From Polynucleobacter sp. (GTDB lineage Bacteria; Pseudomonadota; Gammaproteobacteria; Burkholderiales; Burkholderiaceae): a stretch of 64,000 nt of DNA. The stretch covers positions 1 to 64,000 of the forward strand of contig JAOAUK010000026.1 in assembly GCA_030157655.1 (NCBI GenBank), in the 5' to 3' direction. The translations under genes were made by a program, and so were the position numbers. The notes under the pieces are model-generated. The model made no database searches. It worked only from the letters and a program-made list of their open reading frames with translations, and was not told where the DNA came from. Shown one piece after another: positions 1 to 64,000 of the stretch (positions are counted from its first letter, which is position 1; each line of letters starts with the position of its first letter).

Positions 1-206
<206 letters not shown>

Positions 207-249
207 TTAATACGTTAATGAACCCTTTAATGATACCGCAGCAGGACAA

Positions 250-543
250 ATGAATCTCGAAGACGTTAAGCGCATAGCGCATTTATCCCATTTAGCCATC
301 TCAGAAGATGAGGCTAAGGCAACTCTTGGCCAACTACAAAAAGTATTTAATTTGGTTGAGCAAATGCAGTCAGTCAATACCGATGGTATTGAGCCTTTGG
401 CCCATCCTATTGAGCAAATTATGGCTATTTCACAACCATTACGTGAAGACGTGGTGACGGAAATTGATCAGCGAGATGCTTATATGAAAAATGCACCAGC
501 AGAGCATGATGGATTATTTTTGGTGCCAAAGGTGATCGAATGA
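250..543 (+). CDS. gatC: Asp-tRNA(Asn)/Glu-tRNA(Gln) amidotransferase subunit C
   Basis: GatC-like sequence; followed by gatA with 4-bp overlap. Confidence 0.95.
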
Positions 544-2042
544 CCTGGCACACCAAAACTATAAAAGAGCTTGCCACCAGTCTGCAGGCAAAGGAAATCA
601 GTAGCCAAGAGCTGGCAACACTTTTTTTGAATCGGATTTCTAGCGTACCTGAGTTGAATGCATTTGTTGACCTTAACGAAGAGCAAACAATGCGTGAAGC
701 CAAGTTTGCAGATGAGCAGTTGGCAAAAGGCAGTCAGCCATTATTAATGGGTGTGCCCGTTGCGCACAAAGATGTGTTTGTAACTAAACACTGGAAAACA
801 ACTGCCGGCTCAAAAATCTTGACCAATTACATTAGTCCATTTGATGCACATGTGGTTGCAGAGTTGGGCACGAATGGCGCTGGTATGGTTTGCTTGGGCA
901 AGGTAAACATGGATGAGTTTGCAATGGGCTCAACAAATGAGAGCTCATATGCTGGTGCCGCAAAAAACCCATGGAACATAGATAGAGTTCCTGGCGGCTC
1001 ATCTGGCGGCTCAGCAATTGCAGTAGCTGCTGGTTTGTCTCCAGCTGCTACAGGTACTGATACTGGTGGATCAATCAGGCAGCCGGCATCTCTATGCGGA
1101 ATTACGGGTATTAAGCCGACTTATGGAAAGGTGTCTCGCTTTGGCATGATTGCCTATGCATCTTCATTAGACCAAGCCGGGCCTATGGCAAAAACGGCAG
1201 AGGATTGCGCAATTATGTTGAACGTCATGGCGGGGCACGATGCCAAAGACTCAACAAGCTTAGATAAAGCCAAAGAAGATTACACAAAAAATCTTGGGAA
1301 GACGTGGACGGGTGAAGCCGGATTATCTTTAAAAGGCTTAAGAGTTGGATTGCCAAAAGAGTATTTTGGCGATGGACTTAGCTCAGATGTTCGCAAGGCG
1401 GTAGAGTCTGCTATTGAACAGTTTAAAAAGATGGGTGCTGAATGTGTGCCTGTGACTCTGCCTAAAACAGAGTTATCAATTCCTGTTTATTACGTGATTG
1501 CGCCAGCTGAAGCGTCAAGCAATCTAAGCCGTTTCGATGGCGTGCGTTACGGTCGTCGCGCAGAGAAATATGATGATTTATTGGACATGTACAAGCGATC
1601 AAGATCCGAAGGTTTTGGTGCAGAAGTAAAGCGCAGAATCATGATTGGAACTTATGTACTGTCTCACGGTTATTACGATGCTTATTATTTGAAGGCCCAG
1701 CGTATTCGCAGAATCATTGCACAAGATTTTCAAAATGCATTTGAATCGTGCGACATTATTGCTGGCCCTGTTGCGCCTACTGTTGCTGGAAAAGTTGGCG
1801 AAAAAGTTTCAGACCCAACGCAAATGTATTTAGAAGATATTTATACGCTTTCACCAAATTTGGCGGGCTTACCAGCAATGAGTATGCCTTGCGGTTTTGG
1901 CGACAATGAAATGCCAGTAGGCATTCAATTAATTGGTAATTATTTTGCAGAAGCAAAGCTTCTACAAGTTGCCCATGCTTATCAGTTAGAAACTGACTGG
2001 CATAAGGCGCAATCACCATTCGCCAAGAAAGGTGGTTTGTGA
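540..2042 (+). CDS. gatA: Asp-tRNA(Asn)/Glu-tRNA(Gln) amidotransferase subunit A
   Basis: Amidase signature [32 protein letters not shown]. Confidence 0.97.
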
Positions 2043-3508
2043 TGAAGTGGGAAGTTGTTATTGGCATGGAAACACATGCACAGCTAAGAACAAACTCAAA
2101 AATTTTTAGCGGGGCATCAATTAATTTTGGTGCAGAACCAAATCGTCAAGCCTGCGCGGTTGATTTGGCATTGCCTGGCGTGCTGCCTGTTTTAAATAAA
2201 GAGGCAGTAGCTCACGCAATCCGATTTGGTTTGGCTGTAGGTGCGCATGTTGCACCATTTAGTGTCTTTGCTCGCAAAAACTACTTTTACCCAGATTTGC
2301 CTAAAGGCTATCAAATTAGTCAATTTGAAATTCCGGTAGTTCAAGGTGGCAAGGTCAATATTGTTTTGGATGGTGTTGCAAAGACCGTTCAATTGACGAG
2401 AGCGCATCTTGAAGAGGATGCAGGTAAGTCTTTGCATGAAGACTTCCGGGGGCCACATGGTGAGCCATCTAGCGGTATAGATCTCAATAGAGCGGGTACA
2501 CCTTTATTAGAGATAGTGACAGAGCCAGATATGCGAAGTGCAGCAGAAGCTGTTGCTTATGCAAAGGCATTGCACAGTCTAGTTGTTTGGTTGGGGGTTT
2601 GTGACGGCAATATGCAAGAAGGCTCTTTCCGTTGTGATGCCAACGTGTCTGTGCGACCTGAGGGGCAAGTTGAGTTTGGTACGCGCTGCGAAATTAAAAA
2701 TCTGAATTCTTTTAGATTCTTAGAAGAAGCAATTCAGTATGAGGTTCGCAGACAAATAGAATTAATTGAAGATGGCGGCAGAGTCATTCAAGAAACTCGT
2801 TTATACGATCCGGATAAAAAAGAAACGCGAAGCATGCGTAGTAAAGAGGATGCAAACGATTATCGCTACTTCCCCGACCCAGATTTATTGCCGCTGGTTA
2901 TTTCTGAAGAGTGGATTGCTAAAGAACGCGCCGAAATGACTGAGCTACCTGCTCAGAAGTCTGAGCGTTGGCAAGCAGATTTTGGTTTGTCGGCATATGA
3001 CTGCCAAGTATTGACTCAAGAAAAAGCCACGGCTGATTTTTATGAAGAGTTGGTTAAGCAATTAAATAAAGATCATGCAAAGGCGGCGGCAAATTTAATG
3101 GCTGGAGAGTTTGCATCAGCTCTTAACAAAGAAGGTATTAGCGCCGATCAATCGCCATTAAATCCACAACAAATTGGAAAGCTAATTCAGCGTATAGCTG
3201 ATGGAACTATTTCTAATAAGATTGCTAAAGAAATATTTGCTGTGATGTGGGATGAGAAGGCTGCAGACATTGACGCGGTTGATCGAATCATCGAAGCTAA
3301 GGGGCTTAAGCAAATTAGCGATAGTGGCGCATTAGAGGCAATCATTGATCAGGTTTTATCCGCTAATCAAAAATCAGTTGAAGAATTTAAGGCGGGTAAA
3401 GATAAGGCTTTTAATGCTTTGATTGGCCAAATTATGAAGGCCACTCAAGGTAAAGCAAATCCACAACAAGTTAATAAATTATTAACAGACAAGTTGAGCA
3501 AATCATGA
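2042..3508 (+). CDS. gatB: Asp-tRNA(Asn)/Glu-tRNA(Gln) amidotransferase subunit B
   Basis: [13 protein letters not shown]...[14 protein letters not shown] GatB motifs; start overlaps gatA stop. Confidence 0.97.
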
Positions 3509-4110
3509 CACAAACAGAAACTAATTTGATTGAGCAACAAGAGCGTGAGGCATTGGTTGCTGAATGGCTTAAAGCTACGCCAGGCTTTTTTGAAAGGCAC
3601 GCGAATCTTTTATCTGAAATTCAGTTAAAAAATCCGCATGGCGACAGAGCGATTTCTTTGCAAGAGCGTCAATTAGGAGTGTTGCGCCAACAAAATCAAG
3701 CTTTAAATCAACGTTTATCGGAGATGCTTAGATTTGGCAGTCAAAATGACAAAACACAAGGGTTGATGATTTCTTGGCTAAAGAGTTTGTTGTTGGCTAA
3801 AGCAGAGCTTGATGTTAGGTCTGCCATAGCTGATGGTTTGGCAACTGTATTTGGGATTGAGCTAGTTAAGTTGGTTGACGGTCAAGAGCTCCCTGGTTAT
3901 TGCGGTAACGCAGGCGAGGCGGGCGATGCATTGAAGCAGCATTTAAATGATGAGGTAAAAAGTTTGGCTGTCATTAATTTGCCAAGTGTTAATGCTCAAC
4001 TAGTATTGGCAAGTCATCATTCAGAAAAATTTACAGCTGATATGGGTAGCGTTTACTTAGACCAAATTGGCGAATTAGCTTCAGCAGCAATTAGTAGATC
4101 TAAGGAATAG
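3505..4110 (+). CDS. DUF484 family protein
   Basis: [39 protein letters not shown] is DUF484-like; directly upstream of xerC as commonly seen. Confidence 0.85.
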
Positions 4111-4119
4111 GGTTAAGAC

Positions 4120-5079
4120 ATGAATGAAAGCCTCGCGGAGGAGTACCTGCGCGAACTTCATGTTCTACGACAGGTATCAAAGCACACGATAGCTGCTTAT
4201 AAGAAAGATATCGACTATTTGCTAAGTCGCTTGCATGAATCTAGTTTGAAATTATCAGATTTAAGTTCAGATCAGGTTCGAAATTGGGTGGCAAAGCTAC
4301 ATTCAGAGGGGCGGGCCCCCAGAAGTATTGCGAGAACATTGTCTGCGTGGCGTGGTTTCTACTTATGGCTAGCTAATCATAAGGGGCTAGTAAAAACAAA
4401 TCCCTTGAGTGATGTTCGGGCACCCAAAAGAGCTAAGCCATTGCCTAAGGCCCTTTCTGTTGAAAATGCGATTAACTTGGTTGAAAGCGCCAATCAAGAA
4501 GCCATCCAGAATGATTTATTTTTAAGGTCTAGAGATCGAGCAATTGTTGAGTTGTTGTATTCCTCAGGCTTGCGACTGTCTGAATTAATTGGCGTTGATT
4601 TATCACCCGTCGACTCAAAAGAATATTCATCAGCAGGTTGGATTGATTTTGAGGCTGGCGAGGTGATGGTGTTAGGTAAGGGTAAAAAAAGAAGAACGGT
4701 GCCAGTTGGAAATGCGGCGGTTAAAGCTTTAAGAGAGTGGATGGCAGTTAGAGCTGACCACATTAAAAATGAACAAGACGGCGCTCAAGCTTTATTCATT
4801 AACAAGCAAGGCAAAAGAGTTTCTGCGAGAACCATTCAAAAACATTTGGCGGAGTTAGCCATTAAGGCTGGTTTGCCTACCCATGTGCACCCACACATGC
4901 TAAGACACAGCTTTGCTAGCCACGTTTTACAATCATCGGGTGATTTGCGTGCGGTGCAAGAAATGCTTGGTCATGCAAGCATTACTAGTACGCAAATATA
5001 TACAGCTTTGGATTTTCAGCATTTAGCGCAAGCATATGATTTGGCGCACCCCAGAGCTAAAAATAAGAAGAGTCAATAA
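4120..5079 (+). CDS. xerC: Tyrosine recombinase XerC
   Basis: Catalytic motifs LLYSSGLRLSEL, HPHMLRHSFASH, LGHASITSTQIY. Confidence 0.95.
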   Translation: MNESLAEEYLRELHVLRQVSKHTIAAYKKDIDYLLSRLHESSLKLSDLSSDQVRNWVAKLHSEGRAPRSIARTLSAWRGFYLWLANHKGLVKTNPLSDVRAPKRAKPLPKALSVENAINLVESANQEAIQNDLFLRSRDRAIVELLYSSGLRLSELIGVDLSPVDSKEYSSAGWIDFEAGEVMVLGKGKKRRTVPVGNAAVKALREWMAVRADHIKNEQDGAQALFINKQGKRVSARTIQKHLAELAIKAGLPTHVHPHMLRHSFASHVLQSSGDLRAVQEMLGHASITSTQIYTALDFQHLAQAYDLAHPRAKNKKSQ

Positions 5080-6284
5080 TGCATGCAAGTATCGTATTAA
5101 AGCCCGGTAAAGAGCGCCCAGTAATGAGGCGTCACCCATGGGTTTATTCAAACGCCATCGATCGATTTGGGGGCAAGGTATATCCTGGCTCAACTGTTCA
5201 TGTACTCAACCACGAAGGCAAATTTCTTGCCAAGGGGTTATATAGCCCAAGCTCGCAAATTAGAGTGCGCATTTTGACTTGGGATGAGAGCCAGGTTATT
5301 GATCATGCGTTCTTTAAGGGGCGCATTTCAAAAGCCATTGAGCATCGTGTGCAGTGGGTTAAAAACACCAATGCAATACGTTTAATTTTTGGTGAGAGCG
5401 ATGGCTTGCCCGGCTTGGTTGTTGATCAATATGCTGACACACTGGTGTGCCAATTTTTATTTGTAGGCATGGAGCACTGGAAGGAAGCGATTGTTCAGGC
5501 ATTGGTTAAGCAAACCAACTGCAAAAGAATTGTGGAGAGATCTGATGCTGCAGTTCGAGCCAGGGAAGGTTTGGAGCCACATGTTGGAGTTCTCTTTGGC
5601 GAGATGCCTGATGCACCAATTGAGGTGAATGAGTGCGGTGTTTTGTATAGCGTTGATGTTTTAAATGGACATAAAACAGGCTTTTATGTGGACCAAAGAG
5701 ATAGCAGAGATTTACTAAGCCAGTTAGCAAAAGACAAAGAAGTTCTAAATATGTTTTGCTACACAGGCGGCTTTTCTTTGGCAGCATTAAAGGGTGGTGC
5801 CAAGCATGTAACCTCAGTTGATTCGTCTGGTGAGGCATTGGCCATGGCGCAAAAGCAAATGGCTTTGAATGGTTTTGATGCCAGTCGGGCAACTTGGCTG
5901 GACTCTGATGCGTTTGCAGTTTTGACCCAGCTTAGAAAAGACGGTAAGCAGTTTGACATCGTTGTTTTAGACCCGCCGAAATTTGCACCATCATCACATC
6001 ATTTAGATAAAGCGTTGCGCGCATATAAAGAAATTAATCGCGCAGGAATGCAGTTATTAAAGCCGGGCGGTTTATTGTTTACATTCTCATGCTCTGGCGC
6101 GGTTGACTCTGCATTGTTTGAAAAAACTGTTGCTATGGCTAGCGCTGAGGCGATGACTCATTCAGGCGATTCATCAATGGATTTCCGTTTAATGAAGCGA
6201 CTGTCCTCGGGCGAAGACCACCCTTTATTAACAAGCTTTCCCGAGGGCGACTATCTCAAGGGCTTAATGCTTCAAAGGGCGTAG
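5079..6284 (+). CDS. Class I SAM-dependent rRNA methyltransferase (RlmI-like, PUA domain)
   Basis: GHKTGFYVDQRDSR, NMFCYTGGFSLAAL, VLDPPKFAPS motifs. Confidence 0.9.
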   Translation: MHASIVLKPGKERPVMRRHPWVYSNAIDRFGGKVYPGSTVHVLNHEGKFLAKGLYSPSSQIRVRILTWDESQVIDHAFFKGRISKAIEHRVQWVKNTNAIRLIFGESDGLPGLVVDQYADTLVCQFLFVGMEHWKEAIVQALVKQTNCKRIVERSDAAVRAREGLEPHVGVLFGEMPDAPIEVNECGVLYSVDVLNGHKTGFYVDQRDSRDLLSQLAKDKEVLNMFCYTGGFSLAALKGGAKHVTSVDSSGEALAMAQKQMALNGFDASRATWLDSDAFAVLTQLRKDGKQFDIVVLDPPKFAPSSHHLDKALRAYKEINRAGMQLLKPGGLLFTFSCSGAVDSALFEKTVAMASAEAMTHSGDSSMDFRLMKRLSSGEDHPLLTSFPEGDYLKGLMLQRA

Positions 6285-6335
6285 CTAAGAAGCAATCATT
6301 GCTTCATAATTAAAAGATTAAACAAGGATCTAAGC

Positions 6336-7403
6336 ATGGCACTAATACCAGTAACAATTCTGTCGGGATTTTTAGGCAGTGGAAAAACCACTTTGCTAAA
6401 GCATATTCTTCACGAGAATCATGGCAACAAAATTGCTGTTATTGAGAATGAGTTTGGAGAAGAAAATATCGATAACGATATTTTGGTTCAAGACAGCAAT
6501 GAGCAAATTGTTCAAATGAGCAATGGTTGTGTTTGTTGCACGATTCGCGGTGACTTGGTTGATGCGCTGAATGATTTATTTGAGCAACGCAAAGACAAAA
6601 AAATACAATTTGATAGAGTTGTGATTGAGACAACGGGCGTTGCCAATCCTGGTCCTGTAGCTCAGACTTTTTTCATGGATGATGAAATTGCTAGTCATTA
6701 CATACTTGATGCGGTGGTTACGCTAGTCGATGCTAAGCACGGCAATCAGCAGTTGGATAAGCATGAAGAGGCTCAACAACAAGTTGGATTTGCTGATCGT
6801 ATTTTTATTACTAAAACAGACTTGGTTAGCGCTAATGCCGTTGATGCATTGAAACATCGTTTAATGCACATGAACCCACGAGCACCTATCACTGGAATTA
6901 CACAAGGCTCAGTTCCTTTGGATCAAGTACTTGATTTAAGAGGTTTTAACCTTAACGATAAATTAGAGATTGACCCACATTTCTTGGAACAAGACGACCA
7001 CGATCACACAAATTGTGGTCATGACCATCATGAGCATGGGCCAGATTGCAACCATGATCATCACCATGGTCAGCCTCAGGCAGTTCAATTTGTGCGAAAA
7101 AGCCATACTGACAAAATTCAATCATTTGTTTTTAAGAGTGATCGACCTTTTGATTCGCAAAAACTAGAGGATTTTTTGGGTGGGATCCTGTCTGTTTTTG
7201 GGGCTAAGATGTTGAGATATAAGGGAGTTTTGTACATCAAAGGCGGCCCTCGCAAAGTCATTATTCAAGGTGTTCATGAAATGATGGGGTCTGACTTAGG
7301 GGCTCCTTGGGGCAAAGAAAAGAAAGAAACCAGAATGGTCTTTATAGGCACAGACTTACCTAAAGATGTTTTATTGGGTGGTTTAGAAACATGTTTGGTG
7401 TAA
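6336..7403 (+). CDS. CobW/G3E-family GTPase (COG0523), putative zinc metallochaperone
   Basis: GFLGSGKTTLL Walker A, GCVCC CxCC motif, His-rich linker DDHDHTNCGHDHHEHGPDCNHDHHHG. Confidence 0.93.
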   Translation: MALIPVTILSGFLGSGKTTLLKHILHENHGNKIAVIENEFGEENIDNDILVQDSNEQIVQMSNGCVCCTIRGDLVDALNDLFEQRKDKKIQFDRVVIETTGVANPGPVAQTFFMDDEIASHYILDAVVTLVDAKHGNQQLDKHEEAQQQVGFADRIFITKTDLVSANAVDALKHRLMHMNPRAPITGITQGSVPLDQVLDLRGFNLNDKLEIDPHFLEQDDHDHTNCGHDHHEHGPDCNHDHHHGQPQAVQFVRKSHTDKIQSFVFKSDRPFDSQKLEDFLGGILSVFGAKMLRYKGVLYIKGGPRKVIIQGVHEMMGSDLGAPWGKEKKETRMVFIGTDLPKDVLLGGLETCLV

Positions 7404-7514
7404 TCTAGCGGGATTAGAGTAGAATTCCGCGCCCAGAGGCATTTATAAGTTAAGTAATATTTGGGCGTCGTGGAGTACGGCGTTATAAGACTAAAAGTCC
7501 CGAAAGGACATGAA

Positions 7515-7931
7515 ATGAGCAAGAAACCATTGACCGAAGCAGATTTGTTAAAAATGTCTGAAAAAGACTACATGAATGCTGCTCAGTTAGAGTTTTTTAA
7601 AACTAAGCTATTAGCATTGAAGGCCGATCTTTTGATGCATGCTAATGAAACAACTGAGCATTTGCGTGAGAATGTTTTGGTTCCTGATCCGGCTGACCGC
7701 GCAACGATTGAAGAAGAGCACGCGCTAGAGTTGCGTACCCGTGATCGTGAACGCAAGCTTTTGAAGAAAGTAGAGCAATCTCTTTTGAGCATTGAATCTG
7801 GTGAGTATGGTTGGTGTGAAGAAACTGGCGAGCCAATTGGTATCCCGCGTTTATTAGCCAGACCTACTGCTAATTTATCTCTAGAGGCTCAAGAGCGTCG
7901 TGAGTTGCGTCAGAAGTTATTTGGCAACTAA
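7515..7931 (+). CDS. dksA: RNA polymerase-binding transcription factor DksA (lacks Cys4 zinc finger)
   Basis: MSKKPLTEADLLKMSEKDYMN...GEYGWCEETGEPIGIPRLLARPTANLSLEA; start ATG 7515 chosen over the longer ORF. Confidence 0.92.
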   Translation: MSKKPLTEADLLKMSEKDYMNAAQLEFFKTKLLALKADLLMHANETTEHLRENVLVPDPADRATIEEEHALELRTRDRERKLLKKVEQSLLSIESGEYGWCEETGEPIGIPRLLARPTANLSLEAQERRELRQKLFGN

Positions 7932-7950
7932 TTCTTAGCAGGTTTGCGAA

Positions 7951-8310
7951 GTGACAAAGTCACTGAAACTAATTTCAATTGCATTACTCCTTTGCATTGG
8001 GCTTTTACAAGCCCAGTGGCAGGGCTTTGCTCATGCGATTGAGCATGCACACCATGTGGAGTTCGCTGCCCCTTTTGAATTAAATGATCATCAGACTCAA
8101 AGCAATCACTTTGCTGCACAAGAAAAAGATTTTCATCACTGCGCCGCCTACGATTCTCTAACTCTGGCGCATGCATTAGCGGCGGCACCTGAAGCCAACT
8201 TGCTGAGTCATGCCAAGCATGTTGCTGAAAAGTTTTACGAGTCACAACAAGCCTCAATAGAAGCCTATAGCGCTTTTGATGCCAGAGGCCCTCCCAACAG
8301 TCACGCTTAA
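7951..8310 (+). CDS. Small secreted His-rich protein of unknown function
   Basis: N-terminal signal-like hydrophobic segment, many His (AHAIEHAHHVE, HHCA), GTG start; sits before a TonB receptor. Confidence 0.65.
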   Translation: MTKSLKLISIALLLCIGLLQAQWQGFAHAIEHAHHVEFAAPFELNDHQTQSNHFAAQEKDFHHCAAYDSLTLAHALAAAPEANLLSHAKHVAEKFYESQQASIEAYSAFDARGPPNSHA

Positions 8311-8319
8311 ACACCTTGT

Positions 8320-8339
8320 GCCAGCCAAGCTGGCGTTTT
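8320..8339 (+). terminator. GCCAGC-CAA-GCTGGC hairpin followed by GTTTTG; possible terminator/attenuator
   Basis: Perfect 6-bp inverted repeat with short T tract between 8310 and 8361. Confidence 0.4.
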
Positions 8340-8360
8340 GCGTATTGTTAGGAGATTTAC

Positions 8361-10403
8361 ATGAAAGTATTGAAACGTACCGCCGTTGCGGCGGCGGTTT
8401 TGTTGGTGATTGCTAATCAAGCAAGCTTTGCTCATCAAACATTAGATGCGGTTGTGGTGACTGCTAACCCATTAGGCAGTGATATTAATGATCTCGTTGC
8501 GCCTGTGAGTGTTTTGCGCGGTGATGAACTTGCTAAAAAGCAAAGCAGCACCTTAGGCGAGACGCTTAATCATTTGCCAGGTATTAGCTCAACTAACTTT
8601 GGACCAAACTCTAGTCGTCCTGTTATACGCGGGTTAGATGGCGATCGAGTGCGCATCATGAACAATGGTGGCGCGAGCCTAGATGTTTCATCTTTATCTG
8701 CAGACCATGCTGTTGCTATCGATCCATTGTTGGTTGAGCAAATAGAGGTGGTGCGTGGGCCAGCGGCACTTCAGTATGGCGGTAGTGCAATTGGTGGTGC
8801 GGTGAACATCATTGATAACCGTATACCAAGGTCTCCAATTAATGGTGTTGATGGCCGAGCTGAGTTTCGTGCGGGTGGCCCAGAGATGGAAAGAGCTGGC
8901 GCCGCACTCTTAAATACAGGTGATGGCAAGTTCGCGATACACGCCGATGCTGCATATCGAAAGACAGATAACTTGCGCATACCTGGAAATGTACTTAGGT
9001 CTAATGCAATAAAAGAGGGGTCAAAATTGCTGAACTCCAACTCTGACCAGCAGTCTGGGTCAGTGGGCGCATCACTAACTTCCGAACATGGTTATGCGGG
9101 GTTGTCACTAGACACATATCGCAATGATTACGGTACAAGTCTTTTTGAGGGAGCTGATCCTACGCGCATCAAAATGCAGCAAGATAGAGCGACCTTTGCA
9201 GTAGAGCAAAGAAACTTGGATGGTAAGTTAGGATTTATTAGTTCGCTACATGGTTCGATATCTCACACAGATTACAAGCATGATGAATTAGCTGGTTCTG
9301 CAATTAAGGCCACTTTCAAAAATAAAGGTTGGGAAGGGCACTTTGGTGGAACTTTAGTACCCATCAATACAGCCTTTGGTCAATTAAAAGGTGCGTGGGG
9401 AATACAGGCATCTAGTAGCCAGCTAAGATTTGCGGCAGCAGAAGACGGCGGAGAAGAGCCCTTGGTGCCCAATGCAGATACAAGTACGAAGGCTCTTTAT
9501 ATATTTGAAGAGCTTGCTGTTAGCAAGGGTAGAGCTATCAATCTAGGGGCTCGCATTGAGGATGTCAGGGTTAAGGCGGTCGCTGGAAATGAAAACGCAA
9601 ACTCTGAATCAGGTCAGAAGAAATTCAAACCGTTTTCTACATCATTGGGCTATCGCCAGGGGCTAAATAGCCTATGGACTGCAACATCGAACCTCTCATA
9701 CACAGAGCGTGCGCCAACTTACTATGAGCTGTTTTCTAACGGGCATCACCATGCAACCGGCATGGAGGAGCAAGGAAACCCTGATCAAAAAATGGAAAAG
9801 GGCACAACACTAGATTTAGCGCTTACTTATAAAACAGCAGAGTCAAAAACTAGATTGGGTGCATTTGTGACAGAGTTCTCAAACTTTATAGGGCTGAAAG
9901 ATTCTGGAGTTTTATCTGCAGATGGCGATCCAATTTATAACTTCGAAGGAATCAAGGCTCGTTTATATGGCTTGGAAGCGGATGGTCGCTTTCCGTTGTT
10001 CAAAGGTGTTTTTACCAAGGCAGGTCAGATTGATTTGAGTTGGAAAGCGGACTATGTGCGCGGAGTAAATCGCACAACAGGTGGATCCTTGCCAAGGATT
10101 GCGCCATTGCGTTTAGACACCGCACTCATTTATACAGAAGGTAGATACTCAAGTCAGTTGGATGTGCGCTATGCCGCTTCCCAAAACCGCTATGACGATA
10201 GCTTGGGGGCGACGCCAAGTTACACAATGGTTGGCATGGGCGCATCTTATAAAACTGTCATTCAGGGATTTAAGTCCGCCTATTGGTTTGTTCGTGTAGA
10301 TAACTTGACTAATGAGGTTGCTCGTAACGCCTCATCAGTAATGCGCGATGTTGCCATGGTGGGCTCAAGAAGTTTGCGAGCGGGACTTAGAGCTTCATTC
10401 TAA
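8361..10403 (+). CDS. TonB-dependent receptor, ZnuD-like (putative zinc uptake)
   Basis: LDAVVVTANPL TonB box/plug, RGLDGDRVRIMNNG, LPGISSTNFGPNSSRPVIRG, His-rich loop SNGHHHATGMEEQGNP, C-terminal aromatic F. Confidence 0.88.
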   Translation: MKVLKRTAVAAAVLLVIANQASFAHQTLDAVVVTANPLGSDINDLVAPVSVLRGDELAKKQSSTLGETLNHLPGISSTNFGPNSSRPVIRGLDGDRVRIMNNGGASLDVSSLSADHAVAIDPLLVEQIEVVRGPAALQYGGSAIGGAVNIIDNRIPRSPINGVDGRAEFRAGGPEMERAGAALLNTGDGKFAIHADAAYRKTDNLRIPGNVLRSNAIKEGSKLLNSNSDQQSGSVGASLTSEHGYAGLSLDTYRNDYGTSLFEGADPTRIKMQQDRATFAVEQRNLDGKLGFISSLHGSISHTDYKHDELAGSAIKATFKNKGWEGHFGGTLVPINTAFGQLKGAWGIQASSSQLRFAAAEDGGEEPLVPNADTSTKALYIFEELAVSKGRAINLGARIEDVRVKAVAGNENANSESGQKKFKPFSTSLGYRQGLNSLWTATSNLSYTERAPTYYELFSNGHHHATGMEEQGNPDQKMEKGTTLDLALTYKTAESKTRLGAFVTEFSNFIGLKDSGVLSADGDPIYNFEGIKARLYGLEADGRFPLFKGVFTKAGQIDLSWKADYVRGVNRTTGGSLPRIAPLRLDTALIYTEGRYSSQLDVRYAASQNRYDDSLGATPSYTMVGMGASYKTVIQGFKSAYWFVRVDNLTNEVARNASSVMRDVAMVGSRSLRAGLRASF

Positions 10404-10424
10404 GTACTTGTAGAGCTGATTTGA

Positions 10425-10447
10425 GGGGTGCTTCGGCGCCCCTTTTT
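10425..10447 (+). terminator. Rho-independent terminator
   Basis: GGGGTGC-TTCG-GCGCCCC stem (one G-U) then TTTTT. Confidence 0.85.
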
Positions 10448-10500
10448 GCTTTTTAACGGCACTTTTTAAAAAAAGTGTTGTTTTGGTCTTAAAAATATAG

Positions 10501-11436
<936 letters not shown>

Positions 11437-11443
11437 TTGATAC

Positions 11444-12133
11444 ATGCGTCGACCTTTATGGTTTTTTGATTTAGACAACACGCTACACGACGCATCTAGC
11501 GATATATTTCCCTACATTAATGATGCAATGACGAGCTTTGTGGCTCGTCATTTGCATTTAGATCGAGATGCAGCGAGCCAGGTTCGCAATCAATATTGGC
11601 AACGGTATGGCGCCACCTTGTTGGGATTGGTTAGGCATCACGCGATAGACCCACATGAGTTTTTGTATGAAACCCACCGTTTTGATGAGTTGAGCGGAGC
11701 ACATTTAGATGATTTATCAAATATCGTTAAGGGTGAAAAAGGGCTTCGTCAGTTATTAAATAGATTGCCAGGGCGTAAGATTTTGCTAACCAACGCACCA
11801 CGAGCCTATGCGGAAAAAGTCCTTCAAGAGTTGGGTATTGGGGGTTGTTTTGAAGCGGTTGAAGCGATTGAGGATATGGAAGTGCATCGGCAATGGCGAC
11901 CTAAGCCAGATCATTTAATGATTAGACGGTTACTCAGAAAGTATCGTTGCGCTCCTAATCGAGCAGTTTTGGTGGATGACACTCTGGGGCATTTGAGCGA
12001 GTATTCAAAATTAGGCTTAAAGACTGTCTGGTTTAAAAGACATGTTAGGACTTACACCCATAATCGAGGTAATGTTTCTCTAGAAGTACAATCAATGCAT
12101 CAATTATTTAAAAGTTGGCAGAAACTCAAATGA
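11444..12133 (+). CDS. HAD-family pyrimidine 5'-nucleotidase
   Basis: WFFDLDNTLHDASSDIFP; KPDH...VLVDDTLGHL. Confidence 0.9.
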   Translation: MRRPLWFFDLDNTLHDASSDIFPYINDAMTSFVARHLHLDRDAASQVRNQYWQRYGATLLGLVRHHAIDPHEFLYETHRFDELSGAHLDDLSNIVKGEKGLRQLLNRLPGRKILLTNAPRAYAEKVLQELGIGGCFEAVEAIEDMEVHRQWRPKPDHLMIRRLLRKYRCAPNRAVLVDDTLGHLSEYSKLGLKTVWFKRHVRTYTHNRGNVSLEVQSMHQLFKSWQKLK

Positions 12134-12786
12134 ACTCACCATTTAATCAAGTGCCTATGACCAATGACTCCACCCAGGATCCTGCTGCGCCAGTTCGCAA
12201 ACGTCCGCGTCCTGGTGAGCGCAGAATACAAATTCTTCAGGTATTGGCTGAGATGTTGGAGAACCCTAAAGGGGATCGAGTGACAACAGCAGCTTTGGCG
12301 GCTAGGTTAGACGTTTCTGAAGCAGCCTTGTACCGACATTTTGCAAGTAAAGCTCAGATGTTTGAGGGCTTGATAGCATTTATCGAGCAAACAATTTTTG
12401 GCTTGATCAATCAAATTACAGAGCGTGAAGAGGCAGGGGATCGTCAAGCTCAGGAAATTTTGATGGTTTTATTGGGGTTTGGGGAAAAGAACCCTGGCAT
12501 GACTAGAGTTTTGTTGGGCGATGCCTTGTGGTTAGAGGATGAGCGCTTGCAGGACCGCATTGCCCAGATATTTGAGCGCATTGAATCTTCTTTGAAGCAG
12601 TCTTTACGGATTGCTCAAACACAAGGTCGTTTCCCTCAATCTGCTGATGGTAATGAGGTGAGCTCAAGAGCTGCCATGATGATTAGTTATGTGGTGGGGC
12701 GTTGGCATCGTTATGCACGAAGCGGCTTTAAAAAGGCCCCTACTGAGTTTAGCGACCTACCTATGAGAGTTTTATTCTCAGTATGA
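12130..12786 (+). CDS. slmA: Nucleoid occlusion factor SlmA / TetR family
   Basis: [55 protein letters not shown] overlaps upstream stop (ATGA). Confidence 0.9.
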
Positions 12787-13925
12787 GTCTAGGAGTAGTT
12801 AAGCCAGAGACCCTTCACTTTGCAGAACCTCTGAGTTTGCAAAGTGGGGCAAGCATTGCCAATTACAACTTGGTTGTAGAAACCTATGGCAAGTTAAATG
12901 CTAAAAAAGATAACGCGGTTTTAATTTGCCATGCCTTAAATGCTTCGCATCACGTTGCAGGCATTAGTGCTGATAACCCAGATAGCATTGGCTGGTGGGA
13001 CAACATGGTTGGGCCAGGTAAGCCAGTGGATACCAACAAGTTTTTTGTAATAGGCGTTAATAACCTTGGGTCATGCTTTGGCTCAACCGGTCCAATGAGC
13101 ATTAATCCCTCAACAGGCAAGCCTTATGGCGCATCATTCCCGGTGGTTACGGTGGAAGATTGGGTTAATGCACAGGCTAGAGTTGCAGACCACTTTCAGA
13201 TCGAGAAATTTGCAGCAGTCATGGGTGGCAGTTTAGGCGGTATGCAAGCCATGGCTTGGAGCATGATGTATCCAACTAGAGTTGCTAACTGCATTGTGGT
13301 TGCTTCTACGCCAAAATTGTCCGCACAAAACATCGCATTTAATGAAGTTGCTAGAAGTGCGATTTTGAGTGATCCAGATTTTCATGGTGGCGACTACTAC
13401 GCACATAACGTTAAACCACGAAGAGGTTTAAGGGTTGCCCGAATGATTGGCCACATCACTTATTTGTCCGATGATGACATGGCTGAAAAATTTGGCAGGG
13501 AGCTGCGTAGAGCTGAGGGCGCCTCGGATGAATATAACTTCAGCTTTGATGTTGAATTTGAGGTTGAAAGTTATCTGCGCTATCAAGGCGAAAAGTTTGC
13601 GGATTATTTTGATGCCAACACTTATTTATTGATTACGCGTGCGTTAGATTATTTTGATCCTGCTAAGGCGTATGCCAACAACTTAAGTGCAGCGATGAAG
13701 GATGTTATTGCTAAGTTCTTGGTGGTGAGCTTCACAACCGATTGGCGCTTTGCGCCAGATCGTAGCCGAGAGATTGTTAAGGCTTTGCTTGATAACAAAT
13801 TAGACGTTAGTTATGGTGAAATTGATGCTCCACACGGGCACGATGCATTCTTATTAGAAGATCCTCGTTACCATGGCTTAGTGAGAGCTTATTTTGAACA
13901 AATTGCCATGGGGGTAAATCCATGA
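12783..13925 (+). CDS. metX: Homoserine O-acyltransferase
   Basis: [37 protein letters not shown] motifs. Confidence 0.95.
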
Positions 13926-14506
13926 TGCGTTCTGATTTCGCCGCAATTGCAAAGTGGATTAAGCCTGGTGCACAAGTCTTAGATGTGGGCTGTGGCGATG
14001 GCACTCTTTTGAATTACTTAAAAGAATCAAAGGCGGCGCACGTCTATGGTGTCGAGCTTGCGGATGATAAGGTATTGGCTTGCGCACAAAAAGGGTTAAA
14101 TATTGTTCAGCAAAACCTAGAGGGTGGTTTGGCACTTTTTGAAGACAATAGTTTTGATACGGTGATTTTGTCTCAAACGTTACAAACTATTCATCAAACA
14201 GCAAGAATATTGAGCGAGATTGCACGCGTTGGTAATGAGTGCATTGTTTCGTTCCCAAACTTTGGCCACTGGTCACATCGAGCATCTGTAGCTTTGGGCC
14301 GTATGCCTGTGTCTAAGTCTTTGCCATACCAATGGTATGACACGCCAAACGTTAGGGTTCTCACAATTGCTGATTTTGAGGCATTGGCCCCAGCTGTTGG
14401 TTTGCAGTTGCTAGATAGAGTTGTTCTTCATGATGGTCAAGCCGTTCAATTTTTACCTAATTTAAGAGGCAGTCTTGCAATCTATCGAGCGCGTCGGGCC
14501 GGGTAA
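13922..14506 (+). CDS. metW: Methionine biosynthesis protein MetW
   Basis: [12 protein letters not shown]; overlaps metX by 4 bp. Confidence 0.94.
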
Positions 14507-15734
14507 AGCTAAGGCATTACTGGTTTGCGTTTTTCTAGGGTTCTCTAGCGGCTTACCTTTATTCATACTTTATAACCTCTTATCAGCGTGGTTAAAAAGT
14601 GAGGGCGTCGATTTAAAAGCCATTGGTTTATTTGCCTTAGTTGGAATGCCCTACACCTGGAAGTTTTTATGGGCGCCCGCTATGGACCGATTTAACTTGC
14701 CATTCTTGGGTCGTCGACGTGGTTGGATGATCGCAACACAGATTGCAGTGATGATTGCGGTCATATTAATGGGGCAATTTAATCCGCGCACAGAAATCTG
14801 GATGGTTGTCTTTTTGGCATCCATTGTTTCTTTTTTGTCTGCAAGCCAAGATGTTGTTGTGGATGCGCATCGACGTGAGTGGTTAACTGAAGAGCAGATG
14901 GGCTCTGGTACAGCGCTCTTTGTAAATGCTTATAAATTATCAACGCTTGTGCCAGGCTCGTTATCTTTGATTTTGTCTGATTTGATGACGTGGGATTGGG
15001 TCTTTTTAATTACTGGCTTATTTATGTTGCCAGGAATTTTGACCACATTATTGGTTTCTGAGCCGAAGATGTATGGACCAGCACCCAAAACATTAAAAGA
15101 GGCTGTGATAGAGCCGTTTAATGAGTTTATGCAAAGGCGTGGCTGGCAGCATGCTTTATTAGTTTTGGCTTTCATATTTTTATACAAGCTAGGTGATTCA
15201 ATGGCAACTGCATTGGCCACACCTTTTTACATTGAGCTTGGATTTACAAGAACTGAAATCGGCTTAGTAGCTAAAAATGCTGGATTATGGGCAAGCATTT
15301 TAGGCGGCATCTTGGGTGCTTATTGGATGCTCAAAACTGGCGTTAATAAAGCGCTATGGTTGTTTGGTTTTTTACAAGCAGTGGCTATTATTGGTTTTGC
15401 AATTTTGGCTCAAACGGGCGCTGATTTATGGGTGTTAACTTGGGTGATTGGATTTGAGGCATTGTCTGTGGGCTTGGGTACAGCGGCTTTTACATCGTAT
15501 ATTGCGCTAGAAACCAATCCAAGATTTACAGCAACACAGTTTGCTTTATTTACGAGTCTATCTGCAGTACCAAGAACATTTATTAATGCGTTGACGGGTT
15601 ACATTGTTGAGCTAACCGGTTGGACTAACTTTTTTGTGATTTGTTTTATTTTGGCTATTCCTGGCTTGTTGTTGTTGCCTAAAATTGCCCCTTGGAACAA
15701 AGAAAAACAATCTGATTTTGAAAAATCTTTGTAA
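14475..15734 (+). CDS. ampG: MFS transporter, AmpG-like
   Basis: FLGFSSGLPLFILYNLLSAWLKSEGVDLKAIGLFALVGMPYTWKFLWAPAMDRF; TTG start uncertain. Confidence 0.85.
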   Translation: MQSIERVGPGKAKALLVCVFLGFSSGLPLFILYNLLSAWLKSEGVDLKAIGLFALVGMPYTWKFLWAPAMDRFNLPFLGRRRGWMIATQIAVMIAVILMGQFNPRTEIWMVVFLASIVSFLSASQDVVVDAHRREWLTEEQMGSGTALFVNAYKLSTLVPGSLSLILSDLMTWDWVFLITGLFMLPGILTTLLVSEPKMYGPAPKTLKEAVIEPFNEFMQRRGWQHALLVLAFIFLYKLGDSMATALATPFYIELGFTRTEIGLVAKNAGLWASILGGILGAYWMLKTGVNKALWLFGFLQAVAIIGFAILAQTGADLWVLTWVIGFEALSVGLGTAAFTSYIALETNPRFTATQFALFTSLSAVPRTFINALTGYIVELTGWTNFFVICFILAIPGLLLLPKIAPWNKEKQSDFEKSL

Positions 15735-15738
15735 TTAA

Positions 15739-16614
15739 ATGACATTTAATTATTTTAAAAATTTAAAAACATATAGCTCTGCTGCGCTGTTTGTTATTTT
15801 GACTGCTTGCGCTTCTTCTCCAAGGCATGTTGGGCCTGCTGATGGCGTTAAGGTTGGCGAGGGGTCCAGTTTGAAAAACATGGTGCCGGCAAGTCAGCTG
15901 GAGCAGTCAGCAACAAAGCAATACAACAGCATGAAGCAAAAAGCTTCACAAAAAAACGCCTTGGCGCCAGAAAATCACCCCCAAGTAATTCGCTTAAGAG
16001 CAATTGCGAAAAAAATTCTTCCTCATGCGTATGCATGGAACCCAGAGTCACAGGCATGGAAGTGGGAAATTAATTTATTTATTTCCGGTGAGGTGAATGC
16101 GTTTTGTATGCCTGGCGGAAAGATTGCTTTTTACACAGGCATTTTAGAAAAACTAAAGCTCAATGATGACGAGGTTGCAACGGTCATGGGCCACGAGATA
16201 GCTCACGCACTAAGAGAGCATGCGCGCGATCGAATTGCTAAAGCGCAAATAGGCAATATAGGCGCCAACGTCTTGTCATCCGCTTTAGGATTGGGGAATA
16301 TGGGTAGTCAAGCGCTAGGTCAGGGCTTACAAATATTAGGCTTGAGTTTTTCCCGTGCCGATGAGAAAGATGCTGATTTGGTTGGCATGGATATAGCAGC
16401 TCGAGCAGGTTATGACCCGCGCGCTGGAGTTTCTTTGTGGCAGAAGATGGGTCAGTTATCGCAAGATAAAGATAAGCAACCCGAATGGTTATCTACACAC
16501 CCATCTGGTGATTCGCGCATTTATGAAATACAAAGAAACATGATGGATGCACTAGTGCTGTATGCGCGCGCGAAAAATACCACCATTGATCGTTTGCCAA
16601 ATTACAAACCGTAA
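15739..16614 (+). CDS. M48 family metallopeptidase (lipoprotein)
   Basis: VMGHEIAHALREH HExxH motif; lipobox-like LTAC. Confidence 0.92.
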   Translation: MTFNYFKNLKTYSSAALFVILTACASSPRHVGPADGVKVGEGSSLKNMVPASQLEQSATKQYNSMKQKASQKNALAPENHPQVIRLRAIAKKILPHAYAWNPESQAWKWEINLFISGEVNAFCMPGGKIAFYTGILEKLKLNDDEVATVMGHEIAHALREHARDRIAKAQIGNIGANVLSSALGLGNMGSQALGQGLQILGLSFSRADEKDADLVGMDIAARAGYDPRAGVSLWQKMGQLSQDKDKQPEWLSTHPSGDSRIYEIQRNMMDALVLYARAKNTTIDRLPNYKP

Positions 16615-16615
16615 G

Positions 16616-17395
16616 TTATGGGTTTTCGTAGTCAACGATGAGTGGTGCGTGATCAGAAAACTTTTCTGATTTGTAAATTTCTACTCTCTGCGCTTTACCG
16701 CCAATAGTTGGCGTGGCTATTTGATAGTCAATGCGCCACCCAACATTTTTTGCATAAGCCTGCCCTCTTTGACTCCACCATGTGTAACACGCATCTTCAG
16801 TGTTTGGGTGTAAATGTCTATAAACATCGACAAAACCAACTTGAGAAAAAAGTTGCGTCATCCACTCGCGTTCTTCGGGTAGGAAACCAGAGTTTTTGAT
16901 ATTGCCTTTCCAGTTTTTAAGGTCGATTTCTTTGTGGGCAATGTTTATGTCGCCACATAAAATGATTTCAAGGCCTTCTTTTTTAAGGACCTCTAGGTGT
17001 GGCATAAATAAATCTAGAAATCTAAATTTAGCCTCTTGTCTTTCTGGTGCGCTGGATCCAGACGGGAAGTAGGCTGAGATAACAATCAGGTTGCCAAATC
17101 TAGCTTCAACATATCGACCTTCTGCATCAAATTCACCATTATCAAAGCCAATTTTTACGGCATCGGGTTTTTGTTTGGAGTAAAGACCTACGCCGCTGTA
17201 GCCCTTTTTTTGAGCATATTGAAAAAAACCATGGTAACCATTGGGGCTCAATAGTGAGCTATCTAAGTCAGCCTCTTGAGCCTTAAGCTCTTGAATACAA
17301 AGGATGTCTGGGCTTTGAGTGTGAATCCATTCAAAAAAACCTTTTTTAGCGGCTGAACGAATACCATTGAGGTTGGCGGTAATGATGCGTAACAT
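16616..17395 (-). CDS. xth: Exodeoxyribonuclease III
   Basis: [48 protein letters not shown]. Confidence 0.93.
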
Positions 17396-17402
17396 CTCGG
17401 TT

Positions 17403-18074
17403 ATGACTTCCAATCAAGAAAACTTTAAAAACGAATTTATTAATTTTGCCCTAGATGCCAAGGTTTTAGCTTTTGGCGAATTTAAAACAAAGGCAGGACG
17501 ATTATCCCCATATTTCTTTAATGCAGGCGGCTTTAATGATGGAGCTTTATTAAAAGCGCTGGGTGAGTTTTATGCAAAAGCATTGATTAGTTCTGGTATT
17601 CAGTTTGATATGTTGTTTGGACCGGCTTATAAAGGCATTACTCTGGCTGCCACGACAGCTGTCGCTTTGGCTGCCATGGGTAGACCCGTACCATTTTGTT
17701 TCAATCGGAAAGAAGCCAAGGATCATGGTGAGGGTGGCACGCTAGTTGGGGCTCCTTTGGCGGGTCGCGTGGTTATTATTGATGACGTTATTTCTGCGGG
17801 CACATCTGTGAGAGAGTCTGTAGACATCATCAAGCAGTCAGGAGCCACCCCTGCGGCTGTATTAATTGCCTTGGATCGTATGGAGCGAGCTGGCACTGCA
17901 ACTGAAATTGCAGATACATCAGCAGTTCAAAATGTGGAAAAAGAATTTGGCATGCCAGTTGTATCAATTGCTAATTTGGCAAGCTTGATGAGTTTCCTGG
18001 AGTCAAGTAAGGACTCTGCACTACAACAATATTTGCCAGCTGTTAAAGCGTACCGCGATAAATACGGCGTTTAA
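17403..18074 (+). CDS. pyrE: Orotate phosphoribosyltransferase
   Basis: [36 protein letters not shown]; start could also be 17382/17385. Confidence 0.94.
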
Positions 18075-18081
18075 TTAGAGC

Positions 18082-18957
18082 TTATTCGAGGGTTACTTCA
18101 CCCTCGAAAACTGTTACCGCCGGACCTGTCATCATTACATCGCTATTTAGCGATGTTTGACCATGCCACTCTATTGATAAGTCTCCTCCGCGAGTATGAA
18201 CGAGGACGGGGGAGTCTAGTTGACCACGAAGAATGCCTGCCACTACAGCAGCGCAAGCACCTGTGCCGCAGGCCAATGTTTCACCTGAGCCTCTTTCAAA
18301 GACTCTTAATTTAATTTCATTTCTGTTTAGGACTTGTAAAAATCCAGCATTCACTTTTTTAGGAAAGGCCGCATGCTTTTCAATTTCCGCCCCCGCAGTT
18401 GTCACGGGCGCCAAATCTACGTCGTTGACTATTTGTACAGCGTGAGGATTACCCATGGATACAGCGGATACCCAAGCAGGTCCATTAGATAGTGGTAGTT
18501 CGTAAAGAGTTGATGCACCCTCTTTCTTAGAGTTTAAGCCGTCATCAATAAACGGAATGTCAGCAGGGGTCAAAATGGGGGCGCCCATATTCACGATGAC
18601 TTGCCCATCATCAGTTTCTGTGAGACTTAGTATGGTGTGAGCCACTTGTACCCGGACTGTTTTGTTGGTGGTTAGACCTTTTTCTCTCACAAAGCGAACA
18701 AAACAACGTGAGCCATTACCGCATTGCTCAACTTCTGAGCCATCGGAGTTAAAAATTCGATAGCGAAACTCTGCTCCGACCACGGTTGGCTTTTCAACTA
18801 GGAGAATCTGGTCAGCGCCAATACCAAACTGGCGATGGGCTAATCTGGCCCATTGTTCTTTGGTAATAGGTGATAGGTCCTGTGCTAAGCCATTGAGAAC
18901 AATGAAATCATTCCCGGCGCCATGCATTTTGGTAAAGCGTAAAGTTGTTCTTGTCAT
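18082..18957 (-). CDS. dapF: Diaminopimelate epimerase
   Basis: [32 protein letters not shown]. Confidence 0.97.
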
Positions 18958-18958
18958 A

Positions 18959-18982
18959 GGGGTAAATATACAGGCTTACCCC
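18959..18982 (-). promoter_or_regulatory. Hairpin abutting dapF start codon (GGGGTAA/TTACCCC)
   Basis: 7-bp perfect inverted repeat with 10-nt loop ending 2 nt before the dapF ATG. Confidence 0.45.
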
Positions 18983-19015
18983 AAAAATGAGAATGTTATA
19001 GAATTTAGGGTATTC

Positions 19016-19098
19016 GCCGAGTTAAGACAACTTGCGGGGCGAATTAAAACTATCCGCTAAAGCGTCGCCGCACTTGGTAATACTCGGCACGTGTTGTC
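19016..19098 (+). promoter_or_regulatory. Candidate pseudoknotted 5' leader of metK
   Basis: GCCGAGT(19016-19022)/ACTCGGC(19082-19088) and GACAAC(19026-19031)/GTTGTC(19093-19098) interleave as A-B-A'-B'. Confidence 0.35.
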
Positions 19099-19122
19099 GG
19101 TTATCTAACTAAGGAGCAGCAA

Positions 19123-20289
19123 ATGGCTAACAATTATTTCTTTACTTCAGAGTCTGTGTCTGAAGGCCACCCAGATAAAGTATCTGATCAAATTTCTGAT
19201 GCAATTCTTGACGCAATTTTGGCGCAAGATCCAACCGCACGCGTTGCTGCCGAAACTCTTTGTAACACTGGTTTAGTGGTTCTTGCGGGCGAAATCACTA
19301 CAACAGCAAACGTTGATTACATCAATGTGGCGCGCGACACAATTCGTCAAATTGGCTACGACAATACTGAATACGGCATTGACTATAAAGGTTGCGCAGT
19401 TTTAGTGGCGTACGACAAGCAAAGCCCGGATATCGCTCAAGGTGTAGATAAAGCCCATGATGATGGTTTGGATCAAGGTGCTGGCGACCAAGGCTTGATG
19501 TTTGGTTATGCAGTTGATGAAACGCCTGAGTTAATGCCTTTGCCAATTCACTTGTCACACCGTTTGGTAGAGCGTCAAGCTGATTTGCGTCGCGATGGCC
19601 GCTTGAACTGGTTGCGCCCTGATGCAAAGTCTCAAGTTACTTTGCGCTATGTTGATGGCAAGCCAGACGCTATCGATACCATTGTTTTATCAACACAACA
19701 TTCACCAGATATTTCTTTAGAAAAATTGCGTGAGGCTGTGATCGAAGAAATTATCAAACCAGTTTTGCCTAAAGAGCTAATTAAAGGCGAGATTAAGTAT
19801 TTGGTTAACCCAACAGGCCGCTTTGTGATTGGTGGACCTCAAGGCGATTGCGGTCTAACCGGCCGCAAGATCATCGTTGATACATATGGCGGCGCAGCCC
19901 CTCATGGTGGTGGCGCATTCTCAGGCAAGGACCCTTCTAAGGTTGACCGTTCAGCTGCCTATGCGGGTCGCTATGTGGCGAAAAATATCGTGGCAGCCGG
20001 TTTGGCAAGCAAGTGTTTAGTACAGATTTCTTATGCGATTGGTGTAGCTCAGCCGACCTCAGTGATGGTTAGCACATATGGCACAGGTAAGATTTCTGAT
20101 GAGAAGATTGCTGAGTTGGTACGTACTCACTTCGATCTTAGGCCAAAAGGCATCGTAAAAATGTTGAATTTATTACGCCCAATTTATCGTAAAACGGCAG
20201 CCTATGGACACTTTGGGCGCGAAGAGCCAGAGTTCACATGGGAAGCAACAGATAAGGCTGCAGCATTAAAAGCGGCTGCTGGTTTATAA
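19123..20289 (+). CDS. metK: S-adenosylmethionine synthetase
   Basis: [44 protein letters not shown] at 19111. Confidence 0.98.
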
Positions 20290-20299
20290 TTTTTCAAAA

Positions 20300-20389
20300 C
20301 CTCTAAGGAGCGTTGCGAGGTGTTTGGTTCAGCCAAGCACCCTAGGCTTAGAGGGAGGCAAATGCCTTTAGCAACGACGCTCGCTAACC
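20300..20389 (+). promoter_or_regulatory. SAH riboswitch (S-adenosylhomocysteine) upstream of ahcY
   Basis: CCTCTAAG/CTTAGAGG P1 stem, conserved GGAGCGTTGC and GCAACGACGCTC pairing, position directly before ahcY. Confidence 0.88.
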
Positions 20390-20418
20390 TGTGAAGTGAT
20401 TGGTTGGCGAGCTTTTTT
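20379..20418 (+). terminator. Intrinsic terminator of the SAH riboswitch expression platform
   Basis: GCTCGCTAACC / GGTTGGCGAGC (one G-U) followed by TTTTTT; 5' arm shares GCTC with the aptamer helix. Confidence 0.85.
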
Positions 20419-20451
20419 ATTTGCTCTCCAAGAACTTCCTAATAGCTTGGA

Positions 20452-21897
20452 GTGAACATGAACAAACCTACAGATTTAAATATTCTTAAGGACTGCGCGA
20501 TTGCCGATATTTCTTTGGCCAATTGGGGTCGTAAAGAAATTGCCATTGCAGAAACAGAAATGCCTGGTTTGATGGCAATTCGTGAAGAATTTGCAGCTAG
20601 CCAGCCGTTGCGTGGCGCACGTGTTACTGGTTCATTGCATATGACCATTCAAACAGCTGTCCTGATTGAAACATTAGAAGCGCTTGGCGCTGAAGTCCGC
20701 TGGGCCTCTTGCAATATTTTCTCAACACAAGATCATGCTGCAGCTGCGATTGCCGCTAATGGCACACCTGTTTTTGCTATTAAGGGCGAAACATTAGAAC
20801 AATATTGGGAATTCACTCACCGCATTTTTGAGTGGCAAGATGGCGGTTATTCAAACATGATTTTGGATGATGGTGGCGATGCAACGATGTTGTTACATTT
20901 GGGCGCAAAGGCTGAAAAAGATCAATCAGTTTTAAATCACCCAACAAGCGAAGAAGAAACAGTGTTATTTGCTTCAATCAAAGCTAAGTTGAAAGTCGAT
21001 CCTACTTGGTACTCAGTACGTCTAGAAAAAGTGAAGGGCGTTACAGAAGAAACAACCACAGGCGTACATCGTCTATATCAAATGCACGCTAAAGGCGAAT
21101 TAAAGTTCCCTGCAATTAACGTTAATGACTCGGTAACAAAGAGCAAGTTTGATAACTTGTATGGTTGCCGTGAGTCATTGGTTGACGGCATTAAGCGTGC
21201 AACGGATGTGATGGTTGCAGGTAAGGTGGCTGTTGTGGCTGGTTATGGCGATGTGGGTAAGGGTTCTGCACAAGCATTGCGCGCTTTATCTGCGCAGGTT
21301 TGGGTAACAGAGGTGGATCCAATTTGTGCACTACAAGCAGCGATGGAAGGTTATCGCGTGGTAACAATGGATTACGCAGCTGATAAAGCAGATATTTTTG
21401 TTACGGCCACAGGTAACTACCATGTAATTACTCATGATCACATGGCAAAGATGAAAGACCAAGCCATTGTTTGTAACATTGGTCACTTCGATAACGAAAT
21501 TGATATTGCTGGTATTGAAAAATACAAATGGGAAGAAATTAAGCCGCAAGTTGATCATGTGATTTTCCCAGCGAGCAATGGTCAGCCAGAAAAGCGCCTC
21601 ATTATTTTGGCTAAAGGCCGATTGGTGAATTTGGGTTGTGGTACAGGCCATCCTTCATATGTAATGAGCTCATCATTTGCTAACCAAACAATTGCTCAAA
21701 TTGAATTGTGGACAACTGCTGAGACAGGTAAGTATCCTGTTGGTGTTTACACGTTACCTAAACATCTCGATGAGAAGGTTGCGCGTTTACAGTTGAAGAA
21801 GCTGAATGCTCAATTAACTGAGTTATCAGATCAGCAGGCTACATACATCAATGTTAAAAAAGAAGGCCCTTACAAGCCTGATACATACCGTTATTAA
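20452..21897 (+). CDS. ahcY: Adenosylhomocysteinase
   Basis: [37 protein letters not shown]-terminal YKPDTYRY; annotated from the ORF start, an ATG also at 20458. Confidence 0.97.
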
Positions 21898-21924
21898 TTA
21901 GTTAATACTAAAGAAAGAAATTAG

Positions 21925-22752
21925 ATGGAATTGAGCGTTGAATTTTTCCCGCCAAAAACTGCAGAAGGTGCTGCAAAGTTACGTTCTGTACGAGAGCAAC
22001 TGGCGGCAGCGCTTAAACCCACGTTTTTTTCAGTAACGTTTGGTGCTGGCGGCTCCACTCAAGATGGAACGCTAGCAACCGTTAAAGAGATCCATGAGGC
22101 CGGTCAACAGGCTGCGCCTCATTTGTCTTGTGTTGGTAGTTCCAAAGAGAACATTAGAGAGTTGCTGGCGCAATATAAAGCGCTTGGCATTAATCGCATT
22201 GTTGCTTTACGAGGTGATTTGCCTTCTGGCATGGGCCAGTATGGTGAGTTCCATCATGCTGATGAGTTGGTCTCATTTATTCGCGGTGAGACAGACAGCC
22301 ATTTTCATATTGAAGTGGCTGCTTATCCAGAAATGCATCCGCAAGCCAAGTCTATGGCTGATGATGTTTTAAGGTTTGCAAACAAAATGAAGGCGGGTGC
22401 AGATTCTGCAATCACCCAGTACTTCTTTAATAGTGATGCATATTTTAGGTTTGTCGATGAGGCAGCTAAGTTGGGCGTTGATCAGCCGATTGTTCCTGGA
22501 ATTATGCCAATTACAAATAGTACTCAGCTGTTACGTTTTTCTGATGCCTGTGGCGCAGAGGTACCACGATGGATTCGTTTGCGCTTGCAATCATTTGGGG
22601 ACGATACTGCTTCAATTAAAGCATTTGGCTTGGATGTTGTTACTGATCTATGTGATCAGTTAAGTGTTGCTGGCGCTCCTGGCTTGCATTTCTATAGCCT
22701 CAATCAAGCTGATACAACTTTAAGTATCGCCAAAAACTTAAATTTAATTTAA
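21925..22752 (+). CDS. metF: Methylenetetrahydrofolate reductase
   Basis: SVEFFPPKTAEG, VTFGAGGSTQDGT, ALRGDLP. Confidence 0.96.
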   Translation: MELSVEFFPPKTAEGAAKLRSVREQLAAALKPTFFSVTFGAGGSTQDGTLATVKEIHEAGQQAAPHLSCVGSSKENIRELLAQYKALGINRIVALRGDLPSGMGQYGEFHHADELVSFIRGETDSHFHIEVAAYPEMHPQAKSMADDVLRFANKMKAGADSAITQYFFNSDAYFRFVDEAAKLGVDQPIVPGIMPITNSTQLLRFSDACGAEVPRWIRLRLQSFGDDTASIKAFGLDVVTDLCDQLSVAGAPGLHFYSLNQADTTLSIAKNLNLI

Positions 22753-22754
22753 TT

Positions 22755-23321
22755 CTAGGCGCTAATAATTAAATCTAGCGCTTCATCGTGTTCTTGAGGG
22801 TGCCAGTCACCCTCATTCACCTTTTGAGTGTTATACGCTACCCCAACTGATTGAAAGTCATGTTGCTCTTTCTTGTATAGAGCAAGCGTCCGATCGTAGT
22901 ATCCCCCGCCATACCCAATGCGCCAAAACTGTTTGTTTTGATCAGACCAGCCAAGGCAAGGGGCAATAATGATGTCTGGGCGTACATGGCTTGAGCTTGA
23001 GCCAATGAGCGGTTCATTAATTCCTTGAGGCCCTTTTTGTAAAGGTGTGTTTTCAGCCCAGGTACCAAACAGCAGTGGTTCGTTTAATTGAACTATGGGT
23101 AGGGCGATCGTTCTGTTTGGATGATATCGGGACCAATTTAATGCTAGTGGGCGCAAATCAAATTCGCTGTTAATTGGCCAATAAATAGCTACGCAACAGT
23201 CATTCAGTTGCTCTAAAAATGCCGCCACATTATTTTCTAGACTTTTTCGTTGAGCATCATCCCTGTTCGACGCCAGTCTTATTTCTAGCAAGTTTTGTCT
23301 AAGGTTATTTAAAGTTTTCAC
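22755..23321 (-). CDS. 5-formyltetrahydrofolate cyclo-ligase
   Basis: Family motifs IGYGGGYYDRTLA, CLGWSDQNKQFWRIGYGGG. Confidence 0.9.
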   Translation of the reverse strand: MKTLNNLRQNLLEIRLASNRDDAQRKSLENNVAAFLEQLNDCCVAIYWPINSEFDLRPLALNWSRYHPNRTIALPIVQLNEPLLFGTWAENTPLQKGPQGINEPLIGSSSSHVRPDIIIAPCLGWSDQNKQFWRIGYGGGYYDRTLALYKKEQHDFQSVGVAYNTQKVNEGDWHPQEHDEALDLIISA

Positions 23322-23350
23322 AGGCTACTCAAAAGTAGAAAAAATAAGGC

Positions 23351-25312
23351 ATGATTAAGGGTATGCTACATCGAAAAAACACCAAACTAATAAATAAATT
23401 GATTGCGGGCCTCTTTTTGGCTGCGGTAACAGTTTCTGCGCCATCATTTTCAAAGCCAGCTAAAAATTCATCATCTGCTAAAAAAACAGTTCCGGCCGCT
23501 GACTTAAGTCTTGAAGATAAGCTTTTTGTCGAATTGAGAGAGGCCGCGAAAGTAAACGATGTTGCTAAGACGAGAACCTTGGGCAGTAAATTAGAAAGCC
23601 ACGATTTGTCTGATTACGTGCTCTATTACCAGATAAAGCCTCAAATTTATGACAAGGGTGCACAAGCCAAGGTTGACTCATCAGCAGATGCTGCGGTTGA
23701 AGCTTTTTTAAAAGTAAATGCAGGCAGTGCCATAGCTGATCGTTTGCGTAATGACTGGCTGTTAGTTTTAGGCAAAAGAAAAGACTGGGCTAGCTTTGAT
23801 AAAGAATATGTCCAATTTGTTCTGAACGACGACACTCAGGTGAAGTGTTACGCCGTACAGTCAAAGCAGGCAAAAGGCGAAGATGCCAAACAATTGGGGC
23901 AAGAGTTAAAGAATATTTTGTTAGATGCACAGTATTTTGGTGAGGCTTGCCCAGAGGCTGCGCAGAACCTTTACAAAGCTGGTGGCTTGTCAAAGCAAGA
24001 GGTTGCAGCTATGGGCAGAATTGCGCTTGAAAACAACTATGAGGGGCTTGCCAAAAAATTTGGTGTGGATGATCCAATTGCTGAAACAGTGAAAAAGGCA
24101 AGAACTGATCCAGCACAAGCATATAAAGAGTTTGAAAAAAAAGAATGGCGCACGGGTAGGGAAAATACTGCCGCTGCTTGGGGCGTTATTGGCCAGTTCT
24201 TGGCGAAAAAATTAGATAGAAATGCAATTAAGGCATATCGATTGCAACATGAGGCGGGCAATCAACAATTGTTGTCACCCGAGTCTCAAGAGTGGAAGGT
24301 AAGAACAGCTCTGCGCGAAGGTGATTGGAAGCTAGTTAAAGAATCAATAGAGGGCATGACGCCTGCAATTAGAAAGCGAGATCCTGCCTGGACCTACTGG
24401 TATGGAAGAGCACAAAAAGAATTGGGTGACGATGCTTTAGCCACAGAAACATTCCAAGCCTTAGTGGAACAGTTTCATTTTTATGGTCAGCTGGCCAGAG
24501 AAGACTTGGGAATGAAGATTCACGTTCCAAAGAGAGTGACGCCTGATGAATCATTAGTTAAGCAAATGAGTGCAAACAAAGGTTTTGCTAGAGCGGTTCG
24601 CTTTTATGACATGGGTTTGCGTTTTGAGGGCAATCGAGAGTGGAATTGGGAGCTAAGAACATTAAGCGACAAGCAATTAATAGCTGCTGCTGAGCATGCA
24701 AAAAGAATTGGTTTATATGATCGCGCCGTTAATACTGCTGATCGCACAAAGTTAGAGCATGATTTTGGTTTGCGATACCCCACTCCTTTCAAAGAGTCTT
24801 TGAGTCCAATTGCCAATTCAATTGGATTGGACTCGAATTGGGCATATGGTCTGATTAGGCAGGAATCAAGATTTATTATGGCCGCAAAATCAAGCGTTGG
24901 AGCATCTGGCTTGATGCAGGTGATGCCATCAACTGCAAAATATGTGGCAAAAAAGATTGGCATGACCAACTTCAAGGTTAGCGAGTTAGATGATATGAAA
25001 ACAAATCTAACCTTGGGTAGCAATTATCTCAATATGGTTTTACAAGATTTGGATGGGTCATTTGCTTTGGCATCAGCTGCGTATAACGCAGGCCCTAGTC
25101 GACCAAAGTTATGGCGTGAAAAACTTCCTAGAACTGTTGAGGGCGCAATCTTTGCCGAAACTATTCCATTTAATGAAACTCGCGGATACGTAAAAAATGT
25201 TTTAGCTAATGCGAGTTATTACACGGCGTTATCAACATCTAAGCCACCATCACTTAAGCAAAAGCTAGGGATGGTTTCTCCTAAGGCTTCAGTTTTATCG
25301 GAGTTGCCATAA
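23351..25312 (+). CDS. slt: Soluble lytic murein transglycosylase
   Basis: LIRQESRFIMAAKSSVGASGLMQVMPSTAKYVAKK, ASAAYNAGPSRPKLW. Confidence 0.93.
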   Translation: MIKGMLHRKNTKLINKLIAGLFLAAVTVSAPSFSKPAKNSSSAKKTVPAADLSLEDKLFVELREAAKVNDVAKTRTLGSKLESHDLSDYVLYYQIKPQIYDKGAQAKVDSSADAAVEAFLKVNAGSAIADRLRNDWLLVLGKRKDWASFDKEYVQFVLNDDTQVKCYAVQSKQAKGEDAKQLGQELKNILLDAQYFGEACPEAAQNLYKAGGLSKQEVAAMGRIALENNYEGLAKKFGVDDPIAETVKKARTDPAQAYKEFEKKEWRTGRENTAAAWGVIGQFLAKKLDRNAIKAYRLQHEAGNQQLLSPESQEWKVRTALREGDWKLVKESIEGMTPAIRKRDPAWTYWYGRAQKELGDDALATETFQALVEQFHFYGQLAREDLGMKIHVPKRVTPDESLVKQMSANKGFARAVRFYDMGLRFEGNREWNWELRTLSDKQLIAAAEHAKRIGLYDRAVNTADRTKLEHDFGLRYPTPFKESLSPIANSIGLDSNWAYGLIRQESRFIMAAKSSVGASGLMQVMPSTAKYVAKKIGMTNFKVSELDDMKTNLTLGSNYLNMVLQDLDGSFALASAAYNAGPSRPKLWREKLPRTVEGAIFAETIPFNETRGYVKNVLANASYYTALSTSKPPSLKQKLGMVSPKASVLSELP

Positions 25313-26226
25313 TGACATCTAGAAATGTTTTATTAATTGGCGGTAGTGGTTTTGTTGGCAGGCAGGTGGCTAGTAAATTAGCTAGCGCAGGCTATAAAGT
25401 TGTGTTGCCAACGCGCCGATCAATCTATGCAAAAGATTTATGGGTATTGCCAAACGTGCAGGTGGTTGAAGCCAATGTGCATGATGCTGTTGTTTTGGAT
25501 GATTTGTGCATGCGCATTGGTCAAGACGGTGTGGTGATTAACTTGGTGGGTGTTCTACACGATAAACAGGGAGCTCCTTATGGCCCGGGATTTGAAAAGA
25601 ATCATGTTGAATTGCCAAGAAAAATTATTGCAGCCATGGCAAAAAACAAGTTGCAACGTTACTTACATATGAGTGCTTTAGGCGCAGATGTTGCGGGCTG
25701 TTCAATGTATCAACGTAGTAAAGGTGCAGGCGAGGCGCTCGTTAAAGAAAGTGCTTTGAACTGGACCATCTTTAGACCATCGGTGATATTTGGCGAAGAT
25801 GATTCATTTATCAACTTGTTCGGGACTTTGCAAAAGTTTGCACCAGTCATGCCTTTGGCGGGGGCTGGCGCAAAATTTCAGCCTGTTTATGTGGGTGATG
25901 TTGCAGAGGCATTTCTTAGGGCCATCAATATGAGTGGAACGGTTTGCCGAACATTTGATTTGGTGGGGGCAAACGTATATAGCCTTGCAGAGTTGGTTAA
26001 GTTTGCGGGAGCCAAAGTAAAAAAATCTAGTTTTGTAATTCCTATTCCTCGCGCATTGGGATATTTGCAGGCATATATGCTGGAATTTATGCCGGGGCCA
26101 ACTCTTATGTCGCGTGATAATTTGGCTTCAATGCAACAAGATAATGTCTTGCCAATGGGGGCGGAGAATGCCCTACAGAAAACATTTGGAATAACCCCGC
26201 AACCTTTGGAAGTTTTACTCCAGTGA
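25312..26226 (+). CDS. NAD(P)-binding epimerase, complex I NDUFA9-like
   Basis: LLIGGSGFVGRQVASKLASAGYKVVLPTRR, VVINLVGVLHD. Confidence 0.85.
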   Translation: MTSRNVLLIGGSGFVGRQVASKLASAGYKVVLPTRRSIYAKDLWVLPNVQVVEANVHDAVVLDDLCMRIGQDGVVINLVGVLHDKQGAPYGPGFEKNHVELPRKIIAAMAKNKLQRYLHMSALGADVAGCSMYQRSKGAGEALVKESALNWTIFRPSVIFGEDDSFINLFGTLQKFAPVMPLAGAGAKFQPVYVGDVAEAFLRAINMSGTVCRTFDLVGANVYSLAELVKFAGAKVKKSSFVIPIPRALGYLQAYMLEFMPGPTLMSRDNLASMQQDNVLPMGAENALQKTFGITPQPLEVLLQ

Positions 26227-27335
26227 AAACCTATGTTGTAGGTGGTGCGATTCGTGACGAGTTATTAGGGCTACCAGTTAAGGACCTTGATTATCTCGTT
26301 GTTGGTGCGACGCCCGAAGTAATGATTGCCAAAGGCTTTAGGCCAGTCGGGCAAGATTTTCCAGTTTTTTTACACCCAGACACAAATGCTGAATATGCTT
26401 TGGCAAGAACAGAGCGAAAGACTGCCCCGGGATACAAAGGATTTGTATTTCATGCAGATCAGCATGTGACCTTAGAGGAAGATTTGGCGCGACGCGATTT
26501 AACGATCAACGCGATGGCCAGAGAGGTGGATCCAAGTGGAGTTGTTGTTGGGCCAGTGATTGATCCATTTGGCGGTCAAAAAGATTTACAGGACAAGCTA
26601 TTCCGGCATGTGGGCGGCGCATTTGTAGAAGATCCCGTGCGTTTGTTGAGAATTGCTAGGTTTGCTGCGCGATTCCCAAGTTTTAGCGTGGCACCAAATA
26701 CATTGGCATTGCTCAAAGAAATCGGCCAAAGTGGAGAGTTGGACGCTTTAGTTAAAGAAAGAGTTTGGCAAGAATTTTCAAGAGGGTTGCTTTCTGAAAG
26801 GCCATCTAGGATGTTAGATGTTCTAGATACTATTGGGGTCTTTAAAAAGTTTTTCCCATCAGAGTTGCTTTTAAAAAATAATCGAAAATTTTTTGACTTT
26901 ATTGATCAATCCACATCATCTAACTTTAATTTGCAACAACGTTGCGCCGTTCTATTTTCTGCGATAGATAGCGGAACTATCAATGCTTGGTGTTCCATGT
27001 GGGGCATTCCGTCTGAGTGCAGAGACTACGCGCTCTTGGGCCATGAAATTCATCAGTCAATTGAGCTTGGTTTAGATAATGCTGAGGATATCTTGCAAGT
27101 ATTGGATCGAGTGGATGTTTGGAGAAAGCCTGAGCGATTTAAAGAGCTAATCGAGGTTGCAGAATTGATTGGAGACCCGGTCGATTTATTGGTCGAATCT
27201 CATTTCGCTGCAAAAAAAGTGAATGTGTCTGATATTGCATCAAGTGTTGCGCAGCAAGGTTCTGGCTCAGGCGAGTTAATAAAAAGAGCAATTGATGAGG
27301 CGCGTCAGTCCGCGATTAAAGAGCTCTTGGTCTAG
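26223..27335 (+). CDS. cca: CCA tRNA nucleotidyltransferase
   Basis: MKTYVVGGAIRDELLGLPVKDLDYLVVG, RRDLTINAMA. Confidence 0.95.
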   Translation: MKTYVVGGAIRDELLGLPVKDLDYLVVGATPEVMIAKGFRPVGQDFPVFLHPDTNAEYALARTERKTAPGYKGFVFHADQHVTLEEDLARRDLTINAMAREVDPSGVVVGPVIDPFGGQKDLQDKLFRHVGGAFVEDPVRLLRIARFAARFPSFSVAPNTLALLKEIGQSGELDALVKERVWQEFSRGLLSERPSRMLDVLDTIGVFKKFFPSELLLKNNRKFFDFIDQSTSSNFNLQQRCAVLFSAIDSGTINAWCSMWGIPSECRDYALLGHEIHQSIELGLDNAEDILQVLDRVDVWRKPERFKELIEVAELIGDPVDLLVESHFAAKKVNVSDIASSVAQQGSGSGELIKRAIDEARQSAIKELLV

Positions 27336-28488
27336 ACCTAAAGCCAGGTAGCTCACTCTCAGAAAAACTCATTTTTTTTGTCAGACATAAAACTTTAAAA
27401 AGCTCACCCATCTCTGCTTCAGATAATAATTTTTGTATGCCATTAGATAGGGGCATGAAATTTTTAATATCTCTTGGGTCTGCCATATTAAGTAGTAGTT
27501 GCCCAATACCTGCATCCATTAAATATGAAGCTTGGCTTGTATAGCCTGAAAAATTAAAGCCATGTTCAATGGCGGTTTCTGCAATGACAGTCCAGTTGAC
27601 ATGAGACGTTAGATCGCACAGCCCTGGGAAATAAAATGGATCTTGAATCGTATGATGGCGATAGTGCCCAATCAAAGTGCCTTGCCCACGTTGTGAGTGG
27701 TAATACTCACGTTCGGGGAAGCCATAATCAAAGGTCAAGAACATGCCTTGATCAAGACATTGTCCTAGAGCCCTAATCCAGGCCTGACTTTGTGGGTGCA
27801 GTTCCGTGGTGTAACCGTTTAATAAATTAGCCGTCTGCAGATAGTTAGGAATCAACTCTTCTGGAACCTTTTGCCCTGGGCAAAAAGTAAATGTAATTGA
27901 GTCATCAGAGTTTTTGTTACTGCAAACATCTTTATATTGCCACACCCCATCAATGTATGTGACCAGCTCAATGGGCATTGCATCCAACACTTCGTTGGCA
28001 AGAATAATTCCAGTAAATTTTTGTGGCAGTTCGGTAAACCATTGAATTTTTTCTGCGCGCCCCGCTAACCTATTTTTTTGACGCTCAATCAGGTCAGCTG
28101 ACAAATCAAGAATGTTGTAGCTATCAATTGAAACGCCCTCACTATTGAGAGTATTTAATATGGATTCAGCTAGCGCACCAGAGCCCGCACCAAACTCTAA
28201 GATATTGATGGGTTGACCCTTGGCTTTGAGTTCATCAATCGCCGGTAACAGGCTTTGGGTAATTGTGGCGCCGAAAAGGGGGCTGATTTCAGGGGCGGTA
28301 GTAAAGTCACCTCGCTGACCCAGCTTGGTTCTGCCGGCAGCGTAATAGCCCAATCCTGGCGCGTAGAGCGCCATTTCCATATACTTAGAAAAAGGAATTG
28401 CCCCATTATTGGCAATTATTTCTTGATGAATTTTTTGAGCCAAAAGTTGGCTATGTAACGTTTCTTCTGTACTAGGGGTAATATCCAT
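27316..28488 (-). CDS. SAM-dependent methyltransferase, COG1565 (NDUFAF7/MidA-like)
   Basis: GDFTTAPEISPLFGATI, ILEFGAGSGALAESIL, GIILANEVLDAMP. Confidence 0.92.
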   Translation of the reverse strand: MDITPSTEETLHSQLLAQKIHQEIIANNGAIPFSKYMEMALYAPGLGYYAAGRTKLGQRGDFTTAPEISPLFGATITQSLLPAIDELKAKGQPINILEFGAGSGALAESILNTLNSEGVSIDSYNILDLSADLIERQKNRLAGRAEKIQWFTELPQKFTGIILANEVLDAMPIELVTYIDGVWQYKDVCSNKNSDDSITFTFCPGQKVPEELIPNYLQTANLLNGYTTELHPQSQAWIRALGQCLDQGMFLTFDYGFPEREYYHSQRGQGTLIGHYRHHTIQDPFYFPGLCDLTSHVNWTVIAETAIEHGFNFSGYTSQASYLMDAGIGQLLLNMADPRDIKNFMPLSNGIQKLLSEAEMGELFKVLCLTKKMSFSESELPGFRSRPRAL

Positions 28489-28531
28489 ACCTCGCGAGTC
28501 TACAACTCTTATAGATAAAGCTGCAAAAATT

Positions 28532-29314
28532 ATGAAAAATCAGAAAATTGCCTTGGTAACTGGTGCCGCAAAGCGAGTTGGCCGCGCCATTGCTATTGGA
28601 CTGGCCAGGGATGGTTGGGATGTGGCAATCCATTACGGAAACTCAAAAGATGCAGCTGAGCAAACCGTTATGGATATTCTTGCTACAGGCCAACGAGGCG
28701 TAGCCTTGCAGGCTGATTTATCTAAAGAAGATCAAGCTAGCCAATTAATAGCAAGATGTGTAGATGCGCTAGGATTGCCAACTTGCCTGGTCAATAATGC
28801 ATCTTTATTTCAATATGATGTGGCATCAAGCTTTAGCTATGCGGCTCTTGACCGACATATGTTGACGAATGTGGCGGCACCCCTGATTTTGTCTAGAGAC
28901 TTATATCGCCTGCACGCAAAACAAAGGTTACAAGATGCGGTTGGACCTAGCGGCGTTGTAATTAATTTATTAGATCAAAAGTTGGCTAATTTAAATCCGG
29001 ATTTCTTGTCGTACACACTTTCAAAGTCAGCATTACATTCAGCAACTACTTTGTTGGCGCAATCATTTGCTCCAAATTTGAGAGTGGTTGGAGTTGCGCC
29101 GGGAATCACTATGGTTTCTGGCGATCAGTCTGAAGATGGCTTTGTTAAGGCCCATAGCATGACGCCTTTGGGTAAATCATCAACACCAGACGATATCGCC
29201 GGTGCTGTGGTGTATTTGGCAAATTCAAATGCCGTAACGGGCACAACCTTGTACGTGGACGGTGGCCAACATTTGTTGTCGACTGATCGAGACGTGATGT
29301 TTTTGACGGAGTAG
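28532..29314 (+). CDS. SDR-family pteridine reductase (FolM/PTR1-like)
   Basis: TGAAKRVG (TGX3RXG pteridine reductase motif); adjacent to folB. Confidence 0.82.
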   Translation: MKNQKIALVTGAAKRVGRAIAIGLARDGWDVAIHYGNSKDAAEQTVMDILATGQRGVALQADLSKEDQASQLIARCVDALGLPTCLVNNASLFQYDVASSFSYAALDRHMLTNVAAPLILSRDLYRLHAKQRLQDAVGPSGVVINLLDQKLANLNPDFLSYTLSKSALHSATTLLAQSFAPNLRVVGVAPGITMVSGDQSEDGFVKAHSMTPLGKSSTPDDIAGAVVYLANSNAVTGTTLYVDGGQHLLSTDRDVMFLTE

Positions 29315-29318
29315 AAAA

Positions 29319-29711
29319 ATGCAGGCTTTACTATCCCACCCACGATTAATGGATTGCCGTAGATTGTTTTTAAGCAACTATGAGGTGTACATCAACATTG
29401 GCGTACATGATTTTGAAAAGCGCGGTGAGCAACGTGTATTAATTAATGTTGATTTATTTGTTCCATTAATTGAAAACACTCCGACCAATGATAGTTTGGA
29501 AGAAGTTGTTGACTATGACTTTATGCGCCAAAGTATTGTTGAACGCGTTTCAAAAGGACATATTCATTTGCAAGAAACCTTGTGTGATGATGTAGCAAAA
29601 ATTATGTTGAAACATCCCAGAGTAAGGGCTGTCAGAGTATCAACAGCTAAGCCAGATGTTTATCCTGATTGTGACGCAGTTGGCGTCGAAATATTTTTGA
29701 TTAAAGAATGA
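29319..29711 (+). CDS. folB: Dihydroneopterin aldolase
   Basis: [28 protein letters not shown]. Confidence 0.92.
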
Positions 29712-30559
29712 AAGATCCTCGCAAAGTCGCGTACGAAGAAAATAAGTTAGACAAAAAGTTATGTCGTCTAACTGGGCAGGCCATTGTTGATTACAACATG
29801 ATTGAGGATGGCGATAAGGTGATGGTTTGCCTCTCTGGGGGCAAAGATAGTTATGCCATGTTAGATATTTTGATGAAGCTCAGGGAGCGCGCACCAATTA
29901 ACTTTGATTTGGTGGCTGTCAATTTAGATCAAAAGCAACCAGGTTTTCCAGAGGATATTCTGCCTAATTATTTAAAAAAATTAGGTATACCTTTTCATAT
30001 TGAAGAGCAAGACACATATGGGATTGTGAAAAGAGTCGTGCCCGAAGGGAAAACGACTTGTGGGCTCTGTTCTCGTTTGCGTCGCGGAATTTTGTACCGG
30101 GTTGCGGGCGAGTTGGGCGCAACAAAGATTGCGCTTGGCCATCACCGAGATGATATTTTAGAAACATTGCTGATGAACATGTTTCATGGCGGAAAACTCA
30201 AAGGCATGCCGCCAAAATTAAGGTCTGATGATGGTAAGCATATTGTTATTAGGCCTTTGGCTTACGTGCCTGAGAAATATTTAGAGCGCTACGCAGAGCA
30301 AATGGCTTTCCCAATCATTCCTTGTAATTTATGCGGAAGCCAAGAAAATTTACAGCGTAATGCTATGAAAGCCATGTTGCGTGAGTGGGAGAAAAAATAC
30401 CCGGGTCGCGTGGAAAGCCTATTTAGCTCCTTGCAAAATGTTGTGCCATCTCACCTCATGGATGGTAAGCATTTTGATTTTAAAAATTTGACCGATACAA
30501 GCGGTTCTAGCGACTTGGAAGAGCAGATCTCTTGGCAGCCAGTGCAGATGACTCTTTAA
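29708..30559 (+). CDS. ttcA: tRNA 2-thiocytidine(32) synthetase TtcA
   Basis: [17 protein letters not shown]-loop, [13 protein letters not shown]. Confidence 0.96.
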
Positions 30560-31424
30560 TTAAAGAGTTGATGTCGCTCACCCACGTTTCAACTCTTTCA
30601 GAGGCATACTTTTTTTGATCATCATTTGTGATTTGCGTCAAAAATGATGCAAGCTCCATAGCAATTTCTTCACGTTTTTTGGCGGCTTCTTGTTGCTCCT
30701 TAAGCCTGCCATATTCAAAATATTTGATGTAGTCAGTAATTAAATTTTCTGATTCTTTTTGAGTTAACTTCTTTTTCGTAATATCTTTCATGATGGCAAT
30801 TAGTTCTTGCTGTCTGCGCAACCTGTCTTGATAAATCAGATGCATATCAATTGGGTTGGCTATGATGTGCGCCTTAATTTTTTCTTCTTGATCTTTACTT
30901 AACTTTCCAAATAGCCACCCAGCTCTTTGGGTGACCTTTTCAGTCCTCACTTTAATTTGCTCAGATTTTTCCTTGGGGAGCCATTCTTTTACGAATTTTT
31001 CGTTATTTTGGGCTATGCGTTTTTGAACGTTTTCAATTTGTGATGGTTCAAGGCTCATGAAAAGTCTAGCTAAATCGGGAGTCACTTTGTATGCAATTGC
31101 ATAACTATGCTTTTTAATTTCGCCATAAAAATACACAACATCTCTTCTTGTAATGCTTTTGTTGAGTTTTTGTTGAATTTCTTCAAGAGTAATAGCAAGC
31201 CCTTGTAGTTGAGCTGTTCTATGCCACCAGAAATGACGATCAAGGGCCTCTCTGATGAGACTATCTTGTTCTTGATTTAAGCCAATATGGTCGTCAATCC
31301 ACCAGCGCGACAAGGCATCGCCTTGGTTATATACAAAGCGAACGGCGCTGCAGCTAAGTAAGGATATTGTGGCTATCCCAATGGCTAGCCACTTTAGAGT
31401 TTGGAGGGGTTTAAATAAACTCAT
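30507..31424 (-). CDS. DUF6279-like lipoprotein
   Basis: [50 protein letters not shown]; lipobox LLSC; start set at 31424. Confidence 0.82.
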
Positions 31425-31437
31425 ATAATTATTAATA

Positions 31438-32805
31438 ATGAATATCGTCATATTAGCTGCTGGACAGGGAAAGCGTATGCGCTCCTCTTTGCCCAAGGTG
31501 CTCCATCCAATTGCGGGTCGACCGATGCTCGCGCACGCCATTGCGAGCGCACAAGCGATAGCAGGTCAACATCAGACAGTGATAGTTTTAGGGCATGGCG
31601 GGGATTTGGTCAAAGATTACCTTGAAAAATCAGGGGTGACAGTTAAAACCGCATACCAACTTGAGCAAAAAGGCACGGGCCACGCAGTTTTGCAGGCCGC
31701 TAATTTATTGGATGATGCCAAAGACACCTTAATACTATATGGTGATGTGCCGTTAATTCAGACAGAGACTCTTGAAAAGTTGGCCAAGTTGGCCTCAACT
31801 GGTGCCTTGGCGTTACTAACGCAAGAAATGAGTAACCCCACTGGGTATGGCCGCATTGTTCGTAATCAGGACGGTGGGATTCAATCAATTGTTGAGGAAA
31901 AAGACGCCAGCCCAGAAGTTAAGGCCATCACAGAAATTAATACTGGTTTGATGGCTGTGCCAACTGCGCACTTAAAGCGTTGGTTAAGTGCTCTAACTCC
32001 AAATAATGCTCAAGGCGAGTATTACCTCACTGACATTATTGAAATGGCAGTCAATGAGGGCGTTCCTGTCTGTGCAGCCGCCCCAAGATTTGATTGGGAG
32101 ACTGTTGGTGTAAATAGTCGTGGTCAGTTAGCTGAGCTTGAGCGCACTTGGCAGTTAGAAGTGGCTAATCGTTTGCTTGATTTGGGTGTCACATTATTGG
32201 ACCCAGCAAGAATTGATGTTCGAGGTGAATTGATTTGTGGCCAAGATGTCAAAATTGACGTTGGTTGTGTTTTTGAAGGCAAAGTTACTTTGGCCGAAGG
32301 TGTTTCAGTTGGACCTTATTGCGTTATTCGCGATGCCAACATCGAGCGCGGGGCAATAATTCATGCGTATACACACATTGATCAAGCTAAGGTTGGTGCC
32401 AATAGCATCATTGGACCTTATGCAAGATTGCGCCCAGGCACTGAATTGTCTGAAGAAGTACATATCGGCAACTTTGTGGAAGTTAAGAACAGTCAAATAG
32501 CATCGCAAAGTAAAGCAAACCATTTGGCCTATATTGGGGATGCCACAATTGGCAAACAAGTTAACGTCGGCGCAGGAACAATTACTTGTAACTACGATGG
32601 CGTGAATAAGCATAGAACTGTTATTGAGGATGGAGCTTTTATTGGTTCTGACACTCAATTAGTTGCGCCAGTGACTGTGGGCAAGGGTGCCACGCTGGGT
32701 GCCGGAACTACATTAACAAAAGATGCGCCGCCTGATCAGTTAACGGTTACCAGGGCTAAGCAAATTTCACTTAATTGGCAAAGGCCCGTTAAGAAAAGTA
32801 AGTAG
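31438..32805 (+). CDS. glmU: Bifunctional UDP-GlcNAc pyrophosphorylase / GlcN-1-P acetyltransferase
   Basis: [27 protein letters not shown]; left-handed beta-helix repeats. Confidence 0.97.
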
Positions 32806-32830
32806 AACTATTAATTGATAGGAAGCAGTC

Positions 32831-34651
32831 ATGTGCGGCATTGTGGGCGCGATAGCTAAAAGAAATATTGTTGGAGTTCTTGTAGAAGGCCTGCGTCGCT
32901 TGGAGTACCGTGGCTACGACTCCTGTGGGTTTGCGTTAATCTCAAATAATCAATTAGTCAGAGCTAGAACAACTGAGCGCGTTGCCGATTTGGGCGAGCA
33001 AGGTGAAAAAATGTCAGGCAATATTGGCATTGCGCATACTCGTTGGGCAACACACGGTAAGCCAGACACAGTTAATGCGCACCCGCATTTCTCTAATGAT
33101 TTAATTGGCTTGGTTCATAACGGCATCATTGAGAACTATGAAGAACTTCGCCAAGAACTAAAGTCTGTTGGGTATGTGTTTGTGTCTCAAACTGATACGG
33201 AGGTGATTGCACACCTAATTCACCAGGCCTATACAAAGATGAGTGAACGAGATTTGCCTGCGGCTGTTCGAGCAGTGATTCCTCGTTTGCATGGTGCCTA
33301 TGCAATTGGCGTGATTGCTCAGGATGCGCCGGATGTTTTGGTTGGCGCTCGAGCTGGCTCACCTCTAGTCGTGGCTTATGGCAAACAAGAAAACTTTTTG
33401 GCGTCTGACGCATTGGCTGTCGCAGAGCATGCTACGGCGATGGCTTATTTAGAAGAAGGTGATATCGCTGTTTTGACAACAGATGGTATCAGCATTACCG
33501 ACCTTGCCGGTGTTCCTCAAAGCAGAATGCAAAAACCAGTACCCGCTCAAACTGCTGCGGTTGATTTGGGTCCTTATCAGCATTACATGCAAAAAGAAAT
33601 ATTTGAGCAACCCAGAGCTATTGCTGATACTTTAGGCCATGCAGAAAGTGCTGACCCATCTTTATTTGGCGCATCTGCTCAAGATTTAGAAAAGATTAAC
33701 AGCATACTAATTTTGGCTTGTGGCACGAGTTACTATGCTGCCAGCACGGCGAAGTATTGGTTAGAGGATTTAGCGGGTATTTCTACTCAAGTTGAGATTG
33801 CTAGCGAATATCGATATCGAAAAACCGTTCCGAATCCCAATGCATTAGTTATCGTTGTTTCACAGTCAGGTGAGACAGCAGATACATTGGCAGCCTTGCG
33901 ACATGCGCAGGCTTTAGGGCATACAGAAACTTTGGCTATATGTAATGTAGCTACTAGCGCAATGGTTCGGGAGACTAAGTATCGTTTCTTAACACATGCC
34001 GGTACAGAAATTGGTGTTGCATCAACCAAAGCATTTACAACTCAATTGGTTGGCTTATACTTGTTGGCACTCACTTTAGCAAAAAGTAAAAAGCATCTTT
34101 TGAATGATCAAGAGCGTGATGCATTTAGTCGTTTGCGCCATTTACCCTCTGCCATCAATGCTGCGCTGGCCTTGGAGCCACAGATTATTGCTTGGAGTGA
34201 AGCGTTTGCTAAATGTGAGAACGCATTATTTTTAGGACGCGGACTACATTACCCAATTGCTTTAGAGGGCGCGCTTAAATTAAAAGAAATTTCTTATATT
34301 CATGCTGAGGCATACCCAGCTGGCGAGTTAAAGCATGGTCCGTTAGCTTTGGTCACTGAGCAAATGCCAGTTGTGACTGTTGCGCCTAACGATGCGCTAT
34401 TAGAGAAACTTAAATCTAATATGCAAGAAGTAAAAGCTCGTGGCGGGCGTTTATATGTTTTTGCTGATGCAGATACACAGATTGTTGCTGAGGAAGGCAT
34501 TCATGTGATTCGCATGCCAGAGCATTATGGTGATCTATCGCCAATATTGCACGTGGTTCCATTGCAATTGCTTGCATATCACACGGCTTGCGCTAGGGGC
34601 ACTGATGTTGATAAACCAAGGAATCTTGCTAAATCGGTGACAGTTGAGTGA
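32831..34651 (+). CDS. glmS: Glutamine-fructose-6-phosphate aminotransferase
   Basis: [34 protein letters not shown]-terminal [13 protein letters not shown]. Confidence 0.98.
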
Positions 34652-35064
34652 AGCCAGTTGTTGTTTTAGATACAAATATTCTTTTGGATGTTTTGGTTTT
34701 TGATGACAGCAGAGCTCATCCATTAAGAGTAGCCTTGACCGCAAGTGAGTTGGACGCTGTAGCAACAGAAAAAACTTTGGCTGAATTTCTTGACGTGATA
34801 GGTCGCCAACAATTTTCGCTCTCGCCAGAAAAGCAGCAAGAAATCATAGCTCAGTGGCGCACATGGTCTAGATTAATCAATGATGAAGAGATTACTGTTG
34901 CACCGTGGAAATGCAAAGACCGCGATGATCAAATATTTATAAACTTAGCCTACACATTAAAGCCCTCAGTGCTTATTAGCAAAGATAAGATGGTGCTGAA
35001 GATAGCAAAGAGAGCTGAAAAAGAGGGTGTAGTGATTACCTCTGACCACAATAGGGTTTTTTGA
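34648..35064 (+). CDS. PIN-domain protein (COG1569-like putative toxin-type RNase)
   Basis: [35 protein letters not shown] acidic residues; GTG start overlaps glmS stop (GTGA). Confidence 0.85.
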
Positions 35065-35130
35065 GACGTTTTTTTTGCTCAAACTGGTTGGTTTATAAGG
35101 GTAAGTTCTAGTTATTTGGACGTAATGTTT

Positions 35131-35160
35131 TTGCAACTTTCCTTAATAATTCCTTACAAT
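35131..35160 (+). promoter_or_regulatory. Sigma70-like promoter for the Bug-family binding protein
   Basis: TTGCAA, 18-bp spacer, TACAAT. Confidence 0.6.
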
Positions 35161-35211
35161 TAAAGAGTTGATTTGCTAATTTGTATGGCGACAACTAATA
35201 AGGAGATATAT

Positions 35212-36195
35212 ATGAATAAGACTATTCGTCAGGCGATGCTAACAGTGGGCATCGTAGCAACAGCTCTATCAGGTGGCGCGCAGGCTGCATTCCCAGAAGA
35301 CAAGCCAGTTACTATGGTTGTTCCTTTTGCTGCCGGTGGCCCAACAGATAAAGTGGCGCGTGAGCTAGCTTTAGCGATGGGTAAATCTTTAAAGCAACAA
35401 GTGATTGTTGATAATTCACCAGGCGCTGGTGGCACGATTGCTGCAAAGAAAGTACTAAACGCACCTAAAGATGGATACACCGTATTGATTCATCACATTG
35501 GTATGTCTACTGCCCCAGCTTTGTATAAAAACTTAGGCTTTGATCCAAATACAGATTACGAACATTTAGGCCAAGTGGCTGACGTGCCAATGGTGATGGT
35601 TGCTAACAAAGATTTGCCAGCCAAGAACTACACGGAATTACTTGCCTACATTAAAGCTAATGCATCAAAAGTAGCTTATGCCAATGCCGGTATTGGTTCA
35701 GCTAGCCACTTGTGCGGCTTGTTGTTCATGAGCACAATCCAACAAGATATGACAACAGTGCCATATAAAGGTACACCTCCAGCATTAACTGATTTGATTG
35801 GTGGCCAAGTTCAACTAATGTGTGATCAAACAACTAATTTGGCTGGTCAACTAAAAGCTGGTTCTGTGAAGGCTTATGGTGCAACAACAATGCAACGTAT
35901 TCCTGCATTCAAAGATATTCCAACATTGCATGAGCAAGGTTTGAAAAACTTCCAAGTTAATGTATGGCATGGTGTTTATGCACCAAAAGGAACTCCAAAG
36001 GCCGCTACAGATAAGTTATCAGCAGCAATCAAGGCTGGCATTAACGATGCAGGTTACAAAGCTAAGATGGCAGAATTGGGTGCAAACGTACCTAATGATA
36101 AAAATGCTAGCCCTGAAGGCCACAAAGCACATTTGAAAGCTCAGATTGAGTTGTGGACTCCAATTATTAAGAAAGCTGGCGTATACGCTGATTAA
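35212..36195 (+). CDS. Tripartite tricarboxylate transporter substrate-binding protein (Bug family)
   Basis: Signal peptide, KPVTMVVPFAAGGPTDKVAREL, VDNSPGAGGTIAAKKV; SD AAGGAG upstream of ATG 35212. Confidence 0.93.
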   Translation: MNKTIRQAMLTVGIVATALSGGAQAAFPEDKPVTMVVPFAAGGPTDKVARELALAMGKSLKQQVIVDNSPGAGGTIAAKKVLNAPKDGYTVLIHHIGMSTAPALYKNLGFDPNTDYEHLGQVADVPMVMVANKDLPAKNYTELLAYIKANASKVAYANAGIGSASHLCGLLFMSTIQQDMTTVPYKGTPPALTDLIGGQVQLMCDQTTNLAGQLKAGSVKAYGATTMQRIPAFKDIPTLHEQGLKNFQVNVWHGVYAPKGTPKAATDKLSAAIKAGINDAGYKAKMAELGANVPNDKNASPEGHKAHLKAQIELWTPIIKKAGVYAD

Positions 36196-37119
36196 TCAAT
36201 CTTGATTAATTAAAGTGTTTTGATTCATTTTGGCGCCACCGGTTTTAATTAAAGCTGGTGGCAGCCATTCAATCAATTGATCGATTGATTGATTTAATTC
36301 TTTCCCAATAGCAGCCATCAGTGGTGTTTCTTTAATCCACTTGTGTGCAATGTCTAGCTCAACTGATTGCCACTCAAGAAGCTTAAATTTAAGCAATACT
36401 TTGGCCGCATGCCTGGCGTTTCTTGCTTTGTCTGAGGCTAAGTAATCTAAGCGACTTCTTGCTCTGGTTATTGATGTTTTGATATCTGTAAATAACTTGC
36501 CGTGCCCTGGAATCACTAATTTAATTTTTAATTGCTCAATTAAATCAAGTGTTTTGGCAACCTCCTCAAAACCGTTCTCGCCATCAATCTCTGGAAATAT
36601 CGCACCAAAGCCATCTTCCCAAAGTGCGTCAGCTGAAATTAGAAGTTGATGCTCTTCTTGGTAAAGAATAATTGAGTGAGGATTATGTCCTGGTGCCGCA
36701 AGAATTTCCCACATATGCGCGCCAAGCAATATTCTTTTGCCTGGTTCCAAAGCGCGGTGACACTTAAAAGTGGGACAACTTTGCCCAAGCTTATTAAAGC
36801 TCAGCAGATTTTCATCCCAATTATTGACCGCAGAAAGTTCATTCGCAGGCACGTATATATTGGATTCAAAATGATTAGCCAAAATAGCATTACCACCGCA
36901 GTGGTCCGAGTGTAGGTGCGTGTTTACAATTTTGTGCAAATCACTGAGATGATGGGAGACCAGCGATTTTTTTACTAAAGATAAAGTTTGCTCTTGGTGT
37001 GCAACATAACCCGTGTCAACAATAGACACATCATCTTTTGACCAGAAGAAAATATTGTTGGCTGATAACCAACCTCTTTCAAAAACTTTGATTCCCTCTG
37101 GAAGCGCAAGTTCATTCAT
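36196..37119 (-). CDS. MBL-fold metallohydrolase
   Basis: VNTHLHSDHCGGNA, GHNPHSIILY, VIPGHG. Confidence 0.92.
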   Translation of the reverse strand: MNELALPEGIKVFERGWLSANNIFFWSKDDVSIVDTGYVAHQEQTLSLVKKSLVSHHLSDLHKIVNTHLHSDHCGGNAILANHFESNIYVPANELSAVNNWDENLLSFNKLGQSCPTFKCHRALEPGKRILLGAHMWEILAAPGHNPHSIILYQEEHQLLISADALWEDGFGAIFPEIDGENGFEEVAKTLDLIEQLKIKLVIPGHGKLFTDIKTSITRARSRLDYLASDKARNARHAAKVLLKFKLLEWQSVELDIAHKWIKETPLMAAIGKELNQSIDQLIEWLPPALIKTGGAKMNQNTLINQD

Positions 37120-37306
37120 GCAAGTGGGCGCGCCTAATATCTAGTTCAGTCCAAACAACTTCTTTTTCTGATTCACTCAATTCTGACCAGGCTGCTATTT
37201 CATCAAGAGTTCTATGACATCCCAAGCAGTATCGATCAGCATCATCCATTCGACATAAGTTAATGCATGGCGATGCTGGTCTTAATGAGGTGGTGGGATT
37301 ATTCAC
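37112..37306 (-). CDS. DUF1289 family protein
   Basis: SPCINLCRMDDADRYCLGCHRTLDEIAAW. Confidence 0.92.
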   Translation of the reverse strand: MNNPTTSLRPASPCINLCRMDDADRYCLGCHRTLDEIAAWSELSESEKEVVWTELDIRRAHLHE

Positions 37307-37997
37307 TTTGAGGGTAGTTCTTTTCCAAAATTGCTTGATATCGATTGGAGAGCTCAGTAGCGTTTTTAATGCTGATGCCTAGATCTCTTACTCGGCCATC
37401 CTTTAGGTCGTAAATCCAACCGTGTATGGTGATTTCTTGACCTTTTGACCATGCATCTTGAACGCTGGTTGTTTGGCATACATTCATGACCTGTTCGATA
37501 ACATTTAATTCACATAATTTATCGAACTGATCAGTCTCTTTTAGAACTTGCCCAAGATACTTCCCGTGTTTATCTTGCACATCTTGCACATGTCGAATCC
37601 AGTTATCAGCAATACCGATGCGCGCTTTGATTTGCGCTGCGCGAACACCTGAGCATCCGTAGTGGCCAACAACAATAATATGTTTCACTTTGATTTGGTC
37701 AACAGCAAACTGAATTACAGATAAGGCATTCAGATCTGTATGAACGACAACGTTTGCAATATTGCGGTGAACGAATACTTCGCCTGGAGCTAGGCCTGTA
37801 ATTTGGTTGGCTGGAACTCTTGAATCTGAGCAACCAATCCATAGGTATTCTGGGGCTTGCTGGTCCACTAGCCTGGAAAAATAATCAGGATCAGCTTTGG
37901 TGACGGAATCAACCCAATCCTGATTATTTTCAAGTAGCTTGGATAGGATGTATGGATTATTTGATGTCGTCATAATTAAATCTTTATCTGTTGGCAA
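37299..37997 (-). CDS. can: Beta-class carbonic anhydrase
   Basis: WIGCSDSRVPANQI, VVGHYGCSGV. Confidence 0.95.
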   Translation of the reverse strand: MPTDKDLIMTTSNNPYILSKLLENNQDWVDSVTKADPDYFSRLVDQQAPEYLWIGCSDSRVPANQITGLAPGEVFVHRNIANVVVHTDLNALSVIQFAVDQIKVKHIIVVGHYGCSGVRAAQIKARIGIADNWIRHVQDVQDKHGKYLGQVLKETDQFDKLCELNVIEQVMNVCQTTSVQDAWSKGQEITIHGWIYDLKDGRVRDLGISIKNATELSNRYQAILEKNYPQSE

Positions 37998-38117
37998 ATA
38001 GATTATTGCAATATTGGCATCACAGTAAGAATGTTACAGTGACTTTAGGTTTTGGCGGAATTTTTGAGACCTCATATCTTTATAAGCTGTAGTTAATTTT
38101 TTGATATAACGGTAAAG

Positions 38118-39188
38118 ATGAAATCACTTCAATACCCATTTAACGACGAGCTGCCTGCAACTGGGGCGGTTAAAAGTATTGGTTCAAATGTTAAATGGTT
38201 GCGTATGCCCCTACCATTTGCTTTGGATCACATTAATCTGTGGTTAATTCGGGATGTGTTTGAGGGGCAATCTGGCTGGACTGTTGTGGATTGTGGGGTT
38301 GCCAATCAAACAACAAAAGATGCTTGGGAAAGTATTTTTCGATCTGAGTTAGAGGGTTTGCCGATTGTTAGGGTGATAGTTACTCATATGCATCCGGACC
38401 ATATAGGTCTTGCATCTTGGTTGTGTGAGAGGTGGTCTGCGCCACTATGGATGACCATGACGGATTACTTATTAGCAAAATGGCTATCAAGCCCTGAGGG
38501 TGCAAATGTTGGGTCAGCAGCCGGTGGTGGCGGTGCCGCAGATCATTTTGCCAAGCACGGATTAAGTAAAGAAGAGGATTTGGTAAAAATTAGGGCAAGG
38601 GCTAATTATTTCAGCCAAATGGTTCCTGGCGTTCCGCCAAGATTTAGAAGAATTATTGATCAAGAGAAAATTAAGATCGGCAGTAGTGTTTGGCAAGTCA
38701 TATCAGGATATGGCCATGCACCAGAGCATGCCTCCTTGTGGAATGCCCAAGATAATTTATTGATTTCTGGCGATATGGTTTTGCCAAGAATTTCAACTAA
38801 TGTGAGTGTTTTTGATACTGAGCCAGATGCTGACCCGCTAGGACTGTATTTGTCGTCTTTGGAGCGATTTAAGGATTTGCCTGTGGAGACCTTGGTGCTA
38901 CCTTCTCATGGCAAACCATTCGAAGGGCTCCATCTACGAGTTGATGAGCTGAAAAAACATCATGAAGACAGGCTTGCTGACACAATGGCGGCTTGCTTGC
39001 AAGCCCCTCAAACTGCGAGAGATTTAATCCCTATCTTATTTAAAAGGGAGCTAGATTTGCACCAGTTAACATTTGCAATGGGTGAGGCCATTGCGCATCT
39101 TAACTACCTGTGGCGCGTCGGGTGCTTGTCGCGCGTGGCTTCTTCTGACGGGGTTTGGCTGTTTTTGTATCAGAAAAGTTACCCGTAG
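38118..39188 (+). CDS. MBL-fold metallohydrolase
   Basis: VTHMHPDHIGLASWL, GYGHAPEHASLW, ISGDMVLP. Confidence 0.9.
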   Translation: MKSLQYPFNDELPATGAVKSIGSNVKWLRMPLPFALDHINLWLIRDVFEGQSGWTVVDCGVANQTTKDAWESIFRSELEGLPIVRVIVTHMHPDHIGLASWLCERWSAPLWMTMTDYLLAKWLSSPEGANVGSAAGGGGAADHFAKHGLSKEEDLVKIRARANYFSQMVPGVPPRFRRIIDQEKIKIGSSVWQVISGYGHAPEHASLWNAQDNLLISGDMVLPRISTNVSVFDTEPDADPLGLYLSSLERFKDLPVETLVLPSHGKPFEGLHLRVDELKKHHEDRLADTMAACLQAPQTARDLIPILFKRELDLHQLTFAMGEAIAHLNYLWRVGCLSRVASSDGVWLFLYQKSYP

Positions 39189-39561
39189 CCATTTCTTTTG
39201 CCATTTCAGTCGCAGCTTGCGTTGCCTGACTGGCGGCTTTTTGGGCTGCTTTGCCAGCTTCAGCCATGGCTTCTGGCGTCATCGCTGCGCTAAAGCTCTG
39301 CAATGCAGCTAGGGTAGCTCTTTGGACTTCTAAACCCTGAATAGTGCTTCTGAGCACGCTCATGTTGAGTTGAAGCCAGTTTTCTACGCTTTTTAGGTCC
39401 TGAATACGTTTATCAAGTTCTTCGATATCAAGGGTTGGCATGGCTGCACCGCCGCCAATACCAGCGCCAAAGCCACTCATATCACCAGGAGTCGGTGAGT
39501 TGCCCCACATTGTTTTAAACATTTCAAGACTTTGGTTGAAATCCGGCATAGCACCAAACAT
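39100..39561 (-). CDS. PhaM-family polyhydroxyalkanoate granule protein
   Basis: MPTLDIEELDKRIQDLKSVENWLQLNMSVLRSTIQGLEVQRATLAAL; basic C-terminus KPRQKKPRATSTRRATGS. Confidence 0.85.
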   Translation of the reverse strand: MFGAMPDFNQSLEMFKTMWGNSPTPGDMSGFGAGIGGGAAMPTLDIEELDKRIQDLKSVENWLQLNMSVLRSTIQGLEVQRATLAALQSFSAAMTPEAMAEAGKAAQKAASQATQAATEMAKEMATGNFSDTKTAKPRQKKPRATSTRRATGS

Positions 39562-39677
39562 GATGACTCCCTTAATAAAAAAGTTAATGTAATCAGATAA
39601 ATATGCGTAATACCGATAAAATATAGGTTTAATCCATTTGCCGCAATCATTTGCTGCTAAATCAAGAGTTTTTACCT

Positions 39678-40715
39678 ATGGTTTATACGCGTGGCGCAGT
39701 TTTGCCTCAATTATTAAAAGATCGTATTCTGATCTTGGATGGTGCTATGGGCACCATGATTCAGCAACGTAAATTAACGGAGCAGGACTACCGAGGTCTA
39801 CCCGAGTCTAAGCGTTTTGAGAATCATTCGATTGATCTTAAGGGCAATAACGAATTACTAAACCTAACGCATCCAGAAATCATTCTTGATATTCATAGGC
39901 AATATTTAGCGGCTGGTGCAGATTTAATAGAAACCAATACATTTGGCGCAACCACAGTTGCGCAAGATGATTACAAAATGCCAGAGCTTGCTAGAGAGAT
40001 GAATATTGCAGCGGCAAGATTGGCTAGGCAAGCCTGCGATGAGTTTTCAACACCTGATAAGCCACGCTTTGTTGCTGGTGCTGTTGGCCCAACACCGAAA
40101 ACAGCCAGTATTTCGCCAGATGTGAATGACCCGGGCGCGAGAAACGTTACTTTTGAACAATTAAGAGTGGCTTACAAGGAGCAGGTAGAAGCCTTGTATG
40201 AAGGCGGTGCAGATGTATTGCTGGTTGAGACAATCTTTGACACACTCAATGCAAAAGCAGCGCTATTTGCCATTGATGAGTTTTTTGAAGAGTCAGGCGT
40301 TAGATTGCCAATCATGATTTCTGGAACGGTGACTGATGCATCTGGAAGAATTTTATCTGGTCAAACAGTAGAGGCTTTTTGGAATAGTTTGCGTCATGCT
40401 AAACCTTTGACGTTTGGATTGAACTGCGCTTTGGGCGCCACATTGATGCGCCCTTATATTGCAGAGTTGGCCAAGGTTTGTGATGTGGCTGTGTCTTGCT
40501 ACCCTAACGCTGGCTTACCAAACCCAATGAGTGACACTGGCTTTGATGAAACACCAGAAATGACATCTAGACTTTTAGATGAGTTCTCAAAAGATGGTTT
40601 GGTTAATTTGGTGGGTGGTTGTTGTGGCACCACTCCTGCGCACATTAAGGCGATTGCGGATGTTGTGTCCAAAAGAGCTGCGCGTCGTTGGGATGCATAC
40701 AAGGAGGCTGTGTGA
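39678..40715 (+). CDS. metH: Methionine synthase, homocysteine-binding module (split MetH, part 1)
   Basis: [35 protein letters not shown] zinc-site motif; start set at ATG 39678. Confidence 0.92.
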
Positions 40716-43411
40716 TGAATACAGTAAAAATTCCTCCGATGCGTTTGTCCGGTCTTGAGCCTTGCAACATCAGTGCCCATGTTGGTTTTGTGAACGTTGG
40801 TGAGCGTACTAACGTCACAGGCTCAAAAGCATTTGCAAGAATGATTTTGAATGGCCAGTATGACGAAGCTTTATCAGTTGCTAGGCAACAAGTTGAAAAT
40901 GGCGCTCAAGTAATTGATATCAACATGGACGAAGCCATGTTGGACTCAAAAGCTGCGATGGTGCGCTTTTTAAATTTGATTGCATCTGAACCTGATATTT
41001 CAAGAGTGCCTGTGATGATTGACTCTTCAAAGTGGTCAGTGATTGAGGCTGGCTTGCAATGTGTGCAGGGCAAAGCGATTGTTAACTCTATCTCAATGAA
41101 AGAGGGCGAGGAGCCATTTAGGCAGCAAGCTAAATTAATACGACGTTATGGTGCGGCGACCGTTGTAATGGCGTTTGACGAAAAAGGTCAGGCCGACACG
41201 TACGAGCGCAAAATTGAAATCTGTCAACGTAGCTACAACATCCTAGTTAATGAGCTTGGCTTTCCGGCTGAAGATATTATTTTTGACCCAAATATTTTTG
41301 CTATAGCCACTGGTATTGAAGAGCATGACAACTACGCTAATGATTTTATTAATGCTACGGCTTGGATCAAAAAGAATTTGCCGGGCGCGAAAGTTAGCGG
41401 TGGTGTTTCTAACGTAAGTTTCTCTTTCCGCGGCAATGATGTTGTTCGTGAGGCAATACATACGGTATTCCTATATCACGCAATACGTGCCGGTTTAGAT
41501 ATGGGCATTGTTAATGCCGGTCAGTTAGGCGTTTATGCTGACTTAGACGAGAAGTTAAAAGAGCGTGTTGAAGATGTTGTCTTAAATCGCTTTAAAGAAA
41601 AAGATGGCAAGACGCCCACTGAAAGACTTTTAGAAATCGCTGATGAATACAAAGGTGGTGGGGCGAAAGCTGAGGAAACATTAGCTTGGAGAGATGCGCC
41701 TGTTCGAGAGCGCTTAACGCATGCCTTAGTTCATGGTATTACCTCGCATATTGTTGAAGACACCGAAGAGATGCGCTTGGAAATCTTTAATGCCGGTGGC
41801 CGCCCGATTGAGGTAATTGAAGGCCCTTTAATGGACGGCATGAATGTTGTTGGAGATCTTTTTGGTGAAGGAAAGATGTTCTTGCCACAGGTGGTAAAGA
41901 GTGCGCGTGTGATGAAACAGGCTGTGGCGCATTTGGTGCCATATATTGAAGAAGAGAAGCGCCAAATTTTGGAGCGTGGTGGAGATGTTCGTTCGCGCGG
42001 AAAAATTATTATGGCAACCGTCAAAGGCGACGTTCACGATATTGGCAAAAACATTGTCACAGTTGTATTGCAATGTAATAACTTTGATGTTGTGAACATG
42101 GGCGTGATGGTGCCATGTAATGAAATTTTGAATAAAGCTAAAGAAGAAAAAGCTGACATGATCGGCTTATCAGGCTTAATCACACCTTCGCTAGAAGAAA
42201 TGACTTATGTTGCCCAAGAGATGCAGCGTGATGATTACTTTAGAGGTAAAAAAATGCCTCTAATGATTGGTGGTGCAACAACATCTCGTGTTCACACAGC
42301 GGTCAAAATTGCGCCTCATTATGAGGGGCCTGTCGTCTATGTGCCGGATGCATCTAGAGCTGTATCTGTAGCGTCTGGCTTGTTGTCTGATGATGGTGCG
42401 AAAAAATTCATTGATGATCTAGCAAGTGAGTATGAGCGTATACGTGAGCAACATGCTAATAAGAAGCAGTTGCCGATTATTAGTTTGGAAGATGCTCGTG
42501 CCAATAAAGAAAAAATTGATTGGTCAAAAGAGATTGTTGCAAAACCAAAATTTATTGGGCGCCGTGTATTTAAGAACTATGACCTTGCGGAAATAGCTGC
42601 TTGCATAGATTGGACGCCATTCTTCCAGACTTGGGATTTGGCAGGGAAGTTTCCGCAAATCTTGGAAGATGAAGTGGTTGGTGACTCTGCTAAGAAGGTT
42701 TATGCAGATGCCCAAAGCATGCTTCAAAAAATTATTCAGGGCCGTTGGTTGCAGGCGCACGCTGTCGTTGGTTTATATCCTGCCAATAGCGTTGGTGATG
42801 ATGTTGAGATTTATTCAGATGAGTCACGCCAAAAAGTTTTGTTGACCTGGAAAAACTACAGGCAGCAGGCAGATCGCCCAGTAGTTGATGGGATTAAAAA
42901 GCCTAATCGTTGTTTGTCTGATTTTGTTGCACCAAAAGATTCTGGTGTTGCAGATTATGTGGGTATGTTTGCTGTAACAGCAGGTCACGCAATTGAGAAA
43001 AAATTAAAAGAATTTGAGTCTAAGCATGATGATTACAGCTCTATCATGCTTAAGGCATTGGCTGATCGATTCGCCGAGGCATTTGCAGAAAAAATGCACC
43101 AACGAGTAAGAACAGAGCTTTGGGGTTATGTGGCCTCAGAGTCTTTAACTAATGATGAATTGATTCAGGAAAAATACCAAGGTATTAGACCTGCTCCTGG
43201 CTATCCGGCTTGCCCAGATCATTTAGTCAAAAAAGAGATGTTTGAGTGCTTAAAAGCAGATGAAATTGAGATGGCCTTAACGGAGTCGATGGCAATGACG
43301 CCAGCGTCAAGCGTTAGCGGCTTCTATTTGGCTAGTCCGCATGCTCAGTATTTTGATGTGGGCCGTATTGGTGAGGATCAGCAAAATGACTTTGCTAAAC
43401 GCCCCAAATAA
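40715..43411 (+). CDS. metH: Methionine synthase, pterin/B12/activation modules (split MetH, part 2)
   Basis: [40 protein letters not shown]12 motif, [15 protein letters not shown]-like activation domain; TGATG junction. Confidence 0.94.
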
Positions 43412-43727
43412 CCATTTCTTGATTAGCTAAGGCTGCCTTGAGTAATTGTATGAATGGGAATGCTCTTTGCCCTAATCGGTCATGTTTAACCTTGGGGGTT
43501 GAGCCCTCACTCTTTTCTGATTTTTCTTCAAGCATTTCTTTTCTGAATTTTTCATCTTCAGCAACAGCCGCCTCAAGTCTTTCAATGGCTAATGGCAGCT
43601 GTTCGATTAAGAAGACGCCTCGTGTTTCAAGGGGTCTATCAAGAATCTCAAAAATTCTTGATGTGAGATCCTCTAACATCAGAACGTCAGCAGATTTTTT
43701 GCATTGAAATTTATATAACATAGTCAA
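43395..43727 (-). CDS. DUF1840 family protein
   Basis: [29 protein letters not shown]; the start is probably the second Met (MLYKF). Confidence 0.85.
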
Positions 43728-43764
43728 AGATTAACATTAAAGCGAACTGATAAACTGAATCTCT

Positions 43765-45528
43765 ATGCTACCAGTCATTAAACAACAAATTACTACATTG
43801 ATGCAAAACGCTTTGGCAGAGATTGCCAAGAGCAGAGATATTTCTTTAGATGTTTTGCCGGTCCCTCATTTGGAGCGCCCAAAAGTGGCTGAGCATGGTG
43901 ACATCGCTACAAATATAGCTATGCAATTGGCAAAAAATTGGAAAACAAATCCAAGAGAATTAGCCCAGGCTTTTATAGATAAATTGCAGGAGCAAGCGGG
44001 GTATCAGGATTTATTGTCTAGCGTTGAAATCGCCGGCCCTGGATTTATTAATTTGCGCTTAACGCAAGCCGCCAAATTACAAGTTATCAATAAGATTTTT
44101 TCTGAAGGAAATTGCTTCGGGCAGCAGTCAGAAAATGGTAAAAAAGTTTTAGTTGAGTTTGTTTCAGCCAATCCAACTGGCCCATTACATGTAGGCCATG
44201 GTAGGCAGGCGGCCCTGGGAGATGCTTTATCGAATCTATTAAAAACCCAAGGCTGGTCTGTACATAAAGAGTTTTATTACAACGATGCTGGTGTACAGAT
44301 TCAAAACTTAGCTATTTCCGTTCAAGCCAGAGCAAAAGGTCTAAAGCCTGGTGACGCAGCATGGCCGGAGTCTGCATACAACGGTGAATATATTGCTGAT
44401 ATTGCAAGAGACTACTTAGCTAAGTCAACTGTGGTGGCTTCTGATGGTGAGCCTGTTAGTGCACTTGGCGATGTAGAGCAACTTGAATCAATCAGAAAAT
44501 TTGCAGTAGCATATTTGCGTCGCGAGCAAGATATTGACTTGCAGTCGTTTGGCGTCAAGTTTGACTGTTATTACCTTGAGTCATCTTTATACAGTGATGG
44601 CAGTGTTGATGCTGTAGTCGGTGATTTGCAATCAATTAATAAAAGTTATGAGTCAGAGGGTGCGCTGTGGTTAAGAACCACGGAAGATGGCGATGATAAA
44701 GATCGTGTCATGCGCAAATCGGATGGTGGTTATACGTATTTTGTCCCAGACGTTGCATATCATGCAAGTAAATGGTCTCGTGGCTTTACGCATGTGATTA
44801 ATATTCAAGGCAGTGATCACCATGGAACCATTGCTCGAGTACGTTCAGGTATACAAGGTGTTGCCCAAAAGCGCGGCTGGAATATTCCAAAAGACTACCC
44901 ACAATACGTATTGCATAAGATGGTGACGGTAATGAGAGGTGGCGAGGAGGTAAAGATTTCTAAGCGCGCCGGATCATATGTCACTGTTAGAGATTTGATT
45001 GAGTGGTCAGGCGGGGTGAGTGAGCAAACCGCTGCATCCGAAAGGGATGATGCAATACGTAAGGGCAGAGATGCTGTTAGATTTTTCTTGATTTCACGTA
45101 AAGCGGATACTGAATTTGTTTTTGATGTTGATTTGGCGTTAAAACAAAATGATGAAAATCCAGTTTTCTATGTGCAATATGCGCATGCTCGTATTTGCTC
45201 AATTTTGCGTCAATGGGCAGGAGACGAAACATCATTGAAAGATGTTTCACTAGATGGTCTCAATAGTCCAGCGTCGGATACTTTGTTGAGGCGTTTGGCA
45301 GAGTATTCAGATATGTTGTCAGATGCTGCCAAAGAGATGACGCCTCATTCTGTGGCTTTCTATTTGAGAGATTTGGCAGGAGATTTCCATACTTTCTACA
45401 ACGCAGATCGTGTGCTTGTTGATGATGAAGCTTTGCGCTTGGCAAGATTGGCTTTGTTATCTGCTGCCAAGCAGGTGATTGCTAATGGACTAGCTATTTT
45501 GGGTGTATCCGCACCAGAAAAAATGTAA
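43765..45528 (+). CDS. argS: Arginyl-tRNA synthetase
   Basis: [43 protein letters not shown]. Confidence 0.97.
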
Positions 45529-45544
45529 GAGGTAAGATAGCTCT

Positions 45545-46111
45545 ATGAATACAAATAAACAACCAGTCAACCAACTACAAAATAAGTCATCGGGCGGAAC
45601 TTTGATGGGTTTCGTTTTGGGTCTATTGTTAGGTTTGGCTATAGCTGTTGGCGTTGCAGTTACTCTAACTAAGGGGGCTCCTGAGCCAAAGCTTAATTTA
45701 AGGGCCCCAGATTTGAATGGTAAGTCTAAGCCTGCAGAGGCGATTGAGGAAGGTGAAGTTCAAGTTGAAGAAAAGCCTAACTTGAATAAGTCATTGCAAA
45801 GCAAGGTGCCCTTGCCAAGTGAGGCTGCCGGTAAAGACCCAATTGGAAACATTGCAGCGGCCACTCAGGGTCCAGAGTATTGGTTACAAACGGGAGCCTT
45901 TAGAAATCAAGATGAGGCTCAAAGACAGAAAGCAACTTTAGCAATGCAAGGTTTGGAGGCATTAGTTTCTGAGCGCGAGCTTGATGGGTCTGTTTTATGG
46001 AGAGTTCGAGTTGGCCCGTTTGTGTTGCAAGAAGATGTAGCAAAAGCACGTTCTAGATTGCAGGGTGCTGGTATTAGCGCCACAGTCATTCGTATTAACA
46101 AAAACAATTAA
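45545..46111 (+). CDS. SPOR-domain membrane protein
   Basis: Single TM segment then YWLQTGAFRNQDEAQRQKATLAMQGLEA...WRVRVGPF. Confidence 0.9.
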   Translation: MNTNKQPVNQLQNKSSGGTLMGFVLGLLLGLAIAVGVAVTLTKGAPEPKLNLRAPDLNGKSKPAEAIEEGEVQVEEKPNLNKSLQSKVPLPSEAAGKDPIGNIAAATQGPEYWLQTGAFRNQDEAQRQKATLAMQGLEALVSERELDGSVLWRVRVGPFVLQEDVAKARSRLQGAGISATVIRINKNN

Positions 46112-46135
46112 TCCGTCAAAACAAAGAGTCTTGAT

Positions 46136-46777
46136 ATGCATACATTAGCGAAAAAAGTTCTAATCGGTTTTCTCTTAAGTTTGGCATCTTTTTTGGCCAT
46201 GGCTCAAGGTCGACCGATTGAAGAGGGTTTTGATTACAGGTCTTTGCCAGCAGCGCAAGCCATCGAACAAAAAGGCAAGGTTGAGGTTTTAGAATTCTTT
46301 TGGTACGGTTGTCCGCACTGCCATGATTTTGAACCTGAGTTAAGTGCTTGGATTAAGAAACAAAATAAGGATGTTGTTGTTCGTAAAGTCCCAGTTGCAT
46401 TTAGAGACGACTTACTAATCCATAGTCAACTTTTTTACGCGCTAGAGTCTTTAGGTAGGTCTGATTTGCATGCAAAGGTTATGGATGCCATGCATATTAG
46501 TAAAAAGAAATTGCTATCAGAGTCAGAGATTACAGATTGGGTTGGATCTCAAGGTGTGGATGTGCAAGCTTTTTTAAAAGCGTTCAAATCTTTTACAGTG
46601 ACATCAAAAGCTAGATCTGGCAATCAAATTGCCCAAGCGTACAGAATTGATGGTGTACCAACTGTTGCAATACAAGGTAAATACATCACATCCCCATCAA
46701 TAGCTGGGGGCTCTAAAGCTAGGGCTATACAAGTGATGGATTATTTGGTTGAGAAGGCAAGAAAAGAAAAACGTTGA
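46136..46777 (+). CDS. dsbA: Thiol:disulfide interchange protein DsbA
   Basis: VEVLEFFWYGCPHCHDFEPEL; signal peptide; IDGVPTVAI. Confidence 0.94.
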   Translation: MHTLAKKVLIGFLLSLASFLAMAQGRPIEEGFDYRSLPAAQAIEQKGKVEVLEFFWYGCPHCHDFEPELSAWIKKQNKDVVVRKVPVAFRDDLLIHSQLFYALESLGRSDLHAKVMDAMHISKKKLLSESEITDWVGSQGVDVQAFLKAFKSFTVTSKARSGNQIAQAYRIDGVPTVAIQGKYITSPSIAGGSKARAIQVMDYLVEKARKEKR

Positions 46778-46799
46778 TTAAATCAGCGAATGAAATATA

Positions 46800-46830
46800 G
46801 GGCTAAGCTTAAAGCTTGGCCCTTTTTTTT
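46800..46830 (+). terminator. Rho-independent terminator of dsbA
   Basis: GGGCTAAGCT-TAA-AGCTTGGCCC (one wobble) followed by TTTTTTTT. Confidence 0.88.
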
Positions 46831-47237
46831 AGCCATTTCATGAGACTCCCAATTAGAGGTAGCTTTTCATAAAGCTCCTCTGCGGCATCCCAATAGTCTC
46901 TGTGCTCAATGATTAAGTCACGCTCATTAAAGGTGAACCATGTGCAGCCTCTAATTAATTCAATTTTATTGGGCGAAGATTTAAGTTGAAATAAAAACTC
47001 CCAAGTAAGACATGTCTGAGAGCTGTTTTCTAAAACACTTTTAATGACAAATTTTGGATTATTAACCTGGGTGAACATATGCATAAAGATATGTTTAATA
47101 GCTACATGCCCACGAACTTCATTAAATGGGTCTTTGAATAAGGCGTCACTGGCATACAGATTAATTAGTTGGCAAACCGATTGTTGGTTGAGCGACTCAA
47201 ATTGATCAATGACTTGTTGCGTACGAGGGGTGTTCAT
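46809..47237 (-). CDS. NTF2-like (SnoaL-type) protein
   Basis: Small alpha+beta NTF2-like protein (LYASDALFKDPFNEVRGHVAIKHIFMHMF) partnered with SDR/DUF1365/CFA genes. Confidence 0.82.
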   Translation of the reverse strand: MNTPRTQQVIDQFESLNQQSVCQLINLYASDALFKDPFNEVRGHVAIKHIFMHMFTQVNNPKFVIKSVLENSSQTCLTWEFLFQLKSSPNKIELIRGCTWFTFNERDLIIEHRDYWDAAEELYEKLPLIGSLMKWLKKRAKL

Positions 47238-48017
47238 TTATATTTTTATAAATTTTTTGAGTAAATAGAAATAAACAGGGTACGGCAAAATTCTTAAAAA
47301 TTTAAGGAAAAACGAAAATCTTTTTGGAAAGTGGATGTCAAATTTACCAGCCTGTATTCCGTCAAGAATATATTCAGATGCTCTTTCCGGGCTAATTAGA
47401 GCAGGCATATGAAAATCATTGTTAGCAGTAGCATCTGTTGCTACAAAGCCTGGGTTGATCATGTAAACCGATATTCCGTAAGGCTTTAGGTCGTAATACA
47501 GGTTCTCGCAGAAATTAATCATAGCTGCCTTGCTTGGGCCATAGGCAAGTGCTTTGGGTAGTCCGCTATAACCTGCCACGCTGCTAACAATAGCAATCCC
47601 GCCTGAATGAGTGGATATGAAGTCAGGCAGCACTGTGCTGCATGCTGACATTGGACCCAAAACATTGAGATCAATGATTTCTTTAGCATTGGATAAATCA
47701 AAATTATCAGCACGCATGGGATGGTAGACCCCAGAAACAAACACCATTAGATCTATGCCACCCCACGCATCTTTGATGGTGTTGTAGGCGCTATTTAAGT
47801 CAGCTGAGTTGCGTGCGTCAATTGGAAGCGCTATAACTTGATCGCTTGGATAGGCATCGTTAATTTCATGTAAAACATCAGCTCTTCTGGCGCTTATTGC
47901 CACTTTGGCGCCATGACTTAAAAAGTCTTTTGTGCAAGCCAGACCTATTCCACTGGATGCGCCAATGACCCAGATGCGTTTATTGTAAAAACTAATAACC
48001 GGATTATTTAAGGCCAT
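47238..48017 (-). CDS. SDR family oxidoreductase
   Basis: IWVIGASSGIGLACTKDFL; YGPSKAAMINF. Confidence 0.93.
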   Translation of the reverse strand: MALNNPVISFYNKRIWVIGASSGIGLACTKDFLSHGAKVAISARRADVLHEINDAYPSDQVIALPIDARNSADLNSAYNTIKDAWGGIDLMVFVSGVYHPMRADNFDLSNAKEIIDLNVLGPMSACSTVLPDFISTHSGGIAIVSSVAGYSGLPKALAYGPSKAAMINFCENLYYDLKPYGISVYMINPGFVATDATANNDFHMPALISPERASEYILDGIQAGKFDIHFPKRFSFFLKFLRILPYPVYFYLLKKFIKI

Positions 48018-48019
48018 TG

Positions 48020-49240
48020 TTATGCCGGCTTAGTCAGAGTAAATTGAACAACATCAGTGCTCTTCTCTGCAAATCCAGCAGCACAGTACATTAAATAAAG
48101 ATTCCATAAGCGTATGAATTTTTCATCAAACCCTTGTTGCTTGATTTCAGAAAGGTGCTGATTAAATTTTTGGTGCCATAAGCAAAGTGTCTTTTGATAA
48201 TCTTGACCAAATTGATAAACATCTTCAACAATTAGACCTTTGTTTTGAGCGGCCTCTTTGAATTTTTCAATAGAAGGTAGCATGCCGCCAGGGAAGACAT
48301 ACTGTTGGATAAAGTCTGAACTTCTGCGGTATTTGTCGAATAGGTTGTCTGCAATCACAATCGTTTGTATGCAGGCTTTTTTCCCTGGCTTTAAGCACCT
48401 TTGAATCATTTCAAAATAGCTGGGCCAGTACTTTTCTCCAACCGCCTCAAACATTTCAATGGAAGCGATGCCGTCGTATTGATTTTGATGATCACGGTAA
48501 TCTTGAATCAGTATGTTTACTTCACCAGAGCCGCTAGATTTGATACGTTGTGAGCGTTCTTGTGCATAGCTGGCTTGTTCTTTAGATATTGTTAAGCAAT
48601 CAATGTTAATGCCTTGCTTTGACGCAGCCTCCATTAAGCCACCCCAACCGCAGCCGACCTCTAGAATTTTCTGGCCAGCATCAACATTGATTGAGTTAAT
48701 GATGCGTTGGTATTTTGCTTCTTGTGCATCTATGAGTGGTGTGTCATTGCTCTCAAAGCATGCACTGGAGTAGGTCATGCTTGGGTCTAGCCACAATGAA
48801 TAAAAAGCATTGCCAATGTCATAGTGTGCGTGAATGTTCTTTTTGCTGCCTGATTTTGAGTTTTTGTTCAGCCAGTGTTTGATTCGGTAACCTAATCTTC
48901 CCCACCAGTTGCCATAGATCGCTTTTTCAATGACTTGCCGATTAACTAAAAATAATCTTAGTAATGATTGAATATCTGTTGAGTCCCAAAAGCCCTCAAT
49001 ATAAGTTTCAGCCAAGCCAATATCACCTGATTTCAGGCAGGCTTTACACACCGCCCAGTCATGAATTTGAATGTTGGCTTCAATTCCCGATCTCTCGCCT
49101 CTAAAGATAAATTTTTCATTCTCGGGGCTGACTAAAGTTAACTGCCCAATTTGAATTTTCTGTAAAAGAGATAGAACAGTTTTTGCTTGCCAGGGAAGCG
49201 TTGATGATGTGTTTGATACAACGTTGATGTTTGAGCTCAT
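48020..49240 (-). CDS. Cyclopropane-fatty-acyl-phospholipid synthase-family methyltransferase
   Basis: HAHYDIGNAFYSLWLDPSMTYSSACF, ILEVGCGWGGLMEAA, SIEMFEAVGEKYWPSYF. Confidence 0.93.
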   Translation of the reverse strand: MSSNINVVSNTSSTLPWQAKTVLSLLQKIQIGQLTLVSPENEKFIFRGERSGIEANIQIHDWAVCKACLKSGDIGLAETYIEGFWDSTDIQSLLRLFLVNRQVIEKAIYGNWWGRLGYRIKHWLNKNSKSGSKKNIHAHYDIGNAFYSLWLDPSMTYSSACFESNDTPLIDAQEAKYQRIINSINVDAGQKILEVGCGWGGLMEAASKQGINIDCLTISKEQASYAQERSQRIKSSGSGEVNILIQDYRDHQNQYDGIASIEMFEAVGEKYWPSYFEMIQRCLKPGKKACIQTIVIADNLFDKYRRSSDFIQQYVFPGGMLPSIEKFKEAAQNKGLIVEDVYQFGQDYQKTLCLWHQKFNQHLSEIKQQGFDEKFIRLWNLYLMYCAAGFAEKSTDVVQFTLTKPA

Positions 49241-50010
49241 TTGCTAACTTCCACAGATGGTGGTTCGGGCTTGGAGTGAAATTGAACTCCTTTTAGCCAT
49301 AAACGTAATGCTTGCCAATGTATTCGTGCAATCACGCCGATACTCATTGCTGGATATCGAATGGCGGACCAGATTAAATTTTTAATACTGATGTCGTGCT
49401 CAATACCATTAACGCTGGTGATCAGTAGGGGGCCTTCATCATGATATTCAATACGTGCAATGTGTTGCTTGGACAGTTCTTTTGAAAAAAACCTAAATAG
49501 GTAATGACCTTTTACTTCGCAAAATGGTGATACGTGAAATACTTTGTTGGATATATAGCTTTCACCCCATTCAATATTTTTGCCGTTAGGGTGAGTTAGT
49601 AAGTAACAGTGTCTTTCGCCAAATGTGTTGTTAACTTCAGCCAAAATAGCTTTTGTATCTCCAGCAGTATTTTCAAAAAACCAGAAGCTAACAGGGTTAA
49701 ATACGTAACCTAGCACGCGGGGGAAGGTTTGCAACCAAACTTCACCATCAATATCAGTAATGCCTTGGTTTTTAATGAGAGCAATAGCCCACTCAAGAGA
49801 GCTGTCTCTCCCATCACCATGATCTTTGTCGTAAAACGATAGCCAGGAAAATTGATTGTCACCCAAGCCAAATTGACTAATGCCTTTAGTGCTATTAACT
49901 CTTTGGCGCATTGGAATGCGTAAAGTAAAAACTGAATAGGCAAAGGAATTTTTTGCTGGCTTTAAGCGGGCATGTCTAACTTGGCCGAAGCAAATCTTTG
50001 CAATGCTCAT
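49237..50010 (-). CDS. DUF1365 family protein
   Basis: GYVFNPVSFWFFENTAGDTKAILAEVNNTFGERHCYLL. Confidence 0.93.
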   Translation of the reverse strand: MSIAKICFGQVRHARLKPAKNSFAYSVFTLRIPMRQRVNSTKGISQFGLGDNQFSWLSFYDKDHGDGRDSSLEWAIALIKNQGITDIDGEVWLQTFPRVLGYVFNPVSFWFFENTAGDTKAILAEVNNTFGERHCYLLTHPNGKNIEWGESYISNKVFHVSPFCEVKGHYLFRFFSKELSKQHIARIEYHDEGPLLITSVNGIEHDISIKNLIWSAIRYPAMSIGVIARIHWQALRLWLKGVQFHSKPEPPSVEVSK

Positions 50011-51338
50011 GCAAGTGCAGCAGGGTGATGATGTGAATGAAGTATTTGATGGATTGCTTCTGCAACTAATTCACCTGAGCGTAGGCCATCTTCATGAAAT
50101 CCGTATCCTGTCCATGCTCCACAGAACCAAGTATTTTTAGAGCCTTGGATGAGTGGCAAGTTGGCTTGTGCTTTGATGGCGGCCTGGTCAAATACCGGGT
50201 GGGCGTATTCAATGTCAGCTCTTATGGTTGTGGAATCAGGTTCGACGACAGGGTTTAAGCTGACTATCACTGGTTGATTATTCCAACTTGCTGGCAATGG
50301 CTGAAGTTTATTAATTAAGTAATTGACGCAAACTTGTTGATTGTGGGTTTTGGTTGATTTATCAGTTGTGTAATTCCATGCCGCCCAGCATCTTTTTTCA
50401 TTAGGTAAAACAGACGCGTCTGTATGAAGTACGGCACGATTCTTTTGATAGTGAATGGAACCCAAAATGGAAGATTCATCATTGCTAGGATCTGCAATCA
50501 TCTGAAGTGCTTCATCGCTGTGCGTGGCTATGACAACGTGATCATAAATTTCAGATGATTGATTCGTTAACAATTGAACTTGATTGTTGAGTCTTTTGAT
50601 CGAATCCACTTTAGATCTTTTAAAGATGCCGCCGGCTAATTCAATTTTTTCGCATATCTTTTTGACATACTCTCTTGATCCACCTGATACTGTTAACCAT
50701 TGAGGTCTATCAGTGATTTTTATCAAGCCATGGTTGTGGCAAAAGCGAATCATCGTTGAGATTGGGAAAGCTAGCATTTGCTCAACAGGACATGACCATA
50801 TAGCACCCACCATTGGTAAAAAATACCAATCTTGAAATTGTTGGCTGAACCCATGTTTTGTTATGAACTCACCTACCGTTAAGTCAAGTTGATCTAGTTT
50901 TTTATTTAAAGCTAGTTTTGTGCAAAGACTGTTAAATCTAATGATGTCTTTTACCATCACAAGAAAACTAAGATTAAATAGATTTTCTCTTTGTGCGAAT
51001 AAAGAATTTAAGTCGGTACCTGCCCATTCTAAATATTGACCATCATGATTTGGGATTGATACAGAGAATGACATGTCAGACTTTGCAATAGGGGCATCAA
51101 TTTCATGAAACAGTCTTAATAGTCTTGGGTAAGTTCTTTGATTAAAGACTAAAAAGCCAGTATCAATACCGTGAGTTACAGGACCTTTGTCTGTGTCGAG
51201 TGTTAAGTCAACAGTATTGCTATGCCCGCCTATATGGTCGCCACCCTCATATATAGTTAGTTCAATATTTGGTAGCTTGCTAAGAGCGTATGCGCAACCC
51301 AAACCAGATATGCCTGCACCTATAACGGCAATTTTCAT
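50007..51338 (-). CDS. FAD-dependent amine oxidase-like flavoprotein
   Basis: MKIAVIGAGISGLGCAYALSKLPNIELTIYEGGDHIGGHSNTVDL; FCGAWTGYGFHEDGLRSGELVAEAI. Confidence 0.93.
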   Translation of the reverse strand: MKIAVIGAGISGLGCAYALSKLPNIELTIYEGGDHIGGHSNTVDLTLDTDKGPVTHGIDTGFLVFNQRTYPRLLRLFHEIDAPIAKSDMSFSVSIPNHDGQYLEWAGTDLNSLFAQRENLFNLSFLVMVKDIIRFNSLCTKLALNKKLDQLDLTVGEFITKHGFSQQFQDWYFLPMVGAIWSCPVEQMLAFPISTMIRFCHNHGLIKITDRPQWLTVSGGSREYVKKICEKIELAGGIFKRSKVDSIKRLNNQVQLLTNQSSEIYDHVVIATHSDEALQMIADPSNDESSILGSIHYQKNRAVLHTDASVLPNEKRCWAAWNYTTDKSTKTHNQQVCVNYLINKLQPLPASWNNQPVIVSLNPVVEPDSTTIRADIEYAHPVFDQAAIKAQANLPLIQGSKNTWFCGAWTGYGFHEDGLRSGELVAEAIHQILHSHHHPAALA

Positions 51339-51366
51339 TTTGATTCACTTTGCGCTAAATAGAAGA

Positions 51367-51442
51367 AAACCACAAGACGCCTGTGAGCAATAAAAAGGGA
51401 GGGAGAGAAAGGATGCTCAGCAGGTTTCATGTCTTGTGGTTT
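51367..51442 (-). ncRNA. Long intergenic hairpin with C/U-rich loop; candidate regulatory RNA element or terminator
   Basis: AAACCACAAGAC/GTCTTGTGGTTT perfect 12-bp outer stem, inner CCTG-(C)-TGAGC/GCTCA-CAGG, loop ATCCTTTCTCTCCCTCCCTTTTTATT. Confidence 0.55.
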
Positions 51443-51449
51443 AAAAAGG

Positions 51450-52253
51450 TTAGTGTCTATTTCTCTTATCGTTAGATAGCCATGCATAAGCCGAGTGGTT
51501 ATGTATGGATTCAAAATTCTCTGATGACACTTCGTATGCGATTACTTTGCCCTCTTGTTCAAGAGCTACAGCGATATCTCTAACAAGATCTTCTACAAAT
51601 TTAGGGTTGTCGTAGGCGCGTTCTGTGACATATTTTTCATCTGGGCGCTTTAATAATCCCCATAGTTCGCAAGAGGCTGCTTGTTCGGCGATTTTGATTA
51701 AGTCCTCTGCGGCCATATCCTCAATTAACTCTGCGGCTATCACTATGTGTGAGCGCTGATTATGGGCACCATATTCAGAGATCTTTTTTGAGCAAGGGCA
51801 CAAGCTAGTGACTGGTACTTGCACTTGAAGTGTGTACTTTAGGTTGCCATCTTTATATGCTGCTTTGATGTGAAGGTCGTAATCTAAAAGACTTTCTACT
51901 CCAGAAACCGGTGCCACTTTTTTTAAGAACAGCGGCATTCTTAAATCGATATGACCTTCTTCCGCTTCTAGTCTGTTGAGCATGGTTACCATCATGGTTT
52001 TCACGCTGGCAAGACTGAGTGGATCGTGATGGTTTTGTAGTACCTCTAAAAACCTAGACATATGTGTGCCTTTAACATTGCTTGGTAGTAGCACTGTCAT
52101 ATCAATCATTGCAACACTTGGTTGTGTGCCAGTTTGTGTTTTAAGCATCACTGGATGGCGCACAGATTTAATGCCTACTTTTTGAATAACAATATTGCGC
52201 TCATCAAGACTTGCTTGAACGTCTGGTAGGAAAATGTTCTCTGGTGCATTCAT
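51450..52253 (-). CDS. folE2: GTP cyclohydrolase I type 2 (FolE2)
   Basis: TGTQPSVAMIDMTVLLPSNVKGTHMSRF, VTSLCPCSKKISEYGAHNQRSHI. Confidence 0.96.
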   Translation of the reverse strand: MNAPENIFLPDVQASLDERNIVIQKVGIKSVRHPVMLKTQTGTQPSVAMIDMTVLLPSNVKGTHMSRFLEVLQNHHDPLSLASVKTMMVTMLNRLEAEEGHIDLRMPLFLKKVAPVSGVESLLDYDLHIKAAYKDGNLKYTLQVQVPVTSLCPCSKKISEYGAHNQRSHIVIAAELIEDMAAEDLIKIAEQAASCELWGLLKRPDEKYVTERAYDNPKFVEDLVRDIAVALEQEGKVIAYEVSSENFESIHNHSAYAWLSNDKRNRH

Positions 52254-52255
52254 GA

Positions 52256-52882
52256 TTATTTTTCCTTAAGTAACTTTTCAATTTGAGCGGTCAATGTTTT
52301 ACCGCTAGGTGAGGTCATGCTGCTATATGCTTCTACGACATTGCCTTGACGATCTATTAAGTACTTATAAAAATTCCAGCGTGGTTTGGTGTTGGTTTTT
52401 TCAATTAATAATTTAAATAGAGGATTGGCATCGTTGCCACTCACTGATGTTTTGGCAAACATTGGGAATTTCACGCCGTAAGTGTTGTGACAAAAATCAG
52501 CAATTTCTTTGTTAGATCCTGGCTCTTGCTTACCAAAGTCGTTAGATGGAAAGCCTAAAACTACAAATCCCTTGTCTTTGTATTGTGCAAATAGTTTTTC
52601 AAGACCATCGTATTGACCAGTAAATCCACAGTAGCTCGCTGTATTGACCACTAAGATCACTTTTCCTTGGTATTGGCACAAGTTTTGAGGTGCTTCATCT
52701 TGAAGCCTTGGAAAAGTAAATGAGAGTGATGCTGGGCAACTCATGGCTTGAGCCTCCTTGGGCCAAGAAAACCACATTAAACCTATTAAAATCAGGGTGA
52801 TAAGGTTAATTTTGTAAAACAAATTCCCCAGGTCTTTTGCCTGTTGTGGGATGAACGGTCTTTTTTTAAAATCGACCTGCAT
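52256..52882 (-). CDS. Glutathione peroxidase with N-terminal TM/signal segment
   Basis: VILVVNTASYCGFTGQYDGLEKL, VLGFPSNDFGKQEPG, PRWNFYKYLID; hydrophobic N-terminus LITLILIGLMWFSW. Confidence 0.92.
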   Translation of the reverse strand: MQVDFKKRPFIPQQAKDLGNLFYKINLITLILIGLMWFSWPKEAQAMSCPASLSFTFPRLQDEAPQNLCQYQGKVILVVNTASYCGFTGQYDGLEKLFAQYKDKGFVVLGFPSNDFGKQEPGSNKEIADFCHNTYGVKFPMFAKTSVSGNDANPLFKLLIEKTNTKPRWNFYKYLIDRQGNVVEAYSSMTSPSGKTLTAQIEKLLKEK

Positions 52883-52945
52883 TGGGTTTGTCTCCTCGAC
52901 CCGCTTTTATTTTTTGTTTAATGCCCCTTGGACAAACATGGTCTT

Positions 52946-52955
52946 TGTCTAGGAC
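52946..52955 (+). promoter_or_regulatory. Box A TGTCTAGGAC, candidate MerR/LitR operator
   Basis: 10-mer identical to Box B; also the right half of GACAAA-N7-TTTGTC (52931-52949). Confidence 0.5.
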
Positions 52956-53007
52956 GAAAAACTAATATGAATGCATATTACCCACAAAATAAAAAAAATG
53001 CAAATGA

Positions 53008-53018
53008 TGTCTAGGACA
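53008..53018 (+). promoter_or_regulatory. Box B TGTCTAGGACA, candidate MerR/LitR operator
   Basis: TGTC-TAG-GACA near-palindrome, 62 bp from Box A, in the divergent intergenic region. Confidence 0.5.
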
Positions 53019-53065
53019 GTGTAGAATTATCTTGTCGATACTAGGTATTAACCTAGCGGCTAATC

Positions 53066-54043
53066 GTGAGTATTCACAATATGAATGTTAGATTTACCAA
53101 TTTGCCAGATATGCTCAGTATTGCTGCGGTTGAGCGCGATACTGGTATCGCCAAAGATACCTTGAGAGTTTGGGAGAGACGCTATGGCTTTCCTAATCCG
53201 CTAAGAGATAGCAATGATGATCGTGTCTATCCTGCTGATCAAATTGAGAAATTACGTCTTTTAAAGCGTTTGCTAGACCTAGGTCATCGCCCAGGTAGAG
53301 TTGTACCTTTACCAATAGAAGCTTTAAAAGAGTTAAGTTCTAAGTCTTTGCAGATGGAACCTAGTCAAAGTACTGGCATGGTTATATCTCAGCAAGAAAT
53401 GGATCGCTATCTTGATTTATTGAGATCCCATCAAACAGAAGCTTTGCGTTTAGCCCTCTCAACCACGCTAATGAAAATTGGTTTAGACCGTTTTGTTATT
53501 GAAGTGGTTGCTCCTCTGATTAAGAATATTGGCGATTACTGGGCAGATGGAAAGCTAGAGATACATGAAGAGCATCTTTTCACAGAGCAAATTAAACACT
53601 TATTAAGAACTGCTATCAATTCAGTGCCACGTGGACATACGGGGCAAAGTGAAGATTTGGCCAGACCAAGAATTTTATTAACTACCTTTCCTCAAGAGCA
53701 CCATAGCCTAGGTTTGTTAATGGCAGAGGCTTTGATGGCGCTAGAGGGTTGCGTATGCGTTTCCTTGGGTACACAAACCCCTATCCTGGAAATCTCACAA
53801 GCTGCTCGCGCTCAAAAAGCGGATGTGATTGCTTTGTCATTTTCATCACAAATGAATCAAAATCAGGTGATAGATGGTTTGAACGAGCTCAAATCAAAAT
53901 TGGCTCCAGGCATAGAGTTATGGGTTGGCGGTGAAAATCAAGCTTTACGTAAACGCGCACCTGACGGTATAAAAGTAATTAATGCATTAAATGACATATC
54001 AGTTAATGTAAAAGATTGGCGATCTAAGCGTTCGGATATCTAG
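53066..54043 (+). CDS. MerR-family regulator with cobalamin-binding domain (LitR/CarH type)
   Basis: N-terminal IAAVERDTGIAKDTLRVWERRYGFP; W-x9-EH (WADGKLEIHEEH); ExHxLG (EHHSLG); GTG start 53066 or ATG 53081. Confidence 0.92.
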   Translation: MSIHNMNVRFTNLPDMLSIAAVERDTGIAKDTLRVWERRYGFPNPLRDSNDDRVYPADQIEKLRLLKRLLDLGHRPGRVVPLPIEALKELSSKSLQMEPSQSTGMVISQQEMDRYLDLLRSHQTEALRLALSTTLMKIGLDRFVIEVVAPLIKNIGDYWADGKLEIHEEHLFTEQIKHLLRTAINSVPRGHTGQSEDLARPRILLTTFPQEHHSLGLLMAEALMALEGCVCVSLGTQTPILEISQAARAQKADVIALSFSSQMNQNQVIDGLNELKSKLAPGIELWVGGENQALRKRAPDGIKVINALNDISVNVKDWRSKRSDI

Positions 54044-54047
54044 TTAG

Positions 54048-55574
54048 TTGAAAAAGCTTGTACTAGTTTTAGGAGATCAATTAAAGGCCGATAGTTCGGC
54101 CTTTAATAATTTCAGCCCAGAAACTGATCATGTCATCATGATCGAGTCTGTTGGTGAAGCAAGCTATGTATGGTCTCATCAAGCAAAAATAGCCTTGTTC
54201 TTGTCGGCAATGAGACACTTTGCCGAACAATTAAAGAGCAAAAAATATCATCTCACATATATTGCAAAATCCAAGCAATCAATCGTTGCTGAACTAAAGC
54301 AACACATCCAAAAAAATCAATATACCCATTTGGTGTGCGTTGAGCCTGGTGAATGGCGGCTCAAGACTGATTTGGAGAATCTTGCTGCTGAATTAAGCAT
54401 TCATTTAGATTTGAGGCAGGACAATCATTTCTACTGCTCAATAGATGAGTTTAAAAAATGGGCGGGCGATAAAAAAGAATTCAGACTTGAATACTTTTAT
54501 CGATATATGCGTAAAAAGCATCATGTACTGATGCAAGAAAATGGTGAGCCTGAGGGCGATCAGTGGAATTTTGATGACCAGAATAGGGGCGCTTACTCAA
54601 AGAAGGGCCCTGGCTTAATCGTTGATCCACTGTGGTTTGCACCTGACGCGATCACAAAAGAAGTGATTGCTGATGTGAAAGATCAATATGGCGAGCATCC
54701 TGGATCGCTAGAAAATTTTGCGTGGCCTGTCACTAGAGAACAAGCGCTGTTAGCCATGAACTATTTCATCGAGCATCGTTTGCCATATTTTGGACAGTAT
54801 CAAGATGCCATGTGGACTAATACACCGTTTGGTTGGCATTCCATATTGTCCGCATCATTAAATTTAAAGTTAATTGACCCTAAAGAAGTTGTAGATGCGG
54901 CCATTAGCATTTGGAAGAAGAAAAATATTTCAATCAATGCGGTTGAGGGGTTCATTCGACAGATTCTTGGTTGGAGAGAATTTGTCAGGGGCATGTACTA
55001 CCTAGATATGCCAAAGATGGCAGAAGCCAATTTCTACGATCATCAAAGAAAATTACCTAATTGGTATTGGACTGGAAATACCAAAATGGCATGTATGCAA
55101 GATGCCATTAGCCAAACTATGAAATTTGGTTATGCGCATCACATACAGCGATTGATGGTGACGGGTAACTTTGCCTTGTTGGCTGAAATATTGCCCAAGG
55201 ATGTGTGCGATTGGTATTTGGCTGTATATGTGGATGCCATTGAATGGGTTGAACTACCCAATACATCTGGAATGGCATTGTTTGCGAATGGGCCTAGGTT
55301 TACTAGCAAGCCATATATTGCAAGCGGCGCATATATCAAGCGTATGAGTAACTATTGTGACTCTTGTGCATATAGGCCAAGCGAGCGTTATGGTGATAAG
55401 GCGTGCCCGATGACAACTTTGTATTGGAATTTTTTGATTAAGCACAAGCCTGAACTAGAGAAAAATCCAAGAACTAGGTTGATGGCAGCTAATCTCAATA
55501 AAATTGATGTGTCTGAGCAAAAGAAAATTGAATTACACGCTCAAACATTATTAAATAATTTAGAAAATATCTAG
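54048..55574 (+). CDS. Fe-S cryptochrome/photolyase (PhrB/CryB, prokaryotic 6-4 photolyase group)
   Basis: LVLVLGDQL start; Cys pattern C-x87-C-x2-C-x12-C (CMQD...CDSCAYRPSERYGDKAC). Confidence 0.93.
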   Translation: MKKLVLVLGDQLKADSSAFNNFSPETDHVIMIESVGEASYVWSHQAKIALFLSAMRHFAEQLKSKKYHLTYIAKSKQSIVAELKQHIQKNQYTHLVCVEPGEWRLKTDLENLAAELSIHLDLRQDNHFYCSIDEFKKWAGDKKEFRLEYFYRYMRKKHHVLMQENGEPEGDQWNFDDQNRGAYSKKGPGLIVDPLWFAPDAITKEVIADVKDQYGEHPGSLENFAWPVTREQALLAMNYFIEHRLPYFGQYQDAMWTNTPFGWHSILSASLNLKLIDPKEVVDAAISIWKKKNISINAVEGFIRQILGWREFVRGMYYLDMPKMAEANFYDHQRKLPNWYWTGNTKMACMQDAISQTMKFGYAHHIQRLMVTGNFALLAEILPKDVCDWYLAVYVDAIEWVELPNTSGMALFANGPRFTSKPYIASGAYIKRMSNYCDSCAYRPSERYGDKACPMTTLYWNFLIKHKPELEKNPRTRLMAANLNKIDVSEQKKIELHAQTLLNNLENI

Positions 55575-55585
55575 TCGGTTGTAAG

Positions 55586-56098
55586 ATGTTACTTATGACA
55601 TCACAAGATTTAAATAATTTGCCGCCGCCCGCTTTTGAGGGAAAAATTTGTTCTGCAGAGAATCTGCAAAGCAAGCTTAGTCAGTTGCCAAAACCAATTG
55701 TGTTTACAAATGGCGTTTTTGATATTTTGCATAGAGGGCATGTGAGCTATCTTGCTCAAGCTAGGAGTTTGGGCGCAAGTATGGTGGTTGGTGTTAATGC
55801 AGATAGCTCAGTCAAGTTACTGGGTAAGGGGGATGATCGACCCTTAAATCAGCAGGATGATCGTATGGCATTGTTGGCTGCTCTTGATGCTGTTGATTTA
55901 GTTGTTTTATTCAGCGAGAAAACGCCAGTAGAGTTAATTGCTAAAGTGAAGCCAGATATTTACGTCAAGGGCGGTGATTACCAGATTGATGAGCTAGCCG
56001 AGACTGCACTGGTTAAAACTTGGGGTGGCAAAGCATATGCCATACCATTTATTCATGATCGATCAACAACAGCTCTACTGAACAAGATTAGGTCGTGA
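55586..56098 (+). CDS. rfaE2: D-glycero-beta-D-manno-heptose 1-phosphate adenylyltransferase (RfaE2/HldE C-domain)
   Basis: VFTNGVFDILHRGHVSYLAQARSLG; YVKGGDYQIDELAE. Confidence 0.93.
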   Translation: MLLMTSQDLNNLPPPAFEGKICSAENLQSKLSQLPKPIVFTNGVFDILHRGHVSYLAQARSLGASMVVGVNADSSVKLLGKGDDRPLNQQDDRMALLAALDAVDLVVLFSEKTPVELIAKVKPDIYVKGGDYQIDELAETALVKTWGGKAYAIPFIHDRSTTALLNKIRS

Positions 56099-56281
56099 GC
56101 TTGCTGGCCCTAGTAGCTTAATTTGAGCTGCTTCATTGGGTGTCACGTATTCTTGATATGACGTTTCGGTCCATGAGGCAATTAATTGTTGTGTCGTTAA
56201 TGGCGCAACAATGATGATTAATCCTAAGATGCAGCTAATGCTGGTGGTGATAATCAAGGTCACCTTAAGTTTCTTATTCAT
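56075..56281 (-). CDS. Small single-pass membrane protein of unknown function
   Basis: TM segment VTLIITTSISCILGLIIIVAPL; start overlaps coaX stop by 8 bp (ATGAATAA). Confidence 0.6.
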   Translation of the reverse strand: MNKKLKVTLIITTSISCILGLIIIVAPLTTQQLIASWTETSYQEYVTPNEAAQIKLLGPASSRPNLVQ

Positions 56282-57056
56282 TTGAGTAGTTCATTAGATG
56301 CCAAGCTAGAAGGCCTTTAAGTACTAACTGGGGTTCTGTTGTAACAGGGCCCTGGCTTTCTAAGTATTGGCTAATCAGATTCGAGTTGCCACCGCTAAGT
56401 ACAGTCAGATCAATCTGAAGGTTGTTGTCTTTAGCGTATTGCCTGGCTATTGAGATGGCGCCAGTTTGGCAGGCGAAAATGCCTTGCTCAATACCTTCTT
56501 CAGTTGTGACTGCGGGTTTAATCGAAGACAGGGAATCAATTTTTTCTAAAATATTTGGTAGGTTCGCTGTGTTTTTAGAAAGTGTTTCTGCCATGAGCGT
56601 GATGCCAGGAAAAATCCATCCGCCTAGATGTTTTTGATTGGCTATTAGATCAATGGTTGTGGCTGTCCCTGTGCCAATCACTAATACATTTTTACCAGCG
56701 AATAAATGTTGGGCGCCTAATAACATCGATCTTCTGTCTGCACCCAATTGTTGCGGTTCGCTATAGCTTGTGGGCAGCTGATCAAGTGCAGATGCGCCAT
56801 TAATTTGATGCCAATCTGCTGATGGCATCAAATCTTGGCAAAGTTTCTTTAGCTCTATAGTCTTTTCTTTGCTAATAACACTAGAGCAAATGATGTTTAT
56901 GATCTCGATAGGCTTGGGCACCTTCAAGAGGTCTTGGATAGTGACATTGCCAAAAACACCAGAAGTATTGAAGCCTGTCCGAATCTCATCAGAGGCTCCA
57001 GATGCGGTGGCCCATTTGATACGAGTATTTCCGGCATCAATTAATAAAACACTCAT
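56274..57056 (-). CDS. coaX: Type III pantothenate kinase
   Basis: MSVLLIDAGNTRIKWA, GTATTIDLI, GGWIFPGITLMAETL. Confidence 0.95.
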   Translation of the reverse strand: MSVLLIDAGNTRIKWATASGASDEIRTGFNTSGVFGNVTIQDLLKVPKPIEIINIICSSVISKEKTIELKKLCQDLMPSADWHQINGASALDQLPTSYSEPQQLGADRRSMLLGAQHLFAGKNVLVIGTGTATTIDLIANQKHLGGWIFPGITLMAETLSKNTANLPNILEKIDSLSSIKPAVTTEEGIEQGIFACQTGAISIARQYAKDNNLQIDLTVLSGGNSNLISQYLESQGPVTTEPQLVLKGLLAWHLMNYSNE

Positions 57057-57835
57057 GAGGCTTTCCTTAAAGACACATCACCACTGATTACTCGCTGAAT
57101 GCCATTAGGCGTTTCAATGAGTAAGTATCCTTCGTCATCAACACCACGCTCAATACCTTCCATAGAAATTTTATCTATTTGAGAAATTTGGCATGTCTGA
57201 TTTTGGTAGATATCCCATTTGTTCCATTCTTGTTGAAATGCTTTGAATGAATTCTTTTCAAAAGCTTCGAGGACGTCACCAAGTTCTTTGATGATTGCTA
57301 GCCACAATACGTCGGCATCAATCTTGGGTTCATTAGTAATTTGACTAATGCTAGCTATCGATCGGCCGATATTTTGTTCTATGGTTAGATCGGTTCTTAA
57401 ATTAATGCCAATGCCAATCACAAGCCAAGTGGGTTGAGTGGCATTAACTTGACCACCTTCAATCAACAAGCCTGCTAATTTGGCATCTCCTAAAAAAATA
57501 TCATTAGGCCATTTAAGGCCTAATCCTAGCTCCTTAAGAGCATCTTTAGAAAGACCTGTCGCTTGGCTAATCCCTTGAATCACTGCTAAGCCACAAGCCA
57601 GGCTTAAACCTGATAGCTTGGCAATGGGCTTTTTAAATGGATATGCGATCGAAAATGTTAGGGCTTGGTCGGAATGGCTTACCCATGTCCTACCCATCCT
57701 GCCTCGACCGGCAGATTGCTTGGCAGCCACTCTAGCAATGGGCTCCCAGAGCTCGCCATCTCTCCAACGAGACATCAGGTCTTCGTTGGTTGAGGGGCTT
57801 TCTTCGACTCGCTCTAAGATCCAATTAATAGTCAT
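57053..57835 (-). CDS. birA: Biotin-[acetyl-CoA-carboxylase] ligase
   Basis: ESPSTNEDLM, QSAGRGRMGRTWVS, LGLKWPNDIFLGDAKLAG. Confidence 0.94.
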   Translation of the reverse strand: MTINWILERVEESPSTNEDLMSRWRDGELWEPIARVAAKQSAGRGRMGRTWVSHSDQALTFSIAYPFKKPIAKLSGLSLACGLAVIQGISQATGLSKDALKELGLGLKWPNDIFLGDAKLAGLLIEGGQVNATQPTWLVIGIGINLRTDLTIEQNIGRSIASISQITNEPKIDADVLWLAIIKELGDVLEAFEKNSFKAFQQEWNKWDIYQNQTCQISQIDKISMEGIERGVDDEGYLLIETPNGIQRVISGDVSLRKAS

Positions 57836-57855
57836 ATCTATATTGTAGGTACTAT

Positions 57856-58950
57856 GTGCATATGTCAGACAATTTTCAGAGACCGCAACGCCTAAATTGG
57901 CCAGATTTGCCTATGCCCACCGCTAGGATGATTGGCTTAGGGTATGTTTTGTTGATTATCTACGCCAGCATCTATCCATATAACTTCAATGTGAGTGTTG
58001 GAGCCAGTATCTTGGATTGGGTCACAGCACCTATTCCTAAATACATCACCTCTTTTGATGTATTCACAAATATTCTTGGCTATATCCCTTTGGGATTTTT
58101 TACAGTATTTGCTGTTTATCCAAGGTTAAAGTTATATCGAGCTCTGATTGTGGCAATGCTGTTGGGCGCGCTCTTGTCGGGAATTTTAGAGTCATTGCAA
58201 ACCTGGTTGGGTACGCGAATACCTAGTAATGTGGATTGGTTTGCAAATGTTGGTGGCGCCACATTGGGCGCTTTATTGGCTATGCCGCTAGATCCAAAAT
58301 GGTTATCGGGTAGTGGCTTTCAGCGGCGCAGGATTGAGTGGTTTGGCTTTAGAACTAGCGGAATCTTATTGGTTTTGGCGTTTCCCTGGTCTCAAATCTA
58401 TCCACAGCAAGCTTGGCTGGCCATGGGCGATTGGGGTTTTGTATGGTTAATTCCTACTATTCAAAATACGTCATTTAATTTTGCCGCTATCGAAATGATC
58501 ACCACGATGTTGGCATGGTTAGGGGCCGGTTTATGTATTAGCCTATCAATGAAGCCTGCCGCACCAAAGCTCAAAATATTATTAGCTTTGTTATTGATGA
58601 CGATCATTTTTAAAGCCCTATTTTCTGGAATGCAGTTTGGTATTGATAAGAGTTTTTCTTGGCTGACACCGCCAGCTTTTTGGGGAATGATTTTTTCCAG
58701 TATCTTGCTAGCTGGATTAATTCAGCTTAAAAGGTCGTGGCAATATGGGTTGGCAATTTTGTCTTTGGGATCAATGATCTTTCTGGTCAATATATTCCCT
58801 AAAAACCCTTACTATTTAGTCACAATCCAAGAGTGGCGTCAGGGGCGCTTGATTCATTTCAATCATTTAATGGCTTGGTTGGCGTGGATTTGGCCGATTG
58901 GCGCGGCTTTATCCCTAGTTAAAGGCCTAAAGGCTAGGTCATCTATATAA
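57856..58950 (+). CDS. VanZ-family membrane protein
   Basis: Multiple TM helices; SFDVFTNILGYIPLGFF, SNVDWFANVGGATLGALLA. Confidence 0.85.
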   Translation: MHMSDNFQRPQRLNWPDLPMPTARMIGLGYVLLIIYASIYPYNFNVSVGASILDWVTAPIPKYITSFDVFTNILGYIPLGFFTVFAVYPRLKLYRALIVAMLLGALLSGILESLQTWLGTRIPSNVDWFANVGGATLGALLAMPLDPKWLSGSGFQRRRIEWFGFRTSGILLVLAFPWSQIYPQQAWLAMGDWGFVWLIPTIQNTSFNFAAIEMITTMLAWLGAGLCISLSMKPAAPKLKILLALLLMTIIFKALFSGMQFGIDKSFSWLTPPAFWGMIFSSILLAGLIQLKRSWQYGLAILSLGSMIFLVNIFPKNPYYLVTIQEWRQGRLIHFNHLMAWLAWIWPIGAALSLVKGLKARSSI

Positions 58951-58958
58951 TTTTCATT

Positions 58959-59270
58959 ATGAGCTACTACAAATACCATTTATTTTTCTGTTTAAACAAA
59001 CGCGAGAACGGCGACGACTGCTGTGCTGCCCACAATGCTGTTGGTTTATTTGATTACGCCAAGCAGCGTTGCAAGGAGCTATCCTTAAACGGTGCAGGTA
59101 AGGTCAGAGTCAATAAAGCTGGCTGCTTAGATAGATGTGCACATGGTCCTGTGATGGTTGTATATCCAGAGGGTGTTTGGTACACGGCGGTTGATCAAAC
59201 AGATATTGATGAAATTATTGATAGTCATTTCATTCATGGAAAAGTAGTTGACCGTTTAAAAATTGATTAA
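58959..59270 (+). CDS. Thioredoxin-like [2Fe-2S] ferredoxin
   Basis: FFCLNKRENGDDCC...VNKAGCLDRCAHGPVMVVYPEGVWY. Confidence 0.93.
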   Translation: MSYYKYHLFFCLNKRENGDDCCAAHNAVGLFDYAKQRCKELSLNGAGKVRVNKAGCLDRCAHGPVMVVYPEGVWYTAVDQTDIDEIIDSHFIHGKVVDRLKID

Positions 59271-59289
59271 TCAGTTGATAAGGTACTGA

Positions 59290-60012
59290 GTGAGTCGCAC
59301 AATCAAAATTAATTTTCAGGGACCTGTTGGTCTTATTGAGGCATCACTAGATTTGCCTGATGAGGTAAGACATGCCCCAAGCAGTTATAAGCCAAGGGGC
59401 ATTGCTTTAGTTGCCCATCCCCATCCGTTATTGGGCGGCACGATGGATAACAAAGTTGCTCAAACATTGGCGCGCACATTTGCACAGCTTGGATATGTGA
59501 CATTAAGGCCCAACTTTAGAGGTGTGGGAGCTACAGAGGGTGTGCATGATGATGGCAAAGGAGAAGCTCAAGATCTGCTTGCTGTTATAGCGTGGATGAA
59601 AGATCCCTTTAGCTGGCAGGGTATTAAAGAGTTAGAAGGGCATGCATGGCCACAGCTAGTAGAAGAGCTACCACTGGCTATGGCAGGCTTTTCATTTGGT
59701 AGTTATGTCAGCAGCTATGTGGTCAAAGAGTTAACAGAAAAGAATGAGGCGCCAGAACGGCTAATCATGGTTGGTTCAGCAACTAGCAAGTGGGATGTTG
59801 CTCCTGTGCCTAAAGACACGATTGTGATTCATGGTGAGGTTGATGACGTGATTCCATTAACAAGTGTTCTTGATTGGGCTAGGCCTCAGGAACTCACTGT
59901 GCAAGTCATCCCAGGAGCAGATCACTTTTTTCATCGTAAATTGCATTGCATCAGGGATTTAATTGTGCGTGCATGGCATGGTCAGCCAGACCCAGCAACT
60001 GGAACTAAATGA
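59290..60012 (+). CDS. Alpha/beta hydrolase
   Basis: ALVAHPHPLLGGTMDNKV, RPNFRGVGATEG, GFSFGSYV. Confidence 0.9.
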   Translation: MSRTIKINFQGPVGLIEASLDLPDEVRHAPSSYKPRGIALVAHPHPLLGGTMDNKVAQTLARTFAQLGYVTLRPNFRGVGATEGVHDDGKGEAQDLLAVIAWMKDPFSWQGIKELEGHAWPQLVEELPLAMAGFSFGSYVSSYVVKELTEKNEAPERLIMVGSATSKWDVAPVPKDTIVIHGEVDDVIPLTSVLDWARPQELTVQVIPGADHFFHRKLHCIRDLIVRAWHGQPDPATGTK

Positions 60013-60284
60013 TGGATATTCCAGTCGAAGAGTCTTTAATTAAATATCCTTGCCATTTTCCAATTAAGGTCATGGGTAAAGCTGTTGAGGGATATCAAGA
60101 GGCTATTGAAAAAGTAGTCTTGAACTTTGACCCTGATTTTGATGTTAAGACCATTGAGCGTAGACCATCAAAAAATGGCAACTATCTAGGTTTAACAGTG
60201 ACAGTTAGAGTAACTAGTAGAGAGCAGCTCGATGAGCTCTATCGAACCCTATCGACACATCCAATGGTTAGTGTTGTCTTGTAA
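60009..60284 (+). CDS. ybeD: DUF493 family protein (YbeD)
   Basis: ESLIKYPCHFPIKVMGKA...SKNGNYLGLTVTVRVTSREQLDELYRTL; upstream of lipB. Confidence 0.92.
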   Translation: MMDIPVEESLIKYPCHFPIKVMGKAVEGYQEAIEKVVLNFDPDFDVKTIERRPSKNGNYLGLTVTVRVTSREQLDELYRTLSTHPMVSVVL

Positions 60285-60287
60285 ACA

Positions 60288-60935
60288 ATGGAGATCATGA
60301 TTCGCCATTTGGGGATGCAGGACTATTTGCCAACTTATGAGGCGATGAAATCCTTCACGGCTAATCGAACAGAAGAAACCCCCGATGAGATTTGGGTGTT
60401 GCAACATCCGCCGACATACACATTAGGGCAAGCGGGAGACCCTGCACATTTATTGAAACCTAGTACTGATATACCATTGGTGCCAATTGATCGTGGTGGG
60501 CAAATTACTTATCACGGGCCTGGGCAGATTGTTGTTTATTTACTGCTAGATTTACGTCGTCGCCGTTTGTTTGTGAGAGACCTGGTTAATCGTATTGAGC
60601 AAGCCATCATTGATACTTTGGCTGATTCTGGAGTTATAGGCGTTAGAAAGGCTGGGGCGCCGGGAATTTACTTAGACGGCGGTGGTGATATTCCCGAAGC
60701 CTTAATTGGCGCAAAAATTGCTGCGTTGGGTTTAAAGGTAACTAAGCAGTGTTGTTATCATGGGTTGGCTTTGAATGTGGCCATGGATTTAAAGCCGTTT
60801 GAAGCAATCAACCCTTGTGGTTATGCGGGTTTAAGGACAATTGATCTTCAAACTCTTGGTGTGAGCGACAATATCGATATTGTGGCTAAAAACATATTGA
60901 GCCATTTATCACAACAATTAGAGGTGCGGTCATGA
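60288..60935 (+). CDS. lipB: Lipoyl(octanoyl) transferase
   Basis: [26 protein letters not shown]. Confidence 0.96.
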
Positions 60936-61885
60936 CTAAGGCCTACGATCCAAATCAAAAGCAAAAATCTGCAGATAAAACATCGCGCATACCTATCAAG
61001 ATTGTGCCTATCGAAGAGGTGCTTAAAAAGCCAGATTGGATTAGGGTAAAGGCCGCTTCAGGTAATTCCCGTTTTCATGAGATTAAAAAAATATTGCGCG
61101 AGAATCAGCTAGTTACTGTTTGTGAAGAGGCTAGTTGCCCCAACATTGGCGAGTGTTTTGGTAAAGGCACGGCAACATTCATGATCATGGGTGATAAATG
61201 TACGCGTCGTTGCCCATTTTGCGATGTAGGCCATGGTCGCCCTGATCCTTTAGACGTGGATGAGCCGCTTAACTTGGCTAAAACAATTGCGGCATTAAAG
61301 TTGTCGTACGTGGTGATTACTAGTGTTGATCGGGATGATTTGCGCGATGGTGGCGCACAGCACTTTGTTGATTGCATCACCAAGACTAATGAGCTATCAC
61401 CAGAGACCAGAATTGAGGTCTTGGTGCCTGACTTCCGTGGACGTTTAGATAAAGCTTTAGATATTTTTGCTAATGGTTTGCCACATGTTATGAATCACAA
61501 TTTGGAGACTGTGCCTCGCTTGTATAAAGAGGCTCGTCCAGGTTCAGATTACATGCATTCATTAAAGTTACTTAAAGACTTTAAAGAGCGTTACCCTGAT
61601 GTGCCTACTAAGAGTGGCTTGATGGTTGGCCTAGGTGAAACTGATGAGGAAATCCTAGAGGTCATGAAGGACATGCGTGCGCACAATATTGACATGCTAA
61701 CAATAGGCCAATATCTCGCGCCATCAGGCCATCATTTGCCTGTTCGTCGTTATGTGCACCCTGATACGTTTGTCATGTTTGAAAAAGAAGCTTATGCCAT
61801 GGGCTTTACGCATGCTGCAGTAGGTGCGATGGTTCGCTCTAGTTATCACGCAGACCAACAAGCTCACAAAGCAGGCGTTGTTTAA
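60932..61885 (+). CDS. lipA: Lipoyl synthase
   Basis: [41 protein letters not shown]. Confidence 0.97.
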
Positions 61886-61919
61886 TTACATAACAACGCA
61901 CTTAAAATTTGAGAGATCT

Positions 61920-62420
61920 TTAGCTGTTTTCAGATAAAGATTTCTCAATGACTTGATAAAACTCTGACCAGTCTGGTTCTCCAACATAGCGTTTGATAAT
62001 TTTCCCCTGCTTATTGATCACAAGAGTAGTCGGCGTTAGTTGTATCTTGCCAAAAGACTTTGCGGCACTTCCATCAGAATCCATAGCGACTATAAATGGC
62101 AGTTTTCTGGTTTCAGCAAAATTAACAACATACATTGGTGGGTCGTAAGACATGGCAAGAGCCATGAACTCTAGACCATTGCCTTTATATTTTTCGTAAG
62201 TCTCTACAAGCTTAGGCATTTCTTTAACGCAGGTTGTGCAACTGGTAGCCCAAAAATTAATGATGGTAACTTTGCCCTTAAAGTTATCTTGCGTGATGCT
62301 TTTGCCTGAAATTTCAGATACCTTAAATGTTGGCATTACTTGTTGTGTGTTTGATGAGCAGCTAATCAAGGTGCCATATAAAGACATCAATACAACTAAG
62401 AAAAACTGACGAATATTCAT
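61920..62420 (-). CDS. TlpA-like thioredoxin-fold lipoprotein
   Basis: MNIRQFFLVVLMSLYGTLISCSS lipobox; VTIINFWATSCTTCVKEMPKL; start could be 62450. Confidence 0.88.
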   Translation of the reverse strand: MNIRQFFLVVLMSLYGTLISCSSNTQQVMPTFKVSEISGKSITQDNFKGKVTIINFWATSCTTCVKEMPKLVETYEKYKGNGLEFMALAMSYDPPMYVVNFAETRKLPFIVAMDSDGSAAKSFGKIQLTPTTLVINKQGKIIKRYVGEPDWSEFYQVIEKSLSENS

Positions 62421-62461
62421 AAATACGCTCAAATTCATGGGAGTGGGCATAATCCTATTTT

Positions 62462-63061
62462 ATGCAAATTACACATTCCATGTTGCTCAAATTATTTACT
62501 TCCATACTAATTGGCTTATCACTAACAGCTTGTACGCCATCCTTAGATTGGAGAACCGTTCGTTCTGATGATTTGATGTATGAGGCCTTATATCCAGGTA
62601 AGCCTAGTAGAGCAGAAAAAACAATTATTTTTAACAATCAAAAATTTACCATGACCATGGAAGCATCTCGGGTGAGTGACACCTTATTTGCTGTGGGCGT
62701 GATTAATATTCCTGCTACTGCAAAAACAATAGATCTTAAGTCGCTCAAGGATTTTTTACAAAATGGCATGTTGAGTAATCTTAAGACTGATCAAGCGGTT
62801 AACCCAACAATGATTAGTGTTAAAACGGCAGGGCAACCCAGCTATGACTTACCTGCTCAAGAGTGGCTATTGCAAGGTCTTGGTCCAGATGGCCAACAGC
62901 GATTATTAAGGTTTAGAGTGGTGCAGCGTAATTTGCCTGATGGTCAGATACAAATCTATCAGCAAAGTATTTTGCAGGTGATTAAAAATAATGCGCCAAT
63001 AGAAAAAATACTCCGCTCAGATGAGCATGAAATGTTTTTTACAGGATTTAAGCCGTATTAA
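62462..63061 (+). CDS. Putative lipoprotein of unknown function
   Basis: Signal and lipobox LTACTPSLDWRTVRSDDLMYEALYPGKPSRAEKT. Confidence 0.75.
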   Translation: MQITHSMLLKLFTSILIGLSLTACTPSLDWRTVRSDDLMYEALYPGKPSRAEKTIIFNNQKFTMTMEASRVSDTLFAVGVINIPATAKTIDLKSLKDFLQNGMLSNLKTDQAVNPTMISVKTAGQPSYDLPAQEWLLQGLGPDGQQRLLRFRVVQRNLPDGQIQIYQQSILQVIKNNAPIEKILRSDEHEMFFTGFKPY

Positions 63062-63094
63062 TGACACCTGATAACAAAATAGATAAAAGTAAAT

Positions 63095-64000
63095 ATGACT
63101 AATCTACCCAATTTACCAATGCGAGGCATGTGGGCTTTTAGAGTCTTCGCTTGCTTTGCTTTTGGGTATTTTTTATCGTATGCATTTAGATCTGTTAATG
63201 CAGTCATTGCCCCTGAGTTGATGCAAGACCTAAACATTAGCAATTCGCAGTTAGGTCTTTTATCTGCCGCATATTTCATTGGGTTCTCTGCGATGCAAAT
63301 ACCGCTTGGTATGGCACTTGATAAGTTTGGAGCGAGGCGCACAGAGAGCGTCTTATTACTTATCGCATTAGTTGGAGCTATTACTTTTGCTTATGCAGAA
63401 ACTTTACTGGGTTTAACAATCGGCAGATTGTTGATTGGCGTAGGAGTCTCAGCTTGTTTGATGGCATCTTTTACAGCTTATCGCAGATGGTTTGCAGTCG
63501 AGCAACAAGGTCAACTGGCGTCAGCCATGCTCGTATTCGGAACGATGGGGGCACTCGTCACAACTGTGCCTGTGCAGTTAGCCCTGCCACACATTGGTTG
63601 GCGTGGCGTATTTTGGGCAACAGCTGTTTTGGTGGCATTGAGCTTCATTGCAATTAGATTTGGTTTGCCAACATTTGATGATCATCCAAGATCAAATAAT
63701 CAAAGTTCAAACTCAGATGACAAATCATTTAGCCTTAAAGACATCTTGAAGCATTCATTCTTTATCAGAATGTTGCCAATTGGTATTGTTAACCATGGCG
63801 GTTTTTTGTCATTGCAGACTTTATGGATTGGCCCATGGATGATTCAGGTTTTGGGATATGACCCAGAGCAGAGTGCGCAGATATTATTTTTATTTAATGG
63901 CGTGATGTTGCTTGGATATGCATTTAATGCATGGTTCATACCAAGAGCTAATAGCAGAGGCTATCAAACTCTTAATTACATCAAATGGTTGTTAGCGGTT
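63095..64000 (+). CDS. MFS transporter (runs off window)
   Basis: ATG 63095 reads MTNLPNLPMRGMWAFRVFACFAFGYFLSYAFRSVNAVIAPELMQDLNISNSQLGLLSAAYFIGFSAMQIPLGMALDKFGARR. Confidence 0.9.
   Translation, partial: MTNLPNLPMRGMWAFRVFACFAFGYFLSYAFRSVNAVIAPELMQDLNISNSQLGLLSAAYFIGFSAMQIPLGMALDKFGARRTESVLLLIALVGAITFAYAETLLGLTIGRLLIGVGVSACLMASFTAYRRWFAVEQQGQLASAMLVFGTMGALVTTVPVQLALPHIGWRGVFWATAVLVALSFIAIRFGLPTFDDHPRSNNQSSNSDDKSFSLKDILKHSFFIRMLPIGIVNHGGFLSLQTLWIGPWMIQVLGYDPEQSAQILFLFNGVMLLGYAFNAWFIPRANSRGYQTLNYIKWLLAV

Follow-up and report, generated by a model that had tools for sequence, protein, structure and literature searches.

The 76-nt hairpin that lies between folE2 and an amine-oxidase-like gene of Polynucleobacter sp. 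is almost certainly a functional RNA with a selected loop. It was studied in a window of 64,000 nt (the whole stretch of DNA analysed, from contig JAOAUK010000026.1). Compensatory changes in the stems of 15 homologues, together with an invariant loop core, indicate that this hairpin is more than a chance fold. We propose that it is a clade-specific regulatory element that belongs to the folE2 3' UTR within the gpx-folE2-amine oxidase-DUF1365-CFA operon. As for its action, there is about an even chance that the C/U-rich loop belongs to a 3'-UTR or processed RNA acting by antisense pairing with Shine-Dalgarno (SD)-like sites, and the weight beyond this reading is split between a protein-binding site and an attenuator. 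The features are collected in Table 1.

Table 1. Location of the hairpin, its parts and the neighbouring genes in the window
Feature	Position	Strand	Basis or remark
Whole hairpin, 76 nt	51367..51442	minus	Folding, homologues, covariation; flanked by folE2 and the amine-oxidase gene
Outer stem, 5' arm AAACCACAAGAC	51431..51442	minus	Pairs kept or compensated across 15 genomes
Inner stem, 5' arm CCUG-C(bulge)-UGAGCA	51414..51424	minus	4 inner-stem pairs changed on both sides
Invariant loop core UUUCUCUCCCUCCCUU, anti-SD-like, candidate pairing site	51395..51410	minus	Identical in 13/13 intact homologues
Inner stem, 3' arm UGCUCACAGG	51380..51389	minus	Folding and covariation
Outer stem, 3' arm GUCUUGUGGUUU	51367..51378	minus	Complementarity and covariation
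U-rich tail UUUUCUUCUAUUU	51357..51369	minus	Start overlaps stem base; weak, intrinsic-terminator-like; conserved in alignment
folE2, directly upstream of hairpin	51450..52253	minus	Pfam GCHY-1, NCBIfam FolE2; clade-specific second FolE2 copy
Amine-oxidase-like flavoprotein gene, first gene downstream of hairpin	50007..51338	minus	
gpx (glutathione-peroxidase-like), first gene of presumed operon	52256..52882	minus	
gpx ribosome-binding region GGGUCGAGGAGACAAACCC, conserved	52884..52902	minus	Best-scoring local loop partner, tentative; not above composition-shuffled loops

A preliminary description of this DNA had proposed a perfect 12-bp outer stem, a 9-bp inner stem with one bulge and a 26-nt loop, and this architecture was recovered; the U-rich tract UUUUCUUCUAUUU follows. 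The outer arms, of 12 nt each, are 100% complementary. An asymmetric internal loop separates them from the inner stem, in which CCUG-C(bulge)-UGAGC(A) faces (U)GCUCA-CAGG to give 9–10 pairs with one bulged C, and the terminal loop measures 24–26 nt depending on whether the closing A-U pair is counted. The minimum free energy was -31.5 kcal/mol against -20.0 kcal/mol for dinucleotide shuffles (z = -3.5), and only 1 of 200 shuffles folded as well. The hairpin starts 8 nt after the folE2 stop codon on the same strand, which places it directly 3' of a coding gene.

The homologues gave evidence of selection. In the 15-sequence alignment (12 distinct sequences), which was itself fitted to the covariance model, 96.7% of the stem cells were paired and 7 pairs were changed on both sides (C-G/U-A, A-U/G-C and others). 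The covariation score of 0.298 was reached by none of 500 shuffles (0.146 for the shuffled alignments), and control structures slid along the alignment scored at most 0.119. The same picture was obtained from a MAFFT alignment of 12 sequences (97.8% paired, 5 pairs, 0/500 shuffles). The 16-nt loop core was found among the 186 Polynucleobacter genomes at the hairpin only, and no change in it was needed on the tree of the amine oxidase for the 12 genomes that carry the loop. On the same tree, none of the 73 four-fold sites of the adjacent amine-oxidase gene was invariant (mean 4.0 changes), and the coding alignment of that gene contained no invariant run longer than 8 nt. The central idea of the preliminary description, a functional anti-SD-like C/U-rich loop, is thus supported, as the loop is invariant in orthologous loci while the stems covary. 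In the sister genomes G078 (L044) and G084 (L043) the stem survives and both the loop and the U-tract have decayed, which looks like a functional loss in one lineage. These two genomes offer a natural loss-of-function control for target searches.

The domain matches bore out the gene context that had been described, with the hairpin between gpx-folE2 and a lipid cassette. The order on the minus strand is gpx, folE2, the hairpin, amine oxidase, DUF1365, a cyclopropane-synthase-like methyltransferase, an SDR and a SnoaL-like protein. The divergent neighbours are a MerR/B12-binding regulator, whose match to the CarH model (108 bits) falls under the cut-off of that model, and a photolyase-related protein. 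The gpx-folE2-amine oxidase gene set is probably a light/oxidative-stress operon. The next start codon lies about 30 nt past the hairpin and leaves no space for a promoter, so that the lipid cassette most likely depends on read-through.

The region upstream of the operon showed further conserved features. Immediately ahead of the ATG, the gpx leader shows strong conservation within the clade, and its purine-rich SD is enclosed by short GGG/CCC arms that covary in some genomes, possibly forming a hairpin at the ribosome-binding site (RBS). Farther upstream of gpx, repeated CCTAGACA sites occur at 52926-52953 and 52999-53015 (minus strand), one of which forms the near-palindrome CCTAGACAA-N-TTGTCCAAGG. 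They flank a conserved promoter-like stretch (TTTGCAT...TAATAT) and are candidate operators of the adjacent CarH/LitR-like regulator.

The hairpin is restricted to one clade of the genus. A blastn search of 186 Polynucleobacter genomes found the element in 12, and a covariance model built from these 12 copies and run on the same genomes raised the number to 15, always with one copy per genome. In 399 sampled genomes of the order, the model found nothing apart from the window's own genome. The carriers coincide exactly with the genomes whose amine oxidase is closest (at least 62% identity), plus G009, in which that gene is deleted; the remaining Polynucleobacter have an amine oxidase of at most 60% identity and lack the hairpin. 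Named members of the clade are P. cosmopolitanus MWH-MoIso2, a P. meluiroseus MAG and the strains AM-26B4, MWH-Loch1C5 and 30F-ANTBAC. The single copy per genome ruled out a dispersed repeat. A wider spread of the sequence was also dismissed, as the exact 19-mer in GTDB contigs outside Polynucleobacter comes without the hairpin. In contigs of the MAG UBP16_UBA6123 (L120, L124, L127, L128 and L135), AACCTTTTCTCTCCCTCCCTT is located near the ends, as if a repeat had broken the assembly, and it is unrelated to the hairpin.

The comparison with other loci indicates how the element appeared. Clade genomes have two FolE2 copies, one being the genus-wide copy found elsewhere in the genome (G000:C16:6163-6939), which is 57–63% identical to the operon copy. 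Because gpx adjoins the amine-oxidase gene (about 17 nt) with no folE2 in between at the 16 non-clade loci inspected, and the operon FolE2 is clade-only, folE2 and the hairpin appear together in the clade. The operon folE2 was lost in G006 and G080, where the hairpin is retained with an identical loop, and in G009 a deletion has joined the first part of the amine-oxidase gene to the last part of the SnoaL-like gene, so that the cassette is gone and the hairpin stays; all three are metagenome assemblies and their deletions are tentative. The persistence of the hairpin without folE2 or without the cassette therefore points to selection on the hairpin itself.

The preliminary description had considered that the structure could be just a terminator. 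If the hairpin were no more than an intrinsic terminator or attenuator separating gpx-folE2 from the lipid cassette, its loop sequence being of no importance, this would agree with the operon position, the A-U pairs at the stem base and the conserved UUUUCUU that follows the stem on the coding strand. However, neither the 24-nt loop nor its invariant 16-nt sequence is needed for terminating, so a plain terminator is insufficient to explain them. Terminator scores of the intact copies, calculated with a formula from the literature, lay between -19 and -33, whereas a control terminator at 46799-46823 reached +36, and the hairpin remains in G009 despite the loss of the cassette. We consequently regard this explanation as improbable. 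The proposal that the hairpin partly separates gpx-folE2 from the lipid cassette is still plausible as an attenuator, since the U-tract, though weak, is conserved, and the downstream genes lie about 30 nt beyond the hairpin.

Two readings that place the signal elsewhere were considered very improbable. One is a functional RNA on the plus strand, where the purine-rich loop AAGGGAGGGAGAGAAA carries GGA motifs and could be a decoy for CsrA/RsmA or an antisense RNA to folE2. The CsrA decoy was rejected, as no CsrA was found in the 8 genomes tested; the U-rich tail, the direction of the operon and a weak G-U bias (10 G-U cells against 4 A-C cells on the minus strand, a mild preference) also favour the minus strand. 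The other, hardly credible as well, is that the region codes for a conserved small protein or a leader peptide, which would overlap the start of the amine-oxidase gene. In 9 of 15 genomes a 31-aa ATG frame (MKPAE..FSPSL...) runs through the loop and stops at the ATG of the amine oxidase, but the other genomes are not open in the same frame, the ATG has no preceding SD, and the stop codon arises automatically from ATGA. Moreover, the third positions in the loop are invariant while the nearby four-fold sites all change. The small-protein reading was rejected because the frames are not conserved.

For the antisense reading, the pairing partners of the loop were searched. The Hfq gene was present in 8/8 genomes tested. 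Among the leaders of 62 genes in the window, the best partner of the loop was the gpx RBS, which ranked 1–6 of 62 in every loop-bearing genome tested and 9–13 in the two loop-decayed genomes. Because 37% of shuffled C/U loops paired with the gpx leader as strongly, this pairing is suggestive only; it is the best locally, yet not beyond what C/U composition gives. Perfect 10-nt complements of the loop (GGGAGGGAGA) were few besides the hairpin itself, with none at genes common to the genomes, and among the matches listed for an exact GGGAGG before ATG in six genomes no convincing clade-wide orthologue was seen. With up to 2 mismatches, the 16-mer matched a single intergenic site, conserved among three close relatives, which is probably not transcribed as a target because it lies upstream of a promoter-like TATAAT. 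In G027, G143 and G184 (L166, L167 and L168), TTTCTATCCCTACCTT, two mismatches from the loop, is located near a TATAAT-like box, and this stretch is conserved without long open frames. For the suggested pairing of the loop with SD regions, the gpx RBS is the best local candidate, though not above composition, and no conserved trans target was found in these searches.

The absence of a conserved RNA target in these searches also suits a different explanation, in which the operon mRNA is stabilised, cleaved or terminated by a protein bound to the loop (e.g., a cold-shock protein, ribosomal protein S1, Rho or an RNase). A protein site would be just as much expected to combine a covarying stem with a pyrimidine-rich, single-stranded loop that does not vary. 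On the other hand, such proteins are widespread, whereas the hairpin occurs in one clade with one copy per genome, and the explanation comes without a candidate protein. We consider it rather unlikely.

Under the antisense reading, the hairpin would be transcribed as part of the operon mRNA, and some transcripts probably terminate at the weak U-tract, while cleavage may free a short stable RNA. The remaining transcripts would read through into the lipid cassette. The stem is predicted to present an open 24-nt C/U-rich loop, whose 16-nt core could pair with purine-rich SD-type sequences and lower the translation of one or more mRNAs, with the gpx of the same operon as a possible target. In its most far-reaching form, which we find doubtful, the element would define a new RNA family restricted to the P. 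cosmopolitanus/P. meluiroseus-type clade. A single hairpin in mid-operon would then curb read-through into the membrane-lipid cassette and, by means of its anti-SD loop, repress the translation of gpx of the same operon and perhaps of other mRNAs. If true, it would be a feedback switch built into the light-stress operon.

Several known RNAs are similar in their presumed action. SmelA075 and RS0680a carry anti-SD CCUCCUCCC loops on variable stems and are stress-induced (PMC3927594), and CcsR1-4 are cut from a 3' UTR (PMC8625941). The preliminary description had compared the hairpin with the CcsR type, and the likeness to CcsR1-4/RS0680a of Rhodobacter and to the 'cuckoo'-type SmelA075/SmelA099 of Alphaproteobacteria is found in the invariant C/U-rich anti-SD loop on variable stems and in the association with stress genes. 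However, these RNAs have CCUCCUCCC in several tandem hairpins, whereas Polynucleobacter has one hairpin with the loop CUCUCCCUCCCUU, which is betaproteobacterial and located mid-operon between folE2 and the oxidase gene. The CcsR/cuckoo motif CCTCCTCCC had 0 matches in the window, and no tandem hairpins with the same loop were seen, with one copy of the loop motif in the window. At the Rfam gathering threshold the hairpin had no match, and the only other matches were to implausible eukaryotic lncRNAs (E of at least 1.6); a relation to the CcsR/cuckoo RNAs by sequence was not found either. Membership in the CcsR type is therefore not sustained for this element of a single Polynucleobacter clade.

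In RepG of Helicobacter pylori, the C/U-rich loop of the terminator pairs with a G-rich leader (PMC8295292), and here too the C/U-rich loop of a terminator-like hairpin is a candidate pairing site. The difference is that RepG is an independent intergenic sRNA gene directed against a homopolymeric G repeat, while the Polynucleobacter hairpin forms part of an operon. OppZ and CarZ of Vibrio cholerae are autoregulatory 3'-UTR RNAs (PMC7398697), and the hairpin is like them in being an operon 3'-UTR structure that may act on its own operon; unlike here, they are experimentally shown RNase E cleavage products, whereas the pairing with the gpx RBS is only weakly predicted and the hairpin sits in the middle of the operon. 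With an ordinary Rho-independent terminator it shares the stem followed by a U-rich tract, but it has a long invariant loop, a weak tail and downstream genes apparently needing read-through. Since motif, copy number and phylogeny differ, we regard the likeness to the C/U-rich-loop sRNAs (CcsR/SmelA075, RepG) as one of presumed action and not as demonstrated membership of any of them.

Polynucleobacter are abundant freshwater bacteria with small genomes, and our literature search for small RNAs in Polynucleobacter found nothing specific to the genus. The hairpin would be an independent betaproteobacterial case of the C/U-rich anti-SD loop device of the alphaproteobacterial stress sRNAs and of Helicobacter. 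It is a testable element, with a 16-nt invariant loop, a covarying hairpin, culturable strains and an operon beside the gene of a B12-binding (CarH/LitR-like) regulator. Elsewhere in the window, an SAH riboswitch aptamer (RF01057, 51.8 bits) was located at 20299-20389 on the plus strand and was the only Rfam match of the window at the gathering threshold.
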